Assembly (NCBI GenBank): GCA_005222965.1
Contig: NJBG01000001.1
Location: forward strand, 737,533-801,532
Source of the DNA: Candidatus Woesearchaeota archaeon B3_Woes
GTDB taxonomy: Archaea > Nanobdellota > Nanobdellia > Woesearchaeales > B3-WOES
Length of the DNA: 64,000 bases
Direction of reading: 5' to 3'
In this document: positions 1-64,000 of the stretch, piece by piece
How the letters are laid out: each line of letters opens with the position of its first letter
Position numbering within the stretch: the first letter of the stretch is position 1
Program-made: the position numbers and the translations under genes
Notes under the pieces: model-generated
The model's database searches: none
What the model was told of the DNA's origin: nothing
What the model saw: only the letters and a program-made list of their open reading frames with translations

Positions 1-70
1 CTTTTAATTCTTCAGGACTCATATTCTTAATTTTTTCCTGCATCTCTTTTGCTTCTTCTTCAGACGGCAT
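1..70 (-). CDS. N-terminus of an unidentified protein (runs off the left edge)
   Basis: An open frame enters from the left edge on the minus strand and begins with MPSEEEAKEMQEKIKNMSPE. An upstream in-frame ATG at 79 is possible, but the TATA-like element at about 91-100 lies 25 nt before the ATG at 70, which favours that start as a leaderless transcript. Only about 23 residues are visible: charged, helical and without a recognisable domain. From memory, some DPANN HIT-family proteins carry a similar charged N-terminal extension, but nothing here proves that. It is divergent from the zinc-ribbon gene at 151. Confidence 0.5.
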   Translation of the reverse strand, partial: MPSEEEAKEMQEKIKNMSPEELK

Positions 71-90
71 ATTAACCATAAATTCGTGTA

Positions 91-128
91 TTTATTTAAA
101 TCTTTTCAAAAATCACAATATTTATAAA
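91..128. promoter_or_regulatory. Divergent promoter region with two TATA-like boxes
   Basis: TTTATTTAAA at 91-100 is placed to serve the minus-strand gene starting at 70. TTTATAAA at 121-128 lies about 26 nt before the ATG at 151. Both fit the archaeal TATA-to-start distance for leaderless mRNAs. Confidence 0.5.
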
Positions 129-150
129 CAATTAACCCAATATAAAAAGC

Positions 151-291
151 ATGGCAGAAGACATAAGAAAAATAAAATCCTGTCCAGAGTGTGGAAGCAC
201 AAACATTGCATACAAAGAGAATGAAAATCAGATAATATGCAAAGATTGTGGATTAATATACGAACCCTTGGCAGAAAAAACCAAAAAATGA
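151..291 (+). CDS. TFIIB-like zinc-ribbon mini-protein (46 aa)
   Basis: This 46-residue protein has two CxxC knuckles, CPEC at about residues 11-14 and CKDCG at about 30-34, separated by 15 residues. That is the arrangement of the N-terminal zinc ribbon of archaeal TFIIB and related factors, but no cyclin-like core follows, so it is not TFB itself. Zinc binding is inferred from the four cysteines; the function is unknown, possibly nucleic-acid or transcription-factor binding. The start follows a TATA box by 26 nt. Its stop overlaps the start of the downstream lipoprotein gene (ATGA), so the two are probably co-transcribed. Two similar mini-proteins occur at 44814 and 49552. Confidence 0.75.
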   Translation: MAEDIRKIKSCPECGSTNIAYKENENQIICKDCGLIYEPLAEKTKK

Positions 292-764
292 AAAAATATA
301 TTGCTCTAATTTTAATCATAGCGTTGCTTATTTTAGTTGGATGTAAAAAATCAACCATTACACCAACAGGTACTGTAACACTTGATCCACTAGAAGAAGA
401 AATTATAGAAGAAGTTGAACCAGAAGAAACAACTATAGAAGAAAATACAACAGAAACAGAACCAAAAGCAACAATACCAGAAGGAACACACATTGTTGCA
501 ATGCAAATGGCTGGAACAAGCATGGTTTTCTTCCCAAAACAACTAACAATTTCTGTAGGGGATACAATAAGATGGGAAAACAGATTAGATTATCTTAACA
601 AAACAGCAGAACTAACTGTTTACTCTTATCAAAGTTTATTTAGAGGATCTAAATTAAAGTATGGTGAATATTTTGAACATACTTTCAGAGAAAAAGGAAC
701 ATTTAGGTATAATGCATTACCATACATAAAAATATTTAAACCTGGAGAAATAATTGTTAGATAG
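288..764 (+). CDS. Cupredoxin-like lipoprotein
   Basis: The ATG at 288 gives a clean lipoprotein signal: MKKY, a hydrophobic stretch and a lipobox LVGC ending near residue 19. An in-frame ATG at 237 exists but would bury the signal inside the upstream gene. An acidic Thr/Glu-rich linker (about residues 30-65) leads to a domain of about 90 residues with plastocyanin-like spacing (IxVGDTIRWEN, then FEHTFREKGTFRY). The canonical copper ligands (His, then Cys-x-His-x-Met) are not visible, so it is probably a non-metal cupredoxin fold anchored at the outer membrane face. It overlaps the zinc-ribbon gene by 4 nt and resembles the protein at 7088. Confidence 0.7.
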   Translation: MKKYIALILIIALLILVGCKKSTITPTGTVTLDPLEEEIIEEVEPEETTIEENTTETEPKATIPEGTHIVAMQMAGTSMVFFPKQLTISVGDTIRWENRLDYLNKTAELTVYSYQSLFRGSKLKYGEYFEHTFREKGTFRYNALPYIKIFKPGEIIVR

Positions 765-775
765 AGGTGATATTA

Positions 776-976
776 ATGAAAAAATATAAAAAATCAACAA
801 AGAAAAAAACATATAGAAAACCTATTATGAAACAACAAGACAAAAAAACAGTAGGATCTTCTTTAAAGTATATTACATTAATATTCTTATTAGCAGGATT
901 CTTATTTGAAAACAGACCCCTGATGGGAGTAGGATTAATTGTTTTAGTAGTTTTCTTTATGATGGAAAAACACTAA
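776..976 (+). CDS. Small basic membrane protein (66 aa)
   Basis: A lysine-rich N-terminus of about 28 residues precedes a hydrophobic region that can form two short transmembrane segments (about residues 33-44 and 50-61). The start is ATG 776, preceded by GAGGTGAT with 4 nt between GGTGAT and ATG. A GTG at 767 in the same frame lies inside this ribosome-binding site and is not the start. The gene follows the cupredoxin-like lipoprotein by 11 nt and is probably in its operon. No family is recognised. Confidence 0.6.
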   Translation: MKKYKKSTKKKTYRKPIMKQQDKKTVGSSLKYITLIFLLAGFLFENRPLMGVGLIVLVVFFMMEKH

Positions 977-979
977 AAT

Positions 980-1138
980 TTATTTTTTTAATTTTGGTAT
1001 TCCTTTGTAAGCAGCTAGGCCAACTAAGATCAATACCATCCAGAAAATCATAATATCTATTTTTCCTAAAACCATTAGAATCAGATTTAAAACAACAATT
1101 ATAACAAAGAATATCGACAGAATCTTAATTGATTTCAT
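980..1138 (-). CDS. Small two-TM membrane protein (52 aa)
   Basis: The open frame encodes MKSIKILSIFFVIIVVLNLI, then a short polar loop and a second hydrophobic segment ending in AAYKGIPKLKK. Two transmembrane helices with a basic C-terminus are predicted. It converges on the gene at 776-976 with only 3 nt between stop codons. No family is recognised, but the hydrophobic pattern and tight packing support a real gene. Confidence 0.5.
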   Translation of the reverse strand: MKSIKILSIFFVIIVVLNLILMVLGKIDIMIFWMVLILVGLAAYKGIPKLKK

Positions 1139-1177
1139 TTATTTAAAAAAGAAAATAAAAAAATAAAAAGGTAAAGC

Positions 1178-1480
1178 TTATCGCTTTTTCTTCTTTTTAG
1201 CAGCCTTTTTCTTCTTAACAACTTTTTTCTTAACTGCCTTCTTTTTCTTTCTCTTTCCGCCTCTCACCATTTTTGCGCAAGAGATATCTCCTTGTTTATC
1301 AATGAAATACAAGAATCCAGATTCTTTTTTAACACCAACTTTTGCTACAACTTGGATTTTTGCTTTTCCTTTTTTCTTCCCTCTTGCCATTTTGGCTCTA
1401 GCTACGTTTCCTTTTTTATCAACAAAATATAGGTAGCCAGATTCTTTTTTAACACCAACCTTTTTTACTTTTTGTGCCAT
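1178..1480 (-). CDS. Lysine-rich tandem-repeat protein, possibly nucleic-acid binding
   Basis: This 100-residue protein contains two near-identical units of about 27 residues (KVGVKKESGYLYFVDKKG, then ARAKMARG; second copy KVGVKKESGFLYFIDKQG, then CAKMVRG). They are followed by about 25 residues made almost only of lysine, alanine and valine. The repeat looks like a small beta-hairpin unit. The polybasic tail resembles histone H1-like or ribosome/nucleoid-associated tails, so DNA or RNA binding is inferred. A GAGAGG Shine-Dalgarno-like site precedes the ATG at 1480. Some short bacterial proteins carry a similar repeat, to my recollection, but I cannot assign a function. Confidence 0.7.
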   Translation of the reverse strand: MAQKVKKVGVKKESGYLYFVDKKGNVARAKMARGKKKGKAKIQVVAKVGVKKESGFLYFIDKQGDISCAKMVRGGKRKKKKAVKKKVVKKKKAAKKKKKR

Positions 1481-1600
1481 TTTTTAAACCTCTCTATTTT
1501 TTTAAGACAAAAATTGTCCTATGTCGTCTAAACATAAACTAGTATTTAAAGGTTTCTATTTTTTATCGTCGGAAAAATGATTACTTCTCTGTGACAAAAA

Positions 1601-2845
1601 TCAAATAATAACAAAAACTCTGTCATTCTCCCTCACAACCATCTCAAGCTTTACACCAACAAATCCTTTTTTGATTCCATTTACCCTTTTATGATCTTTT
1701 TGCATTGACTTAATACTTTGCTCAACAACTCCTGTTTTATTCCCCTGAATCATTATATGATCTCCTATTTTTACACCATGAGATTCTATCTTAATTTCAG
1801 CTACCTTAACATTTTTATAAAAATTCTTCACAACCCCTACATAAATCTTCTTTTTTGTTGCTTTACTTCCATAAGTTTTAGACCATTCGTCTATTGGTTT
1901 GCCCATATAAAAACCAGAAGAAAAACCCCTATTGTAAACTGTCTTTAATTTTTCTAATAATTTTTTCTTATCTGCTTTAGGATTATCAATAGCCTCTCTA
2001 TAAATATCTGTAACAACCTTAACATATTCTGGACTTCTGTTTCTGCCTTCTATCTTAAAACAACTAATCCCTGATTTAACTAGTTTGTCTAAAAAAGGCA
2101 AAGCGCACAAATCTTTTGGGCTTAAAACATAATCTTCTCCTATTTCTAATTCATGCTTCTCCTCAACATCCCTCAGAAAAAACTTTTCTTTTTTCTGATG
2201 GTGCTCAGAAATCTTTGATTTCTGACATTTGATTAAATATTTTCTTCTGCAGGGCTGTAGACACTCCCCCCTATTAGCAGATTTTCCAAATACCTCCTGG
2301 CTTAAAAAACACCTTCCAGAAACAGAAACGCACATTGCACCATGCACAAAAGTTTCAATTTTAACATTTATTTTTTCTTTTTTTAATTTCTTTATGATAT
2401 TATTTATCTGCTCCAAAGATAACTCTCTTGCTAAAATAACCCTTTCAAAATTCTTAAACTTCTTTTTTAAAATTTTTATAGCTTCAAAATTAGAAATTGA
2501 TGCTTGTGTTGAAATGTGAATTGGCAGATTTAATTTATTAGCATCACTAATAACAGAGAAATCCCAAGCGATTATTGCATCTATCTTTACTTTTTTAGCT
2601 TTTTTAAGAATTTCTTTAATCTTATTTAGTTCATCATCATAAACAATTGTGTTAATTGCTAAATAAGCTTTAACATTATTCTTATGACATATTTTAACAA
2701 CCTTTTCTAACTCTTTTAGACTAAAATTCTTAGCACCAGCCCTCATATTCATTCCTTTAATCCCAAAATAAACAGCATCTGCTCTAGCTTGAATAGCTGC
2801 TTCTAAACTTACAAAATCCTGTATAGGGCTTAAGAGTTCAACCAT
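1601..2845 (-). CDS. Peptidase U32 family protein (tRNA/rRNA hydroxylation type)
   Basis: The 414-residue protein matches the U32 family: an N-terminal barrel beginning VELLSPIQDFVSLEAAIQARADAV, the FVHGAMCVSVSGRC segment, and the downstream GECLQPCRRKY motif whose cysteines, with those of the first motif, are the expected iron-sulfur ligands. Known members (TrhP, RlhA) take part in prephenate-dependent hydroxylation of tRNA or rRNA rather than proteolysis. Which RNA is modified here cannot be told. A C-terminal beta domain (IKIGDHIMIQGNKTG-like) is present, so the length is normal. It is the last gene of a minus-strand trio and overlaps the upstream gene by 16 nt. Confidence 0.85.
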   Translation of the reverse strand: MVELLSPIQDFVSLEAAIQARADAVYFGIKGMNMRAGAKNFSLKELEKVVKICHKNNVKAYLAINTIVYDDELNKIKEILKKAKKVKIDAIIAWDFSVISDANKLNLPIHISTQASISNFEAIKILKKKFKNFERVILARELSLEQINNIIKKLKKEKINVKIETFVHGAMCVSVSGRCFLSQEVFGKSANRGECLQPCRRKYLIKCQKSKISEHHQKKEKFFLRDVEEKHELEIGEDYVLSPKDLCALPFLDKLVKSGISCFKIEGRNRSPEYVKVVTDIYREAIDNPKADKKKLLEKLKTVYNRGFSSGFYMGKPIDEWSKTYGSKATKKKIYVGVVKNFYKNVKVAEIKIESHGVKIGDHIMIQGNKTGVVEQSIKSMQKDHKRVNGIKKGFVGVKLEMVVRENDRVFVII

Positions 2846-3558
2846 TTTCTCACAAAACTTATCTCTTTTTCATACTCATCAATATCTTTTGCACCTATTT
2901 GCGATTCAAGAACAATAGGAAATTTTCCTTTCTTTATAATCTCTAATCCTTTTATATATTCTAATCTTAATGAATGAAGAGGTAAATGCAAATGATTAAA
3001 ATAACTAGCACTAAGATGAGAATAAATAATATCTTTTCTAAATCTCTTAAAAAGATTATTTATTGTGCCTTCTTCAGAAGAATGGGAAGTATCTAAAACA
3101 AGTTTGAAGGATTCATTATCTTTTAAGATTTTAGCATAATCCTTTATTTTAAAACCATGATACTTTTCCATATTCTCTATACTATGTTGATAATCTTTTA
3201 TATTAAACACTTTAAAATTAGTTATTTGTTGAGGGTGAATATTCAAATTAACAGCATCTATTTTATCATAAATATGATATAATTTATCTAGTATTTTTTT
3301 TGTTGCATTATTCTTTGAAAATAACATTTCCTTGCCACCTAAATCAAAAGGGGCATGAACCGTATTAAAATCAAGATCTTTTAGGATTTTTATCGAACTT
3401 TTTTTAATCTTGAACTTTAACAGATCTCTTGCATCTCCTACTAAAAATTCAAAACCATCTATATCTAATTTAGAAACTCGTTTTATTGATTTATTAAAAT
3501 CCTCTTTGAGATAAGGATTATACAAAAGCCCTTTTGACATACAAACTTTTCTTCTCAT
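2830..3558 (-). CDS. Xylose-isomerase/endonuclease IV-like TIM-barrel protein
   Basis: The 242-residue protein has sugar-phosphate isomerase/AP-endonuclease-like features: strands ending in DGFEFLVGD, NTVHAPFDLGG, LNIHPQQ, LVLDTSHSSEEG, IYSHLSAS and PIVLESQIG. The spaced His, Asp and Glu residues at strand ends suggest a divalent-metal site. The substrate is unknown. Its ATG overlaps the stop of the Dph2-like gene (ATGA) and its 3' end overlaps the U32 gene, so the three are translationally coupled. Confidence 0.65.
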   Translation of the reverse strand: MRRKVCMSKGLLYNPYLKEDFNKSIKRVSKLDIDGFEFLVGDARDLLKFKIKKSSIKILKDLDFNTVHAPFDLGGKEMLFSKNNATKKILDKLYHIYDKIDAVNLNIHPQQITNFKVFNIKDYQHSIENMEKYHGFKIKDYAKILKDNESFKLVLDTSHSSEEGTINNLFKRFRKDIIYSHLSASYFNHLHLPLHSLRLEYIKGLEIIKKGKFPIVLESQIGAKDIDEYEKEISFVRKWLNS

Positions 3559-4190
3559 TTTAAATCTAAAATATTAACAAAACCAAAATCACCTTCTAAC
3601 CTAGGACATGCAGTGTTAATCCACGAATCAATAAAAGGAAAGTTTTCTAATTGACTAATATCAACATTATCTGTAATAAAGAAATAAAACTTTTTATCTT
3701 TGTACTTTTTCTCTAAAAATTCTAAGGTTTTCATAGAATATTTTTGTCCTATTTTAGTTGAAACCAAAACTCCAATATTTTCACTAGATAAAAACTTAAT
3801 CATAGCGCCTTTTCTTCTTTTATTATAACTTTCAATCTTTTTCTTATCTAATTCACTAATCTTTCCATCAAAAGGATTCAAAATATAAACATCTTTTCCT
3901 AATAAACCCAAAGCAATTGGATGAAACTGACCAGTTCCAATATACAAAAAAGCATCAACATCATCTTTAATCTTTTTAGCAGAAGAAACATCACATCCTA
4001 AAATCTGGGATTTATATTTTTGCTTTCCTTTACCTAAAAAAACCTTTTTTCCTTTCAACTGTTTTTTAACATCATCTAACTGATCAAGAAACTGTACTGT
4101 TGTAGCTAAACCTATTTTCTGAGGAAGTTTACTTATATTCTTAATCTTTATCTTCCCTCTGTATCTCGCTTCAATAAATAATTGTCTCAT
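3555..4190 (-). CDS. Dph2-like protein lacking the N-terminal domain
   Basis: The 211-residue protein aligns with the second and third domains of archaeal Dph2: TTVQFLDQLDDVKK, QILGCDVSS, FLYIGTGQFHPIALGL and NTACPRLEG. Dph2 uses a 4Fe-4S cluster held by three cysteines, one per domain, to transfer the 3-amino-3-carboxypropyl group of SAM to a histidine of elongation factor 2. C66 and C195 correspond to the second and third ligands, spaced much as in the family. The first domain, with the first cysteine, is absent because the frame starts directly at domain 2. No coding capacity for it lies upstream, where thrS is divergent. It may be a partner subunit, a repurposed paralogue or a decaying gene. 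Confidence 0.7.
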   Translation of the reverse strand: MRQLFIEARYRGKIKIKNISKLPQKIGLATTVQFLDQLDDVKKQLKGKKVFLGKGKQKYKSQILGCDVSSAKKIKDDVDAFLYIGTGQFHPIALGLLGKDVYILNPFDGKISELDKKKIESYNKRRKGAMIKFLSSENIGVLVSTKIGQKYSMKTLEFLEKKYKDKKFYFFITDNVDISQLENFPFIDSWINTACPRLEGDFGFVNILDLK

Positions 4191-4250
4191 GTTAAATTAA
4201 AAGAAAATCTGTTTTTAAAAATCTGTTGGTTTTTATAATAAATAAGCACA

Positions 4251-4262
4251 AAATATATAAAC
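4251..4262 (+). promoter_or_regulatory. TATA box for thrS
   Basis: AAATATATAAAC is centred about 28 nt before the thrS ATG, consistent with a leaderless or near-leaderless archaeal promoter. Confidence 0.5.
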
Positions 4263-4283
4263 AAAACAACCCAAGTAATCAAT

Positions 4284-5996
4284 ATGGCAAAAAAAGAAGA
4301 TATAACAACTTTAAGACATTCTACCTCGCATATTCTAGCTCATGCTGTAAAAAAACTATTTCCAAGAACAAAATTAGGAATAGGACCCGCTATAGAAGGT
4401 GGTTTTTATTATGATTTTGATGTTAAAAAATCATTCACTCCTGAAGATACAAAAAAAATAGAATATGAAATGAACAAACTCATAAGGCAAAATCTTGAAT
4501 TCAAAAAACAAATAATAACCAAACAAAAAGCAAAAACATTATTCAAAGATGAACCATATAAACTAGAATTAATAGATGAACTAGAAGGTTCTAAAGTTAC
4601 AATATATACTCAAGGAGATTTTACTGATTTATGCAAAGGTCCACACGTTGAAAATTCTAAAGTTTTAAAGGCATTTAAACTAACAAAAACATCAGGAGCC
4701 TATTGGAGAGGAGATTCTAAAAATAAAATGCTCCAAAGAGTCTATGGAATCGTTTTCCATGAAAAAGAAGAACTAAAAAAATACATTCAACAACTACAAG
4801 AAGCTGAAAAAAGAGATCATAGAAAAATTGGTCAAAAACTAGATCTTTTTTCAATGCATGATGAAGCACCAGGAATGCCTTTTTTCCATGATAAAGGAAC
4901 TTTTATTTTCAATACATTAATTGATTTTATGAGAAACGAGATGAATAGAAAAGGCTATGAAGAAAACAGAACACCTATAATTCTGAATAAAGAATTATGG
5001 TTAAAATCAGGTCATTGGGATCACTATAAAGAAAATATGTATTTTACAAAAATAGATACAACAGATTATGCAGTAAAACCAATGAACTGCCCTGGCAATC
5101 TATTAATATACAAAACAAAAGTACATTCTTATAGAGATTTGCCACTAAAAGCAGGAGAATTTGGTTTAGTCCATAGACACGAATTAAGTGGTGTCTTGGC
5201 AGGCTTATTCAGGGTTAGAGCATTTACACAAGATGATGCACACGTATTTTGTGAGGAAAACCAATTAAAAGATTCTATAATTGAATTAATTGAACTATGT
5301 GATTATACATACAAAACATTTGGATTTACATATGAAGTTGAACTAAGCACAAGACCTGAAAAAGCAATGGGATCAAAAGAAATTTGGGATAAAGCTGAAA
5401 AATTCCTAAAACAAGCTTTGAATGCTAAAAAAATAAAATACAAGATTAATGAGGGAGAGGGAGCTTTTTATGGACCCAAAATTGATTTCCATCTAAAAGA
5501 TTGCATTGGAAGAAAATGGCAGTGCGGAACAATTCAAGTTGATTTTTCCATGCCTGAAAAATTTGACTTAACATATGAAGGAAAAGACGGCAAATCTCAT
5601 CACCCAGTTATGGTACACAGGGCTATCTATGGATCATTAGAAAGATTCTTAGGAATTCTAATAGAACACTATGGAGGAAATTTTCCATTATGGTTAAGTC
5701 CTATCCAAGTAAGAATATTAACTGTTGCAGATAGGTTCAATAGTTATGCTGATAAAGTTTCTAAAGAAATGAAAGATTCCGGATTAAGAGTAGAAGTTGA
5801 TAAACGCGCTGAATCAATCTCAAAAAAAGTAAGAGAAGCTCAACTCTCTAAAATAAATTATATATTAGTAGTTGGGGAAAAAGAAGTAAAAGATAAAACA
5901 ATAACAGTTAGAACAAGAGATAATGTTGTTCATGGTGCTCAAAAAGTTGACTCTTTTATTAAAAAATTATTAGAAGAAAATAATAAAAAAAGGTGA
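4284..5996 (+). CDS. thrS: Threonyl-tRNA synthetase, bacterial type without TGS domain
   Basis: This class II synthetase (570 aa) charges tRNA-Thr. It starts directly with the bacterial-type editing domain (HSTSHILAHAV near residues 12-22, CKGPHVENS near 117). It continues with the catalytic core (motif 2 region VHRHELSGVLAGLFRVRAF, zinc-site MNCPG, motif 3 MVHRAIYGSLERFLG) and ends with the anticodon-binding domain (PIQVRILTVADRF to VRTRDN). The usual N-terminal TGS domain of about 60 residues is missing. Most archaea use a D-aminoacyl-deacylase-like editing domain instead, so this bacterial-type gene suggests transfer. A TATA box 28 nt upstream supports the ATG at 4284. Confidence 0.93.
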   Translation: MAKKEDITTLRHSTSHILAHAVKKLFPRTKLGIGPAIEGGFYYDFDVKKSFTPEDTKKIEYEMNKLIRQNLEFKKQIITKQKAKTLFKDEPYKLELIDELEGSKVTIYTQGDFTDLCKGPHVENSKVLKAFKLTKTSGAYWRGDSKNKMLQRVYGIVFHEKEELKKYIQQLQEAEKRDHRKIGQKLDLFSMHDEAPGMPFFHDKGTFIFNTLIDFMRNEMNRKGYEENRTPIILNKELWLKSGHWDHYKENMYFTKIDTTDYAVKPMNCPGNLLIYKTKVHSYRDLPLKAGEFGLVHRHELSGVLAGLFRVRAFTQDDAHVFCEENQLKDSIIELIELCDYTYKTFGFTYEVELSTRPEKAMGSKEIWDKAEKFLKQALNAKKIKYKINEGEGAFYGPKIDFHLKDCIGRKWQCGTIQVDFSMPEKFDLTYEGKDGKSHHPVMVHRAIYGSLERFLGILIEHYGGNFPLWLSPIQVRILTVADRFNSYADKVSKEMKDSGLRVEVDKRAESISKKVREAQLSKINYILVVGEKEVKDKTITVRTRDNVVHGAQKVDSFIKKLLEENNKKR

Positions 5997-6005
5997 TTTA
6001 AAATA
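5991..6005 (+). promoter_or_regulatory. Shine-Dalgarno placed before an AUA start codon
   Basis: AGGTGAT at 5991-5997 is followed by 5 nt and then ATA at 6003-6005, in the frame of the MscS gene. Other genes here have the same GGTGAT with 4-5 nt before ATG (776, 49738). No ATG, GTG or TTG occurs in this frame from the thrS stop to 6203. Confidence 0.5.
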
Positions 6006-7052
6006 GATATAAATCAAATTACAGCTTATGTAACAGATTACAAATACCTACAATCATTATTAATATTTGTCTTCTTTTTTATTATATCAAAATTAGTAGT
6101 ATATATTTCAGAAAAACATATACTTAAAATAACTGCGAAAACAAAAACCGAAGTAGATGATCTAATAATCAAAAAAATAAATAAACCAATATCTTTCATA
6201 CTGTTGTTTGTAGGTATTAGGTTGGCTTTAGTCCCTTTACCAGTAGCTGAAAAAGCATTAGGGCATATTAATCATGCTGTTTCATCTCTTGTGATAATTG
6301 CAGTAGGATACATAGTCTTTGATATTCTAAACATACTACTTAATTCATGGAGTACAACCTTTGCTAAAAAAACAAAATCAGAAATTGATGATAACATTGT
6401 TTCATTGTTGAATAAAGTTTCTAGGATTGTTGTAGGTTTGTTAGTATTGCTATTTATTCTTGATGTATGGGGTGTTAAGGTTGGTCCTTTACTAGCTAGT
6501 CTAGGTATTGCAGGCCTTGCAGTTGCATTTGCTCTACAACCAACCCTGTCTAATATATTTGGGGGAATCTCCATGATACTTGATAAAACAATCAAGATTG
6601 GAGATGTAATAAAACTTGATGGAGGAGAGGGCGGAAAAGTTCATGACATTGGTATTAGAAGCACAAAAATTAAAACATGGGATAATGAAATAATCACAAT
6701 ACCAAATGGCAAGCTTGTCGATACTCAAATTAAAAACAAAACACTTCCAGACCCTTCCATAAGGATCAATATAGAATTTGGAGTTGAATATGGTTCTGAT
6801 GTTGATCAGGTAAAAAAATTAGCTTTGGAAACTGTTAAAAAGATTCCAGAAGTCTTAAAAGATCCAGAACCACAAATATGGTTTACACAAATGGGAGATT
6901 TTGCTTTAAACTTCAAAATAATGTTTTGGGTTGATGAATTAAGCAAAAAATGGCCCACTCATCAAAAAGCCATCACAGAACTTTATAATAATCTGAATAA
7001 AGCCCAAATTGGAATTCCATTTCCAACCCGTACAGTTTATTTGCACAAATAG
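6003..7052 (+). CDS. MscS-family mechanosensitive channel (probable AUA start)
   Basis: The well-conserved part contains the pore helix (LASLGIAGLAVAFALQPTL), FGGISMILDKTIKIGDVI, the IGIRSTKIKTWDNEIITIPN beta domain and a C-terminal domain ending FPTRTVYLHK, all typical of small-conductance mechanosensitive channels. The first canonical start, TTG at 6204, would remove about 67 residues. Those residues encode a transmembrane segment and a KTKTEVDDLIIKKINKP segment that is mirrored later (KTKSEIDDNIVSLLNKV) and typical of the family. I therefore place the start at ATA 6003, 5 nt after GGTGAT. The gene follows thrS by 6 nt. Confidence 0.8.
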   Translation: MDINQITAYVTDYKYLQSLLIFVFFFIISKLVVYISEKHILKITAKTKTEVDDLIIKKINKPISFILLFVGIRLALVPLPVAEKALGHINHAVSSLVIIAVGYIVFDILNILLNSWSTTFAKKTKSEIDDNIVSLLNKVSRIVVGLLVLLFILDVWGVKVGPLLASLGIAGLAVAFALQPTLSNIFGGISMILDKTIKIGDVIKLDGGEGGKVHDIGIRSTKIKTWDNEIITIPNGKLVDTQIKNKTLPDPSIRINIEFGVEYGSDVDQVKKLALETVKKIPEVLKDPEPQIWFTQMGDFALNFKIMFWVDELSKKWPTHQKAITELYNNLNKAQIGIPFPTRTVYLHK

Positions 7053-7054
7053 AA

Positions 7055-7066
7055 ACATATAAATAG
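7055..7066 (+). promoter_or_regulatory. TATA box for the 7088 gene
   Basis: ACATATAAATAG is centred about 28 nt before the ATG at 7088. Confidence 0.45.
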
Positions 7067-7087
7067 TTTTATTTATAATAGCTTAAT

Positions 7088-7654
7088 ATGAAAAAGAGAC
7101 ACGATATTGCTTTAATTCTTATTGTATTATTAGGAATTGCTACTATTGGTTTTTCTTTATATGATTACTTAAATAAAGAAGAAGTTCAAGAAGTTGCTGT
7201 TGAAGAAGTTTCTGAAGAACCTGTTGTTGAAGAACCAAAACTACTAGGCCCTAACGAAGTTCTAATTCAAATCTTTAGAAACAAATTTGACAAAACAGAA
7301 ATTACAATTGAAACAGGAACAAAAGTTATATGGAAAAACATGGACACAAGACGCCATATGATTACTAATAAAAGATTAGGTTTGTTTAGAACAATGAGAA
7401 AATCTCTTGAATATGGAGATACTTTTGAGTATACTTTTAATGAACCTGGTATTTATGAAATTCTAGAAGCCAATTTCGGTATTAATGGATATGTTATTGT
7501 TGAAGAACCAAAACCAAATCTAATAACTGGTTATGTTGTTTCTAATCTAGAACTAAATGGCCTAAGTTTCCTTCTAATTTCTATAAATCTTTTTGTTATA
7601 ACCGCATTGGCCTTAGTAATCGGCTTTCACATCTCTAGAAAACAGCAGAAATAA
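7088..7654 (+). CDS. Membrane-anchored cupredoxin-like protein; its 3' end is the repeat source
   Basis: The 188-residue protein has an N-terminal signal/anchor (residues about 7-27), an acidic Glu/Val-rich linker, and a plastocyanin-like domain (FDKTEITIETGTKVIWKN, RRHMITNKR, FEYTFNEPGIYEI). A C-terminal transmembrane helix follows, ending in a short basic tail, GFHISRKQQK. One histidine sits where the first copper ligand is expected, but the usual Cys-x-His-x-Met loop is not seen, so copper binding is doubtful. The DNA encoding the C-terminal helix and tail recurs four more times downstream (9621, 10831, 12366, 23275) between unrelated gene modules, so this gene is probably the attachment or recombination target for an accessory island. 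Confidence 0.75.
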   Translation: MKKRHDIALILIVLLGIATIGFSLYDYLNKEEVQEVAVEEVSEEPVVEEPKLLGPNEVLIQIFRNKFDKTEITIETGTKVIWKNMDTRRHMITNKRLGLFRTMRKSLEYGDTFEYTFNEPGIYEILEANFGINGYVIVEEPKPNLITGYVVSNLELNGLSFLLISINLFVITALALVIGFHISRKQQK

Positions 7655-7664
7655 TTAATTAATT
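7589..7664 (+). repeat. 3'-end repeat, copy A (intact, within the gene)
   Basis: This is the parental copy: the last codons of the 7088 gene plus about 10 nt after its stop. Shared blocks with the other copies are CTTTTTGTTAT, GCCTTAGTAATC, TTTCACATCTC, AGAAAACA and CAGAAATAATTAATT. Confidence 0.8.
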
Positions 7665-7738
7665 ACTTTGTTTTAATAACCTAACACAATCTTAAAAAAT
7701 CTCCTCTATTCATAATCTTTTATTGATAAGTGAGAAAA

Positions 7739-8788
7739 CTATTTACTGTAAATTTGTTCAAGAGTTGCTAAAGTTAAAGGTTTATTTCCTAAACCTAATT
7801 GTTCTGCATTTTGAAAAAAACCACCAATATACAATATTCTTCTTTTATCAGTTTCAAAAAATAAATTTTGTTTTTCAGCTTCTGTAATATTGTGGTCTAT
7901 TGCTTTTTGTGTTATACGTTGGGTAGATATTTTCTGTTTTAATTGCTCAAAACTATTTTTATCTCCATAAATTAATCTTCCTGCAAATAAAGGATCAGTA
8001 ACACCAATGTCTAAATTATCAGATAATTGAGCGAATTCTTCTCTATTAAGTTCATAAATATTAAGATAACCATTAAAAAAATTAGTTGAAGGATTAGAAG
8101 AAACAACAAATAAGTCAATGTCACTCTCGGGTTTTTGAGAGCCATAAAGAACAACAAAATCAACATTATCAAAAGCAGAATCATATAATTTTTTAACAAC
8201 ATCTATAACTTTGTTATCATCATAAAACTTTGGAAATCCAAGCTGAGACATAAAACCAAATCTTGTAAGTCTTAATTCAGCATCATGAAAAAATTCAAAC
8301 AAAGATACATAATCCTCTGGCAATCCATCTTTTTTCAATTGCCATATTCTTACATTATCAGTTTCTTCACAAAGCAACGCTTCAAGCCATACAGCAAACC
8401 CTTCATAATTATCAATATTTGTTTTACACAAACCCAGAGATTGTTCTTGTGAATTAACTTCATCAAACAAAAAAGATCCTTCATCGCCATTACTCTGAAT
8501 GATATCAACTAATTGTTTGCCAATTTGGGAATGTTCACAAAACAAACCATGACCAAAAAACTCATGAAAAACATTTGAAATTAAAACAGGGCTATCAGTT
8601 CTAACATAAGCAGAATAAGAAGCAGGAACATACAAACCAACACTATTCACATCAAAACCATTAACTTGACAAAAATGTTGCCAATTTTCTGGAGAATAAG
8701 GTTTAAGTTGAGATTGTTGTAATTGTAAGTCGAATTCAGACGAAATGAAAGAAGATGCTTCGAATAGTAGGGAATCTAATGATGACAT
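7739..8788 (-). CDS. Metalloprotease-like domain fused to a nucleotidyltransferase domain
   Basis: From ATG 8788 (a TTG at 8803 is in frame) the protein is about 349 residues. The N-terminal half has HEFFGHG near residue 75, a HExxxH-type zinc motif like that of dipeptidyl peptidase III (M49), and an acidic helix NYEGFAVWLEALL about 50 residues later that could give the third ligand. The C-terminal part has a minimal nucleotidyltransferase signature, VVLYGSQKPESDIDLFVVS, with GS and DxD catalytic residues. The fusion is unusual. It is the last gene of a three-gene minus-strand module between repeats A and B, with toxin-antitoxin or defence modules as neighbours, so a role in toxin activation or conflict is an inference. 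Both enzymatic assignments rest on motifs only. Confidence 0.6.
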   Translation of the reverse strand: MSSLDSLLFEASSFISSEFDLQLQQSQLKPYSPENWQHFCQVNGFDVNSVGLYVPASYSAYVRTDSPVLISNVFHEFFGHGLFCEHSQIGKQLVDIIQSNGDEGSFLFDEVNSQEQSLGLCKTNIDNYEGFAVWLEALLCEETDNVRIWQLKKDGLPEDYVSLFEFFHDAELRLTRFGFMSQLGFPKFYDDNKVIDVVKKLYDSAFDNVDFVVLYGSQKPESDIDLFVVSSNPSTNFFNGYLNIYELNREEFAQLSDNLDIGVTDPLFAGRLIYGDKNSFEQLKQKISTQRITQKAIDHNITEAEKQNLFFETDKRRILYIGGFFQNAEQLGLGNKPLTLATLEQIYSK

Positions 8789-8795
8789 TTTTAAT

Positions 8796-9161
8796 TTAGT
8801 CAAATCCCGAATAATCTGCTATTTTTTTTATTTCATCTATAAGTTCACTTCTGCTAGCTTCGTCGGTTCGAATAATTACTTCAATTGTTTCTGGCAAGAA
8901 GATTATGTCCACATCATACTGATTGTTTTCTGTATGTTCCACTCCTGAATATTTTTTATCAATTTTATGCTTCTCACTTCCTATAGACATAATTGGATGT
9001 GCTTCCTCATAGAAAAAAGATGTTTTTTGGAGATTTAGTTTTTCTAAAAAAATAGGAAAAATGTAGAAAAATTGTTCTATTTCATTTTTAGAGAACTTGA
9101 AATAATTTCTTCTATTTTCATTTCCAAGTCCAATAAGTTTAATTTTTTTTATTTCTCCCAT
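8796..9161 (-). CDS. Unknown 121-aa protein in protease/NTase module
   Basis: I do not recognise a family. The protein is soluble and charged, with a central strand-rich part (YDVDIIFLPETIEVIIRTDEA) and a C-terminal helix. It lies between the upstream unknown gene (13-nt overlap) and the protease/nucleotidyltransferase fusion, suggesting one co-translated module. It could be the immunity or antitoxin partner, by position only. Confidence 0.55.
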   Translation of the reverse strand: MGEIKKIKLIGLGNENRRNYFKFSKNEIEQFFYIFPIFLEKLNLQKTSFFYEEAHPIMSIGSEKHKIDKKYSGVEHTENNQYDVDIIFLPETIEVIIRTDEASRSELIDEIKKIADYSGFD

Positions 9162-9499
9162 GGTACTCTAACTAGTTCTACTCCTGGAATTTTTATTGAA
9201 GTATGTCCTCCGTAAGGATTGTCATACCTATCTATTTTAAAGGTGTCATGGACATCACCACCCAACCCAGTTTGGTTTCCATAAGGAATAACAACAGGGT
9301 TTATAGGACTTGATGGTAAACCTGGAATCTGTCCAACGTTTCCAGCCATTTCACTTCCAGCAGGACAGTCACACATTGAGTTCCATATACAGTACAAAGC
9401 AGTTGTTCCTGCTGTATACACATCTATTGTTTCATACCTTTTTGCTTGTCCGGTTGTTGGAACAAGTTCCAACATTTGTTCTAAAACTTGACTTTCCAT
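9149..9499 (-). CDS. Unknown 116-aa protein, first gene of the module
   Basis: The ATG at 9499 is preceded by GGGGA; a TTG at 9511 is also in frame. The N-terminal half is helical. The second half is rich in glycine and proline (GQIPGLPSSPINP, YGNQTGLGGD) and ends with YDNPYGGHTSIKIPG. This resembles low-complexity leaders of secreted effector or polymorphic toxin tips, but no known toxin motif is visible. It overlaps the next gene by 13 nt. Confidence 0.5.
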   Translation of the reverse strand: MESQVLEQMLELVPTTGQAKRYETIDVYTAGTTALYCIWNSMCDCPAGSEMAGNVGQIPGLPSSPINPVVIPYGNQTGLGGDVHDTFKIDRYDNPYGGHTSIKIPGVELVRVPWEK

Positions 9500-9620
9500 T
9501 TTGTTCCCCAAAAGTTTTTCAGTCTATTGATTAATATTTAATGTAAAGCATAGTAACTATAAATAATTTGTGGTGATTCATCTGGAAGATTTAGAAAACA
9601 ATAATCACTTAACAAATTTT

Positions 9621-9710
9621 CTTTTTGTTATCACAACAGCCTTAGTAATCACATTTCACATCTCAAGAAAACAACAGAAATAATTAATTCTTGAGAAAAA
9701 ATTTAACAAT
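9621..9710 (+). repeat. 3'-end repeat, copy B
   Basis: This partial copy of the 3' end of the 7088 gene contains CTTTTTGTTAT, GCCTTAGTAATC, TTTCACATCTC, AGAAAACA and CAGAAATAATTAATT in the same order. Beyond the stop-equivalent it shares CTTGAGAAAAA with copy C, so the repeated unit extends past the coding end. No gene reads through it. Confidence 0.8.
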
Positions 9711-9739
9711 CTATTTTTCTAAATATTATTAAAAGAAAG

Positions 9740-9750
9740 GTTTTATAAAG
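9740..9750 (+). promoter_or_regulatory. TATA box for the MNT gene
   Basis: GTTTTATAAAG is centred about 27 nt before the ATG at 9773, consistent with a leaderless toxin-antitoxin transcript starting inside the module. Confidence 0.45.
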
Positions 9751-9772
9751 GATAAGTAATTAATTTTACCAA

Positions 9773-10363
9773 ATGGTAAAAAAAGTTACTAAAACTAAAA
9801 TTATAGCTCAATATAGTGATGATTACAATAAAAAATATTATTTAAGGGAATTAGCGGTTTTATTAAAAAAACCCCATCAAACAATAAAATCTTATATTAA
9901 AGAATTAGTAAAAGAAGGAATATTAACTAAGAACGAAAGAAAAAATATAATTGAGTATAGCCTTAATTTTAAAAATAAACAAATATATGATTATTTGGTT
10001 ATTGCTGAAAAGGAAATATTAATAGAAAGGTTAAAAGAAGAAACCCTTTTAAAGGTTTTATTTGAAAAACTTTCTTCTTTTTTTACAAATAATACTTTTC
10101 TTATTTTTGGATCATCAGTAGAAAAACTTCAGAAAGAATCAGATATTGATTTACTTATTATTGGAAAAGCAAATATTAATAAAAATATAAAAGAGTTTGA
10201 GGAAATCTATAATAAAAAAATACACAAAGTTCAAATTAACAATTTAAATAAATTAACTAGTACTTTAACTAAAGAAATATATAAAAAACACCTTATTATC
10301 AATAATACTGAGCAGATTATAAGATTTTTTGGAGGATTATATGAACAAAATAAAATGGTGTAA
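9773..10363 (+). CDS. MNT-type nucleotidyltransferase with N-terminal winged helix (antitoxin)
   Basis: The 196-residue protein starts with a winged-helix DNA-binding domain (YYLRELAVLLKKPHQTIKSY, residues about 20-75). A minimal nucleotidyltransferase core follows: LIFGSSVEKLQKESDIDLLI with the GS motif and DxD metal ligands near residue 122. In MNT/HEPN systems this protein is the antitoxin and inactivates the HEPN RNase toxin by AMPylation. The downstream HEPN-like gene overlaps it by 23 nt. The pair sits between repeats B and C, so it is a discrete insertable module. Confidence 0.8.
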   Translation: MVKKVTKTKIIAQYSDDYNKKYYLRELAVLLKKPHQTIKSYIKELVKEGILTKNERKNIIEYSLNFKNKQIYDYLVIAEKEILIERLKEETLLKVLFEKLSSFFTNNTFLIFGSSVEKLQKESDIDLLIIGKANINKNIKEFEEIYNKKIHKVQINNLNKLTSTLTKEIYKKHLIINNTEQIIRFFGGLYEQNKMV

Positions 10364-10808
10364 AAAACAAGGAAGAGGGATTAAGCTTCAAGATCCTAAT
10401 AATAATCTTAGTGAAGAGTATTATGAAAATGCAGAAGAAAGTTTAAGGGTTTTAAGAAACATCACAGAAACAAAATCAAAGATGTGGCTTGCAACTACAA
10501 AATATTATATTGAGTATTTTGCTGTTTATTCTGTATTGATGAAAATAGGAATTAAGTGCGAGATTCATGATTGCACTATAGCTTTAGTGAAGTTTTTTGA
10601 AGATGAAGATATTATAGAAAAAGGAACAGCTAAAATTCTGGAAAACGATAAGGAATTAAGAATAGACAACCAGTATTACCTTAAAAATAAGCCTGTTAAT
10701 ATTGATTTTGGAAAGTTATCAGATTTTTTAATATCAATAAGAAGATCTTTAGATAAACTAGATAATGATAAGATAGCTAAACTAATAAAGAAAATTAAAG
10801 GATTTTAG
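10341..10808 (+). CDS. HEPN-domain protein (toxin partner of MNT)
   Basis: ATG 10341 with GGAGG 5 nt upstream is the likely start; a TTG at 10329 lies before the Shine-Dalgarno. The 155-residue all-helical protein has the HEPN look (SEEYYENAEESLRVLRN, then AVYSVLMKIGIKCEIHDC). The RNase RxxxxH motif is not clear, so catalytic activity is not established. The assignment rests on the fold-like pattern and the overlap with the MNT gene. An exact palindrome follows the stop codon and probably ends transcription. Confidence 0.7.
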   Translation: MNKIKWCKKQGRGIKLQDPNNNLSEEYYENAEESLRVLRNITETKSKMWLATTKYYIEYFAVYSVLMKIGIKCEIHDCTIALVKFFEDEDIIEKGTAKILENDKELRIDNQYYLKNKPVNIDFGKLSDFLISIRRSLDKLDNDKIAKLIKKIKGF

Positions 10809-10825
10809 AAGTTTTTGAAAAACTT
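10809..10825 (+). terminator. Palindrome after the HEPN stop codon
   Basis: AAGTTTTTGAAAAACTT is an exact inverted repeat of 8-nt arms around a single G, starting at the base after the HEPN stop. It could serve as a transcript-end signal or a module boundary. Confidence 0.4.
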
Positions 10826-10830
10826 AAAAT

Positions 10831-10905
10831 CTTTTTATTATAACAACAATAGCCTTCCACATCAGCCGAAAACAGCAGAAATAATTAATTCTTGAGAAAA
10901 ATATT
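10831..10905 (+). repeat. 3'-end repeat, copy C
   Basis: This copy starts CTTTTTATTATAACAACAAT and continues AGCC, TTCCACATC, GAAAACAGCAGAAATAATTAATT-like sequence and then CTTGAGAAAAA, as in copy B. It lacks the TTAGTAATCGGC block, a small internal deletion relative to the others. Confidence 0.75.
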
Positions 10906-10997
10906 CAACTATATATTTCTAGTTCCGACATCCTAAAAATATAGCTCATTTATATACTTTTCGCGCTACATTCAACTTTTTTATAAATAAAATAGAA

Positions 10998-11009
10998 AAA
11001 TTTATATAC
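10998..11009 (+). promoter_or_regulatory. TATA box for the AbiE-like pair
   Basis: AAATTTATATAC is centred about 27 nt before the ATG at 11031. Confidence 0.45.
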
Positions 11010-11030
11010 TAGATATATCTACATTTAACT

Positions 11031-11654
11031 ATGAAAAATGAAGAAATTCTCAAAAAACTTGAAGGAATTCAAACCATTGAAACAGTAATGGATTCGTTAA
11101 GCGTAAACAAAGAGAAAGCTATCTATTACATTCATAGGTTGCGCAAAATAGGTTATGTCAAAACTAAAAAATTAAGCAACAATAAGAGAGTATACAACAT
11201 ATCATTTGAAAATAGATTAAAAGGAATTAGTTATTATGAAATCATAAATAAGCATTCCCCTATAAAAATATCAACTCCTAAAACATACAGGATTTATGGA
11301 AAAGAACCAACCCTTGAAGAAACATTAGTTTATGCAATTAAAACACAAAGCTTTAGGATCATACTTGCAGCTTTAATATTATTTAAGAAAATTGACGACT
11401 GGGTTAGTCTATATCAACTAGCAAAGAAAAATCATATTGAGAGACAGGTAGGCGCTCTTTATGATGTTGCTAGAAGAATAATGCTAACAAGAAGAATGAC
11501 AAATAGATTTAGAAATAATGCCTTGCCAAAAAAAGATTATCAATGGAGATCTGTTATCCCAGAATTAAAATCTGATGATTTCAAAAATATTGAGAAAATG
11601 TGGAAAATATATCTCCCCTTTAATAAAAAAGATATGGAGGCTTACAAAAAATGA
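11031..11654 (+). CDS. Winged-helix regulator, probable AbiEi-like antitoxin
   Basis: The 207-residue protein has an N-terminal HTH (ETVMDSLSVNKEKAIYYIHRLRKIGYVK, residues about 17-50). A basic middle and a helical C-terminal domain follow, in the manner of type IV antitoxins of the AbiE class or related transcriptional partners. The next gene is a nucleotidyltransferase overlapping by 4 nt, the expected gene order for an AbiEi/AbiEii-like pair. The exact subfamily is not certain. Confidence 0.6.
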   Translation: MKNEEILKKLEGIQTIETVMDSLSVNKEKAIYYIHRLRKIGYVKTKKLSNNKRVYNISFENRLKGISYYEIINKHSPIKISTPKTYRIYGKEPTLEETLVYAIKTQSFRIILAALILFKKIDDWVSLYQLAKKNHIERQVGALYDVARRIMLTRRMTNRFRNNALPKKDYQWRSVIPELKSDDFKNIEKMWKIYLPFNKKDMEAYKK

Positions 11655-12313
11655 TTTCAATAGAAGCACAACAAAAATTACTTCTTAATATCTCACGAAG
11701 ATTAAAGAAACCAATAACAGCTTATGCTATTGGGGGAACTGCAATGATGTTCCTTGGATTTAAAGATTCCACTCTTGACATAGACCTTGTATTCGAAAAC
11801 AAGCAGGATCGTGAAATATTTGAGAAAGCTGTTAAAGAAATTGGCTACAGAGAGATGGATTCAGTAATAGTGTATGGAACAAAGCAAAATCAACCAAAAA
11901 TGTTTACATTAGGGGATGAAAGATTGGATCTTTTTGTAATGCATGTGATTGATTTTGATTTTTCTAAGAAAATGATGGAACGAGCAGAACAAACTCATCA
12001 ATTTAATAATAATCTTCTTTTAAAGATTGCGAATCCTCACGACCTTATTTTAATGAAATGTGCTACTGATAGAAAGAAAGATATTGATGATGCAAGAAGA
12101 ATGATCAATAGTACAAAAATAGATTGGAACATTCTAATTAATGAAGCGAAAACACAGATAAGACTTGGAAGACATACTGCTGCTTTTGATTTAGGAGAAT
12201 TTTTAGAGAAACTCAAATACAAAATGAAAATAAATATTCCAAAAGAAGTTCTAGATGATTTATTTGAAATAGTTAAAGAACAAGCAGAAGATAAACAAAA
12301 GAAACAAACTTAG
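11651..12313 (+). CDS. Nucleotidyltransferase, AbiEii/DUF6036-like toxin
   Basis: The 220-residue protein has the nucleotidyltransferase signature AIGGTAMMFLGFKDSTLDID (residues about 26-45), a later DLFVMH strand, and KIANPHDLILMKCATDRKKDIDD, which matches the C-terminal region of AbiEii-like and DUF6036 nucleotidyltransferases. Known AbiEii-family toxins transfer nucleotides to tRNA or protein targets; the target here is unknown. It is co-translated with the upstream winged-helix gene and bounded by repeats C and D. Confidence 0.7.
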   Translation: MISIEAQQKLLLNISRRLKKPITAYAIGGTAMMFLGFKDSTLDIDLVFENKQDREIFEKAVKEIGYREMDSVIVYGTKQNQPKMFTLGDERLDLFVMHVIDFDFSKKMMERAEQTHQFNNNLLLKIANPHDLILMKCATDRKKDIDDARRMINSTKIDWNILINEAKTQIRLGRHTAAFDLGEFLEKLKYKMKINIPKEVLDDLFEIVKEQAEDKQKKQT

Positions 12314-12365
12314 CCCAGAGTTAATTCAGAATATATAATCTTTACTTAATAATAAACCAAATTTA

Positions 12366-12436
12366 ACAGCAACAGCCTTAGTAATCGGCTTTCACATCTC
12401 TAGAAAACAATAGAAATAACCAAGAGAAATATTTAA
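12366..12436 (+). repeat. 3'-end repeat, copy D
   Basis: This copy reads CAGCAACAGCC, TTAGTAATCGGC, TTTCACATCTCTAGAAAACA and then ATAGAAATAAC, followed by AAGAGAAATATTTAACC, which resembles the sequence after copies B and C. It lies in the 390-bp stretch 12314-12703, whose only other content is a decayed small membrane-protein gene. Confidence 0.8.
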
Positions 12437-12458
12437 CCACCTATCTTGTCTGAGCACT

Positions 12459-12689
12459 ATGGAAAAGATGACGGTGTCCTCCTTTATTAACGTTTCTATT
12501 TTAAGACTGTGCCCAGACTGGATTCTCCTAACATTAACACATGGTCTAAAAAATGATACAAAAGCTATTGAAGAAAACGAATCTATCTAAAAAACAATTC
12601 AAAACTTAGAAGAAGAACCAGAACCAAACTTCATAATGTACACACTAACAATTCTTGCAATGTTTGTTTTTGGTTTATTTTGCTTTTAG
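12459..12689 (+). pseudogene. Decayed small membrane-protein gene with in-frame TAA
   Basis: A frame from ATG 12459 reads 43 codons to TAA 12588-12590 and, if the stop is ignored, continues to TAG at 12687-12689. The second part encodes LEEEPEPNFIMYTLTILAMF plus more hydrophobic residues. This resembles the linker (EEPKPNL) and C-terminal membrane helix of the 7088 protein. AAATATTTAAC at about 12427 lies 26-28 nt before the ATG. I read it as a relic of a related gene; a short functional peptide cannot be excluded. Confidence 0.4.
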
Positions 12690-12703
12690 TAAAAAGAAGT
12701 GGA

Positions 12704-14056
12704 TTATTTGACGATTCTTATATTTTTCACATTAGTAAATTGTATAAAACCCATCTTTGAAAAAATAAATCCTAATCCACTTTTTTTCCTTCCACCCCAT
12801 GGACATTGATCGGAGGAGCCCCCTATTTTATTTATTCCAACAGTAAAATAATCTAATCTTTTGGCAACATCTTTTCCTTTTTTAATATTTTTTGTCCAGA
12901 CAGATGCTGTTAGACCAGTTTCATAAGAATTAACAATTGATATGACATCATTTATATCATTAAATTCACTAATTGTTATTAAAGGTGCAAGATATTCTTC
13001 CCTTAGTGATATCACACGTTTCAAATTTACGGATAAGATAGTGGGTTCTAAAATATTTTTTTTAAACTCCCCACCATACACCAATTTGTAATTCTTATTA
13101 CTTATTAATTCTTTAACTTTTTTTATTTGTTTTTGGGTCTTTAAAGGACCTATTTTTATATTTGGATTAAGAGGATCACCCATTTCTAGTTTTTTTATTT
13201 CTTCTTTTAAGTCATTAATAAAATCATTCCTTATTTTTTTATGAATAAAAACTTTTCTTACATTATTACAGGCTTGTCCAGAATTTTTTGTGAAACCCAT
13301 GATTAAATTTTTAATCGCGTATTTAGCATCAGCATCTTGCAAAACTAACATCACATCATTACCACCTAATTCAAGAATGAGTTTTCTAATATTTGTTGAT
13401 GAAACTTGGTATATTTTTTTGCCAACATTATAACTTCCTGTAAATGATATCATATCTATATTACTTTTCGTTATATAATTTCCTTGTTCAGAACCACCCA
13501 TTACAAGAGAGAATATATTCTCATCGATCCCAGCAGATCTCATAATTTCTTTTATTTTCAGACCACACAAAGGAGATAATTCAGATGGTTTGAACATTAC
13601 AACATTTCCACAAATAAGAGCAGGTATAATACTCCATAAAGGGATATTTATAGGATAGTTCCAACCAGTTATAACACCAACAGCACCAATTGGTTCAAAA
13701 ATTATATGATTTGTTGTTTTTTCATCGATTTTTATTTTCTCTTCTTTGAAATATTTTTCAGAATTATTCAAAAAAAAATTTAACCTAGATACAATCATAT
13801 CTATAGATATTAACGATTCTTTTATCGGCCTACCTATTTCCAAACTAATTAATTTAGCAATTTCCTCTTTTTTTTCTAAAATCTTTCTTGGTACACTTCT
13901 AAGTAGTGAGATTCTTTTACTAAGTTCTAACTGTGACCAGTAAACAAATCCCTTTCTTAATTTTTTTATCTTTTTATCAATATCTATTTTAGAATCGCAA
14001 CCTAATTTCCCAATAATTTTATTATTAAAGGGATTATAACTTTTTATATATTTCAT
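12704..14056 (-). CDS. NAD(P)-dependent aldehyde dehydrogenase
   Basis: The 450-residue protein has the aldehyde dehydrogenase landmarks: GVITGWNYPINIPLW (cofactor domain, Asn of the oxyanion hole), FTGSYNVGKKI, the general-base segment LILELGGNDVMLV, and the nucleophilic cysteine in TKNSGQACNNV. It oxidises an aldehyde to an acid, with substrate unknown; succinate-semialdehyde-type enzymes are the closest in feel. It is the last of three minus-strand genes, 4 nt after the PLP decarboxylase. Decarboxylation of an amino acid followed by aldehyde oxidation would be coherent if an amine-oxidising step exists elsewhere. Confidence 0.88.
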   Translation of the reverse strand: MKYIKSYNPFNNKIIGKLGCDSKIDIDKKIKKLRKGFVYWSQLELSKRISLLRSVPRKILEKKEEIAKLISLEIGRPIKESLISIDMIVSRLNFFLNNSEKYFKEEKIKIDEKTTNHIIFEPIGAVGVITGWNYPINIPLWSIIPALICGNVVMFKPSELSPLCGLKIKEIMRSAGIDENIFSLVMGGSEQGNYITKSNIDMISFTGSYNVGKKIYQVSSTNIRKLILELGGNDVMLVLQDADAKYAIKNLIMGFTKNSGQACNNVRKVFIHKKIRNDFINDLKEEIKKLEMGDPLNPNIKIGPLKTQKQIKKVKELISNKNYKLVYGGEFKKNILEPTILSVNLKRVISLREEYLAPLITISEFNDINDVISIVNSYETGLTASVWTKNIKKGKDVAKRLDYFTVGINKIGGSSDQCPWGGRKKSGLGFIFSKMGFIQFTNVKNIRIVK

Positions 14057-14060
14057 TTCA

Positions 14061-15320
14061 TCAATACACTTTTTTAATAAATTCGTTTATGTTCATACCT
14101 TTTTCAATCAATTTCATACCATCATCAACCATTATTATATTAGGTTTTAGATATACAAAATTTTCAGACATACTTAGAGTATATGAACCACAATTCAGTA
14201 TAACCATGCAATCATTTTCCTTTATTTTATAAGATTGAATATTTCTTGAAATAACTCCAGCAGTAGACCCAATCCCATCCCCTATATTTATAATTTCCTT
14301 TCCTTCTGTTTTTGTACATGAGATTGGATAGAATCTATTATGTCTTGTTGGTATAAGTATGTTGGTACCAATATCTACAATAACCCACTTTTTTCCAACA
14401 CTCTTCTTTTTTGTTATAACATTTGTTAAGGCAGCAAATGCATCATTTACAATGTATCTGCCGGGTTCTAATATCAACTCTCCATCAAAATTATATTTCT
14501 TCAATATCTTTGATATCCTAGCAGCAAAAAACTCCATAGAACAATTTTTATTTTTTATTAGGAAATTTGAATTAAACCCACCCCCTATATCAATAAATTT
14601 TATATCTATTTCTTTTGATTTAAGGAATTTATAGAATTTACAAAGTTCTTCAGCAACTCTACAGTGCATATTAGGGGAAACTTCGTTTGCTAAAACATGG
14701 CAATTTAAGCCAACCAAGTTTAAGTTTTTTAATTTTTTGATATCTTTTACTAATCTAAAGGCTTCTCCAGATTTGATATCTATCCCTAGTTTTTCTCCCC
14801 TATTAACAAAAAGACTGTTATCCTTAATGTCTGGATGAACTCTTAAACCAACATTAACAACCTTGTTCATTTTTTTGGCAAGGTAGTTTATTTTATTTAT
14901 CTCTGATAAAGAATCACAATTTATACACTTGATTTCCTCTTTTATAACTAACTTTAGTTCTTGCTCTGTTTTAGCACAGCCATTGAAAATAATATCTTTC
15001 TTATCAAAACCGATTTTTCTGCCATATATGTATTCTATATCTGAGAGGATCTCTATTTTTAATCCTTCCTTTTTTATTTTTTCACATATTTTTCTTAAAT
15101 AACACGCCTTTAATGCATAATGTATATTAGTATTCTTATAATATTTCCTAAAAGCCTTTTTAATTTCTTTGATATTTCTCAATAAAGTTTTTTCAGAATA
15201 TAGAATTATGGGGGTATCAAATTTAGATAAAATTCTTTTATAGTTGATGTTATTTATGTGTATCTGATTATCTATATATTTCATCTCTTTTAATGAATTA
15301 ATTATCTTTTCCATTTTCAA
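14061..15320 (-). CDS. PLP-dependent decarboxylase, fold type III (DapDC/ornithine family)
   Basis: The 419-residue protein has the alanine-racemase-like barrel with the PLP lysine in HYALKACYL (near residue 88), GLRVHPDI, the phosphate-binding FIDIGGGF, EPGRYIVNDAF and the C-terminal CGSYTLSMSENF, where cysteine acts across the dimer. These match diaminopimelate, ornithine and carboxynorspermidine decarboxylases. Substrate specificity cannot be read. It overlaps the Nudix gene by 23 nt and precedes the aldehyde dehydrogenase, indicating one operon, and no other lysine or polyamine gene is nearby. Confidence 0.85.
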   Translation of the reverse strand: MKMEKIINSLKEMKYIDNQIHINNINYKRILSKFDTPIILYSEKTLLRNIKEIKKAFRKYYKNTNIHYALKACYLRKICEKIKKEGLKIEILSDIEYIYGRKIGFDKKDIIFNGCAKTEQELKLVIKEEIKCINCDSLSEINKINYLAKKMNKVVNVGLRVHPDIKDNSLFVNRGEKLGIDIKSGEAFRLVKDIKKLKNLNLVGLNCHVLANEVSPNMHCRVAEELCKFYKFLKSKEIDIKFIDIGGGFNSNFLIKNKNCSMEFFAARISKILKKYNFDGELILEPGRYIVNDAFAALTNVITKKKSVGKKWVIVDIGTNILIPTRHNRFYPISCTKTEGKEIINIGDGIGSTAGVISRNIQSYKIKENDCMVILNCGSYTLSMSENFVYLKPNIIMVDDGMKLIEKGMNINEFIKKVY

Positions 15321-15957
15321 AGAGTTTAGTGGGATTTATTTTTAGCTTTGAAATAATTTTTCCTGAAAAAGTTGGTTTGAAAATAGCATCTTCTGGAATA
15401 GTTTCATTAGATTTTATAAAATTTCCATTATTGTTCAACTCAGAATAAGTTATACTTTCTTTATATAATATATCGAAATTATCTTTTTTAACGAATATGA
15501 TTCCAGGTATTTCATCAGAATGGAAGGGTTCTTTTTTTATCTCTCCAATAAAAATGAATAATAACAAACCCCACTTACCATCTTTATTAGGATCCCCCGG
15601 CATTCCTGGAGAGATAAACTCCACAACATAGGCAGGACCATCTTTTATTTTTAATATTCCTTTTTCATTGTTTTCTTTTATGTGTGTTGTGTCTTTTAAG
15701 GGCATAATTTTAATTTCTTGTAGGATTTCCTCTTTTACTTCTCTTAAAGCAGCACGCAAAGGGGATTCTTTTTGTTCTATCCTACCTCCCACACAACTAA
15801 AACCTATCTGAGTCATATTATTACGCTTTTTCCAGTATTTGGATTTATTTATAGCAAAAATAAAGAAATCTTGAAACTTTACAATAGTTGTAGACCCAGC
15901 TATAATAGGTATAGAAGAAAATCTTTTTTTGAAATTTATAAGCAGTTTATTATACAT
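15298..15957 (-). CDS. Nudix hydrolase
   Basis: The 219-residue protein carries a Nudix box, GGRIEQKESPLRAALREVKE followed by E (residues about 56-76), with the metal-binding glutamates in place. It would hydrolyse a nucleoside diphosphate linked to another moiety. The start is supported by GGTGAT 4 nt before the ATG at 15957 and a TATA box 26 nt upstream. It leads the minus-strand operon and is divergent from the AlaRS-like gene. Confidence 0.82.
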   Translation of the reverse strand: MYNKLLINFKKRFSSIPIIAGSTTIVKFQDFFIFAINKSKYWKKRNNMTQIGFSCVGGRIEQKESPLRAALREVKEEILQEIKIMPLKDTTHIKENNEKGILKIKDGPAYVVEFISPGMPGDPNKDGKWGLLLFIFIGEIKKEPFHSDEIPGIIFVKKDNFDILYKESITYSELNNNGNFIKSNETIPEDAIFKPTFSGKIISKLKINPTKLFENGKDN

Positions 15958-15979
15958 ATCACCTAATATCTTCTTTAGA

Positions 15980-16047
15980 TTTATAAATGTTTTTATGTTT
16001 AATCATATTTACTACTGGTGAGTAAAATAAAACAAAAGATTTATAAA
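15980..16047. promoter_or_regulatory. Divergent promoters between Nudix and AlaRS genes
   Basis: Two TTTATAAA boxes, at 15980-15987 and 16040-16047, lie 25-27 nt before the Nudix ATG (minus) and the AlaRS ATG (plus). Co-regulation of the two arms is plausible. Confidence 0.5.
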
Positions 16048-16068
16048 TTCTGATCTTATACTAAACAT

Positions 16069-17859
16069 ATGCACCATAAAGAAATTACCAATATTTTCTT
16101 GAATTATTTTATAGATAGAGATCATCATTTATTACCAAATCAATCTTTAATACCATCTGAATCTGATTCATCTGGTCTTTTTATAAACTCAGGTATGCAC
16201 ACAATAAAACCTTATTTTTATGGAATAGAAAAACCTCAAAAAAGTAAGCTATGTTCAATACAAAAATGTTTAAGAACAATAGACATTGATAATGTTGGAT
16301 ATAACAGAAGGACTTTAACACTCTTCTCTATGTTAGGCAGTTGGTCAATAAATGATTATTGGAAGGAAGATGCTATTCCACTTGCTTATGAATTATTAGT
16401 AGATAGTTTTGGTTTTGATCCAAATAAGTTAAGTGTTACTTATTTTGAAGGAGATGATAAAGTACCTGAAGATTTAGAAACAAAGGCAGAATGGGAAAAA
16501 GTTGGAGTCCCAGAAGAAAGGATTATAAAATTGGATGGAAAGAACAATTTTTGGTCTGCAGGACCTACAGGTTTATGTGGGCCTTGTACAGAAATTTATT
16601 TTGATAGAGGAGAAGAATATGGTTGCGGAGAAGAAACATGTAAACCTAGTTGTGATTGTGATAGGTATTTGGAAATATGGAATGCAGGGGTATTTATTCA
16701 ATATGACAGACAAAAAGATGGTAGCTTAAAGACTCTCCAACTTATAAGCGTGGATACGGGTGCAGGTCTTGAAAGAATAGCAACTATCTTACAAGGCAAG
16801 GATTCAGTATATGACACCACCATATTTAAACCAATCGTTTCCAATATAATCAGTTCTTGCAGTATAGAAAAAGAAGACTTATCATCAGAAAATAAATATG
16901 TTAGAATCATAGCAGACCATTTAAGAGCCTCAACATTCTTACTAGCCGAAAACATTATTCCAAGCAACATTGATAGAGGTTATGTTTTGAGGAGACTTTT
17001 GAGGAGATCAATAAATCATGCTTCAAGTTTAGGTATTGAGAAAGATGGTCTAGTTGGTGTTGTTGATAAAATAATCCTCAATGAGGGTGAAGAACATACA
17101 TATCTTCAAGAGAACAAGGATATAATATTACTTAATTTTGCTAGAGAATATGATGGATTCATCAAAACCCTAAATAAAGGTAAGAAAAAATTAATGCAAG
17201 CAATTGAAGGATTATTTCAAGGAAGTGAACTGGAATCACAGATAGCATTTAATCTTTTTGATACTTATGGATTCCCATTTGAATTGACAGAGGAAATTTG
17301 TAAACAGAAAGGAATAATAGTTAATCAAAACACATTTAAGGACTTATTACAAGAACACAAAGCCAAATCAAGAGCTGGTTTTCAAAAAAAGTTTAGTTCT
17401 GGTTTAATGACCAGTTCATATATCTGTGTGAAATATCATACTGCAACACATTTACTACATCAGGCTTTGAGGGATGTTTTAGGTGAAGAGGTTGAACAAA
17501 AAGGGAGCAATGTTACCCCAGAAAGATTAAGATTTGATTTTTCATTCCAAAGACCTTTAACACCTGAAGAAATTTCTAATGTAGAAGAGATAGTAAATCA
17601 AAAGATAAAATCTAATTTAAAAATCACAAAAAAAGTAACAAGTTTAGAAGAGGCAATTGCCTCAGGGGCGATAGCATTATTTCAAGATAAGTATGATAAA
17701 AAAATTAATGTCTACTCAATAGGGGATTATTCTAAAGAGGTTTGTAAGGGGCCACATATCCAAGAAACCTCTGAATTAGGGAATTTTAAAATTATTAAAG
17801 AAAAAAGTTCTTCATCAGGTATTAGGAGAATAAGAGCAGTACTAAAAGAGGAATTTTAA
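16069..17859 (+). CDS. alaS: Short alanyl-tRNA synthetase (no C-terminal domain)
   Basis: The 596-residue protein has the AlaRS catalytic core (SGLFINSGMHTIKPYF, TLFSMLGSWS motif 2, SVDTGAGLERI motif 3) and the editing domain (YHTATHLLHQALR HxxxH, KEVCKGPHI). The C-Ala dimerisation/tRNA-elbow domain of about 250-300 residues is missing. A GCGEETCKPSCDCDRYLEIW cysteine cluster could bind zinc. Short bacterial-type AlaRS occurs in CPR bacteria, from memory, so transfer is plausible. Position at the head of a radical-SAM operon inside the accessory island suggests a specialised role, or a second resistant synthetase, rather than necessarily the housekeeping enzyme. Confidence 0.85.
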   Translation: MHHKEITNIFLNYFIDRDHHLLPNQSLIPSESDSSGLFINSGMHTIKPYFYGIEKPQKSKLCSIQKCLRTIDIDNVGYNRRTLTLFSMLGSWSINDYWKEDAIPLAYELLVDSFGFDPNKLSVTYFEGDDKVPEDLETKAEWEKVGVPEERIIKLDGKNNFWSAGPTGLCGPCTEIYFDRGEEYGCGEETCKPSCDCDRYLEIWNAGVFIQYDRQKDGSLKTLQLISVDTGAGLERIATILQGKDSVYDTTIFKPIVSNIISSCSIEKEDLSSENKYVRIIADHLRASTFLLAENIIPSNIDRGYVLRRLLRRSINHASSLGIEKDGLVGVVDKIILNEGEEHTYLQENKDIILLNFAREYDGFIKTLNKGKKKLMQAIEGLFQGSELESQIAFNLFDTYGFPFELTEEICKQKGIIVNQNTFKDLLQEHKAKSRAGFQKKFSSGLMTSSYICVKYHTATHLLHQALRDVLGEEVEQKGSNVTPERLRFDFSFQRPLTPEEISNVEEIVNQKIKSNLKITKKVTSLEEAIASGAIALFQDKYDKKINVYSIGDYSKEVCKGPHIQETSELGNFKIIKEKSSSSGIRRIRAVLKEEF

Positions 17860-17882
17860 TATTAACTAGTTTTGAATACAAA

Positions 17883-19082
17883 ATGAGAATAAAACTTGAT
17901 AAAACCCCAATAAAAAAATTTCAAAAGGAAAATGGTTTTGTTCTATACAATCCACTGAACCACGAGATAGTGTTTAACAAATCAAATCTCCAACCAGCGG
18001 ATGATATATTCTTAGATTCTATTACACTAGAAAGACCTAAATTAAAAAAGGCAAGAGTTGAGCTAACTTTAGGGTGTAATGCTGCATGCAAATATTGTGT
18101 TGTTTTTAAAAATGATGTATCAAATATTGGAAAAACGATGAATCATGGAACAGCTAGAAATATTGCGGCCTTTTTTAATGAAAATATGATGGGTGGTACA
18201 CTCATGTTGATAGGGGGCGAACCCTTGGATGCGTGGGACATAACAAAATATCTCTTTGAGTCTTGTGAAGCAGGAGAGAAAGTACTTTTTACTAATGGTA
18301 CTTTGGTAACTAAAGAGTATGCTAAATTTTTATCTGACCAAAAAGTATTGGTTTTGGTTTCATTAGACGGTATGCATCAACATAACACTCAAAGAGTATA
18401 TTCAGATGGACGCGAGATTTTCGGTGATACAATAAGGGGTCTTCGAACTTTACAAGATGCAAATTCAAAAATCGCTATATCTGCTGTTGTTACAAACCAT
18501 AATGTTTATGATCTTGCAGATATAGTAGAGTTCTATCATAAAGAGCTTAGTGTGGATTCAGTGGGTTTAACAACCCCCCATCATATAAATAATTTTGACT
18601 TTGCACTAGATATAAAAGAATATACTAATCAAATGTTAAATATATTTTCATATTCACAAGAAAATAATATTTATATAGATCAGATAGCAAAGAGAATTAA
18701 AGCTATAGCTCACCAGGATTTTAAAGATAGGGCGTGTAAAATATCGGGAGATCAAATTACTTTTTATCCAGATGGTACAACTAGTCTATGCATAAAAATA
18801 GATAAAATACCTAAATTAAAAGACAAAAAGGCAGATTATTATTTCGAAAAATTGCCAATCTTTGACTCTAGTTGCGTGGAGTGTACTGCTATAGGTGTTT
18901 GCGGAGGAGGTTGTTATTTAGATGCTTTTTATGATCCTACTGGTAGGGATCAAAGGGATTGTTATTTTTACCCAAAATTAGTTGAGCATATTATATGGGA
19001 TATGAAAGACTTAGTTGATGAAAAAGGCAAAATATCCAAAGAAAAAAGGATCCTAAAATACAAGGGTATGTTACATGAATAA
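17883..19082 (+). CDS. Radical SAM protein with SPASM-type C-terminal clusters
   Basis: The 399-residue protein has the radical SAM CxxxCxxC motif in LTLGCNAACKYCVVF (residues about 65-75). GGEPLD follows, and a C-terminal cysteine-rich region (CKISGDQ, SLCIKID, SSCVECTAIGVCGGGCY, RDCYF) matches SPASM auxiliary Fe-S clusters. Such enzymes commonly modify peptides (RiPP maturases) or act as anaerobic sulfatase-type maturases. A short N-terminal region of about 50 residues could bind a leader peptide, but no precursor peptide is evident next to it. It overlaps the next gene by 8 nt. Confidence 0.85.
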   Translation: MRIKLDKTPIKKFQKENGFVLYNPLNHEIVFNKSNLQPADDIFLDSITLERPKLKKARVELTLGCNAACKYCVVFKNDVSNIGKTMNHGTARNIAAFFNENMMGGTLMLIGGEPLDAWDITKYLFESCEAGEKVLFTNGTLVTKEYAKFLSDQKVLVLVSLDGMHQHNTQRVYSDGREIFGDTIRGLRTLQDANSKIAISAVVTNHNVYDLADIVEFYHKELSVDSVGLTTPHHINNFDFALDIKEYTNQMLNIFSYSQENNIYIDQIAKRIKAIAHQDFKDRACKISGDQITFYPDGTTSLCIKIDKIPKLKDKKADYYFEKLPIFDSSCVECTAIGVCGGGCYLDAFYDPTGRDQRDCYFYPKLVEHIIWDMKDLVDEKGKISKEKRILKYKGMLHE

Positions 19083-22000
19083 CGTATTAAAAGAGATAGA
19101 AAGGATAAAGAGTAGTGAGAAAATCCTATTTAAATTGGATAAAAATAAAAAATATAAAATCACTCTTTGTTATCCAGATACCTATACAACAGGTATGCCA
19201 AACTTAGGAATCCAATATTTCTTCAAAGAAATTAACACAAGGAATGATTTTTTTGCTGGCAGGTGTTATTTGCCTAATAAAAAGGTTTGGAAAAAAATAG
19301 TAGAGTGTAATCTACCTTTATATGATTGGGATTCTTTGGAAGAATTAAAAAATTCTGATATACTTTCTTTTACAGTTTCTTTTGAAGATGAATTTGTGAA
19401 TATCGTAAGAATGTTAAAATTTGCAGGAATTAATCCCATCGCTTCAGAAAGGAAAGAAAAAGGTCCTTTGATAATTGCAGGGGGTCCGTGTTCTAGTTAT
19501 AATCCTGAACCATTTTCAAAATTTATAGATGCTTTTGTTATAGGTGAAGGAGAAACAATGATACATAAATTGCTAGATATTTACAAGAATTCTGAGGATA
19601 AAAAAAGTTTTCTTAGAAATATAGATGTTTTAGAATCTGTCTATGTCCCTTCATTCTATGATTTCGAGTTTGAAGGCAAAAGAATAAAAAAAATTATCAT
19701 AAATGGAAAGGAAAATGTTTATAGAAACTATGTTAAAAATCTCGACAAATCCCCTATTTGTTCTACAATAATAAATAAAAAATCACAATATAAAGAAGAA
19801 GTTTTCTCAATAGAAGTTTCAAGAGGATGCAGGATGCATTGCAGGTTTTGTTATATAGGTAACCATTTTAGAAAACAAAGGGTGTTATCTCTCAACAAAA
19901 TAAAAGAACTCATTAATGAAGGGAAAAAATATACAAAAAACATAAAACTTTTTTACGAGGTTTTACCACCTAAGTATTATTCTGATTTATTCAAAGTTTT
20001 ATTGGACTTTGTTAAAAAAGATGACATAAAACTTAAATTAGGATCATTTAGAGTAGAATACCTAAACAGTAATATCGTTAATGTTGTTGCCATGGGTAAC
20101 CAAGACAAGATTATCATTGCTCCAGAAACAAGCGAAGGTAAACTGAGAAATTTCATAAATAAAGGTCAAATGAGCGACGAAAAAGTAAAAAATGCTGTTA
20201 AATTATGTCTCGAAAAAAGCATAAAAAATTTTGGTTTATATCTTATGGTTGGAATACCCACAGAAACCAAAAAAGATATAGACTCTTTGATAAATCTTAT
20301 TATAGATGTTTTTAATATAATAAAGGATAGAAACAAGAAGGGGATTTTAGAAGTCCATATAAATGCATACTTCCCTAAACCACTAACACCTTTGCAGCTG
20401 GAAAGAAACATATCTCAAAAAGAAGCAATAGGAAAAATAGAGTATATACAATCTAAGATTAAAATAAGATTAAATAGTGAGGATTTTAAAAGAGTGCATT
20501 TTAAAACAATAGTTTATGATGAGATATCTTACAGCCAACCCATCCTAACAAGGGGGGATAGACGTCTAGGGAATGTTTTACTTGATGTATGTAAACTAAC
20601 TTATCCTTACACAAACAAAACACCAACACCCGAAATATGGGACTATGCATTAAGAAAAAATAGACTAGAAGCAAAATATTACTATCGTGAAAGGGATTCT
20701 ACTGAAATTATGCCGTGGCATATAATAAAAAATAATACTAGCAAAACCTACTTTATGAGAGAAAGGGAGAGAGCATATAAAGGTCAGCTAACTGATCCTT
20801 GTCATCATTCATCATGTGATGTTTGTAAATCTTGTCTAGATGTAAACCAATTAATGAAGATTGTTATAGTTTGTCCACCATTAAAAGCACCTATAAAATC
20901 ATGGAGATACTGCCCCTATCATAATTGGAAATTTTCTTTTAGTACAGGCGATCATGGTTACTCGGGCGTAAATATGCCTATATGTTTAATTGCTTCTTTT
21001 TTGAGGAAAAAAGGCATTAATGTTGATATTCTTGACGCTTTTTTTGAAGATATTTCGATAGAAGATACTATAGAAAAGATATCTAAATATAGCATTATAG
21101 GGATAACTGTACATTCTAATGTCAATCTTACCGACATAAAAAAAATAATAAAGAAATTAAGAAGTCTAAGAAAAAATCATAAGATAGTACTTGGAGGTCA
21201 CTATCCTTCATATTTCCCTGAGAAATGTATAAATGAGCTAGATGCAGATTTTGTTATAAGGGGAGAAGGAGAAGAATCAATGTTTGAATTAATTCAATGT
21301 TTACAAGAAGGTTTTGATTTAACTAAAGTAAAAGGGTTGACATTTAAACAAAAGGGTAGAATCTTTAGTAACGAACCAAGGGAAAAAATAAATAACCTGG
21401 ATAGTTTACCTTTTATGGCGAGAGATTATATACAAAAAGAACTTGAACTTAAATTTGTCCCTGCTATATCTTCGAGTAGAGGTTGTGATTATTCAGGATG
21501 TTCTTTTTGTGATATTGCTTCTTTTCAAAAAACATCAATTGGTCCTGTTTGGAGAGGGAGATCTGCTAAGAATATAGTAGATGAGATAGAATACATAACC
21601 AAAAAGTGGAAATTTAATAAATTTAAATTTGTTGATCCAAATTTTGTAGGGGGGAAAAATGGGAGAAAAAGAGCTTATAAAATCGCAGACGAAATTATCA
21701 AAAGAGGATTAAAAGTTAGATATATGTTTGACACAAGAGTAGATGAGATTAATAAAAAATTGTTTAAAAAGTTATATAAATCTGGTTTAAGGATGGTTTA
21801 TCTCGGAGTCGAATCCTGTATCCAGAGGCAACTTGATTATTTTAATAAAAATACAACGCTTCAATCAAACAAAAAAGCTATAAAAACTTTAAGAGAGACA
21901 GGCATTATACCTCTTTTTGGAATCATAGTATTTGAACCAACAACAACCCTAGAAGAAATTAGAAAAAACTTTGACTACTTTATTTCGAAAGGTGGATTCA

Positions 22001-22416
22001 ATATTTATAGGTTTGTTAGAGGAATTATTCCTAGATTTGGTACACCTATGATGGATATGTTCGAAAAACAAGGCATACTCATAAAATCTTATCCTGACTA
22101 TAAATACAAATTCGAGAATAAAGAAGTAAGGGTACTTTTTAATAAATCAGATATATATGCACAAAATGTTTTTTTGATTGAAAAAAAGTATAAAGAAAAA
22201 ATATTGAAAAAAATATCAAAAGAAATTAACAGACCTTTCTTTTTACATTTAGAGAGATTCCTAAAACAAAAAACCATTGAACATTTTGAACTTTTATTAA
22301 AGGAGTTTGAAATAAACAAAGATGTTTCTCCTCAACTTATAGATAAAATGATCAAAAATTTTAGTAAAGAAATAGAAACAGAATTTAAAACTAAATTAGA
22401 AAATGCCAAGATTTAG
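19075..22416 (+). CDS. Double B12-binding radical SAM protein (fusion of two modules)
   Basis: The 1113-residue protein contains two full B12-radical-SAM modules. The first has a cobalamin-type domain (LIIAGGPCSSYNPEPFSKF, AFVIGEGET) and CxxxCxxC in SRGCRMHCRFCYIG near residue 255. The second restarts with MKIVIVCPPLKAPIKSWRYC near residue 598, followed by ICLIASFLRKKGINVDILDA, VLGGHYPSYFP, FVIRGEGEESM, and the cluster motif SSRGCDYSGCSFCDIA near 805. These families catalyse methylations or rearrangements at unactivated carbons. A bridging Cys-rich segment (CHHSSCDVCKSCLDV) lies between them. It is coupled by overlap to both neighbours. Confidence 0.82.
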   Translation: MNNVLKEIERIKSSEKILFKLDKNKKYKITLCYPDTYTTGMPNLGIQYFFKEINTRNDFFAGRCYLPNKKVWKKIVECNLPLYDWDSLEELKNSDILSFTVSFEDEFVNIVRMLKFAGINPIASERKEKGPLIIAGGPCSSYNPEPFSKFIDAFVIGEGETMIHKLLDIYKNSEDKKSFLRNIDVLESVYVPSFYDFEFEGKRIKKIIINGKENVYRNYVKNLDKSPICSTIINKKSQYKEEVFSIEVSRGCRMHCRFCYIGNHFRKQRVLSLNKIKELINEGKKYTKNIKLFYEVLPPKYYSDLFKVLLDFVKKDDIKLKLGSFRVEYLNSNIVNVVAMGNQDKIIIAPETSEGKLRNFINKGQMSDEKVKNAVKLCLEKSIKNFGLYLMVGIPTETKKDIDSLINLIIDVFNIIKDRNKKGILEVHINAYFPKPLTPLQLERNISQKEAIGKIEYIQSKIKIRLNSEDFKRVHFKTIVYDEISYSQPILTRGDRRLGNVLLDVCKLTYPYTNKTPTPEIWDYALRKNRLEAKYYYRERDSTEIMPWHIIKNNTSKTYFMRERERAYKGQLTDPCHHSSCDVCKSCLDVNQLMKIVIVCPPLKAPIKSWRYCPYHNWKFSFSTGDHGYSGVNMPICLIASFLRKKGINVDILDAFFEDISIEDTIEKISKYSIIGITVHSNVNLTDIKKIIKKLRSLRKNHKIVLGGHYPSYFPEKCINELDADFVIRGEGEESMFELIQCLQEGFDLTKVKGLTFKQKGRIFSNEPREKINNLDSLPFMARDYIQKELELKFVPAISSSRGCDYSGCSFCDIASFQKTSIGPVWRGRSAKNIVDEIEYITKKWKFNKFKFVDPNFVGGKNGRKRAYKIADEIIKRGLKVRYMFDTRVDEINKKLFKKLYKSGLRMVYLGVESCIQRQLDYFNKNTTLQSNKKAIKTLRETGIIPLFGIIVFEPTTTLEEIRKNFDYFISKGGFNIYRFVRGIIPRFGTPMMDMFEKQGILIKSYPDYKYKFENKEVRVLFNKSDIYAQNVFLIEKKYKEKILKKISKEINRPFFLHLERFLKQKTIEHFELLLKEFEINKDVSPQLIDKMIKNFSKEIETEFKTKLENAKI

Positions 22417-23140
22417 TATGAGTGAATGGAAAAAAGAAGGATTTGATATTAGAATATTAGATAAACCCGTCCAATATGCGAATCTAGACAGGATGTGTTT
22501 GACACACCCCTGCTATTTTCATTTTAATAATTATCAAGCGAGCAATTTTTATTCATTAGAATCTGTTTTTGATGGAGGACTTAAATTTTTAGTTCTTGCT
22601 TTTCCAAAAAATAAAGATTTGAGTAGAAAATCAAAATTTGATGTAGATTCAATAGATGATTATATAGCCTTTTATAAGAGTATAAATGGTAATGATTATG
22701 AATTTAATTTTGTTGAACAGATAGAGGGTATAAAAAAAGGGTTTGTAGGGGTTGCTATTTCAGATGAAAAAGGCAATGTTTTGATAGAGTGTTATAAACA
22801 ACCTTATGAAACAAATGTATATAAATTTACTAGCGGATCATGCGATCCAGTTAACATTTCTTCTTTTTTATTTATGGATTATGGAGATTTAACTTTAGCA
22901 GATGTTGGTAAAGCAAAACCTTCTTTGAGAATACTCAAGGATATTGAGCAAAAAGTCGATCTTTTTTTTGGATACTTTGAATTCATTTATGGAAAAACAG
23001 AACATCTAGGAGAATGCATCTATTTTACAGATCATCAAACAGACAAGAATTTTTTAAGCAGTCTTTATTCTTCCATGGATGAACTAGGAAATGTAACAAA
23101 AAGATTAAATGCTAGTATAATAAAATCTTGTTTAGATTAA
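22403..23140 (+). CDS. Unknown 245-aa protein at the end of the radical-SAM operon
   Basis: I do not recognise a family. The protein is soluble with a mixed alpha/beta pattern, including GGLKFLVLAFPKNKD, FVGVAISDEKGNVLIECYK, VYKFTSGSCDPVN and a C-terminal helical region. It overlaps the double radical-SAM gene by 14 nt, so it is likely a partner, substrate carrier or downstream enzyme of that pathway. Confidence 0.6.
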   Translation: MPRFSMSEWKKEGFDIRILDKPVQYANLDRMCLTHPCYFHFNNYQASNFYSLESVFDGGLKFLVLAFPKNKDLSRKSKFDVDSIDDYIAFYKSINGNDYEFNFVEQIEGIKKGFVGVAISDEKGNVLIECYKQPYETNVYKFTSGSCDPVNISSFLFMDYGDLTLADVGKAKPSLRILKDIEQKVDLFFGYFEFIYGKTEHLGECIYFTDHQTDKNFLSSLYSSMDELGNVTKRLNASIIKSCLD

Positions 23141-23274
23141 TGAATCTTTCTTCGTTCTGCCACTAAAGTTTCCATTTTATGTATCTATTATAATTTTTGT
23201 TTTATTAAACTGAAAAAATTCTTTAAAACCCATTTAAGAATATTATATTTTGGTTTATATAAATGTATAGTACA

Positions 23275-23335
23275 ATCACAACAACAGCCTTAGTAATCGG
23301 CTTCCACATCTCTAGAAAACAACAGAAATAATTAT
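23275..23335 (+). repeat. 3'-end repeat, copy E
   Basis: This copy reads ATCACAACAACAGCC, TTAGTAATCGGC, TTCCACATCTCTAGAAAACA and ACAGAAATAATT, closest to copies A and D. It closes the 10.8 kb module that starts after copy D. The 5'-most block (CTTTTTGTTAT) is absent. Confidence 0.8.
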
Positions 23336-23339
23336 TTAT

Positions 23340-24188
23340 TTATCTTATACTAACTTGTTGTTGCTTTTGTACACATTCCTTTCTGTACATTTTTACTCTT
23401 TTTATCAACTGCTTTTCTTCTTTGTCTAATCTTCGCTTTTGTGAATAAAGCTCTAATCCTCTATCAAAAGCCCCTACTGCTTCATCATACTGTTCTAATA
23501 ACATAAGAGACCTTCCTATTCCAATGTCAAAAAAAGGAAAATTTGAGTCAATACACTTTCCTTTATTAAAATATAATAAAGCTAATTTAGGATTTTCTTT
23601 ACCTAAATATACATTACCAATACTTTGGTAATTTTCCTTCGCTTTTTTGTCTGAATTAAGAGTTTCTTTAAATGAGTCTAGTGCTTCATCCAATCTCCCT
23701 TGGAAATGATATGCAAGTCCAATATTATAGGTTGTTATAGGATGCCCACCACTTAATACATTAGCAGATTTAAAAGCCTCTAATGCTTCATCATATTTTC
23801 CTTGATTAAGTAACTTTTTACCTATTGCATTCATATTTCCACCAGCTCTTGATAAATCAGATAAAACAGACCTTCCTTTTAATCCATTATCAACAGCCAA
23901 ACCAAACTCAGATAAAGATGCATCATAATATTCATCAACATCTTCTTCATATAGTTGACTTAATTCAAAATGTAAATTAGGATCTTTAGGTTTTTCTTCT
24001 ATTCTTTGTTGTAATTGTGATATTCTTGATTCTAAAGAATTACCTATTTGTTCTTGTACAAAACTTCCATCTAAAGAACCACTTGCTTGTTCTTGTCCAA
24101 AAACTTTAGAAAGATAGGAAAAAGCAGAAGCTAATACAACTCCTTTTGCTACATCTTTTCCTAATCCTAAAAACTCTCTTCTATTCAT
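23340..24188 (-). CDS. Tat-exported TPR-repeat protein
   Basis: The 282-residue protein begins MNRREFLGLGKDVAKGVVLA, a twin-arginine signal (RREFLG) with a moderately hydrophobic core ending near FGQEQ. The rest is helical with TPR-like repeats, clearest in GKYDEALEAFKSANVLSGGH, GRLDEALDSFKETLNSDKKA and EQYDEAVGAFDRGLELYSQ. It should be an extracytoplasmic protein-binding scaffold. A TATA box (24211-24219) lies about 27 nt before the ATG at 24188. It lies directly after repeat E, so it may be the last insert or the original neighbour. Confidence 0.8.
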   Translation of the reverse strand: MNRREFLGLGKDVAKGVVLASAFSYLSKVFGQEQASGSLDGSFVQEQIGNSLESRISQLQQRIEEKPKDPNLHFELSQLYEEDVDEYYDASLSEFGLAVDNGLKGRSVLSDLSRAGGNMNAIGKKLLNQGKYDEALEAFKSANVLSGGHPITTYNIGLAYHFQGRLDEALDSFKETLNSDKKAKENYQSIGNVYLGKENPKLALLYFNKGKCIDSNFPFFDIGIGRSLMLLEQYDEAVGAFDRGLELYSQKRRLDKEEKQLIKRVKMYRKECVQKQQQVSIR

Positions 24189-24269
24189 ACTCTTCTATTG
24201 ACAAAACTACTATATAAATCTTTCGTTTTTGTAATAACTTACTAGTGAGGACAAAAACATATATAACAA

Positions 24270-24331
24270 ATTACAGAATATGTAATCCATTACAGAAATC
24301 TTTAAAAACAAACAAATATAACACATTACAG
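24270..24331 (+). promoter_or_regulatory. Operator-like ATTACAG array upstream of the surface cluster
   Basis: ATTACAG occurs at about 24270, 24289 and 24325, and the middle copy forms the palindrome TGTAATCCATTACA at 24281-24294. TTTAAAAAC near 24301 may be the TATA element. The array lies before the first gene of the surface-protein cluster. Confidence 0.4.
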
Positions 24332-24342
24332 TGGGTGGTATT

Positions 24343-24609
24343 TTGCAAAAAAAAGAGTTGACAGACTATAGTTTATTTCTTTATTCTTTTCCTAGAGATA
24401 TGGCCCCAAAAGACAAGGTTAAATTTCTAAGAGAATTCTTTGGTTATCACATTTCAAAAAACGGAAAAAGTTATTCTTATGGTGGTTTATTAAAAAAACT
24501 AGGAGGAAATAAACTTTCCAATACTTCCTTTCTAATTCCTCCAAGAAATAATAAAATAATTGAAGCTTATCTACAATCAAGAGGTGTTGATTTTGTTGTC
24601 AAAGAATAA
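24343..24609 (+). CDS. Unknown small protein leading the surface-protein cluster
   Basis: The TTG at 24343 is favoured because GGTGGT ends 3 nt before it; a GTG at 24331 overlaps this site. The product is about 88 residues, basic, and probably helical with YSFPRDMAPKDKVKFLREFF and a C-terminal IIEAYLQSRGVDFVV helix. That gives it the feel of a small DNA-binding or regulatory protein. It overlaps the following giant membrane-protein gene by 17 nt, so it may regulate or be co-translated with it. No family is recognised. Confidence 0.6.
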   Translation: MQKKELTDYSLFLYSFPRDMAPKDKVKFLREFFGYHISKNGKSYSYGGLLKKLGGNKLSNTSFLIPPRNNKIIEAYLQSRGVDFVVKE

Positions 24610-27600
24610 ACCATTCCATACACTAAAATCCCAAGTAACAGCATTTATCTTAGTAGGGATACTAATAATAGCTATTGTATGGGGATCATTATACATCTCT
24701 GAATATTTTGCAAAAAAAGACATGGAAAAATTCGCACCAGCAGGACATCAACTAACTCTGGAAAGCGATACAATAAAAGAAAACATAGATACTTGCGTCC
24801 AATCTCTAACAGATAAAGGAATGCAACTTATGTCTGACCAAGGTCTACATCTAGATATTCCTGAAAATCATACTTATAACAATTACTCTTATTGGCTTAA
24901 AAACACAATAAACATAATGCCAAGCAGTTTTGAAAAAATTGAACAGGACTTAGCATATTACATAAACACAAACCTATATAATTGTGCAAATCTTGACGAA
25001 TTCAAAGAAAATGGATGGGATATATCACCTTTTAATCCTTCTACAACAGCAAAAATACAAGAACAAGACATTGGAGTAGAAGTTAAATACGCAATAAATG
25101 TTAAAAAACAAGATTTTGAAAGAGAATTCTCAAACTCAATTTATAATCCTAAAATAAGATTCAGACAAATGTATAGTAAATCTGTTGATTTTATGAACAA
25201 TCAATTACTAAAACCAGACTTTGACTTTAACAATCCTCTTGAAGGTTATAATACTACAGGTTACACAATTAACCATGAAAAACTAGATAATCAAACACTA
25301 TTATTTTCTATAATAGATTCTCAAAGTAAGATTCTTGATGGAAAACCATTTACACTAACATTCGTAGCAGACTTTAGCACAAATAATGTTATAAGAAATT
25401 ATGATATAAGCAATTACCAAGATTATAGAGCAGTATTTTCACCAGACAGGTTGGCTGTTTTGATACTAGAACCAGAAACAATCCAGAGTAATGACACAAT
25501 AACAATAACACAATATAAAACAGATTCTGTAACAAGAGAAAATACTCCAGCAGAAAAGATTAAAACAACTATCACACAAACAAAGGATATTGTTTTTAAT
25601 ACAGCTTATCCAATATACAGATTTGGTTCTGCTGAAACAATGTTTAGCAATCCAGTAATTTTAAGGATTTATTTGAATAAAGACCAAAGACACGTCCCAG
25701 ATGATTTTAGCTTGCTTTATAATGGAAAAAACGGATGGTTACCTTATCCAAATGAGATTAATTCTTCAGCAGGTTATATTGATTCTCTAATATATGGTTT
25801 TAGTGAATACACTCCTATTGATTGTAGTGCAATGCCTGTTCAGGAATATCCTGGTCCTAAAGCAGAAGAAGATAGAGGTTTTTGGGGTGCATGGGGCCCT
25901 ATTATTATAGCAATAGCAGCAATCGTAGCAATAGCTTTAGCAATACACTTTCTACCAGGTCTTTTAAATCCTCTATCCAAGGGAGGAAATATCATCTTTC
26001 CTCATGCCGTTTACGAACCACCACAAGAAGAAAACTCTTCTAACTCACAATCTGGTTTAGCATCAACATCAAACATGCTATTAGGAAATAATTTAGCATA
26101 TGAGTTATTATCAAAATACCCTTCAATAGCAGACTTAAACTCATTAGCCTTAGCAGCATATGAATCATACACATTATGGGGCGAGGCAGCAAACGCAAAA
26201 AACACAATGCTCATAACAGCACTATGTGACAATCAAATTATAATAGATCCAAAAGAAAAAGACGGTGATTGTGATTGTTTTGTAACAGATATGGAAACAG
26301 GCGAATCAAAAAAATCAAAAAGTTATGATGTAAAAAAAGGAAAAGCATACACAATAACTGCAGCTGTAACCGATTTTGATGCATTTGAGGAAAAAGCTTC
26401 ATGCCAATGCAATATAAAAGGTTTAGTTGTAACTGTTTCAGATACATCTTATGAAGAAGAAATTCTTCCAGCTCCTGTTTCACCTATTAAAAACACAAAA
26501 CCATTTCTTAGTTGTTGCATAACAAAAGATAATTATTGCCTTGACAATTATCTCACAGATATATGTGATGGAAAAACAATAGAAAAAACCTGTAATGAAA
26601 TCAAAGAATGCGCAAAACCACTTCCATTATCTGGTGAGGGCATACTAAGAACAACCAACCAAAACACGAGGTCTAATTTTGGTGCAGAAGGAGAAAATTT
26701 CTTAATAACATATTATCTTCCAAGTGCAGACCAAAACACACAGGTAATAGTCCATATCAAAGCAGATAACCAACTAATAGAATCTATAAACTTATATGAT
26801 AATGGCATGCACAAAGATGGACTTAGAAATGATAAATACTATGCAAGCACATGGAATACTCTAAAAGTACTTCAAAACTCAAATACAAAAAAAGTTACAG
26901 CAGATATCGAAGTTATCTATACAGATTCACAAACAACACTTCCTAATGTAGGATCTTTAATGATACTTAATAAAAACATAGACTGTAATCCAATGGGTGT
27001 TCTTTCTTTTAATAATGACCTTGATATAAGATTTGCAGCTAATCATTATAATGATTTTAATAAATATTCACAAAATGCAGAAAGGACTGCTTCAAAAATA
27101 CTTTTGACAACTCCATTTACACAATATTACAGAAACAAAGGTATTAATTTTTACAAGTCTAACAAATTATTTGATACAACAGATACAACACAAATAAACA
27201 ATTATTTAGATAATCAATGTAGCTATTCTAACTCTCCTAAAAAACTAACAATAAGCCTTAATGATAATGCAGTAGAATGCAATCAAAAAGATTCAGTTGT
27301 AGAACTAAATCCATTAATTACATTCAAATCAGAAATATCAAATACAAATATCGATTTAGTATTATCAGATTTTTGCAGTTATGTAAATAATATTATTTTT
27401 TTAAACCCACCAAAACCAGAAATAATAACACAAAACACCACAACAATACCAGGAAATGTAGATGTTGAATTTAAAATAATAGACGAAGAATATCCAGTTA
27501 ATTATGAATTGTTGTGGAATCATATGCATCAAGTACAAGACCAAGTACACGACAACTCTCCAAAAACACACACACTAAACTTACCAAATGGAGAATGGAT

Positions 27601-27697
27601 ATTCCAAATAAAAGCAACAGATAAACAAGGCATGATTGGTTACTCAAACACAATCTCTATAACAATAGAAGATAATAATGGAGGAGAAATTGAATAA
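24593..27697 (+). CDS. Giant pilin-like-anchored surface protein, paralogue 1
   Basis: The start is placed at TTG 24593, 4 nt after GGTGTT; an upstream in-frame TTG at 24560 lacks a ribosome-binding site. The N-terminus (LKSQVTAFILVGILIIAIVW) looks like an archaeal class III (type IV pilin-like) signal with Gln after the basic region, followed by about 1000 extracytoplasmic residues. A second hydrophobic segment lies near residue 425 (GPIIIAIAAIVAIALAIHFL). A Cys-rich stretch near 620-680 precedes beta-rich Ig-like domains. The protein is about 1034 residues, far larger than a pilin. It is strongly similar to the next gene over its first 300 residues. Confidence 0.75.
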   Translation: MLSKNKPFHTLKSQVTAFILVGILIIAIVWGSLYISEYFAKKDMEKFAPAGHQLTLESDTIKENIDTCVQSLTDKGMQLMSDQGLHLDIPENHTYNNYSYWLKNTINIMPSSFEKIEQDLAYYINTNLYNCANLDEFKENGWDISPFNPSTTAKIQEQDIGVEVKYAINVKKQDFEREFSNSIYNPKIRFRQMYSKSVDFMNNQLLKPDFDFNNPLEGYNTTGYTINHEKLDNQTLLFSIIDSQSKILDGKPFTLTFVADFSTNNVIRNYDISNYQDYRAVFSPDRLAVLILEPETIQSNDTITITQYKTDSVTRENTPAEKIKTTITQTKDIVFNTAYPIYRFGSAETMFSNPVILRIYLNKDQRHVPDDFSLLYNGKNGWLPYPNEINSSAGYIDSLIYGFSEYTPIDCSAMPVQEYPGPKAEEDRGFWGAWGPIIIAIAAIVAIALAIHFLPGLLNPLSKGGNIIFPHAVYEPPQEENSSNSQSGLASTSNMLLGNNLAYELLSKYPSIADLNSLALAAYESYTLWGEAANAKNTMLITALCDNQIIIDPKEKDGDCDCFVTDMETGESKKSKSYDVKKGKAYTITAAVTDFDAFEEKASCQCNIKGLVVTVSDTSYEEEILPAPVSPIKNTKPFLSCCITKDNYCLDNYLTDICDGKTIEKTCNEIKECAKPLPLSGEGILRTTNQNTRSNFGAEGENFLITYYLPSADQNTQVIVHIKADNQLIESINLYDNGMHKDGLRNDKYYASTWNTLKVLQNSNTKKVTADIEVIYTDSQTTLPNVGSLMILNKNIDCNPMGVLSFNNDLDIRFAANHYNDFNKYSQNAERTASKILLTTPFTQYYRNKGINFYKSNKLFDTTDTTQINNYLDNQCSYSNSPKKLTISLNDNAVECNQKDSVVELNPLITFKSEISNTNIDLVLSDFCSYVNNIIFLNPPKPEIITQNTTTIPGNVDVEFKIIDEEYPVNYELLWNHMHQVQDQVHDNSPKTHTLNLPNGEWIFQIKATDKQGMIGYSNTISITIEDNNGGEIE

Positions 27698-30600
27698 AAA
27701 ATTATTCAATACAATAAAAGCACAGGTAACTGCATTTATTCTAGTTGGAATACTAATAATAGCTATTGTATGGGGAGCATTATACATATCTGAATATTTT
27801 GCAAAAAAAGATATGGAAAAATTTGCACCAATCGGCCATCAACTAACACTAGAAAGCGATACCATAAAAGAAAACATAGACAATTGTATTCAGTCTCTAA
27901 CAGATAAAGGAATGCAGCTTATGTCTGATCAAGGACTATACTTAGAGATCCCTGAAGATTACAATTATGATGAAAATTATGCTTATTGGCTCAAAAACAC
28001 AATCAACATAATGCCAAGCAGTTTTGAAAAGATTGATCAGGATTTAGCATATTACATAAACTCAAATCTTCCAACTTGTGCAAACCTAGATGAATTTAAA
28101 GAAAATGGATGGGATATTTCTCAATTTTTACCATTTACAACAATTCAAATAAACAAAGAAGATATGAGCATAGAAGTTAGATATACAATTGATGTTAAAA
28201 AACAAGACTTTGAGAGACAATTCTCAAACTCTATCTATAATCCTAAAATAAGGTTTAGACAAATCTATGGTAAATCTGTTGATTTTATAAATACTCAATT
28301 ACTAAGACCAGATTTTGACTTTAATAACCCTCTTGAAAATTATGATGCTTCTCTCTATAAATTTGAATATGAAAGATTAGATAATCAAACACTATTGTTT
28401 TCTATAATAGATTCTCAAAGCAAGATTCTAGACGGAAAACCATTTACTCTAAAATTTGCAGCAGACTTTAGCATAAACAACATCTCAAGAATGTATGATG
28501 TTAGTAATAGTCATAAAACCAGAATTTTACTCTCACCAGACAGATTAGCTGTTTTAATTTTACAGCCAGGTATAGTCTCCTCTTCCGATAAAATAACAAT
28601 TAGTCAGTATAAAAAAGATTTTGTTGTTAGAGAACAAACACCACATATTGTAGTGAATGACAAAGTAACAGAATATGTTGATGCTACTTTCCCAACAAGA
28701 TACCCCATATATCAATTTAATCCACCTGGTACAAATTTCAGCACACCAGCCATATTAACTATTTTCCTTAACAAAGATCAACAAGACATACCAACAGAAT
28801 ACAGCTTATTGTACAACGGTCAGGATGGTTGGATTCCTTACCCTTATACTTTAGATAGAGATACTGGTGCAATTGGCACCATGGTTTTTGGATTTAGTGA
28901 TTGGACAGTAATCGCTTGTGAAGATCAAAATTCTGAGTCACATAGTGCAATAGCAGAAGAAGAAAGAAGCACATGGGCTTTTTTGACACCAATCCTAGCT
29001 GTAGCAGCAATTATAGTTTTAGCTTTAGTTACATTTGGAGCAGGAGGTATTTTTGGTGCAGGATTATTCGCAGGTGCTCAAACTGCTGGAGCAACATTAA
29101 CTATTTTAGGTATTAACACAGGGATAGCAGCATCAAGCTTGGCTACTGTAGGATTAACAATTAATGCTGCACTTGCATATGAAGCATATGGTATGGGAAC
29201 AGAAGAATGGAATTTAGGCGACAACAGATCAATAACCATCAAAGCAAAATGTAACACCAACATCACAGTTTTGTTAGAAGAGGAGGATGGAGAATGTGAA
29301 TGCTCTGTGTTCGAAACACCTACCCAAACACCAGCATATTCACCTAGTGGAGATATATATACTCTTGAAGGAGGTAAAATGTACACAGTGGCTGCTGTTT
29401 TAACAAACTTCACATGGCCCAATACTGAAGCTACATGTAAATGTACTGCAGAAGGATTAATAACAACAAACATGGCTTATAAGCCACCAGAACCCCCACC
29501 ACCCCCTCCCCCACCACAGCTTGTTTGTTGTATAACTTATGATGGATATTGTCTTGATAACTATTTAGATGAAGAATGTAATGGAAATAAAACACAAAGA
29601 ACATGCTTAGAACTAACAGAATGTTCTGGTGAACATCCTTTATCAGGAGAAGGCAACCTAAACATACAATCATTAGAAGGAGACCCACAAGGATTTGGAA
29701 AAGAAGGAGATTCTTTCTTAATATCTTATTACATTCAAAGCGCATCAGAAAATACACTAGTTATAGCGCACATAAAAAAAGATGAAACAGTAATTGACTC
29801 AATAACATTATACGATGACGGAGCTCATGATGATGAAACTGCTAATGATAAATACTACGCCAACACATGGCGTAGTAGAAATACTCTAGGAAATCAAAAC
29901 TCAGCAGAACTTACATGGGATGTTGAAGTTAGATACGGAAATATAAGAACAGAAATAAACAAAGATGTAGATTCAATAACATTAATTGATGCCAATTCTG
30001 ATTGTGAATCAATGAATACTTTTTCACCTGAAAATTCATTAGATATAATTTTAGCAGGAAATTATTACAACAATATGGATGAATTTTCCCCAGATCTAGA
30101 ATCATCAGCATCAAAAATAATTAGAACAAGCGCATTCTCACAATATCATTCAGAACATGGAATAAATTTCTTTAAAATAAAAGAATTATTCTCTACATCT
30201 AGTCTATCACAAATAAAATCACAAGCAATTAGCAAATGTGATTATAGTGATTCACCTAAAAAATTAATAATATCATTAAATAATGATGCAACAATATGCA
30301 AACAAGAACCCAATATTGTTGAATTAAATCCTTTATTTGCATTTAAATCTGGAATACCAAATGTAAATTCAGTACTACAAGATTTCTGCGGTCAGGTAAA
30401 TGAATTAAATTTAATGAATCCACCAGAAGCAGAAATAATAACTGAAAATATTGTAACAATACCAGGAGATGTAGAGGTTGAGTTTAAAATAACAGATGAA
30501 GAATATCCAGTCAATTATGAATTATTGTGGAATTATATACCTAGAAAAAGTGGCCAAGTACACGACGATTCTCCAAAAACACACACGATATTAAATCTAC

Positions 30601-30971
30601 CAAATGGAGATTGGATAGTGCAAATAAAAGCAATAGATCAAAGAGGAAGTGTTGGTTATTCAGAAGTTTTATCTATAACAATAAATGATACAATGGTAAT
30701 GGATCTATCATCAATATCTCCTTTAGAAATTCCTTCAGGAGGCTTAGAACCACTAGATCTTAATGATGCTGTCTATGATCCAGCAAACGATCCAATAACA
30801 GCATGGACATATTCCCCAGCATTTTCAGAATGTGTTAGCATTAGTGAAAGTGGTGGCCAATTCACAATAACACACATAAAAGATTCAAGCTGTAGCCTGA
30901 CAGTTACATTTGAAGCAATAGGAACAAACAACAGGAGAGTATCAGACTCAATAGAGATAAGAGCAGGATAA
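27690..30971 (+). CDS. Giant pilin-like-anchored surface protein, paralogue 2
   Basis: TTG 27690 is favoured, 5 nt after GGAGG; an ATG at 27678 precedes that site. The roughly 1093-residue product repeats the architecture of the preceding gene: KAQVTAFILVGILIIAIVWG anchor, near-identical N-terminal ectodomain (FAKKDMEKFAP, LKNTINIMPSSFEKI), and a middle hydrophobic Gly/Ala-rich segment near residue 440. A proline run, a Cys-rich part and a beta-rich region follow. It has an additional C-terminal Ig-like domain of about 90 residues (ISPLEIPSGG to SIEIRAG). The pair arose by tandem duplication and the middle and C-terminal parts have diverged. Confidence 0.75.
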   Translation: MNKKLFNTIKAQVTAFILVGILIIAIVWGALYISEYFAKKDMEKFAPIGHQLTLESDTIKENIDNCIQSLTDKGMQLMSDQGLYLEIPEDYNYDENYAYWLKNTINIMPSSFEKIDQDLAYYINSNLPTCANLDEFKENGWDISQFLPFTTIQINKEDMSIEVRYTIDVKKQDFERQFSNSIYNPKIRFRQIYGKSVDFINTQLLRPDFDFNNPLENYDASLYKFEYERLDNQTLLFSIIDSQSKILDGKPFTLKFAADFSINNISRMYDVSNSHKTRILLSPDRLAVLILQPGIVSSSDKITISQYKKDFVVREQTPHIVVNDKVTEYVDATFPTRYPIYQFNPPGTNFSTPAILTIFLNKDQQDIPTEYSLLYNGQDGWIPYPYTLDRDTGAIGTMVFGFSDWTVIACEDQNSESHSAIAEEERSTWAFLTPILAVAAIIVLALVTFGAGGIFGAGLFAGAQTAGATLTILGINTGIAASSLATVGLTINAALAYEAYGMGTEEWNLGDNRSITIKAKCNTNITVLLEEEDGECECSVFETPTQTPAYSPSGDIYTLEGGKMYTVAAVLTNFTWPNTEATCKCTAEGLITTNMAYKPPEPPPPPPPPQLVCCITYDGYCLDNYLDEECNGNKTQRTCLELTECSGEHPLSGEGNLNIQSLEGDPQGFGKEGDSFLISYYIQSASENTLVIAHIKKDETVIDSITLYDDGAHDDETANDKYYANTWRSRNTLGNQNSAELTWDVEVRYGNIRTEINKDVDSITLIDANSDCESMNTFSPENSLDIILAGNYYNNMDEFSPDLESSASKIIRTSAFSQYHSEHGINFFKIKELFSTSSLSQIKSQAISKCDYSDSPKKLIISLNNDATICKQEPNIVELNPLFAFKSGIPNVNSVLQDFCGQVNELNLMNPPEAEIITENIVTIPGDVEVEFKITDEEYPVNYELLWNYIPRKSGQVHDDSPKTHTILNLPNGDWIVQIKAIDQRGSVGYSEVLSITINDTMVMDLSSISPLEIPSGGLEPLDLNDAVYDPANDPITAWTYSPAFSECVSISESGGQFTITHIKDSSCSLTVTFEAIGTNNRRVSDSIEIRAG

Positions 30972-30980
30972 AAAAGAGGT
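30967..30980 (+). repeat. Direct repeat, left of the AlbA_2 gene
   Basis: GATAAAAAAGAGGT begins at the last codons of the 27690 gene and recurs, with one extra A, at 32374-32388 on the other side of the AlbA_2 gene. It may mark an insertion at a gene's 3' end. Confidence 0.4.
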
Positions 30981-30996
30981 AATACCAAAATCCAAA

Positions 30997-32331
30997 ATGA
31001 ATAAAAAAGAGCTTGAATTTATTTTACAGGAAGGTGAAGGATATAATATAGAGTTTAAAGAATCTTATTCAGATTCAATAGCCAGGGAAATTTGTGCCTT
31101 TGTAAATGCCAATGGCGGCAAAATCTTGCTGGGTGTAAGTGATACAGGCGAAGTAAAGGGTATTCAGATAACGAATAAATTGAAATCACAAATTTATGAT
31201 TTAACAAGAAATTTTGATCCTAAACTTGACATCTTTTTAGAAGAGATAGACAATATTTTAATAATTAATGTTCCAGAAGGAATAAAAAAGCCTTATTCTA
31301 CAAAAGGAAAGTTCTTTATAAGATATGGAACAAATTCACAGCAGCTTACAAGAAATGAGATAAGAGAATTCTTCCAGAAAGAAGGGTTAATCTTGTGGGA
31401 CGAAAAGCTAAATCATGATTTTGATTTGGAAGAGGATTTTGACAAACATAAATTTAAAACTTTTTTGGAAAAATCAAAAATAAGCCAGATAATTGGCAAA
31501 AAAGAAATTTTAGAAAACTTATCTCTTGTAAAAGAAGAATATATCAAAAATGCTGGGGTTTTGTTGTTTTGCCATAGAATAACAAAATTCTTTACTAATG
31601 CTACAATAACCTGTGTTCTGTATCAGGGAAAAACAAAGTATAAAATCCTTGACAGAAAAGAGTTTAATGCAGATTTGTATTCTAATTTTCAAAATGGTTT
31701 TCTTTACCTGCAATCTCATCTGAATACAGAGTTTATAATAAAAGCAGGACCAAGGGAAGAGAGATTAGAATTGCCAGAAGAAGCACTTAGAGAGGCTTTA
31801 TTAAATGCAATAGCCCATAGGGATTATTTTATTGCTGGGGCTAATATTCTCGTTGAAATCTTTTCTGATAGGGTTGAAATAACCAATCCAGGAGGATTAG
31901 TGAAAGGAATCACAAAAAAAGATTTAGGTAAAAAGAGCTTGTCAAGAAATAATCTTTTGTTTGGCTTGCTTCAGAGAATGGGTTTGGTTGAAAAGGTTGG
32001 TTCTGGTATTAAAAGAATGGAAAATTCAATGAAAAATTATAAATTAGATTTGAGATTTGAAATTGATGAAAATTGGTTTACTCTTATTTTCAAAAGATTA
32101 GAAAAGGTGGGAGAAAAGGTGGGAGAAAAGGTGGGAGAAAAGCTTACAAAAAATCAGGAGATAATCCTAAGGCATATAAAAATTAATAAATATGTATCCA
32201 TTGCAAAATTATCTAAAAAAGTAGGCATAGCTACAAAGAATATTGAAACCAATATTAAAAAACTCAAAGAAAAAAATGTTCTTAAAAGAGTTGGTCCAGA
32301 CAAAGGAGGGTACTGGGAAATTATAAAATAA
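30997..32331 (+). CDS. AlbA_2/Schlafen-type ATP-binding protein with winged helix
   Basis: The 444-residue protein has the AlbA_2 (Schlafen AlbA) domain (EGYNIEFKESYSDSIAREIC, FVNANGGKILLGVSD). A middle domain and a HATPase_c_4-like region (LREALLNAIAHRDYFIAGAN, EITNPGGLVKGITKKDL) follow. After the VGEK repeat comes a C-terminal winged helix (ISKKVG/IATKNIETNIKKLKE). Such proteins are often labelled RecG-related transcriptional regulators and are common in mobile and defence loci. It interrupts the surface-protein cluster and uses more G-rich codons in places. Function is inferred only from domains. Confidence 0.82.
   Translation: MNKKELEFILQEGEGYNIEFKESYSDSIAREICAFVNANGGKILLGVSDTGEVKGIQITNKLKSQIYDLTRNFDPKLDIFLEEIDNILIINVPEGIKKPYSTKGKFFIRYGTNSQQLTRNEIREFFQKEGLILWDEKLNHDFDLEEDFDKHKFKTFLEKSKISQIIGKKEILENLSLVKEEYIKNAGVLLFCHRITKFFTNATITCVLYQGKTKYKILDRKEFNADLYSNFQNGFLYLQSHLNTEFIIKAGPREERLELPEEALREALLNAIAHRDYFIAGANILVEIFSDRVEITNPGGLVKGITKKDLGKKSLSRNNLLFGLLQRMGLVEKVGSGIKRMENSMKNYKLDLRFEIDENWFTLIFKRLEKVGEKVGEKVGEKLTKNQEIILRHIKINKYVSIAKLSKKVGIATKNIETNIKKLKEKNVLKRVGPDKGGYWEIIK
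32106..32141 (+). repeat. Three tandem 12-bp units inside the AlbA_2 gene
   Basis: GGTGGGAGAAAA occurs three times in a row and encodes repeated VGEK. This linker before the winged helix is a known habit of this protein family, so it is not a foreign repeat. Confidence 0.85.
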
Positions 32332-32373
32332 AAGAATATATTAGAGGAGAACCTGATAAAATAAAAGGTTAAT

Positions 32374-32388
32374 GATAAAAAAAGAGGT
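32374..32388 (+). repeat. Direct repeat, right of the AlbA_2 gene
   Basis: GATAAAAAAAGAGGT matches 30967-30980 apart from one extra A, and also supplies the Shine-Dalgarno for the gene starting at 32394. Confidence 0.4.
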
Positions 32389-32393
32389 GAAAT

Positions 32394-33569
32394 ATGGTTA
32401 ATCAACAACTGATTAATTACATAAAAAAACAAATCAAAGCAGGTTACGATGTAAACACCATAAAGTCTTATCTAACTAAACACGGCTATAAACCTCAAAA
32501 TGTTAATGATGCAATTAATTCAATATATTCTCCAGAAGTTAAGCATGTTGTCCATCATATTTCTAAAACTACAATCCTATCAATAGCAGCACTAAGTATA
32601 ATCATACTATTAATAGCATCAGGAATATACTTCTACCTAGCAAAACCAACTCAACAAGCACAACTTCTAGACCTAAGAACAAGCCTGCTAAAAGATAATC
32701 TAAATCAAGGAGACAAACTTGAATTTAATATTGAATTATCCAATCTAGGAAAAAGCAAAAGATACGACGTAATTCTAAAACACGAAATTGTAAACACAGA
32801 CATCTACAGCCAAGAAACAATAGCAGTTGAAACATCAACTTCAAAAACAAGCTATATTCAATTACCACCCGAATTAACTCCAAAAAGATACACTCTAAAA
32901 ACAATAGCTTCATACAGCAATAAAAAAGCATTTTCTACATTTACATTTAATGTTGTTAAAAAAGGAGAACAACCAAAAACAACAAAATGTATAGAAAACT
33001 GGGAATGTACACAATGGCAGCCAGAAGAATGCCCTAATAATGAACAACAAACAAGAACATGTAATGATCTAAACAACTGCCAAACAACATTATACAAACC
33101 AGAAACAACAAAATCATGTACAAAAATAATTGAACAAGAACCCAAACAACCAACAATAACTAAAAAACCATCAGATTTTTCTGGAAGAACAATATGGGAA
33201 AAACTGGATATAATAAAACAACTAGCTGGTTCAGATCCAAACCAGGCACTAAATGACTGCCCAACATTTGAAATAGACAGCCATAAAGACGAATGTTATT
33301 TTAACATAGCAGAAGTTACAAAATCAGATGTCATTTGTAAAAGAATAACAAGCGAAAGAACAAAAGATAAATGCTATAGCAATGTAGCAAAGCTAACTAG
33401 CGATAACACAATATGTGAAGAAATAATTAAACAAACAAGAAAAGATGCCTGTTATATGAATTTTGTAAATAAAGGAGATTACAGTATTTGTGACAAAATA
33501 GACAACTCATATCTAAAAGATGCTTGTGTAGCTCTAAGAGATACACCAGAGGGGATTCTAGTATCATAA
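32394..33569 (+). CDS. Membrane-anchored protein with thrombospondin-like and Cys repeats
   Basis: The 391-residue protein has a cytoplasmic N-terminal helical domain of about 45 residues (INYIKKQIKAGYDVNTIKSY), a membrane helix near residues 60-82, and a beta-rich ectodomain. A thrombospondin type 1-like module with ENWECTQWQPEECPNNEQQT near residue 200 follows. The C-terminal part holds three or four short repeats of the form DxCxxI...KDxCYxN. GAGGTG precedes the ATG at 32394. It is a surface protein typical of DPANN archaea, with unknown ligand. A hairpin follows the stop. Confidence 0.75.
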   Translation: MVNQQLINYIKKQIKAGYDVNTIKSYLTKHGYKPQNVNDAINSIYSPEVKHVVHHISKTTILSIAALSIIILLIASGIYFYLAKPTQQAQLLDLRTSLLKDNLNQGDKLEFNIELSNLGKSKRYDVILKHEIVNTDIYSQETIAVETSTSKTSYIQLPPELTPKRYTLKTIASYSNKKAFSTFTFNVVKKGEQPKTTKCIENWECTQWQPEECPNNEQQTRTCNDLNNCQTTLYKPETTKSCTKIIEQEPKQPTITKKPSDFSGRTIWEKLDIIKQLAGSDPNQALNDCPTFEIDSHKDECYFNIAEVTKSDVICKRITSERTKDKCYSNVAKLTSDNTICEEIIKQTRKDACYMNFVNKGDYSICDKIDNSYLKDACVALRDTPEGILVS

Positions 33570-33591
33570 TTTATGCTAAAAATAGCATAAA
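33570..33591 (+). terminator. Perfect inverted repeat after the stop codon
   Basis: TTTATGCTA, loop AAAA, TAGCATAAA starts at the base after the stop of the 32394 gene. It may end transcription or act as another operator in front of the RHH gene. Confidence 0.45.
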
Positions 33592-33630
33592 TAAAGACAT
33601 TTACATATAAAAAACACAATTTATTGAATA

Positions 33631-33652
33631 TTTATACATTAAAGAGTATAAA
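33631..33652 (+). promoter_or_regulatory. Operator-like palindrome 1 upstream of the RHH gene
   Basis: TTTATAC and GTATAAA flank an 8-nt spacer ATTAAAGA. The core aligns with palindrome 2 at 33708-33725, including the same ATTAA start of the spacer, and the centres are 75 bp apart. Confidence 0.5.
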
Positions 33653-33707
33653 TAAAGCATACATAAAGTACAAAAATCTACAAAAACAATAGAAAACTTT
33701 ATATAAT

Positions 33708-33725
33708 TGTACATTAATAAGTACA
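33708..33725 (+). promoter_or_regulatory. Operator-like palindrome 2 upstream of the RHH gene
   Basis: TGTAC and GTACA flank the 8-nt spacer ATTAATAA, ending 12 nt before the RHH start codon. The probable TATA (TTTATATAAT, about 33699-33708) touches its left end, so binding here would block transcription. Autoregulation by the RHH protein is inferred. Confidence 0.5.
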
Positions 33726-33737
33726 AATATAGTCAAA

Positions 33738-33902
33738 ATGAGTGTACAGATCAGAATTACAGTAAGTAAAGAGATGGACGAACTTCTTTCACAATTAGCT
33801 AAAAAACTCGGCAAGAAAAAATCAATGCTAGCTAGAGAACTAATGGAACAGAAGTTATACGACTTAGAAATTATTCAGAAAAAGCTTACAGAATTAAAAT
33901 GA
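33738..33902 (+). CDS. Ribbon-helix-helix transcriptional regulator (54 aa)
   Basis: The product, MSVQIRITVSKEMDELLSQL and so on, shows the RHH pattern: an N-terminal beta strand VQIRITV, helix 1 (KEMDELLSQLAKKLG) and helix 2 (KKSMLARELMEQKLYDLE). Such proteins bind DNA as dimers through the strand pair. Its ATGA overlap with the next gene and the two similar palindromes just upstream suggest an autoregulated switch for the downstream surface genes (33899-43505). Confidence 0.8.
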   Translation: MSVQIRITVSKEMDELLSQLAKKLGKKKSMLARELMEQKLYDLEIIQKKLTELK

Positions 33903-36241
33903 AAAACAAAAAAGCTCAAATAACAATGTTTATCATTATTGGTATAGTCATTTTAATAGTGGCTGGAATTTTTATTTCTATTAGGTCTACGCAGCAACCA
34001 CCCCCTGAAAAAATAATGAAACAATTAGCAGAAATGCCTGTAGAATTTCAGCCACTTAATGATTTTGTTGAATCTTGCATATCCAAAACAGCAAAAGAAG
34101 GAATAAAAAAAATAGGTTTCCATGGAGGATATATTGATCCTGCTAAATATGGACTAAGAGCAAATGCAGTTAACCCAACAGAAAGCAATTCCTTCTTATT
34201 TAATCCAGAAGATCCGCAAAGCACTATTCCATATTGGTATTACTTTAAAAGTGATAATGAATGTGAAGAAGGGTGTAGTTGTGGTTCTGAACAACCAAGA
34301 CTCCATAAAAAACAAGGAGACCCTAATATTGAAAAACAATTAGAAGGTTATATTGATGATGCTCTTGATTTCTGTCTAAACAACTTCCAGGAATTCAAAT
34401 CACAAGGTTTTGAAATAACAACAGGAAAACCAAAAACAACAGTTACAATAAGAGACAACGATGTTTTAGTATATACTAAATATAAATTAGAAGCTCAAAA
34501 AGGCACTGCAAGATTTGAAATCAATGAATTTATTAAGATAATCCCACTTGAACTAAAAAAAATATATGAGTTAGCAGAGTCAATAAAAACCCTTGAAACA
34601 AATTTAACATATCTAGAAAAGTGGACAATAGAACAATTAGCTAGTTTTGGACTAGGGCTTAATAAAAACAGATTGCCCCCTATAGCAGATTCTGAATTAT
34701 CTCCAGCAAAAAAACCAGTTTACTGGATAAAACAAAAAGTAAAAGACGATATAACAAATAATATGCTGCCACTATATACCCCTTTTTTAAGCATATTTAA
34801 TACAAGAAACTATAATTACGATTTGATAGGAACATTTTATGAAAGAGCATCGCTGCCTATCATAAGCCCATCTGGCTATAGCTATAATAACCTAGATGTA
34901 ACTTTTAACTACTTTAATTGGTGGCCTATATACCTTGACATAACAGGAAGAGGTGTAAGTGGTCAAATTATAGGACCAGAACAAGCATCATCATCATTCT
35001 TCAGTTTTATAAACATAAAAAGATATAACTTTTATTATGACTTAAGTTACCCTGTTTTAGTTGATATTTATAGTCCAGAAGCATTTAATGGTGAAGGACT
35101 CCACTTTTACATAGGTTTCGAAGCAAATGTAAGAGACAATAATCCTTTAAAATGTGAAGGATCAGGATTAACAGAATATGCACCTGCTTTTGGTTCTCTA
35201 TTCTGCAATATTAATCAAAGATGCTCTAACATAACAATAGAAACAATAGATGGAAAAACAAATAAACCATTAAGCGATGTTTCTATTTATTATTCTACTG
35301 GAACAGAAAGTTGTGATCAAGGATTTACAGAAATTCAAAATAATAAAGCACTACTAAAAACCCAACTACCTCAATGTGTAGGCACCGCCTGTTCACTAAA
35401 TGCAGTAAAACAAAATTATTGGCACTATCCAAAAACCTATGCAGTTAGATGTGATAAGACAGGAGGAGTATGCCAAAATGAAGATGTTTTATGCAATGGA
35501 GAATCTCTAAAAATCAAAATGGAACCCTATAGAAACAATAACATAGTCATTGTGAAAAAGAGAATGATAAAACAAGGTAAAAAAGACTGGATTTTTGACA
35601 ACAATCCTCAAAAACTATTAGACAATGAATATGCTTTTATAAGTCTTGAAAAAATAAAAGATCATCCAACTGAAGAAGATTTAGTTCTTGCAGGTACTTT
35701 CTATGGTAATAAAACATCAATGAAACTATACCCTGGGTTAGTTCCTGGAAATTATAAATTAGACATTCATTTGTTTTATGGGCTTCCTGATTATAAAGGA
35801 AGAAAAGAAATACTATTCAGAGAAGTTGAAGAATGTGATGAAGCAACTGTTAGCGATCTTCTAGCAGCCGCAGCAACAGGCGCAGTAACAGGAGCAATAG
35901 CTACAGCACCAGCAGGAGGAATAGCAGCACCAGTTGGAGCAGGAATAGGAGCAGCAGTTTCAGTAGTTTCTACACTTGTACTATCAGAAAAAGGATGCGT
36001 TACAATACCTTCCTACACATTCAATGACACATTTGTTGAAGGGGGATTTTCAGCCAACATAACTCTGACAAAAGAAATGCTTGATAATGACAATTTAATA
36101 TTTTATACATTGAGTGTTCCAGATTTTGATTCATCATATAATATATTAGATATATATGATCTGGAAGAATTAGGTAAAATAGATGAATACTCAAAACAAT
36201 ATAAAGTTCCACTAAAACCAACAACAAGCGAAAATGAATAA
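33899..36241 (+). CDS. Large pilin-like-anchored surface protein
   Basis: The 780-residue protein begins MKNKKAQITMFIIIGIVIL, a pilin-like/class III-type N-terminus common in DPANN surface proteins. The ectodomain continues FVESCISKTAKEGIKKIG with a GGYI motif. The DFCLNNFQEFKSQGFEI segment resembles the corresponding part of the paralogues at 24593 and 27690 (NLDEFKENGWDI), so it belongs to the same broad family. The middle is aromatic-rich (YNYDLIGTFYERA, FNYFNWWPIYLDITG). An Ala/Gly-rich hydrophobic segment near residue 655-690 may be a second membrane element. It overlaps the RHH gene by 4 nt and the next gene by 8 nt. Confidence 0.75.
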   Translation: MKNKKAQITMFIIIGIVILIVAGIFISIRSTQQPPPEKIMKQLAEMPVEFQPLNDFVESCISKTAKEGIKKIGFHGGYIDPAKYGLRANAVNPTESNSFLFNPEDPQSTIPYWYYFKSDNECEEGCSCGSEQPRLHKKQGDPNIEKQLEGYIDDALDFCLNNFQEFKSQGFEITTGKPKTTVTIRDNDVLVYTKYKLEAQKGTARFEINEFIKIIPLELKKIYELAESIKTLETNLTYLEKWTIEQLASFGLGLNKNRLPPIADSELSPAKKPVYWIKQKVKDDITNNMLPLYTPFLSIFNTRNYNYDLIGTFYERASLPIISPSGYSYNNLDVTFNYFNWWPIYLDITGRGVSGQIIGPEQASSSFFSFINIKRYNFYYDLSYPVLVDIYSPEAFNGEGLHFYIGFEANVRDNNPLKCEGSGLTEYAPAFGSLFCNINQRCSNITIETIDGKTNKPLSDVSIYYSTGTESCDQGFTEIQNNKALLKTQLPQCVGTACSLNAVKQNYWHYPKTYAVRCDKTGGVCQNEDVLCNGESLKIKMEPYRNNNIVIVKKRMIKQGKKDWIFDNNPQKLLDNEYAFISLEKIKDHPTEEDLVLAGTFYGNKTSMKLYPGLVPGNYKLDIHLFYGLPDYKGRKEILFREVEECDEATVSDLLAAAATGAVTGAIATAPAGGIAAPVGAGIGAAVSVVSTLVLSEKGCVTIPSYTFNDTFVEGGFSANITLTKEMLDNDNLIFYTLSVPDFDSSYNILDIYDLEELGKIDEYSKQYKVPLKPTTSENE

Positions 36242-39200
36242 TAAACAACTACAACCAATAGCAATGTTCATGATTTGTCTAATCATAACTCTGCCAATCT
36301 ATGTAAGTAGTGTTTACGCTGATATAAATAATGTAAGGGCCTATGGAGAAAATGGTATTGATAATTTTATAAAACAACAGTATGATCTAACAATTGAAGC
36401 GGGAATTACAGGAGATACAACATCAAATAAAATAAAATTAACACACTCTTCAGGATTAGCAACTAATTTTGATAGTTGTAGTGGAACTGGAAATGATAGT
36501 TCATTATGTAGTGTTAATCTTGTTTACGGTCAAAATAGCGCAGTAGAACTATGCCCTTCTTCAACATTCAGCATAGAACAATTTGAATCAGTTCCTGGAA
36601 ACCTAATTGATTCTAAAACTATCAAAATAAAATGTGATGCAAAACCACCTATCTCAACTATATCGGTCTCACCAGAATCATCAACAGGAGAAGATGTTAC
36701 ATTAACTTATAATATAATAGATCCAAGAGATGCTATAACAGAATGCTCTGGTATTGATAAAATAGAATTTTATCTTAACAACCTAAATAGTCCAGCAACA
36801 ATAGAAACCAATTCATCAACCTGTACCTATTCAGGTAGCACAACTATAAGTGCCTCTTCTTATAATGATGGAGAAGTTGTTGTTTTCCTAAAAGCATATG
36901 ACAAACTAGGCCAAAGCAGTGTTACTAATACATCATTCTATGTAGATAAATCAGGACCAGATGGAGAAGCAACAGTAGAATTAACAGATTTGCACGGAAC
37001 CCCTATAGAATATTTCCAACCTCAAACAGTACTGGCAAATGTTGTTTTAACTATATCTGATTTAACAGGAATATCTACTTATGAGCTGGATTATTCACAA
37101 TTAACATCAGCATCACCTCATTGCGGATATCAGGGTCGTGATATTGTATGCAGCTGGAGCAGCATCCAGATAAATATGAACGAACCTTCATTTACAAGAA
37201 CAATTAAACTAGATGCTGATGATGATTTAGGCAATACAGCTTCAAGAGATATACTTGTACAAGGCGTTCTTATTCAAGACTCAACCCCCCCTTTAATCAT
37301 TATGAGTGATATAACAATAGATACAATAGATGGAAGTACAATAGATTGGTTTAAGCCAGGACAAATGAAAATGAGTTTTAATGCTGAAGTATCAGAGGAT
37401 ATTTCAGGTATTAAATCTATATCACCAGATTTGTCAAACATAGATGTCATAAGAGGAAAAACACCAGTATGTGCAGGAAATGAAAAAAGATATACTTGTT
37501 CATGGTCTAGTGTAATATTTAATATGGATACAGCCAGCTTTAGCCAGGAAATAAAAATTATCGCTAAAGATTATGCAGGCAATGAAAAAATAGAATCAAA
37601 AACAGCTTCAGCTAATTATAGAGCAGATAATATTCCTCCTTCAATTAGTAATTTTGAGATTGTTGATTCTTATGGAACAGAAATAACAGATTGGATAGGA
37701 GATGAACAAGTTCCAGCAAAAATATATGTTGATGTGACTGAAAAAGGTTCAGGATTAAACACAATTAAAGGAAATTTCAGAAGCATAAATCCTGCATATC
37801 CAAGACCAATTGAAGGAGATTGTATACAATTATCTGGACCATCTCAACAACAAACCCTTTATCAGGAAGTTGGTGAAGATGGTTTACCTGAATATGAATA
37901 TCAATGTGAATGGGATGTTATTATGGACTTTGATACAAGCGGCAATCCTCTAACTGCTCAATTCAAATTTAATGCAACAGACAATTCACTAAATCCTTCA
38001 ACACCATCTTTCACTAAAGACTTTAAAGTTGATATAGATGGTCCTGTTGCAACAAATCTAAGAACAGATAATATATTTGGTGGTGTTTATTATGTCGGAA
38101 AAGATTCAAACAAATTCATAAGCAGAATAGCTGATTCTGGAATTGGTTTAGTTAAATCAAAAGTTTATCTGGATCTATCCAGCCTGGGTCTTAGGGGTCT
38201 TAAACAAGCTGATAATTGTTCTGGTGATTATTGTTACTGGGAAATTCCAGATACAATATCTACTAGTGAAGGAAGCCATGATATATCTATTAGCACAAAA
38301 ACAACAGATAATATAGGAAACAGCATAGAAGATAAATTTGAATTAGAAGTAGTAGTAGATACAACACCCCCTGTTGTAGATTATGTAGAAATAACCCCTG
38401 CTAAAGCATCAAAAGAAGTATTTAGAGATTTAATACAAATAGGAAATGCTCTTTCTATTGTTGCCAATATAACAGAAGCAAATTCTTTATTTAGTGCAAC
38501 AGCAGATTTATCAAGCTTTATATCAGATGAAACAGAGGATTTAGCAGATAACTGTGAAAGACAAATAAATGACCAAGGTAGAGAAACGGACAAGTGGATT
38601 TGTAAATGGGCAACTGATGAAATAGACATTACTGGATATAAAATAGATGATATATCTTTAACTTTTACAGATGTTGCTGGAAACACTGAAGTTTCCAGTC
38701 ATGAAATAGAAGTTTTAGAAGAAATAGAAGAAGAAGTTGATTACTGGAAAAATTCAGTTAGAGATGGTTCACCAAACGCAATTGACAAACAAATAATAAC
38801 TAGGTATCAACCTTCTATGGTATTCCCAGTAGATTTAAATAAAAAAAGAAGCAGTGATGTTATTTGGCCTATAGATGTTTTTGTTGATAATTGTTTAACT
38901 ACTGTAACAGACTCAGCTGGAACACCAACTATAACTTATTTATCCTCTGATGCTGGAAATTTACCTGTTCTTGTTGACCACAATACAGATTCATCAACAG
39001 GTCTCCCTTATAATATATATCTAAACTATATATTAGACCAAGCCTCTCCACCAGACAACTCAATTGACATAACATGCCAATTAAAAATAAGAACACTAGT
39101 TGATAAAACCAAAATAAGCCCTTATGAATATGAGAACATTACAGTAACAATTGATTATTATAACAATCCCCTTGGAGAAATGTCATCAGACATCCAAGAA

Positions 39201-40130
39201 GAGATAGACAGAGTTAAAAGTGGATGGTTAGTTCAACAAAAATATATAGATCCTATAAATAGTGTGATTGACATTTCAAGATCTATTTGCAGAACATTCC
39301 AATTAGGGCATAGGGTAGTAACCTTGATAGCTGTTGCAACAGGCAAACTCTCACTAGCTTGTGCTGTAGACCCAACTAGAGCAAGTTGTGAGGCACAACA
39401 AGCCGCAGCAAACACAGGAGAGGCAATAAAAAATACAGAAACTGGTTTTTGGGATAAATATGGAAAGAAATTTTGTGCACTTACAGGTTGCACTATGTGG
39501 AACACAAACTGGGCTGGTGGCGAAGGAATAATCAACGAGGTAGGAAAGAGTTTAACAAAACTACAAACAAAATCATGGATAGGTATACCATCAACAGTTG
39601 AAAACATAAATACTAAAAGAAGAATTGGAATGTGGAATATGGAAAACAGCTTAATTTTAAGCATAGCTTTTATATGTATTCCAGGAATAGCTCATAATCT
39701 CCAAAAAGCAAGGGTTATTGACTGCCAATATATAAGATGTTTAGAATCATCAAAAGACACCAGTAGTTTACAAAAATGCGTAAAAGAGAGAGATTATGGA
39801 TGGTGTAAATATGTATATGGAGAAATATTTAATTTGTTCCCATTTGCAAATATTCTAGGTCAGGTAGGGCAAAACATAAAAAAAGCCTTATCACATCCAT
39901 TAGAAGCACTAGGAGTTGTTTTCAGTCTTGGTTGTAAAGGCGTATGCAGAACTCCTGGTGCAGGAGGATTATGTCCTGGATGTATAGCCCTAGAAATGTT
40001 AGATTGGCTCTATGATCTTTTATGTGATTTCGGGGTTGGTCCTAATTGTGAACCAATCTGGGACGAACTAGCAGTAGAAGATAGTATTTGTAAAGAGGTT
40101 TTAAAAGAGGAAGAGCAAGAAGAAGAATAA
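36234..40130 (+). CDS. Giant secreted protein with Ig-like repeats
   Basis: The 1298-residue protein has a Sec signal (QLQPIAMFMICLIITLPIYV, then SSVYA). At least six beta-sandwich repeats follow, each with a C-x(5-9)-C-x-W pattern (for example YQGRDIVCSWSSI, NEKRYTCSWSSV, YQCEWDVI, WICKWATDE) and NTAS/GNT-like ends typical of archaeal and bacterial Ig-like domains. The last 350 residues are Cys-rich and include a hydrophobic stretch (SLILSIAFICIPGIAHNL) that could anchor the protein. Its start overlaps the preceding gene by 8 nt and its stop touches the next start, so it is part of one operon. Confidence 0.75.
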   Translation: MNNKQLQPIAMFMICLIITLPIYVSSVYADINNVRAYGENGIDNFIKQQYDLTIEAGITGDTTSNKIKLTHSSGLATNFDSCSGTGNDSSLCSVNLVYGQNSAVELCPSSTFSIEQFESVPGNLIDSKTIKIKCDAKPPISTISVSPESSTGEDVTLTYNIIDPRDAITECSGIDKIEFYLNNLNSPATIETNSSTCTYSGSTTISASSYNDGEVVVFLKAYDKLGQSSVTNTSFYVDKSGPDGEATVELTDLHGTPIEYFQPQTVLANVVLTISDLTGISTYELDYSQLTSASPHCGYQGRDIVCSWSSIQINMNEPSFTRTIKLDADDDLGNTASRDILVQGVLIQDSTPPLIIMSDITIDTIDGSTIDWFKPGQMKMSFNAEVSEDISGIKSISPDLSNIDVIRGKTPVCAGNEKRYTCSWSSVIFNMDTASFSQEIKIIAKDYAGNEKIESKTASANYRADNIPPSISNFEIVDSYGTEITDWIGDEQVPAKIYVDVTEKGSGLNTIKGNFRSINPAYPRPIEGDCIQLSGPSQQQTLYQEVGEDGLPEYEYQCEWDVIMDFDTSGNPLTAQFKFNATDNSLNPSTPSFTKDFKVDIDGPVATNLRTDNIFGGVYYVGKDSNKFISRIADSGIGLVKSKVYLDLSSLGLRGLKQADNCSGDYCYWEIPDTISTSEGSHDISISTKTTDNIGNSIEDKFELEVVVDTTPPVVDYVEITPAKASKEVFRDLIQIGNALSIVANITEANSLFSATADLSSFISDETEDLADNCERQINDQGRETDKWICKWATDEIDITGYKIDDISLTFTDVAGNTEVSSHEIEVLEEIEEEVDYWKNSVRDGSPNAIDKQIITRYQPSMVFPVDLNKKRSSDVIWPIDVFVDNCLTTVTDSAGTPTITYLSSDAGNLPVLVDHNTDSSTGLPYNIYLNYILDQASPPDNSIDITCQLKIRTLVDKTKISPYEYENITVTIDYYNNPLGEMSSDIQEEIDRVKSGWLVQQKYIDPINSVIDISRSICRTFQLGHRVVTLIAVATGKLSLACAVDPTRASCEAQQAAANTGEAIKNTETGFWDKYGKKFCALTGCTMWNTNWAGGEGIINEVGKSLTKLQTKSWIGIPSTVENINTKRRIGMWNMENSLILSIAFICIPGIAHNLQKARVIDCQYIRCLESSKDTSSLQKCVKERDYGWCKYVYGEIFNLFPFANILGQVGQNIKKALSHPLEALGVVFSLGCKGVCRTPGAGGLCPGCIALEMLDWLYDLLCDFGVGPNCEPIWDELAVEDSICKEVLKEEEQEEE

Positions 40131-42736
40131 TGAAAACAAGAAAACAAGAACAACCTTCAACAAAAACAGGAATCATGATAGTTGTATTAACAATAGCTCT
40201 ATTTGCATCTGCCCTTTCATACAACACAGAAGACAAAATCACAGGAAGTATTGTTAAAGTTACAGGGATGGTTACTGGAGATTATACAAAACAGTATAAT
40301 CGTCTTAGTGGCGATAAAAATATAATGACTACTTTTAGGCTATACGAAGACAGATGGTATTATTTCCAAAAAGGAATGGGTGATTATATGTCGCTTCCTG
40401 ATCAAAACACCCCAAAGAATGACTTAAAAGCTATGTCTGAATGGGATCAAGGAACTAAATGGACTAGTGAAAAAAAATATGATTTTAGAAGATCCACAAT
40501 ACCTGGTGTCCTTATCTACCCTTTTCAAGGACCAATAAAAGAAGTATATAATTCTGATGGACTTCAATTATCTATAAATAGTCAAGGAAACATTAATGGA
40601 TATCTTGATGATAATGGTGAATATACTAAGAGTGCATCTGCAGCTCATAGAAGTTATAATGTCGACTCAATGCGAGAAGATAGAAAAAAAGGTGAACTTT
40701 CCCCTTACCCTACATTTATACTTTCTGGAGTTGATGAAAACAACCCTACTGGTTATAATATTGGCGAAACCCCTTCTAATGATCTTGTTAACCTTTGGAA
40801 AGTTGAAGATTCTACATATGAACCTCCACAAACACCAGAACAACCACCCAATGGTGATATAGATAAACAACCTAGTAACTCACCAACCAAAATACTAAAC
40901 TTTGAACACATAATAGGAGATAATGCTAATATTAATGATGCACCAGAAACATTATATTTAAATATAGGAAGCGATAGTCCTGTAAAACTTCATCTCACAA
41001 AGGATGGTAAGCAGAAAGGGCAGTATTATCAGATGGTTAATAATGAAAGGAGATATTTCCCACTTAATGAAATACATGCAGGTAATACAATACAAACCGG
41101 TGAAACATATCTGACATATAAAGTAGCAGAAGGGGACGGGGGAGCAACAACAATTAACCTTCAAACTTTTAATAAAGATTTACCTTATGAATATACTATG
41201 GTACAGTATCCTGAGAATGACCCAAGGAATGGTCAAATAGATATAATACAAACACAAGAGGGCAAAATAAAGAAAGATGGAAGAAAAATAACAATAATAA
41301 ATCTCCCAGAAGATATACTAACTTCAAATAGATGGAAAGGTGATGATGAACAACTTGATACAGGATGGGATAGTCTTATCAACGCATTCCTCCATGACAA
41401 TGTCCAAGAGTTGAATAATAATGATTATAAGGATGGTATATGGACAATAGGTAAACAACATTATAGAGTATACCCTGGTAATGCAGATACTAATACAGAC
41501 GGATATACACTAAAATATTCATCATCTGCAAAAACCTATACCAGATATACAAGCGATGGAAGACGAATTGTTTTTCGAGGAACAAAAATTATAGATCCTG
41601 AAACAGGAGTGATTAAACTTTCTCCAAAAGGTGAGGTAACAGAAATAGGATATGACCACAATAATAACATGATAAGTATGGCAAATAATGCTGAAGATGG
41701 AACCAGAATAACTACTAAATGGGTTCCTGGAGAATATAATTCTAGAATAATAACTATGACTAACAGTCGTGGAACTGTTCTAATAAAACTAGTAGAATCA
41801 CCAACTGACCCTGGTGTTTTTGAAAGTAATGGAAAACATTATAATAAATGGGGCAATGAAATTAAAGAAGATGAAAAGGGTATTTGGAAAAAAACAGGTA
41901 AAGAAAATAAAATGGCTAAAAAAGCAATAGAAGAATCAAATAACCAACAAGGAACAAGGGCCGGTTTTTGGATATCATTAGTAGGGGATCTCGAAAATTT
42001 AATAGACATTACATCAGGTTATTCTTTTTTCAGATGGTTATATGATGAATCTGATATAATAGAATATGATGAAAGGATTATTAATCTTCTAAGTGGAACA
42101 GAAGGTTTGGCTGCTGAAGCATGTAAGGGTCCTGTTTTAGATGATGGATATGGTTTAGAAGATGGATGGGCATTTTCACTATCAGTGGCAGGTGCTTCTG
42201 CGCATATTGAAGGCGAAAAAATACCTATAATGAATTATACAGATCCAAATCAAAAACAATTTTATTATTATAAAATAAGCTTTGAAGTCAATCCAGGTTC
42301 AAGAGTTACTGGATGTGATTTAAATTTTGAAACATACTTAAAAGATAATGGAAATTATATTCCTTTAATGATGGAAGATTCAGGATCTGTTTATACATGG
42401 GATTTAAAAAGAGGAGAGGGCAGTGTATCCTACAAAGGATCTAATATGCGCATTATACCAAGCAAAAAAGAATATACAAAAGCATGTATAAAATTTAATT
42501 CCATAATCCCCAGAACAGGAAGAACATGTTTAATAGGTATAAATGAAGGAGATTACCTATGTAATAAAATAACACTAGGTGCAGAACAGGAATTTAATCC
42601 TAAACTTCATGGACCTGGAAGGCATGTTGCATGGTTCTTTGGATTAGGAGGCGAAGGAGAAGAAGGTACTACCTCTACAACTGGAACAGGGACTACTTCT
42701 GACCAAGAAGAAGCCAAGGTAAACCCAAAAATCTAA
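40130..42736 (+). CDS. Large secreted or membrane-anchored protein, unknown
   Basis: The 868-residue protein has an N-terminal membrane segment (TGIMIVVLTIALFASALSY). An ectodomain follows with repeated short beta motifs such as YTRYTSDGRRIVFRG and TEIGYDHNNNMISMANNAED, reminiscent of RHS/YD-type or similar beta repeats without the canonical YD signature. A helical segment (GFWISLVGDLENLIDITSG) precedes a C-terminal beta domain with Cys residues and a Thr/Gly-rich tail. It is in the surface-protein operon, sharing TAATG with the upstream stop. Confidence 0.7.
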   Translation: MKTRKQEQPSTKTGIMIVVLTIALFASALSYNTEDKITGSIVKVTGMVTGDYTKQYNRLSGDKNIMTTFRLYEDRWYYFQKGMGDYMSLPDQNTPKNDLKAMSEWDQGTKWTSEKKYDFRRSTIPGVLIYPFQGPIKEVYNSDGLQLSINSQGNINGYLDDNGEYTKSASAAHRSYNVDSMREDRKKGELSPYPTFILSGVDENNPTGYNIGETPSNDLVNLWKVEDSTYEPPQTPEQPPNGDIDKQPSNSPTKILNFEHIIGDNANINDAPETLYLNIGSDSPVKLHLTKDGKQKGQYYQMVNNERRYFPLNEIHAGNTIQTGETYLTYKVAEGDGGATTINLQTFNKDLPYEYTMVQYPENDPRNGQIDIIQTQEGKIKKDGRKITIINLPEDILTSNRWKGDDEQLDTGWDSLINAFLHDNVQELNNNDYKDGIWTIGKQHYRVYPGNADTNTDGYTLKYSSSAKTYTRYTSDGRRIVFRGTKIIDPETGVIKLSPKGEVTEIGYDHNNNMISMANNAEDGTRITTKWVPGEYNSRIITMTNSRGTVLIKLVESPTDPGVFESNGKHYNKWGNEIKEDEKGIWKKTGKENKMAKKAIEESNNQQGTRAGFWISLVGDLENLIDITSGYSFFRWLYDESDIIEYDERIINLLSGTEGLAAEACKGPVLDDGYGLEDGWAFSLSVAGASAHIEGEKIPIMNYTDPNQKQFYYYKISFEVNPGSRVTGCDLNFETYLKDNGNYIPLMMEDSGSVYTWDLKRGEGSVSYKGSNMRIIPSKKEYTKACIKFNSIIPRTGRTCLIGINEGDYLCNKITLGAEQEFNPKLHGPGRHVAWFFGLGGEGEEGTTSTTGTGTTSDQEEAKVNPKI

Positions 42737-42737
42737 A

Positions 42738-43505
42738 ATGAAAAAACACAACTACTTTAAAAACAGCTGGAATTTATTAATTAAATCATTTAAAGAGTTT
42801 GACACAAAAGTAATCTTTATAGTTTTATACGATCTAATATTTCTCTCAATAATTTACCTCTCTTTCATTATATTTACTAAATACATCCAAAACAAATCTC
42901 TAAAAATAAATATGCCGCTCATGGAAGAAATGATGCAACTACAACAAACAGAAATATCTCAAATTTCATCACAACTAAGCAATTTTTTATGGTCTATTTT
43001 TGTAGGAATAGCAATAGTGGCATTAGTAACATTTATTGCAATGTGCATCTTTAAAGGATTGATATGGTTTAGAATAGCAAATAAAAAATTTAATTTTAAT
43101 TATTCTAAAAAATTCATACTGCTAAATTTATTATGGTTCTTGATTTGGATAACTCCAGCAATTCTTTTATTTTTTGTTCTAAAAAAAGAAATTATTGCTT
43201 ATCTTTTAGTTATTATAACAATATTACTTTTACATTTCACTAATTTACTGTATATTTCTTTCACAAAAAATCCAAAATTAAGTTCTATAAAAAAAGCATT
43301 TAAAATAGGAATAAAGAAAATCCATTTATTTATCTTACCATATCTAATAGCAATTATTATATTCCTAGTAATATCCCAATTATATTGGTTATACAACTTT
43401 ATGCCAGGAAACACATCAACAATAATAACAGTTTTAATTCTAATAATCTACCTAGCCTGGTTTAGGATATATCTTTACAATGTAGTAAAAGATATAAAAA
43501 TCTAA
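42738..43505 (+). CDS. Polytopic membrane protein (about six TM helices)
   Basis: The 255-residue protein has about six hydrophobic helices (near residues 25-45, 85-110, 130-148, 152-172, 195-215 and 228-248) with basic loops. No family signature is seen. It is the last gene of the surface operon, one base after the preceding stop, so it may be the membrane platform or export partner. It converges on the HEPN gene with no spacing. Confidence 0.7.
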   Translation: MKKHNYFKNSWNLLIKSFKEFDTKVIFIVLYDLIFLSIIYLSFIIFTKYIQNKSLKINMPLMEEMMQLQQTEISQISSQLSNFLWSIFVGIAIVALVTFIAMCIFKGLIWFRIANKKFNFNYSKKFILLNLLWFLIWITPAILLFFVLKKEIIAYLLVIITILLLHFTNLLYISFTKNPKLSSIKKAFKIGIKKIHLFILPYLIAIIIFLVISQLYWLYNFMPGNTSTIITVLILIIYLAWFRIYLYNVVKDIKI

Positions 43506-44036
43506 TTATTCTTCTTTTTGTAATATTAAGCCAATTTTAGCTACAAAATCAGTTGCATTATTGAATATCTCATCTAGCCTTCTTTCAGTATACATTTTAA
43601 TTGCAGAGTATCTGGCAATCCGGCTTTCTGTTTTAGCATCTTCAAAGTAATGGACATATTCATCTTCAAATATCTTGTAAGATTGATTTAGTATCTCTAA
43701 GTCTTCTTTTTCAATCTCATCTGGAACCAATAAATTGCCCAATGCTATTTGAGCAGCACCATGGTCAGAAACTTCGTATCCTTTTGATAGAATTGCTGCC
43801 TTTGCTGCATATAACATTGAATAATAAGAAATCGTAATAGCCCAATAATCCCAAAAAAGCTTTTTAGGTTGATCTTTTGAAGGTTGAATTTCTTTTGTGT
43901 GCTTTGCAATCAATAAACTATTTTCTGCTTTTTCAAGAAATAACTTAATCTTAAAAGACTGTTGAGATTTCTTTATTCTCTTTTCTTTTACATATTCTTC
44001 AAATATTTGTTTATATTCTTCTTTGTCAAATTGCAT
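43506..44036 (-). CDS. HEPN-domain protein (toxin partner)
   Basis: The 176-residue helical protein (ATG 44036; a GTG at 44045 is in frame) matches HEPN proteins paired with MNT: FKIKLFLEKAENSLLIAKHT near the N-terminus, DYWAITISYYSMLYAAKAAI, and ESRIARYSAIKMY near the C-terminus where the catalytic Arg is expected. The His of RxxxxH is not evident, so RNase activity is uncertain. It overlaps the upstream MNT gene by 11 nt. Confidence 0.75.
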   Translation of the reverse strand: MQFDKEEYKQIFEEYVKEKRIKKSQQSFKIKLFLEKAENSLLIAKHTKEIQPSKDQPKKLFWDYWAITISYYSMLYAAKAAILSKGYEVSDHGAAQIALGNLLVPDEIEKEDLEILNQSYKIFEDEYVHYFEDAKTESRIARYSAIKMYTERRLDEIFNNATDFVAKIGLILQKEE

Positions 44037-44598
44037 TGAATACACAATCCCAAAATCCCTCTGGGTTATTTAAAATGATATGATTCTTTAAAACCTGTTT
44101 TCCAACATTTTCTTCTTTATCTTTTATCATCTTTTTAAATTCTTTCTTCGTAACAAAGATTGGATTTATTTTCTTCTTATACAATAATTCATATTTAGAA
44201 AAAGATAAAGTTTTCCCCCCATCTTTACTTATAACAAGAATATCAATATCACTTTTCTGGGTTTGCTTCCTTTCTGCATAACTTCCAAAAAGAATAACAA
44301 CACCTTTGGTTTCTAATTCATTTGTAATTTTTCTGATAATTGGTTCTCTCATAAGGAATTCTTTTTTCTCCTCATCTGAAGATACAATAAGGTATGCTTT
44401 TACAATTGGATTCCTAATGTTAAGTTTTAACGTTTTAGATTTACCAACTATTTGAATATTTAGAACATCTTTCATCTTTTGTACTGTTCTATAAAAGCTG
44501 GCATATGGGATATTAAGTAGCTTACTTAACTCATTCATTGTATATCTTCTGCTTAAATTCTTTCCAAGATAGTTAATGATTTGATGCTTGTTATCCAT
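44026..44598 (-). CDS. MNT-type nucleotidyltransferase with winged helix (antitoxin)
   Basis: The 190-residue protein has an N-terminal winged helix (NELSKLLNIPYASFYRTVQK) and the minimal nucleotidyltransferase core VVILFGSYAERKQTQKSDID near residues 103-122 with GS and DxD. It precedes and overlaps the HEPN gene. A TATA-like GTTTATATATC about 28 nt upstream (44620-44632, minus) supports the ATG at 44598. This pair sits immediately beyond the surface operon. Confidence 0.8.
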   Translation of the reverse strand: MDNKHQIINYLGKNLSRRYTMNELSKLLNIPYASFYRTVQKMKDVLNIQIVGKSKTLKLNIRNPIVKAYLIVSSDEEKKEFLMREPIIRKITNELETKGVVILFGSYAERKQTQKSDIDILVISKDGGKTLSFSKYELLYKKKINPIFVTKKEFKKMIKDKEENVGKQVLKNHIILNNPEGFWDCVFNAI

Positions 44599-44813
44599 TT
44601 TTGAATAATATTATCCATATATGATATATAAACTTTTCGTTTTGAGAAGTTTATGAAAATCTTTTACCATAATTGCATAATGTATTCAAAATCAAATTAC
44701 ACATATTATGAAATCACATATAACCAAAAATAAAAATATTTATATATATCAAACATATTAACATTCTAAGGGTGGAACACACACTAATCAATCTAATCTT
44801 TTAACTTAAAACA

Positions 44814-44963
44814 ATGGAAACTTCATTAAATATTTTTAACTCAGTTGAATTCCTAGAACCAAGATGCCCTAAATGCAACGTTATTCTAAAGTATGGTACA
44901 AACACAAAGTTTGATAAAGAAGACAACCACATATGTGTTAATTGCGGCACAACAGTAGAGTGA
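44814..44963 (+). CDS. Zinc-ribbon mini-protein (49 aa); target of a 3'-end duplication
   Basis: The product carries CPKC at residues 18-21 and CVNC at 41-44, a TFIIB-type zinc ribbon with no other domain. Its stop is at 44961. The last 21 bp before the stop (44939-44959) recur at 46096-46116, on the far side of an MNT/HEPN pair. A strong TATA element (AAATATTTATATATAT, about 44735) lies 70 nt upstream, implying a leader of about 45 nt in the otherwise empty 44599-44813 gap. Confidence 0.7.
   Translation: METSLNIFNSVEFLEPRCPKCNVILKYGTNTKFDKEDNHICVNCGTTVE
44939..44959 (+). repeat. Direct repeat at the zinc-ribbon 3' end (left copy)
   Basis: The 21-bp sequence starting TAATTGCGGCACAACAG is identical at 46096-46116. 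It encodes the last residues of the zinc-ribbon protein. Confidence 0.85.
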
Positions 44964-44991
44964 ACAAAAATTGAATAACTTATTGGATTTT

Positions 44992-45450
44992 TTATCTTTT
45001 TTTGATTTCTTCCTTCAATTTTCTAATATAAAGATTAAATTGAAATTCAACTTCTCTCCAGTCATCAAAACTCACAGGTGTACCATAATAATTAATCCCG
45101 TTTCTTTTTGTACGTACTTTTTCAAAAAAATCCCAGTTAAACTCTAATTCAGGGTGTTTTCCACAAAGATATGCAAATAAACATTGGTGGTTATCGATTT
45201 TAATCTTTTCAAATCTTAAGAATGACTCAACCAATTCATGTAATGCATCATAATATAATTTGTAAACACTATTCCATTGATTACTTTGTTTAGAAAGATT
45301 TTTTTTGAGAATATTTGCAGATTCCACATCACTTTCTGCAATAATAAGTGTGGCTTTAATTTTCTCTTTGTCAACTTCTTCTGTAACAATAAACATCCCA
45401 TTTTTTTTACATTTCAAAAATGCTTCTTTTTGATTTAAATATTCAGGCAT
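44992..45450 (-). CDS. HEPN-domain protein (toxin partner)
   Basis: The ATG at 45450 is used; an in-frame TTG at 45468 lies upstream. The 152-residue helical protein has the HEPN-like N-terminal and middle helices (ATLIIAESDVESANILKKNL, LYYDALHELVESFLRFEK). KVRTKRNGINYYG near residue 125 is the position where the R-x4-6-H/Y catalytic region of HEPN nucleases usually lies. Its start overlaps the MNT gene by 8 nt. Confidence 0.72.
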   Translation of the reverse strand: MPEYLNQKEAFLKCKKNGMFIVTEEVDKEKIKATLIIAESDVESANILKKNLSKQSNQWNSVYKLYYDALHELVESFLRFEKIKIDNHQCLFAYLCGKHPELEFNWDFFEKVRTKRNGINYYGTPVSFDDWREVEFQFNLYIRKLKEEIKKR

Positions 45451-45991
45451 TTGCACCAACTCCAACAAAATCTATATCTCCTTTAACAATATTACCTTTA
45501 ATAATATTTCTGATTAGACCCTCTCCAAATTTATTTAATTCTTTTTGATTATGGCAGACAAATACTTGTATATCTCTATGAAGTTTCATTTCATACTTTG
45601 CCAGTTTTAAATCTTCTAATCCTCCATAAATAAAAATATCTATATCGCTGTTTCTATACCAGTCAGAACGCGCAAAACTGCCAAAAATTATAACTGTTTT
45701 TGCCTTTGGTAAAGAGCTTAAATGATTTAAAAAGCCGCTATCATACATTTTATTTAATGCAAATAATTTTTTCTTATTTTTATATGAATAAGATTTATAA
45801 TTGCTTATATAATAAGGCATTTTACCTTTTTCTTTTATTCTTTTAATCAATTCTTCTTTAATAAATTGTTTAAGCCACTTATTAGCCTTACTTCTAGTAA
45901 TTTTTGCTTCTTTAAGTATTTCCTCAAAACGCCATTCCTTTGTAGGATTATTAAAAAATAATCCAATTACATTTTCTTCTTTGCTCTCCAT
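45443..45991 (-). CDS. MNT-type nucleotidyltransferase with winged helix (antitoxin)
   Basis: The 182-residue protein has an N-terminal winged helix (RFEEILKEAKITRSKANKWL) and the core KTVIIFGSFARSDWYRNSDI followed by DIFIYG near residue 105-125, with GS and DxD motifs. It precedes and overlaps the HEPN gene, the standard order for MNT/HEPN systems. The pair is the sole content of the direct-repeat-flanked insert. Confidence 0.8.
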   Translation of the reverse strand: MESKEENVIGLFFNNPTKEWRFEEILKEAKITRSKANKWLKQFIKEELIKRIKEKGKMPYYISNYKSYSYKNKKKLFALNKMYDSGFLNHLSSLPKAKTVIIFGSFARSDWYRNSDIDIFIYGGLEDLKLAKYEMKLHRDIQVFVCHNQKELNKFGEGLIRNIIKGNIVKGDIDFVGVGANA

Positions 45992-46095
45992 AATAGTTTC
46001 TATAATGGGAACTAATTTATAAATCTTTCTCTTTTTAAAGGAAAATAATGAATTTAAACTTATTTTTAGAATTAAATTTGACGTATCTATTATCC

Positions 46096-46116
46096 TAATT
46101 GCGGCACAACAGTAGA
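46096..46116 (+). repeat. Direct repeat (right copy), next to the polB stop
   Basis: This is identical over 21 bp to 44939-44959 and lies 4 bp before the polB stop. Here it is not part of a gene of its own. Confidence 0.85.
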
Positions 46117-46120
46117 ATAG

Positions 46121-48571
46121 TTATTTCATAAAAGCACCAAGCTTACTCTGCTTCTTATTTGAAAGCAAATCTTCTTTTGTATAACCAAGAACTTCTAAAA
46201 TACGATCTACAGCAGGAACAACCTGGTTATTTATATAATACTCAGAATCATACTTATTATCCTTAATCTCTTCAGGAACCTTAGCTCTATCGCCTATGCT
46301 GCCTTTACCTTCTGTTACAACAAATTCTATTATCATACCAGGAGCAATATCATGACCTTTACTCTTAAGCTTTTTAGCAACCACAACATGAGGTCCAACA
46401 GCAGCATAACTATCAATATCTTTTGTTAGTTGCGTACGAATAATAACTTTATCAAGATCAATCTTACGCTCCCTTAAATCCTGAACAACAGTCTTAACAT
46501 ATCTTAAAGCCTTATCAGGATTATTCTCTTTAAGAACTATATTCAAAATCTTTTTCTGGGTTTCTTTAGCAATTAAACTCCAATTCCTACGAACTGTCTC
46601 AAAACCAGTAATCTTGATATTATTATCAGAATCAAGCAAAGCATACTTTTTCTTAGCACCATAAGCACCAGCCTTAGCAGATACGAATATTGCAGCAGGA
46701 TAAAAACCCTCATACTCTAATTCCATTATCCCAGGCAAAGTTGGATTAATAGATTCTGCAAATTGCTTTGCCTCGGTCTTGCTTTTCCCATCCAAACTCA
46801 GAAATATAGAATCAGTATCAGAATATATTACTTTAAATCCCTCTTTTTCAGCAGATTCTATAACCTTATGAATATAATACCTTCCCCATGCAGTTATTGA
46901 TCTTGCACACTCCAAAGAATACCAACGAGCATTAAAAAAACCAAAATAACCATAAAAAGCATTTGCCAAAACCTTAAGATTTGTCTGACGAGCATCAAGC
47001 AAAACATTTTTACTCCTCTTCATCATATCTTTTATTCTCCTCCTCCTCTTAATTAAATCCTCAATCACAGTTGGTAAAAATCCTTTTTTTTGAGTACAAA
47101 ACCAATATTCATCCTTTTCAAGAGGAGCCTTTTCAGCCTTCTCCCTGCAACACCCGCAATTAAGCATTCCAGGAGATATATTATGAGAACTGATTATTGT
47201 TGGATACAAACTGCGAAAATCAAAAATAATAATATCCTTATACAAACCAGGAGTTGGCTCAAACACAAAAGCACCTTTGTATCTGTTCAACATCCTATCT
47301 TTTATATCACCATAATGTGGTTTGTTAGGACAAATTTCCTTAAAATTAAAAGCCTGTTTTATCAAATACCACTCAACTAATTGTGAAAAACCCATTCTAG
47401 TTATTTCATACATTGGTAAACCAACAATTTTTACCATCTCAATTATATTAGGCATTATCTTTTCAGCCAATTTATACGCCAACCTGGAATCTTGTAAATT
47501 ATATTCACAATACTTCTCAAGATCATCAGGTTTATTATCCCACACAGAAGATAACTCATCTAAATCAGCATCTGTTTTTTTCTCTCCAATCAGTTCCTCA
47601 GAAACAGAACTCAGATCATAATAATCAGTTTTAAGACTTAAACTAAACATCTTTTTAATAACATTCAAAACATCTAAATGAACAATTCCTGATATTTTCG
47701 CTTTTGAAACCTTTCTTTTAGACACATTCAAATCAGAAGAATCTAATCCAATATCCAGTTTTATTTTATATTTCTCAGCTCTTTTCTGTATATAAGGCAG
47801 ATCAAAACCATCTGAAAAATAACCAGCAATTATATCAGGAACATATGTTTCTAAAATCTCCTTGAATTTTTGAATTAAATCTGCTTCACTATCAACAAAC
47901 TCTATATATTTTTCTTTTGTCTTAAATCTCTTCCATGTAATAACCTTTCTAAAATGATTACCATAAAACGAAATCATTATTATAGGATTCTTTTCAAAAT
48001 TTATAGATTTTCCATCAGGATTATACGTTTCAATATCAAAAGCCAAGATTCTAGGAGAAGTTAAAGTTTCATCACCAACCTGTTTTATTGATTCAATCTT
48101 ATAAACAGGAACTTTAGCTTTTCTATTAACACTCTCACCTTCTATCTCATATAACATCATAGGGGTTATTCCTTTATCTATCAAATATCTCCTTATAAAA
48201 TGTATATCATACTCATTTATTGATTCAATTATCTCCCAATCTTTGATAATATCCCTTATAACCGGAACATCTTTTGGAAATCTTACAAATACTTTTATAG
48301 CATCAACATCTTTTCCTAAATAATTCTTTTTTACATTCTCAGTTCTTATAACTTCATGAACATCATCTTTTTGTTCAATCCTAAGCTTCTCTATTTTACT
48401 ATTCAAACTCTGACCTTTCTTAGGAATAACATAAAAATAAGGCTCAAAACTATCATCTAATATAATAAGGGGCTTACCTTCTGTAGTTCTTCCAAATAGA
48501 TAAACCTCTAATTTATCATTAACTACTTTATATTTTGCATCTAAAACAAAAAAAGGTATTTTCTCTGCCAT
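46121..48571 (-). CDS. polB: DNA polymerase, family B
   Basis: The 816-residue protein has the exonuclease motifs (LAFDIETYNPDG, AGYFSDGFDLPYI, YCEYNLQDSRLAYKLAE). The polymerase motifs A (IIFDFRSLYPTIISSHNI), B (KVLANAFYGYFGF) and C (VIYSDTDSIFLS) follow. It replicates or repairs DNA in 5'-3' direction with 3'-5' proofreading. No intein interrupts it. The length is normal for an archaeal PolB. It is divergent from thioredoxin reductase with a shared short promoter region, and its 3' end abuts the direct repeat. Confidence 0.95.
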   Translation of the reverse strand: MAEKIPFFVLDAKYKVVNDKLEVYLFGRTTEGKPLIILDDSFEPYFYVIPKKGQSLNSKIEKLRIEQKDDVHEVIRTENVKKNYLGKDVDAIKVFVRFPKDVPVIRDIIKDWEIIESINEYDIHFIRRYLIDKGITPMMLYEIEGESVNRKAKVPVYKIESIKQVGDETLTSPRILAFDIETYNPDGKSINFEKNPIIMISFYGNHFRKVITWKRFKTKEKYIEFVDSEADLIQKFKEILETYVPDIIAGYFSDGFDLPYIQKRAEKYKIKLDIGLDSSDLNVSKRKVSKAKISGIVHLDVLNVIKKMFSLSLKTDYYDLSSVSEELIGEKKTDADLDELSSVWDNKPDDLEKYCEYNLQDSRLAYKLAEKIMPNIIEMVKIVGLPMYEITRMGFSQLVEWYLIKQAFNFKEICPNKPHYGDIKDRMLNRYKGAFVFEPTPGLYKDIIIFDFRSLYPTIISSHNISPGMLNCGCCREKAEKAPLEKDEYWFCTQKKGFLPTVIEDLIKRRRRIKDMMKRSKNVLLDARQTNLKVLANAFYGYFGFFNARWYSLECARSITAWGRYYIHKVIESAEKEGFKVIYSDTDSIFLSLDGKSKTEAKQFAESINPTLPGIMELEYEGFYPAAIFVSAKAGAYGAKKKYALLDSDNNIKITGFETVRRNWSLIAKETQKKILNIVLKENNPDKALRYVKTVVQDLRERKIDLDKVIIRTQLTKDIDSYAAVGPHVVVAKKLKSKGHDIAPGMIIEFVVTEGKGSIGDRAKVPEEIKDNKYDSEYYINNQVVPAVDRILEVLGYTKEDLLSNKKQSKLGAFMK

Positions 48572-48591
48572 ACTTACTTCTTATAGAGGAG

Positions 48592-48634
48592 AATATATAA
48601 ATTTTGCTATGATTTTATAACAATATTTATATAC
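48592..48634. promoter_or_regulatory. Divergent TATA boxes between polB and trxB
   Basis: ATATATAAATTTT (48592-48604) lies about 26 nt before the polB ATG on the minus strand, and AATATTTATATAC (48622-48634) about 27 nt before the trxB ATG on the plus strand. Both promoters fit leaderless mRNAs. Confidence 0.5.
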
Positions 48635-48655
48635 TACTAGTTTTAAATTAATCTT

Positions 48656-49555
48656 ATGTACGACCTAATAATTATAGGAGGAGGACCAGCAGGTTTAAGT
48701 GCAGCCGTCTATGCTGCTAGATTTAATCTAAAAGCAATTGTAATTTCCGAACTTATTGGAGGCTATATGATGGAAAGCCCTCAGATATGTAACTATCCTA
48801 GTTATACTATAATAAATGGCGTAGAACTAACAAATAATATGAAAGAACAAGTAAAATCACTAAACATAGAGATGATTGAAGAAGAAGTTGTAAAAGTAGA
48901 AAAAACAAAAGAAAAAGAATTTTTAGTAAAAACAAAATCAAATAAAGAATTTAAATCAAAAACAATCTTATTAGCTGTAGGAACAAAAAAAAGAAAACTA
49001 AATATCAAAGGCGAAGAGGATTTTGCTGGAAAAGGAATTAGCTATTGTGCAACATGTGATGGTCCTTTATTCAAAGATAAGATAGTTGCAGTTGTAGGAG
49101 GATCAAACTCAGCAGCAGTTTCTGCTTTACTACTATCACAATTTGCAAAAGAAGTACACATATTCTACAGAAAACAAAAATTAAGAGCAGATCCTTACTG
49201 GACAGAAAAAATAGACAAAGCCAAAAACATCAAAGTTCATTATAATATGGTTCTTGAAGAAATAAAAGGAGAAAAAATAGTAAAAAAAATAAAAACAGAT
49301 GATGGAAAAGAGATGGAAGTTGGAGGGGTCTTTATTGAAATAGGAAGTATACCTTCAACAGCCCTTCCAAAAAGCCTAGGAGTTAAACTAGACGATAAAG
49401 ATTGTATAATTGTAGATAAAACTCAAAAAACAAATATTGATGGAATATATGCTGCAGGAGATATAACAACAGGCAGCAATAAAATGAGACAAATAGTAAC
49501 AGCTTGCGCAGAAGGGGCTGTTGCTGCTGAAAGCACTTACAATAGTCTAAAATGA
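48656..49555 (+). CDS. trxB: Thioredoxin reductase (FAD/NAD(P) disulfide reductase)
   Basis: The 299-residue protein begins with an FAD Rossmann motif (IIGGGPAGLSAAVYAAR). It carries the redox pair CATC in SYCATCDGPLF, a second nucleotide-binding motif (VVGGSNSAAVSALLLS) and the C-terminal AAGDITTG. It uses NAD(P)H to reduce thioredoxin or a related disulfide protein in the cytoplasm. Length and motifs are normal. It is the first gene of a run with the zinc-ribbon protein and the NYN protein. Confidence 0.93.
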   Translation: MYDLIIIGGGPAGLSAAVYAARFNLKAIVISELIGGYMMESPQICNYPSYTIINGVELTNNMKEQVKSLNIEMIEEEVVKVEKTKEKEFLVKTKSNKEFKSKTILLAVGTKKRKLNIKGEEDFAGKGISYCATCDGPLFKDKIVAVVGGSNSAAVSALLLSQFAKEVHIFYRKQKLRADPYWTEKIDKAKNIKVHYNMVLEEIKGEKIVKKIKTDDGKEMEVGGVFIEIGSIPSTALPKSLGVKLDDKDCIIVDKTQKTNIDGIYAAGDITTGSNKMRQIVTACAEGAVAAESTYNSLK

Positions 49556-49731
49556 TAGAAGATTTTCAGAAAAAACTAGAAGAAAATCTAAAAAAAGGCT
49601 TGGAAATAGAAAAAATAGTTTCTATCATAAAAAGATGCCCTCAATGTCATAATCTAACTTTAGAATTTGATTCACAAAACAACAAAATCATATGCACCAA
49701 GTGCGGTTTTACACAAGATATAATGAGGTGA
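49552..49731 (+). CDS. Zinc-ribbon mini-protein with N-terminal helix (59 aa)
   Basis: An N-terminal amphipathic helix of about 27 residues leads to CPQC (29-32) and CTKC (48-51), a TFIIB-like zinc ribbon. It overlaps the trxB stop by 4 nt (ATGA) and is followed 6 nt later by the NYN gene, so it is in that operon. The function is not recognised; zinc binding is inferred. Confidence 0.72.
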   Translation: MIEDFQKKLEENLKKGLEIEKIVSIIKRCPQCHNLTLEFDSQNNKIICTKCGFTQDIMR

Positions 49732-49737
49732 TTATTT

Positions 49738-50268
49738 ATGCCAGTAATACATAAAAACCAGAGAGTTGGAGTTTTTGTAGATGTACAAAACCTCTACTAT
49801 TCTGCAAAAAACCTATACAAATCAAAAGTCAATTATAAAGAAATACTAAAAGAAGCAATTAATACAAGACAACTGATAAGAGCATTTGCATACGTTATAA
49901 AGGCAGATGTTAAAGATGAATCTAATTTTTTTGATGCATTATCAAATATAGGATATGAAGTAAGGGCAAAAGATTTACAAATCTTCTATGGAGGACATAA
50001 AAAAGGTGACTGGGATGTAGGTATTGCAATGGATATTGTAAAACTTGCACCAAAATTAGATGTAATCGTTATAGTTAGTGGAGATGGAGATTATGTTCCT
50101 TTGGTACATTATGCACAATCTGCGGGTTGTAGAGTTGAGGCAATGGCTTTTGGAAAAAGCTCTTCATCAATGCTAAGAGAAGCAGCTGATAATTTCGTTG
50201 ATCTGGAAAAACAATCAAAACGGTTTTTAATAACAACTAAAACCAAAAAACCAACAACCAAAAAGTAA
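49738..50268 (+). CDS. NYN-domain (LabA/DUF88-type) putative RNase
   Basis: The 176-residue protein has the PIN-like NYN core: VGVFVDVQNLYYSAK with the first acidic residue, GDWDVGIAMDIVKL, and VIVIVSGDGDYVPLVHYAQS. The conserved aspartates would bind Mg2+ for RNA cleavage. The C-terminus is basic. GAGGTGAT ends 5 nt before the ATG at 49738. Confidence 0.85.
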   Translation: MPVIHKNQRVGVFVDVQNLYYSAKNLYKSKVNYKEILKEAINTRQLIRAFAYVIKADVKDESNFFDALSNIGYEVRAKDLQIFYGGHKKGDWDVGIAMDIVKLAPKLDVIVIVSGDGDYVPLVHYAQSAGCRVEAMAFGKSSSSMLREAADNFVDLEKQSKRFLITTKTKKPTTKK

Positions 50269-50269
50269 T

Positions 50270-50281
50270 CTTTATATACTT
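50270..50281 (+). promoter_or_regulatory. TATA box for the 50318 lipoprotein gene
   Basis: TCTTTATATACT lies about 42 nt before the proposed start, leaving room for a leader of about 15-20 nt that carries the Shine-Dalgarno. Confidence 0.45.
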
Positions 50282-50317
50282 ATTTTTGGTTAATTCACAC
50301 ACAAGGGGGTGATTATA

Positions 50318-50587
50318 ATAAAAAAATCAACAATTATACTATTCATAATAACATTACTGGTTCTAATTGGATGTGATAATCAAGAAATACCTCAGGAATT
50401 AAGATGTACAACTAATGCTGAATGTGTACCTTCATCTTGTTGTCATTCAACATCATGCATCAATGAGAAATTTAAACAAGACTGTAACGGGATTAGATGC
50501 ACAATGGAATGTGCTCCTGGAACAATGGATTGCGGACAAGGAAGTTGTGCTTGTCAAAATAACAAGTGCGAGGCAGTTATTAATTAA
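50318..50587 (+). CDS. Cysteine-rich lipoprotein (probable AUA start)
   Basis: GGTGAT at 50308-50313 is followed by TATA and then ATA at 50318. This gives an ideal lipoprotein signal, (M)KKSTIILFIITLLVLIGC, with the lipobox Cys near residue 19. The only canonical start in this frame, GTG 50309, lies inside the Shine-Dalgarno and adds MII before it. The mature protein is about 70 residues with about 13 cysteines (ECVPSSCCHSTSC, CSMECAPGTMDCG-type spacing), suggesting disulfide- or metal-rich folding. It precedes the subtilisin-like protease by 8 nt and may be its partner. Confidence 0.65.
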   Translation: MKKSTIILFIITLLVLIGCDNQEIPQELRCTTNAECVPSSCCHSTSCINEKFKQDCNGIRCTMECAPGTMDCGQGSCACQNNKCEAVIN

Positions 50588-50595
50588 AGAATAAA

Positions 50596-53500
50596 ATGAT
50601 AAAAAAGAGGGTTGTTTTTTTACTAATAATTTTTTTACTAATATCTTTAGTTATAGCTGTTAATGCAGCAAATAACAGAAATGTAAAAATAAGTTCAGAA
50701 GTTCAACAAACACTAGAAACTCAAAAAAATGTTAAGGTTTTTATTAAATTAAAAGAACAAAATAATAATTTAAGATCTATTAAAAACGAAATAGAAGACC
50801 AAATAGGGGAACAAAATGTTAAACATAAATTTAAAAATAAGATTTCTGCTGTTATCTCAGAAAAAGATCTAGAAAAATTACAAAATAATAACCAAATCGA
50901 AAGTATAAGATTAATAGGAACAAGAAATGTTGCTCTTGAAGATTCTCTTCCTTTAATAAAAGCAACAAATACACATTCTTTACAATTTAATAGCATAAAT
51001 CTTACTGGAAAAGGCCAAACAATCTGTATAATTGACAGCGGTGTTAATTATTCTCATTCAGATTTAGGAGGATGCTACGGCAACAATACAAATTTTTCAT
51101 GTAAAATCATTGGAGGGATTGATTATTGTTCAGATGATGTTACTTGTAATCCTGGTTTTGAAGATGATAATCCAATGGATGTAAATGGGCATGGAACCCA
51201 TGTATCTGGAATTGTTGCCGCAAACGGCTCAATAAAAGGCGTTGCCCCAGAAGCAAAAATAATTATGATTAAGGCAAGCAACTCAAGCGGAACTTTTTGG
51301 GATGATGATTTAATAGCAGCAATTGAATGGTGTACTGACAATTCATCAACCTTTAATATATCAGTTATAAGTATGAGTTTAGGTGGAGGAGCTGAATCTA
51401 GTTATTGTAATGGAGATTCTCTGGCACCTTATATAAATGCAGCTGTTGCAAAAAACATATCAGTTGTAGTAGCAACAGGAAATGAGTATAACACCACACA
51501 TATAAGTGGTCCTGCTTGTGTTCAAAATGCTACACCAGTTGGCTCAACAACAAAATCAGATACAATGTCATCTTTCTCAAACCGTAATAATATAACACAA
51601 CTAGTTGCACCAGGAGGAACTTTATCTAATTCTGGAGCATGTTCTCCAGGAACTATGGACTCAAATAGAATATGTTCAACATGGAAGGACGGAAGCTATT
51701 TAGCTATTTCAGGAACATCTATGGCAACACCCCATGTAGCAGGAGCAGTAGCTTTACTACAACAATTTTACAAACTACAAAATAAACCACCATTAACAAC
51801 AGAACAAATTGAAACCACCCTAAATAATACAGGCACAATTATTAATGATTCAGGAGGATCTGGACTTATTTTTAGAAGAATAAACACATATGCTGCAATA
51901 CAATCTCTTGACGAAACACCACCATCAATAACCTTTGTATCTCCTACACCTATAAACTATACAAACACAACAAACGGATCTATGGAAATAAATGTCTCAA
52001 TCATAGATCAAATCAATAATATTAGTTCTTGCTGGTTTGAATGGAACTACACAACTAACATAACTATGAATCAATCAAGTAGTGGAACATCTGTAACTTG
52101 TTATCTGAATAAATCATTTACAGAACAAGGTGTTTTTGATTATAGAGTATATGCAAACGATTCTCAAAACAATGTAAATGTTTCTGAAACAAGACAAATA
52201 AATGTTAGCAATGCTCAACCAAATGTAACCATCAATTCTCCTATTGACAATTATAACTCTTCTTCAAACACAATAATATTTAATTGTACAGCAAGTGATG
52301 CTCTTAATCTAACCAATATAACATTGTATCATAATTCAAGCGGATGGACAGCAAACACAACAAACACATCTGGAATAAATACAAACTACTTATTCACTCA
52401 AAATTTTACAGAAGGAATTTATATATGGAACTGTTATGCCTGCGATAATTATAATAGTTGCAGTTTTGCAACTTCTAACAGAACATTTACAATTGATACA
52501 ACTTTCCCTTATTTTAATCCATTACCAACAAACCAGGAAATTAATTACAGCCAACAATTCGGATACGATATAAATGCCACAGATAACAATGCCTTTACCT
52601 ATTCTGTTAATGATACTACAAACTTTGCAATTAATCAAAGCGGTTATATTACAAACAACACTTTATTAGATGTAATAACATACAGTTTAAATATAACAAT
52701 AAATGATACAGCAGGAAATGAAAACTCAACTATAATATCAATTACAGTTAAATTAAACAAAACATCTAATATAACAGCAAACACATCAACAGATATTGAT
52801 TTATCTCAGGCAGATTCAAACATAACATTATTCCTTTCAAATAATGTTACAACAACAATTACAGTATCTAAAAAAGCACCAAACGCTTCAGGAACAACAT
52901 CTAGCCTAAGTTCATTAAAAGGAATCAACATAACAGTAAACTCAGCCACAAGCGGAAACCTAACTTGGGCACTAATTAAAATTTATTATAATTCTACTGA
53001 AATAACCTCTGCAAATATTGACGAATCTACTCTAAAAATATATTATTATAACAGTACAGCAGGAGACTGGCAACTTGAATCAGATCAAGGAGTAGATACA
53101 ATAAATAATTATGTGTGGGCAAATGTAACTCATTTTAGTTTATTTGGAGCATTTGGAAGCGCACCATCCGACCCACCATGTAGTGGATGTGGTGGAAGTG
53201 GAGGAGGTGGTGGAGGAAGCTCTATCACTACTGAAACAATAGTTTTAACTAGATATGGAATAACGCATACAGAATTAAGAAGAAACACACAACTTATTTT
53301 TACTTCTAAAGACCAAGAATACACTCTAACTATCAAAAAAGTAGAGAGAGATAAAGTTGAATTTGTATTTACTATAGATCCAATTAAATTTACCTTGAAT
53401 ATAGAAGAAGAAAAAACAATTGATCTTAATTCAGATGAAAAAATCTATATTAAACTAGAAAACATAAAAAACAGAAAAGCAGATATTACACTAAGAAAGA

Positions 53501-53733
53501 TTGTTAAAATACAACTATTACCTATAATAAATCTCACAAAACCTAAAGAAGAAACAAAAACAGAAGAATCACTAATCACAACAGAAGAAATAACAGAACA
53601 AATTGTAGAACCAGAAAAATCAGTTAAAAAACAAATAATCGGCATGGCTATAACAACAATTATTGTAGTTATAGGCCTTGCGTCCTTCTTCTTTTTCAAG
53701 AAATCTAAGAAAAATAAATTCAGATTACCATAA
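50596..53733 (+). CDS. Subtilisin-like (S8) serine protease, cell-surface anchored
   Basis: The 1045-residue protein has a signal peptide, an inhibitor-like propeptide (VKVFIKLKEQ to LEKLQNNNQIESI), and a catalytic S8 domain with Asp in ICIIDSGVNYSHSD (near 147), His in NGHGTHVSGIVA (near 199) and Ser in ISGTSMATPHVAGA (near 375). N-x-S/T-rich Ig-like domains follow, then a region resembling the archaeal PGF-pre-PGF domain (NITWALIKIYYNSTE). A Cys/Gly-rich linker and a C-terminal membrane helix (IIGMAITTIIVVIGLASFFF) with a basic tail complete it. The abundance of N-x-S/T sequons suggests glycosylation. Confidence 0.9.
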   Translation: MIKKRVVFLLIIFLLISLVIAVNAANNRNVKISSEVQQTLETQKNVKVFIKLKEQNNNLRSIKNEIEDQIGEQNVKHKFKNKISAVISEKDLEKLQNNNQIESIRLIGTRNVALEDSLPLIKATNTHSLQFNSINLTGKGQTICIIDSGVNYSHSDLGGCYGNNTNFSCKIIGGIDYCSDDVTCNPGFEDDNPMDVNGHGTHVSGIVAANGSIKGVAPEAKIIMIKASNSSGTFWDDDLIAAIEWCTDNSSTFNISVISMSLGGGAESSYCNGDSLAPYINAAVAKNISVVVATGNEYNTTHISGPACVQNATPVGSTTKSDTMSSFSNRNNITQLVAPGGTLSNSGACSPGTMDSNRICSTWKDGSYLAISGTSMATPHVAGAVALLQQFYKLQNKPPLTTEQIETTLNNTGTIINDSGGSGLIFRRINTYAAIQSLDETPPSITFVSPTPINYTNTTNGSMEINVSIIDQINNISSCWFEWNYTTNITMNQSSSGTSVTCYLNKSFTEQGVFDYRVYANDSQNNVNVSETRQINVSNAQPNVTINSPIDNYNSSSNTIIFNCTASDALNLTNITLYHNSSGWTANTTNTSGINTNYLFTQNFTEGIYIWNCYACDNYNSCSFATSNRTFTIDTTFPYFNPLPTNQEINYSQQFGYDINATDNNAFTYSVNDTTNFAINQSGYITNNTLLDVITYSLNITINDTAGNENSTIISITVKLNKTSNITANTSTDIDLSQADSNITLFLSNNVTTTITVSKKAPNASGTTSSLSSLKGINITVNSATSGNLTWALIKIYYNSTEITSANIDESTLKIYYYNSTAGDWQLESDQGVDTINNYVWANVTHFSLFGAFGSAPSDPPCSGCGGSGGGGGGSSITTETIVLTRYGITHTELRRNTQLIFTSKDQEYTLTIKKVERDKVEFVFTIDPIKFTLNIEEEKTIDLNSDEKIYIKLENIKNRKADITLRKIVKIQLLPIINLTKPKEETKTEESLITTEEITEQIVEPEKSVKKQIIGMAITTIIVVIGLASFFFFKKSKKNKFRLP

Positions 53734-53775
53734 AAATAAAAAAGCTTTTTAAAACAACTAATCTTCTCTAAAACT

Positions 53776-54435
53776 ATGCTACTTAAAGAAATAAAAAAAG
53801 ATATTTCTAAAGAAATTTATGAAGTCCTAAAAAAAGATATAAAAGAACTAAGACCTAGCCAATCTAAATCAATCAAAGCAGGCTTATTTCAAAATAAAAA
53901 CCTATTAGTCTGTACACCAACTGCTTCTGGAAAGACGCTTATAGCAGAATTAGCACTAACCAACAACATAAAAAAAGGAAAAGCAATCTATATTGTACCA
54001 CTAAAAGCACTGGCAAATGAAAAATTTAAGGATTTTAAAAAGAGATATGATCATTTGTTTAATATTGCTCTATCAATAGGAAACCTGGATTCAGCAGACC
54101 CCTACTTAGAAAATTATGATTTAATAATATGCACTGCTGAAAAACTCGATTCATTAATACGGCATCATTGCCCTTGGTTAAATAATGTTAAAACAGTTAT
54201 TGTTGATGAAGTTCATTTATTAAATGACATAGGAAGAGGACCAACTCTAGAAATCTTATTAACAATATTAAAAAAAATACTATCAGACATACAAATTATT
54301 GCACTATCCGCTACAATAGGAAACCCAAAAGAACTTGCAGAATGGCTAGACGCAGAATTAATAATAGATAATTGGAGACCTGTTAAACTAAAAAAAGGAG
54401 TATACCACAAAGGAAAAATAGAATTTAAAGAGTAA
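53776..54435 (+). CDS. Hel308-like helicase fragment (RecA1 domain only)
   Basis: The 219-residue protein matches the first RecA-like domain of Hel308/Ski2 helicases: Q-motif-like LRPSQSKSIKAGL, Walker A TPTASGKTLIAELAL, KGKAIYIVPLKALANEKF, Walker B VIVDEVHLLND, and motif III ALSATIGNPKELAEWL. It stops at KGKIEFKE, where a full Hel308 (about 700 aa) continues into RecA2, winged-helix and ratchet domains. No remnant of these follows before the ACT-domain gene. It is either a split gene whose other part is elsewhere or a degraded copy. ATP-driven unwinding by this fragment alone is unlikely. Confidence 0.8.
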   Translation: MLLKEIKKDISKEIYEVLKKDIKELRPSQSKSIKAGLFQNKNLLVCTPTASGKTLIAELALTNNIKKGKAIYIVPLKALANEKFKDFKKRYDHLFNIALSIGNLDSADPYLENYDLIICTAEKLDSLIRHHCPWLNNVKTVIVDEVHLLNDIGRGPTLEILLTILKKILSDIQIIALSATIGNPKELAEWLDAELIIDNWRPVKLKKGVYHKGKIEFKE

Positions 54436-54468
54436 ACTATAAATATATAAATAGCTTTTTAAAATGAA

Positions 54469-54855
54469 ATGGAAGCAGAAGATTACTTTAAAGGAACTAA
54501 AGTTTATGTATGGCGTAAGGATTTTGCTATAATTAAATCCAACAAAACTAATCCTAATGCTTTTGCAAATATTGTTGATAAAAAAGAAACAACAGTTATT
54601 ATTGAAGAAGGCAAATATAATAATGAAGATATTATAGAAATAGAAAAAGGTTGGAAAATACTAACATTTGATATCGAACTTCCATTTTCTCTAACTGATT
54701 TTCTAGCAAAAATTTCAAATACTTTAGCACAAGAAAAAATAAGTATATTCGTTGTTTCAACTTATTCTACTGATCATATTTTAATTAAAAAACAAGATTT
54801 ACAAAAGGCTGAAGAAAAACTTAAAAATCTTGGTTTTATAATAGAAGAAAAATAA
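54469..54855 (+). CDS. ACT-domain protein (aspartokinase-like regulatory fold)
   Basis: The 128-residue protein has an N-terminal strand-rich part and a C-terminal ACT-like domain (ILTFDIELPFSLTDFLAKIS, EKISIFVVSTYSTDHILIKK) of the type that binds amino acids or ligands. No catalytic domain is attached. A TATA-like AAATATATAAATA lies about 22-28 nt before the ATG. Its stop is 2 nt from the convergent wHTH gene. Confidence 0.72.
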   Translation: MEAEDYFKGTKVYVWRKDFAIIKSNKTNPNAFANIVDKKETTVIIEEGKYNNEDIIEIEKGWKILTFDIELPFSLTDFLAKISNTLAQEKISIFVVSTYSTDHILIKKQDLQKAEEKLKNLGFIIEEK

Positions 54856-54856
54856 G

Positions 54857-55132
54857 TTACAGTCCGAAACTATCAGAGAACTCTTTAATTCTTTCAAATT
54901 CTAATAAGAACTCATAACCTTTATCAGTTATTGCAAATACTTTTTTATCTTTTTTCATCTGCTCTTCAACCATCTCTTTTTCAATTAACTCAGTAAGATA
55001 AACTTTCATTTTAGAATGAGATAAATTGGATTTGTACAACAAATGAGTTGGCTTTATTTGGCCGCCTTTATTTTTTATTGAATTAAGCATGTCATTGATG
55101 ATTTCTAATTTTCCTCTTCTTTTTTCACTCAT
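54857..55132 (-). CDS. Winged-helix transcriptional regulator (HTH_45-like)
   Basis: The 91-residue protein has the arrangement of small archaeal wHTH regulators: IINDMLNSIKNKGGQIKPTH, LLYKSNLSHSKMKVYLTELI as the recognition region, and a wing plus C-terminal helix (AITDKGYEFLLEF). It overlaps the upstream multi-TM gene by 4 nt, so it probably regulates or is co-translated with it. Confidence 0.82.
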   Translation of the reverse strand: MSEKRRGKLEIINDMLNSIKNKGGQIKPTHLLYKSNLSHSKMKVYLTELIEKEMVEEQMKKDKKVFAITDKGYEFLLEFERIKEFSDSFGL

Positions 55133-55857
55133 TTTACAAGCTTAAAATTATTTGGTTTTTTTCTAAGTACAGATATAAAAGGCACAAGCAGAAATAAAAA
55201 CCCTAATAATTGAATCACCTCAGCTATTACATAAACTATTTCAAAATATATTACAAACACAAAAAAAGCATGGCTTATTAACAAAATAGCAAAAGCAATT
55301 GCAACCTTTTTTGCATTTTTAGATTTAACCTCTTTAACATTCTTAAAATAAGACAGAGTAATAAGACTAAGCATAGCAAATGTAGTAACATAAAATAATT
55401 GGTAATGAATAACACCCAACCAAGTAGCCACCAAAACAAAATACAGTAACATAGCAATAACTCTTTTATTATCCCATGTAAGCTTTGATACTATGAAAAA
55501 CAGTATCATAAATCCAAGAAGTGTCAAAAATATATACAATAAGAAAGCAACACCATTTATTTTACTTAAAGTTAAAGCACTAAATGTTGTTTGTACTGCC
55601 TGTCCTATTACAGATTCTCTAATTGGAGGAGTATATATAGCAAAAGTACCAGCTACTTTTGCAGCAAACGCCAAAGTTAATGAAAGAAAAGCAGTACTAA
55701 AATACAAATATCTATGCTCAGAAGTTAATTTATAACATTTATAGCTGTAATATACCAATAAACCACATACAACTATTCCAATTAACTCAATAATAGAATC
55801 AAACCCATAAAACCAGCTTGGGCTGAACACAAAAGATGGTAAACCATAAGGTAACAT
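55129..55857 (-). CDS. Polytopic membrane protein (about seven TM helices)
   Basis: The 242-residue protein has about seven hydrophobic helices (for example IIELIGIVVCGLLVYYSY, LYFSTAFLSLTLAFAA, VIAMLLYFVLVATWLG). No known motif is visible. It is coupled with the wHTH gene by overlap, a pairing often seen in archaea for signal-responsive membrane sensors, but a sensing role is only inferred. Confidence 0.7.
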   Translation of the reverse strand: MLPYGLPSFVFSPSWFYGFDSIIELIGIVVCGLLVYYSYKCYKLTSEHRYLYFSTAFLSLTLAFAAKVAGTFAIYTPPIRESVIGQAVQTTFSALTLSKINGVAFLLYIFLTLLGFMILFFIVSKLTWDNKRVIAMLLYFVLVATWLGVIHYQLFYVTTFAMLSLITLSYFKNVKEVKSKNAKKVAIAFAILLISHAFFVFVIYFEIVYVIAEVIQLLGFLFLLVPFISVLRKKPNNFKLVK

Positions 55858-55937
55858 GTGTAGAATATGTAAAAATCCCTTTATAAATTTTGTGTATTTT
55901 TGTTCTTTACTGACCCTTCATAATGGTTAATAAAGAC

Positions 55938-56060
55938 CTATGTTATACTATACATAGAAAACACAACCCTCCGTGTGTTTGCTTTTAATTTTAGATAACA
56001 AAGAGCAAGTCAACCCAACACCTCCGGCTTGTTCTTTTAGTTCTTTTTTAAGCTTCTTTT
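55938..56060 (+). ncRNA. Candidate structured RNA with three hairpins and CCUCC loops
   Basis: Three inverted repeats follow each other: CTATGT/ACATAG (55938-55957); AAACACA/TGTGTTT (55959-55980) with an 8-nt loop ACCCTCCG; and AAAGAGCAAG/CTTGTTCTTT (56000-56037, one G.U pair) with an 18-nt loop containing CACCTCCGG. A U-rich run follows (from about 56035). The two C-rich loops can pair with GGAGG/GGTG Shine-Dalgarno sequences. It lies in a 261-bp intergenic stretch between a divergent gene pair. No expression evidence exists. Confidence 0.4.
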
Positions 56061-56118
56061 AATTCTAAACTTCTTTTATTTGAAAAAATTTATAAAGCAA
56101 TTAATATACTTTAAAATT

Positions 56119-56754
56119 ATGGTGGGGGATAATACAGAAAATTTAGAGCAAATTTTTAACTTACTAAATCAAGCTGGGAAATTAAAAACAACATTAAGAT
56201 TTAGTGAACTAGATGAGAATTCTTTAAGAGATTCTAGTGCTGAACATTCCTGGAGACTCGCTTTAATGGTTTTTGTTGTTGCAGATAAATTGAAATTAGC
56301 TATAAATGTTGAGCATGCATTAAAGCTTGCCATAATCCATGATATTGCAGAATCTATAACAGGAGATGTTGATTCAAGGCTTGTGTATGATGGTAAAATT
56401 ACAAAAGAGGAAAAAAAGAAAGCAGAAGAAAAAGCAATAAAAGAGATTAGTAAACTCTTCTATGGAAAAGAAATCTTTGATTTATGGAAAGAATATGAAG
56501 AAAGCTCTACAAAAGAATCAAGGTATATAAAAGCCCTTGATAAAATTGAAACATTAATCCATCTTATTGAAATGGGTATGAAAATAGGCCCAAAAGTTTA
56601 TGATATTCCTGAAATGATAACTCACTATGCTGATAAATCAGTTAATAACTTTCCAGAACTTACAAGCATGTTAAAAATAGTTAAAAATAAACTAAAGAAA
56701 GAATTTCAAAAAAACAACATCCCTTGGAAAGAAGAATATGATAAATTAATTTAA
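56119..56754 (+). CDS. HD-domain phosphohydrolase (5'-deoxynucleotidase-like)
   Basis: ATG 56119 is chosen because TTTATAAA (56090-56097) lies about 26 nt before it; an upstream TTG at 56080 would start within the promoter. The 211-residue protein has the HD signature: His in SSAEHSWRLAL (near 43), HD in IIHDIAESITGD (74-75), and a later Asp in ALDKIETLIHL. This is the YfbR/HDDC2-like pattern of metal-dependent nucleotidases. It converges with the Rad50 gene. Confidence 0.85.
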   Translation: MVGDNTENLEQIFNLLNQAGKLKTTLRFSELDENSLRDSSAEHSWRLALMVFVVADKLKLAINVEHALKLAIIHDIAESITGDVDSRLVYDGKITKEEKKKAEEKAIKEISKLFYGKEIFDLWKEYEESSTKESRYIKALDKIETLIHLIEMGMKIGPKVYDIPEMITHYADKSVNNFPELTSMLKIVKNKLKKEFQKNNIPWKEEYDKLI

Positions 56755-56769
56755 GTCATCCTATATAAA

Positions 56770-58839
56770 CTAATTATCAATAATTTTACTAACCTGATCT
56801 TCTTTAACAACTCTTATTATATTATCAACAAACCCTTCTATTTTACTTTCATGACTTACAATAATTGTCTGATTTAGATTTAATTGATCTATTACATCCC
56901 TAACCCTGTCTAACTGTTCTGTTGAAAAACCATCAGTAGGCTCATCTAATATGATTAAATCCTTCATTTTAATATTCGTTATTAAGTCATTAATAACTTT
57001 ATTTAGTCCTAATCTATAAGCCAAAGCCAAGCTTGTTCTTTCCCCACCACTCAAACTATTAAAATCAACATCATGCCCATCCTGATCAATTAAAGGAGTA
57101 AAAGAATCATCTAATCTGGCATTTAATATCTCATCCTCAATAAGTAAATTAAACCAATCTTTAAACAATTCATTAAATTCCTGATGAATTATTATCATAA
57201 CATGCTTTTCTATTGTTGTAACTAAATTAACAAAATGTTTATTAAGCCAGTTATGTTTTTCTTTTAAATTCTTCATTCTATCTTTTACTTCCAATTTTTT
57301 ATTTATCTCTTCTTCTAAACTCAATAAGAAATTAGACATTGTCTCTTTCTCACTTGTTAACTTCTCTTTCTTCAGTTTAATATCCATCTCAACTCTATTT
57401 AACTCATCATACTCTTTTTTAATTATATTATAACTCTCCTCATTATCTTTCAAACCTTCAACTTTTCCCTTTAAATCCTTTATATCATTTTGTACTTCCA
57501 ATAATCCTTTCTCTATATTTTCATTATCTTTCTTTAATCTCTCAACTGTTTTTGTCTTTTCTTCAGCATGAACCAATTTTAATTTTATCAAAGAAATTTC
57601 TGATTCTTTTTTTCTTATCTTTTCCAAACCTTCTTTTAACATACTAATTTCCTTTTCTAATTCATCTTTCTTAGAATTATTATTCTTTATCTTTTGCTCA
57701 ATATAAATAACATTTTCATCCTCTCTTCCAGATATAAACATCTTATGATCATTACTAACCTCTTGTAAACAAGTAGGGCATTCACTTATTTTGTTTATCT
57801 TCTCCTTTAATTTATCAGAAGTTTGCTTTTCAACCTCTAAAGAAACAATATCTTTCTTTATTCCATCTAATCGATTTTCTATAACACTTATATTTTCCTG
57901 CCTTTTAGTAATATCCTTTTTCAAAATTTCTACATCTAAAACTTGCTTGTCCTTAACCTCCTCTTTTGTTTTTTTAATCTCTTCCTCTGTTTTAATTATT
58001 TCTTCTTTGTTTCTTTTCAACTGATCTTGATTATTGTTTAAATTTACTTCATTCACACTTAACTTTTCTTTTAGACTATTCAAATCCTTAATATTCTTTT
58101 CAATAGACTCTATCTCTGATTTTTTTAACTTTAGTTTTTCATTTGCATCATCTAAACTAGGCAGCAACTCTTTGATTTTTTCATCAATCTCTCTTATTTC
58201 CTGTTTTCTCTGTTTTCTACCATCTTGCTTTTCATCCAAATCTTCTATTTGACCTTGAAATACGTTTATTTTTTCCTTCAAACCCTTAGAAATTATTAAT
58301 GTATTTTCTCTTATCCTTTTGTACTTTTCAATCCCAAAAACACGTCTTAAAGTATCTAATCTTGATTCAACATCACTAGCCAATATTTGTTTCATCTGTT
58401 CTTGGGGAGTATATACAGTGTATCTATAAATCAAATCCTTGCTTTTAGAAACAAGATCACTTGGATAACCTAATAATTCCAAAATTTGTGTTTTTAATTC
58501 AACAGCAGTCGCCTCTTTTTTCACACCATCAACTATTATATAACCTGTATCCTGTTTTACATCATCTTTTCCTCTTTTAAGATTCCTTTTAATTATAACA
58601 TCTTTATTATCTATCATAAAATTTAATTCAACAGAACCTTGTTTTCTTCCATGTCTTAATAAAACACTTCCACTCAAATCTTTTCTTTTAAGACCAAACA
58701 AAGCAAATTCAATTGCAGATAAAACAGTTGACTTACCAGAACCAATATCTCCGCTTAATAAAACACTTTTTTCAGGAAATTCAATAGATTGATTAGTGTA
58801 ACTTCTTATATTGTCCAATTTTACTGATTTTATTAACAT
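56770..58839 (-). CDS. rad50: Rad50-type SMC ATPase
   Basis: From ATG 58839 (a TTG at 58851 is inside a GAGGGGC Shine-Dalgarno-like site) the protein is 689 residues. It has Walker A LLSGDIGSGKSTVLSA (near 28-40), long coiled coils, and the zinc-hook CPTCLQE near residue 355. The ABC signature LSGGERTSLALAYRL and Walker B LIILDEPTDGF lie near the C-terminus. The coiled coil is shorter than in eukaryotic Rad50, as is usual in archaea. It works with Mre11 in double-strand-break processing, but no mre11 is adjacent. Confidence 0.92.
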   Translation of the reverse strand: MLIKSVKLDNIRSYTNQSIEFPEKSVLLSGDIGSGKSTVLSAIEFALFGLKRKDLSGSVLLRHGRKQGSVELNFMIDNKDVIIKRNLKRGKDDVKQDTGYIIVDGVKKEATAVELKTQILELLGYPSDLVSKSKDLIYRYTVYTPQEQMKQILASDVESRLDTLRRVFGIEKYKRIRENTLIISKGLKEKINVFQGQIEDLDEKQDGRKQRKQEIREIDEKIKELLPSLDDANEKLKLKKSEIESIEKNIKDLNSLKEKLSVNEVNLNNNQDQLKRNKEEIIKTEEEIKKTKEEVKDKQVLDVEILKKDITKRQENISVIENRLDGIKKDIVSLEVEKQTSDKLKEKINKISECPTCLQEVSNDHKMFISGREDENVIYIEQKIKNNNSKKDELEKEISMLKEGLEKIRKKESEISLIKLKLVHAEEKTKTVERLKKDNENIEKGLLEVQNDIKDLKGKVEGLKDNEESYNIIKKEYDELNRVEMDIKLKKEKLTSEKETMSNFLLSLEEEINKKLEVKDRMKNLKEKHNWLNKHFVNLVTTIEKHVMIIIHQEFNELFKDWFNLLIEDEILNARLDDSFTPLIDQDGHDVDFNSLSGGERTSLALAYRLGLNKVINDLITNIKMKDLIILDEPTDGFSTEQLDRVRDVIDQLNLNQTIIVSHESKIEGFVDNIIRVVKEDQVSKIIDN

Positions 58840-58940
58840 TTTGCCCCTCAATTTAGATATAATTTATCAACATTTTTAAAGATTTATGTACTCTAAACAT
58901 AAAGTTGTTGTCCCTAACTCACGACGATAAAACCACAGAA

Positions 58941-58952
58941 AAATATATAAAC
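58941..58952 (+). promoter_or_regulatory. TATA box for guaB
   Basis: AAATATATAAAC lies about 41 nt before the guaB ATG, which fits a short leader carrying the GGTGTT Shine-Dalgarno 5 nt before the start. Confidence 0.45.
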
Positions 58953-58986
58953 GCAAATGAAATTGGGTTGTTTAAGGTGTTAATTA

Positions 58987-60495
58987 ATGGATGATAAACA
59001 ACCTTCAGGACTTTCTGCAGAAGAACTTTTTGAAAGAGGGATTGGTATAACCTATGATGATTTTACAATCCTAGACACTATTTTTACTGATATTGATAGA
59101 GAAGATATAACTCTAAAATCAGAACTAGGAAATGGTATATATCTACAAACACCAATAATCGCTTCTCCAATGGATACTGTTACAAATGCAGAATTGTGTA
59201 TTGCGATTGCATTAGAAGGAGGAATTGGGTGTATACATTATAATTATAAAAACCAAGATGGTTCATCTGATATTGATGAACAAATAAGAGAAATAGAAAG
59301 AGTAAAAAGATTCAAAAATGGATTTATAGAACATCCAATCACAGTATCATCTGATCAGACTATTGGTCAGGTAATAGAGCTAATAGCAGAAAACAGAATT
59401 GGAAAATCAGGATTTAAGATAGACACTTTTCCTGTTACATATGCTGGTGAACCACATGGGAGATTGGTTGGACTATTAAGAAAACAAGATTACTCTAGAA
59501 CACAGCATAGAAGTCTCAAAGTTAGAGAGAGAATGCTTCCATTAGAGAAATTAATAAAAGCAGAATGGCCAATAACACTTCAAGAAGCCAACAAAATACT
59601 TTGGGATTCACATATTTCCTCTCTTTGTGTTACAGAAGGTGAAAAATTAAAATACTTAGTTACTCGTAGCGATCTTGATAAACATGAAGAGTATCCTCTA
59701 GCAACAATTGATGATAACAAAAGATTAAGAGTATTGTTTGCAGTAGGAACAAGACCCGAACAAGGATATGAAATACTTGAAAGAGGTTTTGCAGCAGGAG
59801 CAGATGGTTGTATAGTTGATACCTCTCAAGGATTTACTAAACATTCAGCCGGCATGTTAAAATATATTATTAAAAACTATTCTGATAAATTAATAATTGG
59901 GGGGAATATATCAACAAAAGAAGCTTATGAATATCTAAACAAACTAGGAACACATGCTGATAGAGATGGTCAAGGGGGTGGTTCTATATGTACAACAGCA
60001 GGATCAATAGGTATAGCCAGAGCAGCAGCAGCAGCGGTTTACCATTGTGCAAAACAACAAGGGAATATGAGAACACTTGCAGATGGAGGGATAAAGCATG
60101 TTGGAGATATTGTAAAAGCACAATCTAATGGAGCAAGCATCGTAGTGCTTGGTAAAATGCTTGCTGGAACAGAAGAAAGCCCAGGGGAAACAATAGTTGA
60201 TCCTGAATCAGGATTACTTGTAAAAATTTATAGGGGGATGGGTTCACCAGAAGCAAATGTTGGAGGAATAAGAGGATATAAAAAACTTCCACAAGGCATT
60301 ACAGGACACGTTCAATATAGAGGATCTATTCATAAATGGATTCCTTTAATAAGAGATGGAATGATTTCAGCATATCACGTTCTTAATTGTAGAGATATAA
60401 ATGAATTACATAAAAAAGTGTATAATGGCGAAATAAGATTTGAAAGAAGAACAATTGGTTCTTCACAAGAAAGCAAAACTAATGTTTTAAAATAA
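58987..60495 (+). CDS. guaB: IMP dehydrogenase
   Basis: The 502-residue protein has the IMPDH barrel (ITYDDFTILDT, IIASPMDTVTNAE), an inserted CBS-like pair (residues about 110-235), the substrate/IMP phosphate region (LIIGGNISTKEAY) and the catalytic loop GGGSICTTAGSIGIARA with the nucleophilic Cys. In most IMPDHs the loop reads GPGSICTTR, so the Arg is replaced by Ala here. ADGGIKHVGDIVKA and the flap region (YRGMGSP) follow. It oxidises IMP to XMP on the way to GMP and is followed by adenylosuccinate synthetase. Confidence 0.9.
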   Translation: MDDKQPSGLSAEELFERGIGITYDDFTILDTIFTDIDREDITLKSELGNGIYLQTPIIASPMDTVTNAELCIAIALEGGIGCIHYNYKNQDGSSDIDEQIREIERVKRFKNGFIEHPITVSSDQTIGQVIELIAENRIGKSGFKIDTFPVTYAGEPHGRLVGLLRKQDYSRTQHRSLKVRERMLPLEKLIKAEWPITLQEANKILWDSHISSLCVTEGEKLKYLVTRSDLDKHEEYPLATIDDNKRLRVLFAVGTRPEQGYEILERGFAAGADGCIVDTSQGFTKHSAGMLKYIIKNYSDKLIIGGNISTKEAYEYLNKLGTHADRDGQGGGSICTTAGSIGIARAAAAAVYHCAKQQGNMRTLADGGIKHVGDIVKAQSNGASIVVLGKMLAGTEESPGETIVDPESGLLVKIYRGMGSPEANVGGIRGYKKLPQGITGHVQYRGSIHKWIPLIRDGMISAYHVLNCRDINELHKKVYNGEIRFERRTIGSSQESKTNVLK

Positions 60496-60512
60496 TAAAG
60501 AGGAAACAAAAA

Positions 60513-62276
60513 ATGTCAACATTTTTTCAACAAGAACAACAACTATTTGAAGCGTTAAAAAATACACTACCAGTAGAAGCCTTAAGACATCAAACAGGTT
60601 TAGATTTTATAGTTCTTTCTAGAGACAAAGTTCTACACCCTTTAGTTGCCAAAAACGATATTATTGTTGTAGCAGGAAGTTATTTTGGTGATGAAGGCAA
60701 AGGAAAGATAACAGATGCTGTAGCTCAAGACGAATTAGTCGAAATAATAACAAGAATGAATTCAGGAGAAAACGCAGGCCACACAGTTTGCCACAACGAT
60801 AAAAAATATGTATTCCATCTCACTCCTTCTGGAATTATGGTTCCTGACAAACAAGTTTTTATAGGTCCTGAATGTGTCATGGATCCTATTAGTTTTGTAG
60901 AGAAAGAAGTAAGTAGTTTAACTCAAATTGCTCCAGATTATAAAGAAAGATTCAAAATAGGTAATGTGCATATTGTAGGACCATACCATAAAATAATGGA
61001 TTTTGCACTAAGTAAATCAAACTCATCAACACTTATGGGTATGTCATATGTTCATGCATCAAAATCCAGAAAAAAATGTTTAAGATTAGATGATTTATTT
61101 AATTCTAGAGATTTCCAAGCAAAAACACTTAAAGGAGATTTAGCAACATACCATGCTTTAATCAAACACAGCAAACAATCAGAAGAACAAATTCTGGATA
61201 ATCTTCGAGAATTCTCAGAAATAAGAAAAATCCCAGATCATCTTTTTGAATTTTTAGAAGTAAGGGATAAAGTAGAATTTATAATAGATTTATACAGAAG
61301 AAACGTTGTTGAAAATCCTGATTTCCCAGAAAGAGCAGATGTAAATCATGCCATAAACCAAGGATTAGAACAAGGAAAAAAGGTTCTTATAGAATCTCCT
61401 CAATCATTCTGGCTGTCAAATGCTACTGAAAAACATTGGAGATCTGCAACTTCTGCACAAACACACGCTGCAGGAGTATTAGCAAGTACAGAAATAAACA
61501 CTAGCAAATACACTTATGTAGTCATAAACATTGCAAAAACACCAGGAGATTCAAGAGTAGGCATAGGCGCAAATCCTTCTTCATATGTTCCACAAAATTA
61601 TTTCTCATCTCACAAACCACCAATAAACAATCTAGATGATTTAGGAGATGCTTGTATTGATTTTGATACAATCCAAAAAAAGTATTTTACTTCAATTCAA
61701 AGTAACGGTACATTAAGACCAACAGAATATACAGATAAAACAGGAACATATTCAATATCAGAAGCAATAGCAATTTCATCATCCAGAAAATTTGGAGAAA
61801 AAGGAGCAACAACAAAAAAACCAAGAGTTTTAGGTGTTTTTGATTGTGTTGCAGCATATCAAGTAAACAAAGCACAAGGTCCACACCTATCCTTATCAGC
61901 AATGGACAGAGGAGATCATCAGGATTTTGTTGGACTAACAGTAGCATATATATATCATAATCCTTCTGAAGAATCAACTGATTCCAATGGAATAACATAT
62001 AATAATGGAGATATAATCAAAATTGGAGACCCTTTCCCTTTCGATAATGTACTAAAACACTGCTATCCTATTGTAAAAGTCATGCCAGGATGGAAAGATA
62101 CGCCAATAGCAGCAGATAAAAGAAATCCAGACGACAAATTACCAAGAAATATACAAAACTTTATTGGAACAATAGAATCTTTAACAGGATTTAGTGTATT
62201 AGGGATAGGCAATGGGCAAAACACCGATGATATGATATATATTAAAAGAAAAAACAATTCAGAAATAGTAATATAA
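60513..62276 (+). CDS. purA: Adenylosuccinate synthetase (longer than usual)
   Basis: The GTPase-like P-loop SYFGDEGKGKITDAV (near 55), NSGENAGHTVCHNDKKYVFH, IGPECVMDP and FDCVAAYQVNKAQGP-like segments match PurA, which makes adenylosuccinate from IMP, aspartate and GTP. At 587 residues it exceeds the usual 340-430, with extra sequence at the N-terminus (about 45 residues before the P-loop) and in the middle. It follows guaB by 17 nt, so both IMP-consuming enzymes share a transcript. Confidence 0.87.
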   Translation: MSTFFQQEQQLFEALKNTLPVEALRHQTGLDFIVLSRDKVLHPLVAKNDIIVVAGSYFGDEGKGKITDAVAQDELVEIITRMNSGENAGHTVCHNDKKYVFHLTPSGIMVPDKQVFIGPECVMDPISFVEKEVSSLTQIAPDYKERFKIGNVHIVGPYHKIMDFALSKSNSSTLMGMSYVHASKSRKKCLRLDDLFNSRDFQAKTLKGDLATYHALIKHSKQSEEQILDNLREFSEIRKIPDHLFEFLEVRDKVEFIIDLYRRNVVENPDFPERADVNHAINQGLEQGKKVLIESPQSFWLSNATEKHWRSATSAQTHAAGVLASTEINTSKYTYVVINIAKTPGDSRVGIGANPSSYVPQNYFSSHKPPINNLDDLGDACIDFDTIQKKYFTSIQSNGTLRPTEYTDKTGTYSISEAIAISSSRKFGEKGATTKKPRVLGVFDCVAAYQVNKAQGPHLSLSAMDRGDHQDFVGLTVAYIYHNPSEESTDSNGITYNNGDIIKIGDPFPFDNVLKHCYPIVKVMPGWKDTPIAADKRNPDDKLPRNIQNFIGTIESLTGFSVLGIGNGQNTDDMIYIKRKNNSEIVI

Positions 62277-62296
62277 TCCATATATTATTCAGAAAC

Positions 62297-62305
62297 TTTA
62301 TAAAT
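62297..62305 (+). promoter_or_regulatory. TATA box for the aminotransferase gene
   Basis: CTTTATAAATA is centred about 28 nt before the ATG at 62329. Confidence 0.45.
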
Positions 62306-62328
62306 AACAATCCAATTATTCTTATGGC

Positions 62329-63621
62329 ATGGTTGAAGCAAATCCACAATCTATTGAATTAAACAACACAATAAAGAATAATAGTTCTATCTACGATTTA
62401 ATATCTAACAGAGGTAAATTAATATTCTTTCCTAGAAAAGAAGTTATGGCCCAATCAGCAGATGCAAAAGGTAAAAAAATAAACGCTACAATGGGCATAG
62501 CTTTAGAAGAAGATCTATCTCTAATGCGTCTAAAATCAATAGCTAAATTAATAAAAAAGCTTGATCCAAAAGAAATTTTTACTTATACATCTAGTTTTGG
62601 AAAACCAGAACTAAGAGAAAAATGGAAAGAAAAAATATATGAAAAAAATCCATCTTTAGAATTAGAAACAAGTCTGCCTATAACAACAAACGGTATAACT
62701 CATGGATTAAGTCTTGCAGGATACCTTTTCATAAACCCCGGAGATAAAATAATCATCCCAGATAAACTTTGGGAAAACTATGAACTTATTTTTACTAATA
62801 CATATGGTGCAGAACTAGACAAATTTAATACATTTAAAGATAAAAAATTTGATCTAGAAAGTTTCAAAAACAAATTAAATAAAGGAGAAATCGGAAAAAA
62901 AATAATTCTCTTAAATTTTCCAAACAACCCAACAGGATATACTTTAACAGCAGGAGAAGCAGAAAAAATAGCTGAAATAGTAAAAGAATCAGCTGAAAAA
63001 GGAAATAAAATTCTTGTTATAACAGATGATGCTTATTTTGGTCTAGTCTATAGACAAGGAGTTTACAAAGAATCAATCTTTACAAAACTAGCAAACCTCC
63101 ATCAAAATATCTTGGCAGTTAAAATCGACGGTGCAACAAAAGAAGATTATGTATGGGGATTTAGGGTTGGATTCATCACCTTTGGAATAAAAGACGCTAA
63201 CAAAGACCTTTACAAAGCCTTAGAAAACAAAACAGCAGGTGCTGTTCGTTCAACAATATCAACCGCACCACATCTATCACAATCACTAGTATTAAAGGCA
63301 TTTAACTCTAAAAAATATCAAAAAGAAAAGCAAGAAAAATATGAATTATTGAAATCAAGATATCAAGAAGTTAAAAGAGTTTTACAAGACGAAAAATATT
63401 CTGAATTCTTTAAACCACTACCTTTTAATTCAGGATATTTCATGTGCATAGAATTAAACACAGATGCAGAAAAAGTAAGACAAACACTACTGGAAAAATA
63501 TTCAACAGGAGTAATTGCAATGGGAAATCTCTTAAGAATAGCTTTCTCAGCACTATCAAAAAATCAAATACAAGAATTATTTGATAATATTTATAAAGCT
63601 TGTAAAGAACAAGGAAATTAA
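62329..63621 (+). CDS. PLP-dependent aminotransferase, class I/II
   Basis: The 430-residue protein has the fold type I aminotransferase pattern: substrate-side TSSFGKPELREKW, cofactor region ITTNGITHGLSLAGYLF, ILLNFPNNPTGYTLT with the pyridine-ring Asn, ITDDAYFGLVYR with the PLP-contact Asp and Tyr, and the Schiff-base lysine in AVKIDGATKEDYVWGFRVGF. A C-terminal substrate Arg is likely in NLLRIAFSAL. The amino acid used is unknown. It is the first gene of a probable new operon with the next open frame. Confidence 0.87.
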   Translation: MVEANPQSIELNNTIKNNSSIYDLISNRGKLIFFPRKEVMAQSADAKGKKINATMGIALEEDLSLMRLKSIAKLIKKLDPKEIFTYTSSFGKPELREKWKEKIYEKNPSLELETSLPITTNGITHGLSLAGYLFINPGDKIIIPDKLWENYELIFTNTYGAELDKFNTFKDKKFDLESFKNKLNKGEIGKKIILLNFPNNPTGYTLTAGEAEKIAEIVKESAEKGNKILVITDDAYFGLVYRQGVYKESIFTKLANLHQNILAVKIDGATKEDYVWGFRVGFITFGIKDANKDLYKALENKTAGAVRSTISTAPHLSQSLVLKAFNSKKYQKEKQEKYELLKSRYQEVKRVLQDEKYSEFFKPLPFNSGYFMCIELNTDAEKVRQTLLEKYSTGVIAMGNLLRIAFSALSKNQIQELFDNIYKACKEQGN

Positions 63622-63622
63622 G

Positions 63623-64000
63623 ATGGAACCCAATAAAACAAACTTTTCTTTTTACAATAAACAAGTAATAATCAAAAGTAATGGCGAAATTTGTAAAAAT
63701 TCAAGGGATTTAACTAAAACAGAATTATTCAAAAATATAATTCATAGATTTCTAGAGGATCTTAGAGAAAGAGACTCCCCTTTTCTAAATGTGTTTCCAG
63801 AAAAAATGTCTAAAAGTGAACAAGAAAAAACCATGATAAATCTTTTACAAAAACTTTCAGAATCACCTAAGGAAAAAATAATTAAAACAGCACCAGAATT
63901 TACTGATTTTTTCAAAGATAATTACTTGCTTCACCAGTTTGTTGAAGAGCTATATGACTACTGGCGTAACTTTGAGAGGTTTTTTGTATGTTATTCAACA
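63623..64000 (+). CDS. Unknown protein, N-terminal part (runs off the right edge)
   Basis: The frame opens at ATG 63623, one base after the aminotransferase stop, and stays open to the edge (126 codons). It encodes a helical, charged protein with IIHRFLEDLRERDSPFLNVF and ELYDYWRNFERFFVCYS near the edge. I do not recognise a family. Confidence 0.6.
   Translation, partial: MEPNKTNFSFYNKQVIIKSNGEICKNSRDLTKTELFKNIIHRFLEDLRERDSPFLNVFPEKMSKSEQEKTMINLLQKLSESPKEKIIKTAPEFTDFFKDNYLLHQFVEELYDYWRNFERFFVCYST

Follow-up and report, generated by a model that had tools for sequence, protein, structure and literature searches.

An accessory alanyl-tRNA synthetase beside radical-SAM genes and an ATP-grasp-fold protein gene in a woesearchaeal genome

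Two divergent gene arms

The locus studied here consists of two divergent gene arms at positions 12704-23140 of a 64,000-nucleotide window (the whole stretch of DNA that was analysed) from Candidatus Woesearchaeota archaeon B3_Woes. All seven genes of an earlier, initial annotation were recovered at their coordinates as long open reading frames, with strong family matches for every product except one protein of 245 aa. The minus-strand arm encodes a Nudix hydrolase (15298-15957, 219 aa; PF00293, 9.3e-06) with a Nudix box readable in the sequence, a LysA-like fold-III PLP enzyme (14061-15320, 419 aa; PF02784, 6.8e-40) and an aldehyde dehydrogenase (ALDH; 12704-14056, 450 aa; PF00171, 1.6e-120). 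The plus-strand arm encodes a short alanyl-tRNA synthetase (16069-17859, 596 aa), hereafter AlaRS2, a radical-SAM/SPASM enzyme (17883-19082; PF04055, 3.1e-16), a double B12/radical-SAM fusion (19075-22416, 1113 aa) and the 245-aa protein (22403-23140). Because the junctions overlap or span few bases, both arms look like operons: the Nudix and PLP genes overlap by 23 bp and the PLP and ALDH genes lie 4 bp apart on one side, and on the other a 23-bp gap between AlaRS2 and the SPASM gene is followed by overlaps of 8 and 14 bp at the two ends of the fusion gene.

The TATA-like palindrome TTTATAAAT occurs twice in the 111-bp region between the arms (15958-16068), at 15979-15988 and again at 16039-16048, in agreement with the paired TATA boxes described earlier. 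Each copy lies about 21-30 bp before a start codon, a spacing that suits two putative leaderless archaeal promoters. The motif alone is not rare, with 13 strand matches in the whole window against 8.4 expected; two copies within 111 bp are rare. The initial annotation had also raised the concern that the cluster might be an assembly chimera, which is unlikely because the contig around the window runs to 1,000,545 bp with an even base composition; the source genome measures 1.02 Mb and is 96% complete.

The accessory alanyl-tRNA synthetase

AlaRS2 shares the domain layout of the short bacterial-type AlaRSs of DPANN archaea (NF002436/PRK01584), with catalytic and editing domains and without C-Ala, and scores above the family cut-off (674.8 bits against 529). 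It differs from them in being accessory: a second, separate short AlaRS of housekeeping type is encoded at 267.9-269.6 kb of contig C1 and scores 878 bits, about 200 bits higher, so the gene in the window is not the sole AlaRS of the genome, a possibility that the initial annotation had listed as counting against its reading. Two complete short AlaRSs occur in the source genome (G000) alone among 99 relatives. The absence of the C-terminal domain, taken earlier as a clue to special function, proved uninformative, because housekeeping AlaRSs of the clade are often equally short; about one relative in four yielded no AlaRS other than one of this size, and most others carry the long archaeal type.

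In profile and tree comparisons, AlaRS2 emerges as an extra synthetase of a lineage distinct from that of the housekeeping enzyme. A profile search of 353 genomes of the order returned the source genome at 1229 bits and a second genome, G159, at 1191 bits, the next score being 662; G159 is the only one with an ortholog (48% identity). Maximum-likelihood analysis pairs the two AlaRS2s on long branches with 100/100 support and places the housekeeping AlaRS of the source genome deep in the other clade, so AlaRS2 did not arise by recent local duplication. A tRNA scan of the source genome yielded 29 tRNAs, several with introns, and recognised none of them as tRNA-Ala.

On alignment, AlaRS2 keeps intact the residues for adenylate formation and editing but has a changed side-chain pocket, a feature that says more about the enzyme than its length does. 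The motif-2 arginine (R69), the pocket residues N205 and D229, and the editing motifs HTATH at 457 and CKGPH at 559 (HxxxH...CxxxH, CxGPH) are all present. The pocket sequence is EIWNAGVF in the two AlaRS2s, against EIWN-DVF in the housekeeping enzymes and EIWNL-VF in DH-1 AlaRS, a one-residue insertion. It adjoins a valine aligned with Val204 of DH-1 AlaRS, which lies 3.4 Å from the alanine methyl group (PMC12143591). The near-invariant motif-2 glutamate of FFEMLG is replaced by serine or asparagine in both AlaRS2s (F[S/N]MLG). At the position equivalent to E. coli Asp400, the residue that reads the G3:U70 pair, the AlaRS2s carry Asp or Glu and the housekeeping enzymes mostly Gln. Because AlaRS2 differs both at the amino-acid pocket and at the Asp400 position, a different amino-acid or tRNA substrate is plausible.

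Radical-SAM enzymes and the 22403 protein

The SPASM enzyme carries a CX3CX2C motif at 65-72 and seven SPASM cysteines (285, 303, 331, 334, 340, 344 and 360), the full arrangement also found in the PapB ranthipeptide maturases (NF047865). PapB is the best NCBIfam match of both this enzyme and its one true ortholog (43% identity, in genome G245), the score being 77.5 bits and the cut-off 340. Peptide modification, proposed in the initial annotation, is plausible given these best matches to PapB and other peptide maturases, but the scores fall far under the cut-offs. Unlike the PapB systems, the locus yielded no Cys-rich precursor peptide, and the search for a short precursor suggested earlier turned up only unremarkable open reading frames of 20-43 aa in the gaps. 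Nor was a carrier protein found at the locus, and none of the window genes matched the families of aminoacyl-tRNA-dependent transferases (AcmF/SbzA-like, GNAT, CDPS, PEARL). A search of genome contigs with the two-sequence SPASM alignment recovered nothing beyond the known ortholog and a single weak match, and a phylum-wide search gave generic SPASM proteins without the cassette's neighbours.

The double fusion joins a TIGR03960-like N half (residues 19-584, CX3CX2C at 252; 368.8 bits, under the 462.3 cut-off) to a BchE-like C half (160.5 bits, CX4CX2C at 804). The N half is thus joined to a second B12-radical-SAM unit in place of the DUF2344-type partner of the TIGR03960 family. Across the order, a TIGR03960 search gave many generic B12-radical-SAM matches and few relatives of the N half, none of them with the cassette. 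The C half is no closer to the B12 enzymes of G159 and G245 than to many others. B12-radical-SAM genes are abundant across the order.

The 245-aa product of the last plus-strand gene, here the 22403 protein, has no sequence match in Pfam, NCBIfam or the PDB; its relatives, searched alone, gave no family match, and viral contigs held no relatives. Six relatives, one of them weak, were found in DPANN genomes, among them the G159 ortholog (29% identity over 221 aa, E 6e-21). Distant homologs adjoin rps7/rps12/nusA-like genes in two further genomes (G439 and G273). Structure prediction, which the initial annotation had recommended for this protein, gave a pLDDT of only 40 in AlphaFold2 with three sequences and a confident model with seven: the G159 ortholog was modelled at pLDDT 85 and pTM 0.83 with an ATP-grasp fold. 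The PDB matches listed by Foldseek for this model were mostly ATP-grasp proteins (E about 2e-5 to 4e-4, probability 1.00), including D-Ala-D-Ala ligase, succinyl-CoA synthetase, LysX/ArgX, RimK and the graspetide macrocyclase AMdnB, and the top match in a viral library was a PEP/pyruvate-binding ATP-grasp. As modelled on the G159 ortholog, the 22403 family has a predicted ATP-grasp fold, shared with D-Ala-D-Ala ligase, RimK, LysX/ArgX, AMdnB and PPDK-type ligases. It differs from these in its size (219-245 aa), the lack of a separate pre-ATP-grasp domain and an identity of 8-15%. Read by eye, the window protein keeps E-F, has DxQ for ExN and Y for R, and lacks the strand lysine, so that the ATP-binding Lys and Asn positions, unlike in the ligases, appear to be replaced; its activity is uncertain, since this reading suggests that some ATP-binding residues have been lost to substitution.

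Related loci and possible functions

One other archaeal genome also has the AlaRS2/ATP-grasp pair next to radical-SAM genes. In G159 the two orthologs are divergent neighbours 98 bp apart, an adjacency whose chance we roughly estimate at the order of 2 in 1400 genes. These two are followed by an NTase/CYTH-like gene, a B12-radical-SAM gene about 2.2 kb from AlaRS2 and a HemN/HutW-like radical-SAM gene at 3.7 kb. The other flank holds a Vut_1 transporter, a bacterial-type second TyrRS, a HisC-like aminotransferase and an EamA-type exporter, together with a glutamine amidotransferase, an Ala-Glu-epimerase-like enzyme and a GCS2-type ligase; elsewhere the genome has its own long archaeal housekeeping AlaRS and another TyrRS. 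In G245, of the same order, two more SPASM radical-SAM genes, a DUF362 gene and a phosphorylase-like gene come before the SPASM ortholog and a B12-radical-SAM gene comes after it, with one of two MetRSs divergent and 5 kb away; this locus is a 9.7-kb contig from a genome with 6% contamination. The gene set, which the initial annotation had proposed to seek elsewhere, was found in parts, as AlaRS2/22403 in G159 and SPASM/B12-radical-SAM in G245, but the Nudix/PLP/ALDH arm recurs in neither, which speaks against the earlier view of both arms as one cassette. True orthologous links are limited to AlaRS2 with the ATP-grasp protein, and to the SPASM enzyme, because the C half of the fusion shows no specific kinship. 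Two other candidates were set aside: an AlaRS with a TIGR03960-like gene in G042, where the AlaRS is a housekeeping enzyme encoded 4 kb off on the opposite strand, and a 291-aa protein of G159 considered as CDPS-like, for which a search gave no support.

Because the AlaRS2/ATP-grasp-like pair recurs in a second archaeon, a specialised small-molecule or peptide pathway that draws on a charged tRNA is likely. A dedicated tRNA-linked biosynthetic role of the synthetase, as first envisaged, gains support from its being an accessory copy, distant from the housekeeping AlaRS, and from the 22403 neighbour and radical-SAM genes being found again in G159. Our tentative preference, at somewhat less than an even chance, is that the plus-strand genes (16069-23140) form a specialised biosynthetic module in which AlaRS2 feeds a dedicated aminoacyl-tRNA or adenylate into a radical-SAM peptide or amino-acid pathway. 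AlaRS2 would activate alanine, or else a small amino acid resembling it, and load it onto tRNA for the pathway; the ATP-grasp protein would join that amino acid, or a different carboxylate, to an acceptor that is itself a peptide or an amino acid; and crosslinking and/or C-methylation of the product would then fall to the SPASM enzyme and both B12-radical-SAM halves. The divergent operon might conceivably supply or tailor an amino-acid-derived aldehyde or acid building block. We infer these catalytic roles from families and the co-function from linkage in few genomes, AlaRS2 and the SPASM enzyme each occurring in two only. A more specific version, which we hold possible but doubtful, gives AlaRS2 a new specificity (a small amino acid other than alanine, or another tRNA) and has it make, with a hitherto unrecognised ATP-grasp partner and the radical-SAM proteins, a tRNA-derived modified peptide or amino acid. 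If so, DPANN archaea would have a recurring biosynthetic strategy in which accessory synthetases (Ala, Tyr and Met) go together with radical-SAM genes.

Other readings account for parts of the same evidence. AlaRS2 and the ATP-grasp protein could act on the translation side, aminoacylating a ribosomal protein, a tRNA or a translation factor in the manner of RimK or EF-P ligase, with the radical-SAM enzymes modifying RNA or a ribosomal protein; the rps7/rps12/nusA-like neighbours of the 22403 homologs, RimK among the listed Foldseek matches and the queuosine-precursor-type transporter (Vut_1) flanking AlaRS2 in G159 all fit. We nevertheless judge this unlikely, as the SPASM enzyme is closest to peptide maturases, the G159 island includes GCS2, epimerase, aminotransferase and exporter genes, and AlaRS2, unlike core translation factors, is missing from almost all relatives. 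Slightly less likely again is that AlaRS2 and the ATP-grasp protein are a functional pair and that the radical-SAM and Nudix/PLP/ALDH genes merely happen to lie nearby, co-transcribed through genome compaction without any functional tie. The pair is indeed the sole orthologous one, the order abounds in B12-radical-SAM genes, and neither half of the fusion is a specific ortholog; yet AlaRS2 and the ATP-grasp gene are separated by the SPASM and fusion genes, whose junctions overlap or measure 23 bp, and radical-SAM pairs occur near accessory synthetases in both partial clusters.

Self-resistance is the reading to which we assign the lowest probability: AlaRS2 would keep translation going, through its changed pocket, in the presence of an AlaRS inhibitor made by the cluster or by a neighbouring organism. 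Second SerRS, IleRS and TrpRS enzymes in producers of albomycin, mupirocin and indolmycin are resistance copies. The extra synthetase beside biosynthetic genes, with an altered pocket and its catalytic and editing motifs kept, would match that pattern, as would the exporter-like gene within the G159 island, and duplicate synthetases are documented as resistance genes (PMC9437257). One inhibitor, however, would be insufficient to explain accessory synthetases for two unrelated amino acids within a single island of G159 and an extra MetRS in G245, and the constant ATP-grasp pairing is foreign to known resistance systems.

For the biosynthetic module that we favour, the nearest precedent is the ascamycin acm cluster, in which the AlaRS paralogs AcmD (an AlaRS) and AcmF (an AlaRS-like transferase) are carried, as AlaRS2 is here, in addition to the canonical AlaRS of the genome (PMC12945691). 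Like AcmD, AlaRS2 is predicted to be active, keeping the Asn and Asp (N205, D229) that are apparently changed in AcmF (PMC12945691). The ascamycin cluster, by contrast, is bacterial; the window lacks an AcmF-like truncated transferase and sulfamate genes, and has instead an ATP-grasp-fold protein, radical-SAM enzymes and an altered AlaRS2 pocket. DPANN archaea have genomes of about 1 Mb and are considered to be without most biosynthetic pathways. Natural-product clusters that include extra synthetases are already known (AcmD/AcmF and SbzA; PMC12945691, PMC9437257), but our search of the open-licence literature found neither an accessory, pocket-altered AlaRS with an ATP-grasp partner and radical-SAM enzymes in DPANN nor a report that brings Woesearchaeota, radical-SAM enzymes and biosynthetic clusters together. 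The reshaped synthetase and the new ATP-grasp family would offer concrete genes for aminoacyl-tRNA-dependent biosynthesis in DPANN symbionts, and AlaRS2 might yield a synthetase whose amino-acid specificity is new.

On the minus strand, the ALDH reached no NCBIfam equivalog cut-off, and the PLP enzyme scored 230 bits against lysA, under the cut-off of 298. Its earlier label of decarboxylase fits poorly: the catalytic Cys/Asp motif is absent, and GSTAG stands in the alignment where solved diaminopimelate decarboxylases have CETGD/CESSD, so that, with the C-E-x-x-D motif replaced, standard decarboxylation is doubtful. Ornithine decarboxylase without its active-site Cys forms an aldehyde by decarboxylation-dependent transamination. 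By analogy, we speculate that the PLP enzyme may generate an aldehyde and hand it to the ALDH encoded by the next gene.

Fusion-protein motif and upstream gene pair

In the C-terminal half of the double B12/radical-SAM fusion protein encoded at window 19075..22416 (+), the radical-SAM motif is CX4CX2C (CDYSGCSFC, residues 804-812, window 21484-21510) rather than CX3CX2C, which distinguishes it from the B12 enzymes of G159 and G245, two DPANN genomes carrying partial related loci. Just upstream of the cassette, a winged-helix-like protein gene and a following DUF6036 nucleotidyltransferase gene (window 11031-12313, +) overlap stop to start, and the pair resembles an AbiE-type toxin-antitoxin pair.

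tRNA genes

Several tRNA genes of the window's own genome seem to contain introns, and neither Rfam nor ARAGORN recognised a tRNA-Ala among its tRNA loci (L196, L200-L204).

Loci in related genomes

Adjoining the accessory short AlaRS of G159 is an island (L136:2967-10922) encoding an Lrp-like regulator, an unknown 291-aa protein, a GCS2 ligase, an epimerase-like protein, a GATase, an exporter, an aminotransferase and a second, bacterial-type TyrRS. By appearance, this island is itself a cluster for the biosynthesis of amino acids or peptides. The G245 contig (L079:371-9609) groups three SPASM and one B12-radical-SAM genes with DUF362, nucleoside-phosphorylase-like and HAD hydrolase genes and one of that genome's two MetRSs.

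In another relative, G042, a locus at L043:6862-13526 has a TIGR03960-like domain fused to an amidohydrolase, adjoining SPASM-type radical-SAM, methyltransferase, MTA-phosphorylase-like and deoxyribosyltransferase-like genes; this locus possibly recycles radical-SAM by-products. Relatives of the small ATP-grasp-like protein (window 22403..23140, +) in two other DPANN genomes (L138:9691-10377; L137:9287-10066) are surrounded or adjoined by rps7, rps12 and nusA-like genes.

Follow-up and report, generated by a model that had tools for sequence, protein, structure and literature searches.

The window, that is, the whole stretch of 64,000 nucleotides analysed here, comes from a 1.02-Mb genome of four contigs, whose 16S rRNA matches the archaeal small-subunit model over its full length. 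Since this model alone also responds in bacteria, the archaeal reading relies as well on the presence of TATA boxes with leaderless starts and of a protein of the Sso10a family. A gap of 261 bp (55858-56118) separates here two divergent genes, coding for a membrane protein on the minus strand and for an HD-domain protein on the plus strand (Table 1). The first-pass annotation of this DNA describes the gap as otherwise empty; the median gap in the stretch is 23 bp, and 14 of its 93 gaps reach at least 200 bp.

The membrane protein lacks matches in Pfam and NCBIfam, and protein searches detect relatives of it in 189 of the 336 genomes of the order. The next gene in its operon encodes the 91-residue winged-helix protein, a possible regulator. 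Both the membrane-protein gene and the HD gene look leaderless, because the near edge of a TATA box, TTTATAAA, lies 23 nt from each ATG (at 56089-56096 for the HD gene).

Table 1. Features in and around the intergenic gap (positions refer to the window).
Feature	Position	Strand	Remarks
Winged-helix protein, 91 aa, Sso10a family	54857-55132	-	NCBIfam NF053610.1, 62.2 bits (cut-off 60); Pfam HTH_45
Divergent membrane protein, 242 aa	55129-55857	-	ATG at 55857; anchor of synteny
TATA box TTTATAAA of membrane-protein gene	55880-55887	-	3' edge 23 nt ahead of ATG; invariant in 11/11 loci of alignment A4
Predicted small-RNA promoter, TTCATAATGG-TTAATAAA	55917-55934	+	TATA-like box at 55927-55934
First hairpin of the earlier annotation	55938-55957	+	Folds weakly; between promoter and predicted start; not conserved
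Proposed small RNA, ~93 nt	55957-56049	+	Both ends predicted; z -3.2 for 55955-56050
Hairpin A, AAACACA-ACCCUCCG-UGUGUUU	55959-55980	+	Loop exactly ACCCUCCG; anti-SD element ACCCUCC
Hairpin B, 12-bp stem, loop AACCCAACACCUCC	56000-56037	+	CACCUCC as in 16S tail; covariation on 11 loci
U-rich 3' end, probable archaeal terminator (predicted)	56033-56061	+	T6 at 56044-56049
HD-domain protein	56119-56754	+	Pfam HD_3; ATG at 56119

The gap had been annotated as holding three consecutive hairpins, two of them with CCUCC in their loops, in a candidate sRNA directed against Shine-Dalgarno (SD) sites. All three are predicted on the plus strand, where the 123-bp region folds with a minimum free energy of -28.4 kcal/mol (z -4.7, none of 200 dinucleotide shuffles being as good), against a z of -0.4 for the minus strand; taken singly, their z values are -2.4, -2.65 and -4.8, from first to third. 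The first one is nonetheless judged to lie outside the RNA, since none of the ten syntenic relatives described below has an equivalent of it and it is located just upstream of the predicted start. For this start, the third TATA box of the gap was given the same 23-nt distance that separates box and start in the two neighbouring genes; this leaves out the first hairpin and makes the RNA begin with hairpin A, while the 3' end was placed at the U-run. Elsewhere in the window, the promoter motif is matched only with 3 mismatches or more, and the U-rich end already noted earlier is present as a T6, relatives also displaying a U-run after their last hairpin. A free-standing RNA of this extent, transcribed away from the membrane-protein gene, is probable.

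The CCUCC motif is indeed found in two loops, ACCCUCCG and AACCCAACACCUCC, the GG formerly counted in the loop of the third hairpin being paired. The agreement of CACCTCC with the 16S tail also holds for the genome itself, whose 16S ends in GGATCACCTCC followed by TTTTTA. In most relatives the anti-SD sequence of element A is ACACCUCC, versus ACCCUCC in the window. CACCTCC and ACCCTCC occur once each on the plus strand of the window, and two CCTCC separated by a spacer are found at 25 places in the genome, equal to the reversed control (13 and 12 each); thus, two nearby CCUCC are not unusual alone, their structure and conservation being what is unusual. No paralogues of the RNA were detected in this genome at the thresholds used, and a mobile element was discarded, the locus being single copy. 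Just behind the 16S gene of the same genome (L239, 1443-1563) lies a tRNA-Ala-like gene, for which ARAGORN gave no match, with seemingly two insertions, in the anticodon loop and in the T-loop, possibly two archaeal tRNA introns.

Relatives identified through synteny

A plain nucleotide search with the 123-bp region in 60 relatives returned U-run or chance matches only, and a covariance model with the window copy as its only sequence yielded, in 352 genomes, seven weak matches beyond its own locus (six genomes), none of them with both loops. True relatives escaped both searches, given the divergence of the window copy and the false first hairpin included in the model. The downstream HD gene was also tried as an anchor and rejected, none of the four relative loci read having the arrangement; the HD-protein search of the genome contigs gave three bacterial loci only, and no linkage of this gene to the RNA was found in relatives.

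Searching with the membrane protein against the 336 genomes of the order provided nine matches at 59-64% identity, all in family f10, and one at 41% in G001, the other genome of the window's own family. The upstream side was read in these ten loci and in two further ones, L088 and L091, where the layout is absent. All ten syntenic loci, from ten other genomes, carry the TATA box of the membrane gene, the spacer, TTCATAA, TTAATAAA, the C-rich elements and the hairpins. When aligned with the window (11 loci, alignment A4), TTTATAA and TTAATAAA are invariant, and every locus has CACCUC in at least one of element A and hairpin B; it is altered in hairpin B of L085 (ACCCUC) and L092 (ACACCUU), and in element A of the window, L082, L084 and L086.

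A lack of conserved stems in relatives had been set beforehand as refuting the annotated RNA, but position, promoter, CACCUC element and main stem turned out to be kept in the 11 syntenic loci. In hairpin B, 92.3% of 143 cells hold standard pairs, compared with 33.8-49.7% when the partner is slid by 1-3 columns, and both sides have changed in 5 of 13 pairs (shuffled mean 2.0; 8 of 500 shuffles as high), row L092 being out of register in the alignment used for these counts. Pair counts from alignment A6 look stronger and were left unused, this alignment having been fitted to the model and including two antisense rows. The locus, its conservation and the covariation of hairpin B are thereby directly supported. 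Element A forms a stem of at least 6 bp in six of the 11 loci, its main constant being its position, 26-37 nt behind the TATA box; because the stem is weak and the position constant, a role as an unpaired 5' seed is possible. A third hairpin, whose loop shows CCUC or CCCCU, is present in four loci of f10 (L079, L080, L081 and L084). A small peptide was rejected: frames of at least 15 codons are present in the 11 loci, but their positions differ.

An RNA-only profile of the ten relatives, built without the window, missed the window copy when run on 104 kb (top overlapping match 4.9 bits, E 2.4), and the same profile extended with the promoter block finds it with an E-value of 9e-21. The stem arms read AGAGCAAG and CUUGUUCU in the window, and AGAGCAAG and CUUGCUCU in L084. 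The window copy is therefore read as a divergent member, its placement resting on synteny, promoter, layout and stem.

The divergent promoters (55880-55934 in the window) form an inverted repeat, TTTATAA...TTCATAA versus TTCATAA...TTAATAAA, with a conserved TAGTTCT-like spacer, which is a possible operator; as the promoters mirror each other, a regulator common to both is possible. Such mirroring, in which TTTATAA pairs with TTAATAAA, together with a conservation that is higher in the upstream block than in the RNA part, would also suit a constraint at the DNA level only, the block being a divergent promoter and operator and the hairpins chance or terminator by-products. This explanation is very unlikely, considering the covariation found in hairpin B and in the f38 hairpin presented below. 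The comparison argues instead for a conserved structured RNA, which very probably exists.

The same loop on other stems across the order

A model comprising A and B (R2), run on 352 genomes, recovered the 11 known loci together with weak matches; 19 of the latter loci were read and only that of G058 was kept, where two tandem copies of the same loop sit on a different stem. G-rich hairpins (GGGGGG stretches) also occur in this long gap of G058 (L150, 1080-1615), upstream of both CACCUC hairpins. In G201 (L144, 1501-1589; R2 E 2e-5), a similar stem presents a C-rich CUCCCCC without CACCUC.

A hairpin-only model (R3), built from 13 sequences including two of G058 and run on the 336 genomes of the order, gave matches at E <= 0.3 in 95 of them, many by chance. 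A loop close to UUU(U)nnACACCUCUUUU was found on unrelated but paired stems in four more families, f38, f58, f53 and f71. The CACCUC hairpin is recorded in f1 (the window; the B loop of G001 reads ACACCUU), f10 (eight of the nine syntenic loci, G158 and a second place in G172), f58 (G058, G277 and G278, as tandem pairs), f38 (G287 to G293, two places in G279, and G283), f53 (G053) and f71 (G238). For members outside the training set, per-genome E-values range from 2e-5 (G278) to 0.08 (second place of G172), the single cases of f53 and f71 and the second places being weaker candidates than the groups. Eight loci with R3 matches lacking a CACCUC hairpin were dropped (L176, L179, L181, L182, L183, L185, L187 and L192), and 20 further matches were fetched, five kept (L195, L196, L200, L209 and L212) and 15 dropped, a count that covers the loci read. 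In a phylum-wide sample of 371 genomes, the hairpin was present in two of eight new loci (L227 in G397 and L230 in G365), both outside the order and regarded as candidate members. Neither the window nor eight relatives gave an Rfam match at gathering score.

Further families, too, contain hairpins that covary under this loop. In f38, one 18-nt loop with a single variable position is common to nine loci, and among 10 inner pairs 5 have changed on both sides (98.6% paired over 7 distinct rows). Among the 26 tabulated hairpins, all 234 inner cells pair, versus a mean of 57% with permuted 3' arms, a comparison that is descriptive only, the hairpins having been partly chosen for pairing. The relatives' loops are mostly ACACCUCUUU, those of the window being ACCCUCC and CACCUCC. 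It is directly supported that several families keep the loop while the stems vary, since between families the loop core is 95% identical and the arms 34%, and this near invariance again speaks against the DNA-only explanation, in whose favour counts one model match, L202 in G294, rejected as plainly the antisense of a real SD site.

The f38 hairpin was seen behind a group II chaperonin-like gene, named by reading its sequence, in the three loci read (L214, L221 and L191), and a chaperonin-like gene also lies ~1 kb from the RNA in f10 locus L081, which may point to a common ancestry or to a stress context.

Were the hairpins the leader or the 3' end of a neighbour gene, acting in cis on that gene only, one would expect arrangements such as that of the G053 hairpin (L175), between two same-orientation genes and ~20 nt ahead of an AAGGTG site, or the location of the f38 hairpin 100-275 nt behind the chaperonin-like gene in three loci read. 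At the window, on the contrary, the next plus-strand gene has its own TATA box and no leader, and the gene on the other side is divergent. The divergent operon of membrane protein and winged-helix protein stays with the RNA across relatives (the 91-aa ORF is listed in eight of nine f10 loci) while the far-side gene varies, which argues that the RNA is not the leader of the downstream gene. A cis element is consequently considered quite improbable.

Predicted loop pairing with ribosome-binding sites and proposed function

The SD sites regarded earlier as used in the window are real, their number being limited: a match of at least 6 nt precedes 8 of 94 called genes, versus 0.8% of 362 internal ATGs, and GAGGT, AGGTG or GGTGA is found upstream of 15 of 100 ORFs, with AAAAAGAGGTGTTTTATG and AAAAAAGAGGTGAAATATG as examples. 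That the loop of the relatives complements genuine ribosome-binding sites of these archaea, AAAAAGAGGUG, is directly supported: the sequence UUUUGACACCUCUUUUU is complementary both to GAGGUGU and to the A-rich stretch preceding it. This A-rich complement would explain the U-run of the relatives' loop.

Pairing was evaluated from duplex energies only, comparing the five strongest duplexes among 94 local start regions with those of 300 shuffled loops. All 300 shuffles were outdone by the relatives' loop, 297 by that of f38 and 288 by that of f58; for window loops A and B, 87 and 170 of 300 shuffles were as strong. Averaged over the 94 start regions, none of the three loops tried was significant, an outcome to be expected where SD sites precede only a few genes. 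The genome itself offers 5 places with long complementarity to loop B, as many as the reversed control (5), so that no such target stands out. An archaeal sRNA with anti-SD loops, as first annotated, stands as the best, partly supported reading, with conserved stems, although its first hairpin falls outside it and the window loops pair with local ribosome-binding sites no better than shuffles.

Considering the sequence comparisons presented here, it is rather likely that the RNA is a trans-acting translational repressor of ~93 nt that captures SD sites, its gene being equipped with a TATA promoter of its own and its end formed by a U-run. The anti-SD sequence would be presented both in the 5'-proximal element and in the loop of the strong hairpin. 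This loop, which in relatives reads UUU(U)nnACACCUCUUUU(U) and complements A-rich-GAGGUG ribosome-binding sites, would make the first contact with the SD region of SD-dependent mRNAs and block ribosome binding, whereas the many mRNAs without SD would escape; because many genes here lack an SD, repression would be selective. We infer that the RNA is transcribed, that its loop is exposed in the cell and that it has mRNA targets which it represses selectively.

Proteins are known to act at the 16S 3' end, such as the KH protein aDim2/Pno1 and the nuclease Nob1. The loops might accordingly be decoys that mimic the 3' end of (pre-)16S rRNA, CACCUCC plus a U-rich stretch, and titrate proteins that bind or cut there, so that 16S maturation, and not mRNAs, would be regulated. 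The likeness between the 16S tail with its 3' flank, CACCTCCTTTTTA, and the relatives' loop, CACCUCUUUUU, does exceed the anti-SD core. Nonetheless, the second C of CCUCC is U in 23 of the 26 tabulated loops, the 5' part of the loop (UUUUG) mismatches GGAUCACC, and complementarity to A-rich ribosome-binding sites accounts for the same U-run, making a protein decoy unlikely.

The repressor might also be of wider reach, a reading that we put forward only tentatively: an old RNA family of an archaeal order, whose loop complements the whole ribosome-binding-site consensus (A-run, GAGGUG and spacer) and stays nearly invariant while stems and positions turn over, could be a general anti-ribosome-binding-site RNA that damps SD-led mRNAs as a class versus leaderless ones.

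Comparison with known systems and significance

Among known RNAs, the alphaproteobacterial alpha-r14 sRNAs (NfeR1, cuckoo) are described as carrying several hairpins with an unpaired anti-SD motif on stems highly different in sequence, their redundant motifs silencing mRNAs at the translation start; for NfeR1 in Sinorhizobium, loop-SD pairing that blocks ribosome binding is reported (PMC10746234). The archaeal RNA is alike in its repeated hairpins, unpaired anti-SD motif and variable stems, the window itself having two hairpins with two different motifs. It differs in the motif, (A)CACCUC with flanking U-runs instead of CCUCCUCCC, in its archaeal host, and in that silencing has been demonstrated in the bacteria, while we infer it here from sequence. 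No sequence match and no Rfam match links the two (the Rfam copy may not hold that family), and nothing indicates common descent.

In archaea, sRNA162 of Methanosarcina mazei is a trans-acting sRNA that masks a ribosome-binding site, pairing through a 39-nt single-stranded linker between stem-loops, with relatives reported only in two Methanosarcina species (PMC3510493). On that description, its pairing region is an unpaired linker, whereas the anti-SD sequences lie here in hairpin loops, in an RNA with no Rfam match. C-rich unpaired motifs act on G-rich SD sites also in the staphylococcal C-rich sRNAs. Similar motifs binding such sites are described for AbcR1 and AbcR2 (PMC10746234). Both groups are bacterial and have other motifs, with no detected relation to the archaeal RNA. 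As for C/D or H/ACA guide RNAs, reading of the sequence against the box consensus gave no full box set, and no Rfam guide-RNA family matched at gathering score. Searching the full text of open PMC papers brought up no archaeal sRNA with repeated anti-SD loops, and the small RNA appears to be undescribed so far.

The hairpins described here provide a structured RNA family that can be searched for in archaeal metatranscriptomes. If the proposed function is confirmed, the design seen in alphaproteobacteria would also be present in archaea of very small genome size, and mutating the loop would be a simple way to test separate control of SD-led and leaderless translation. Should the tentative reading as a general anti-ribosome-binding-site RNA be true, the family would constitute a switch between the two archaeal modes of initiation.
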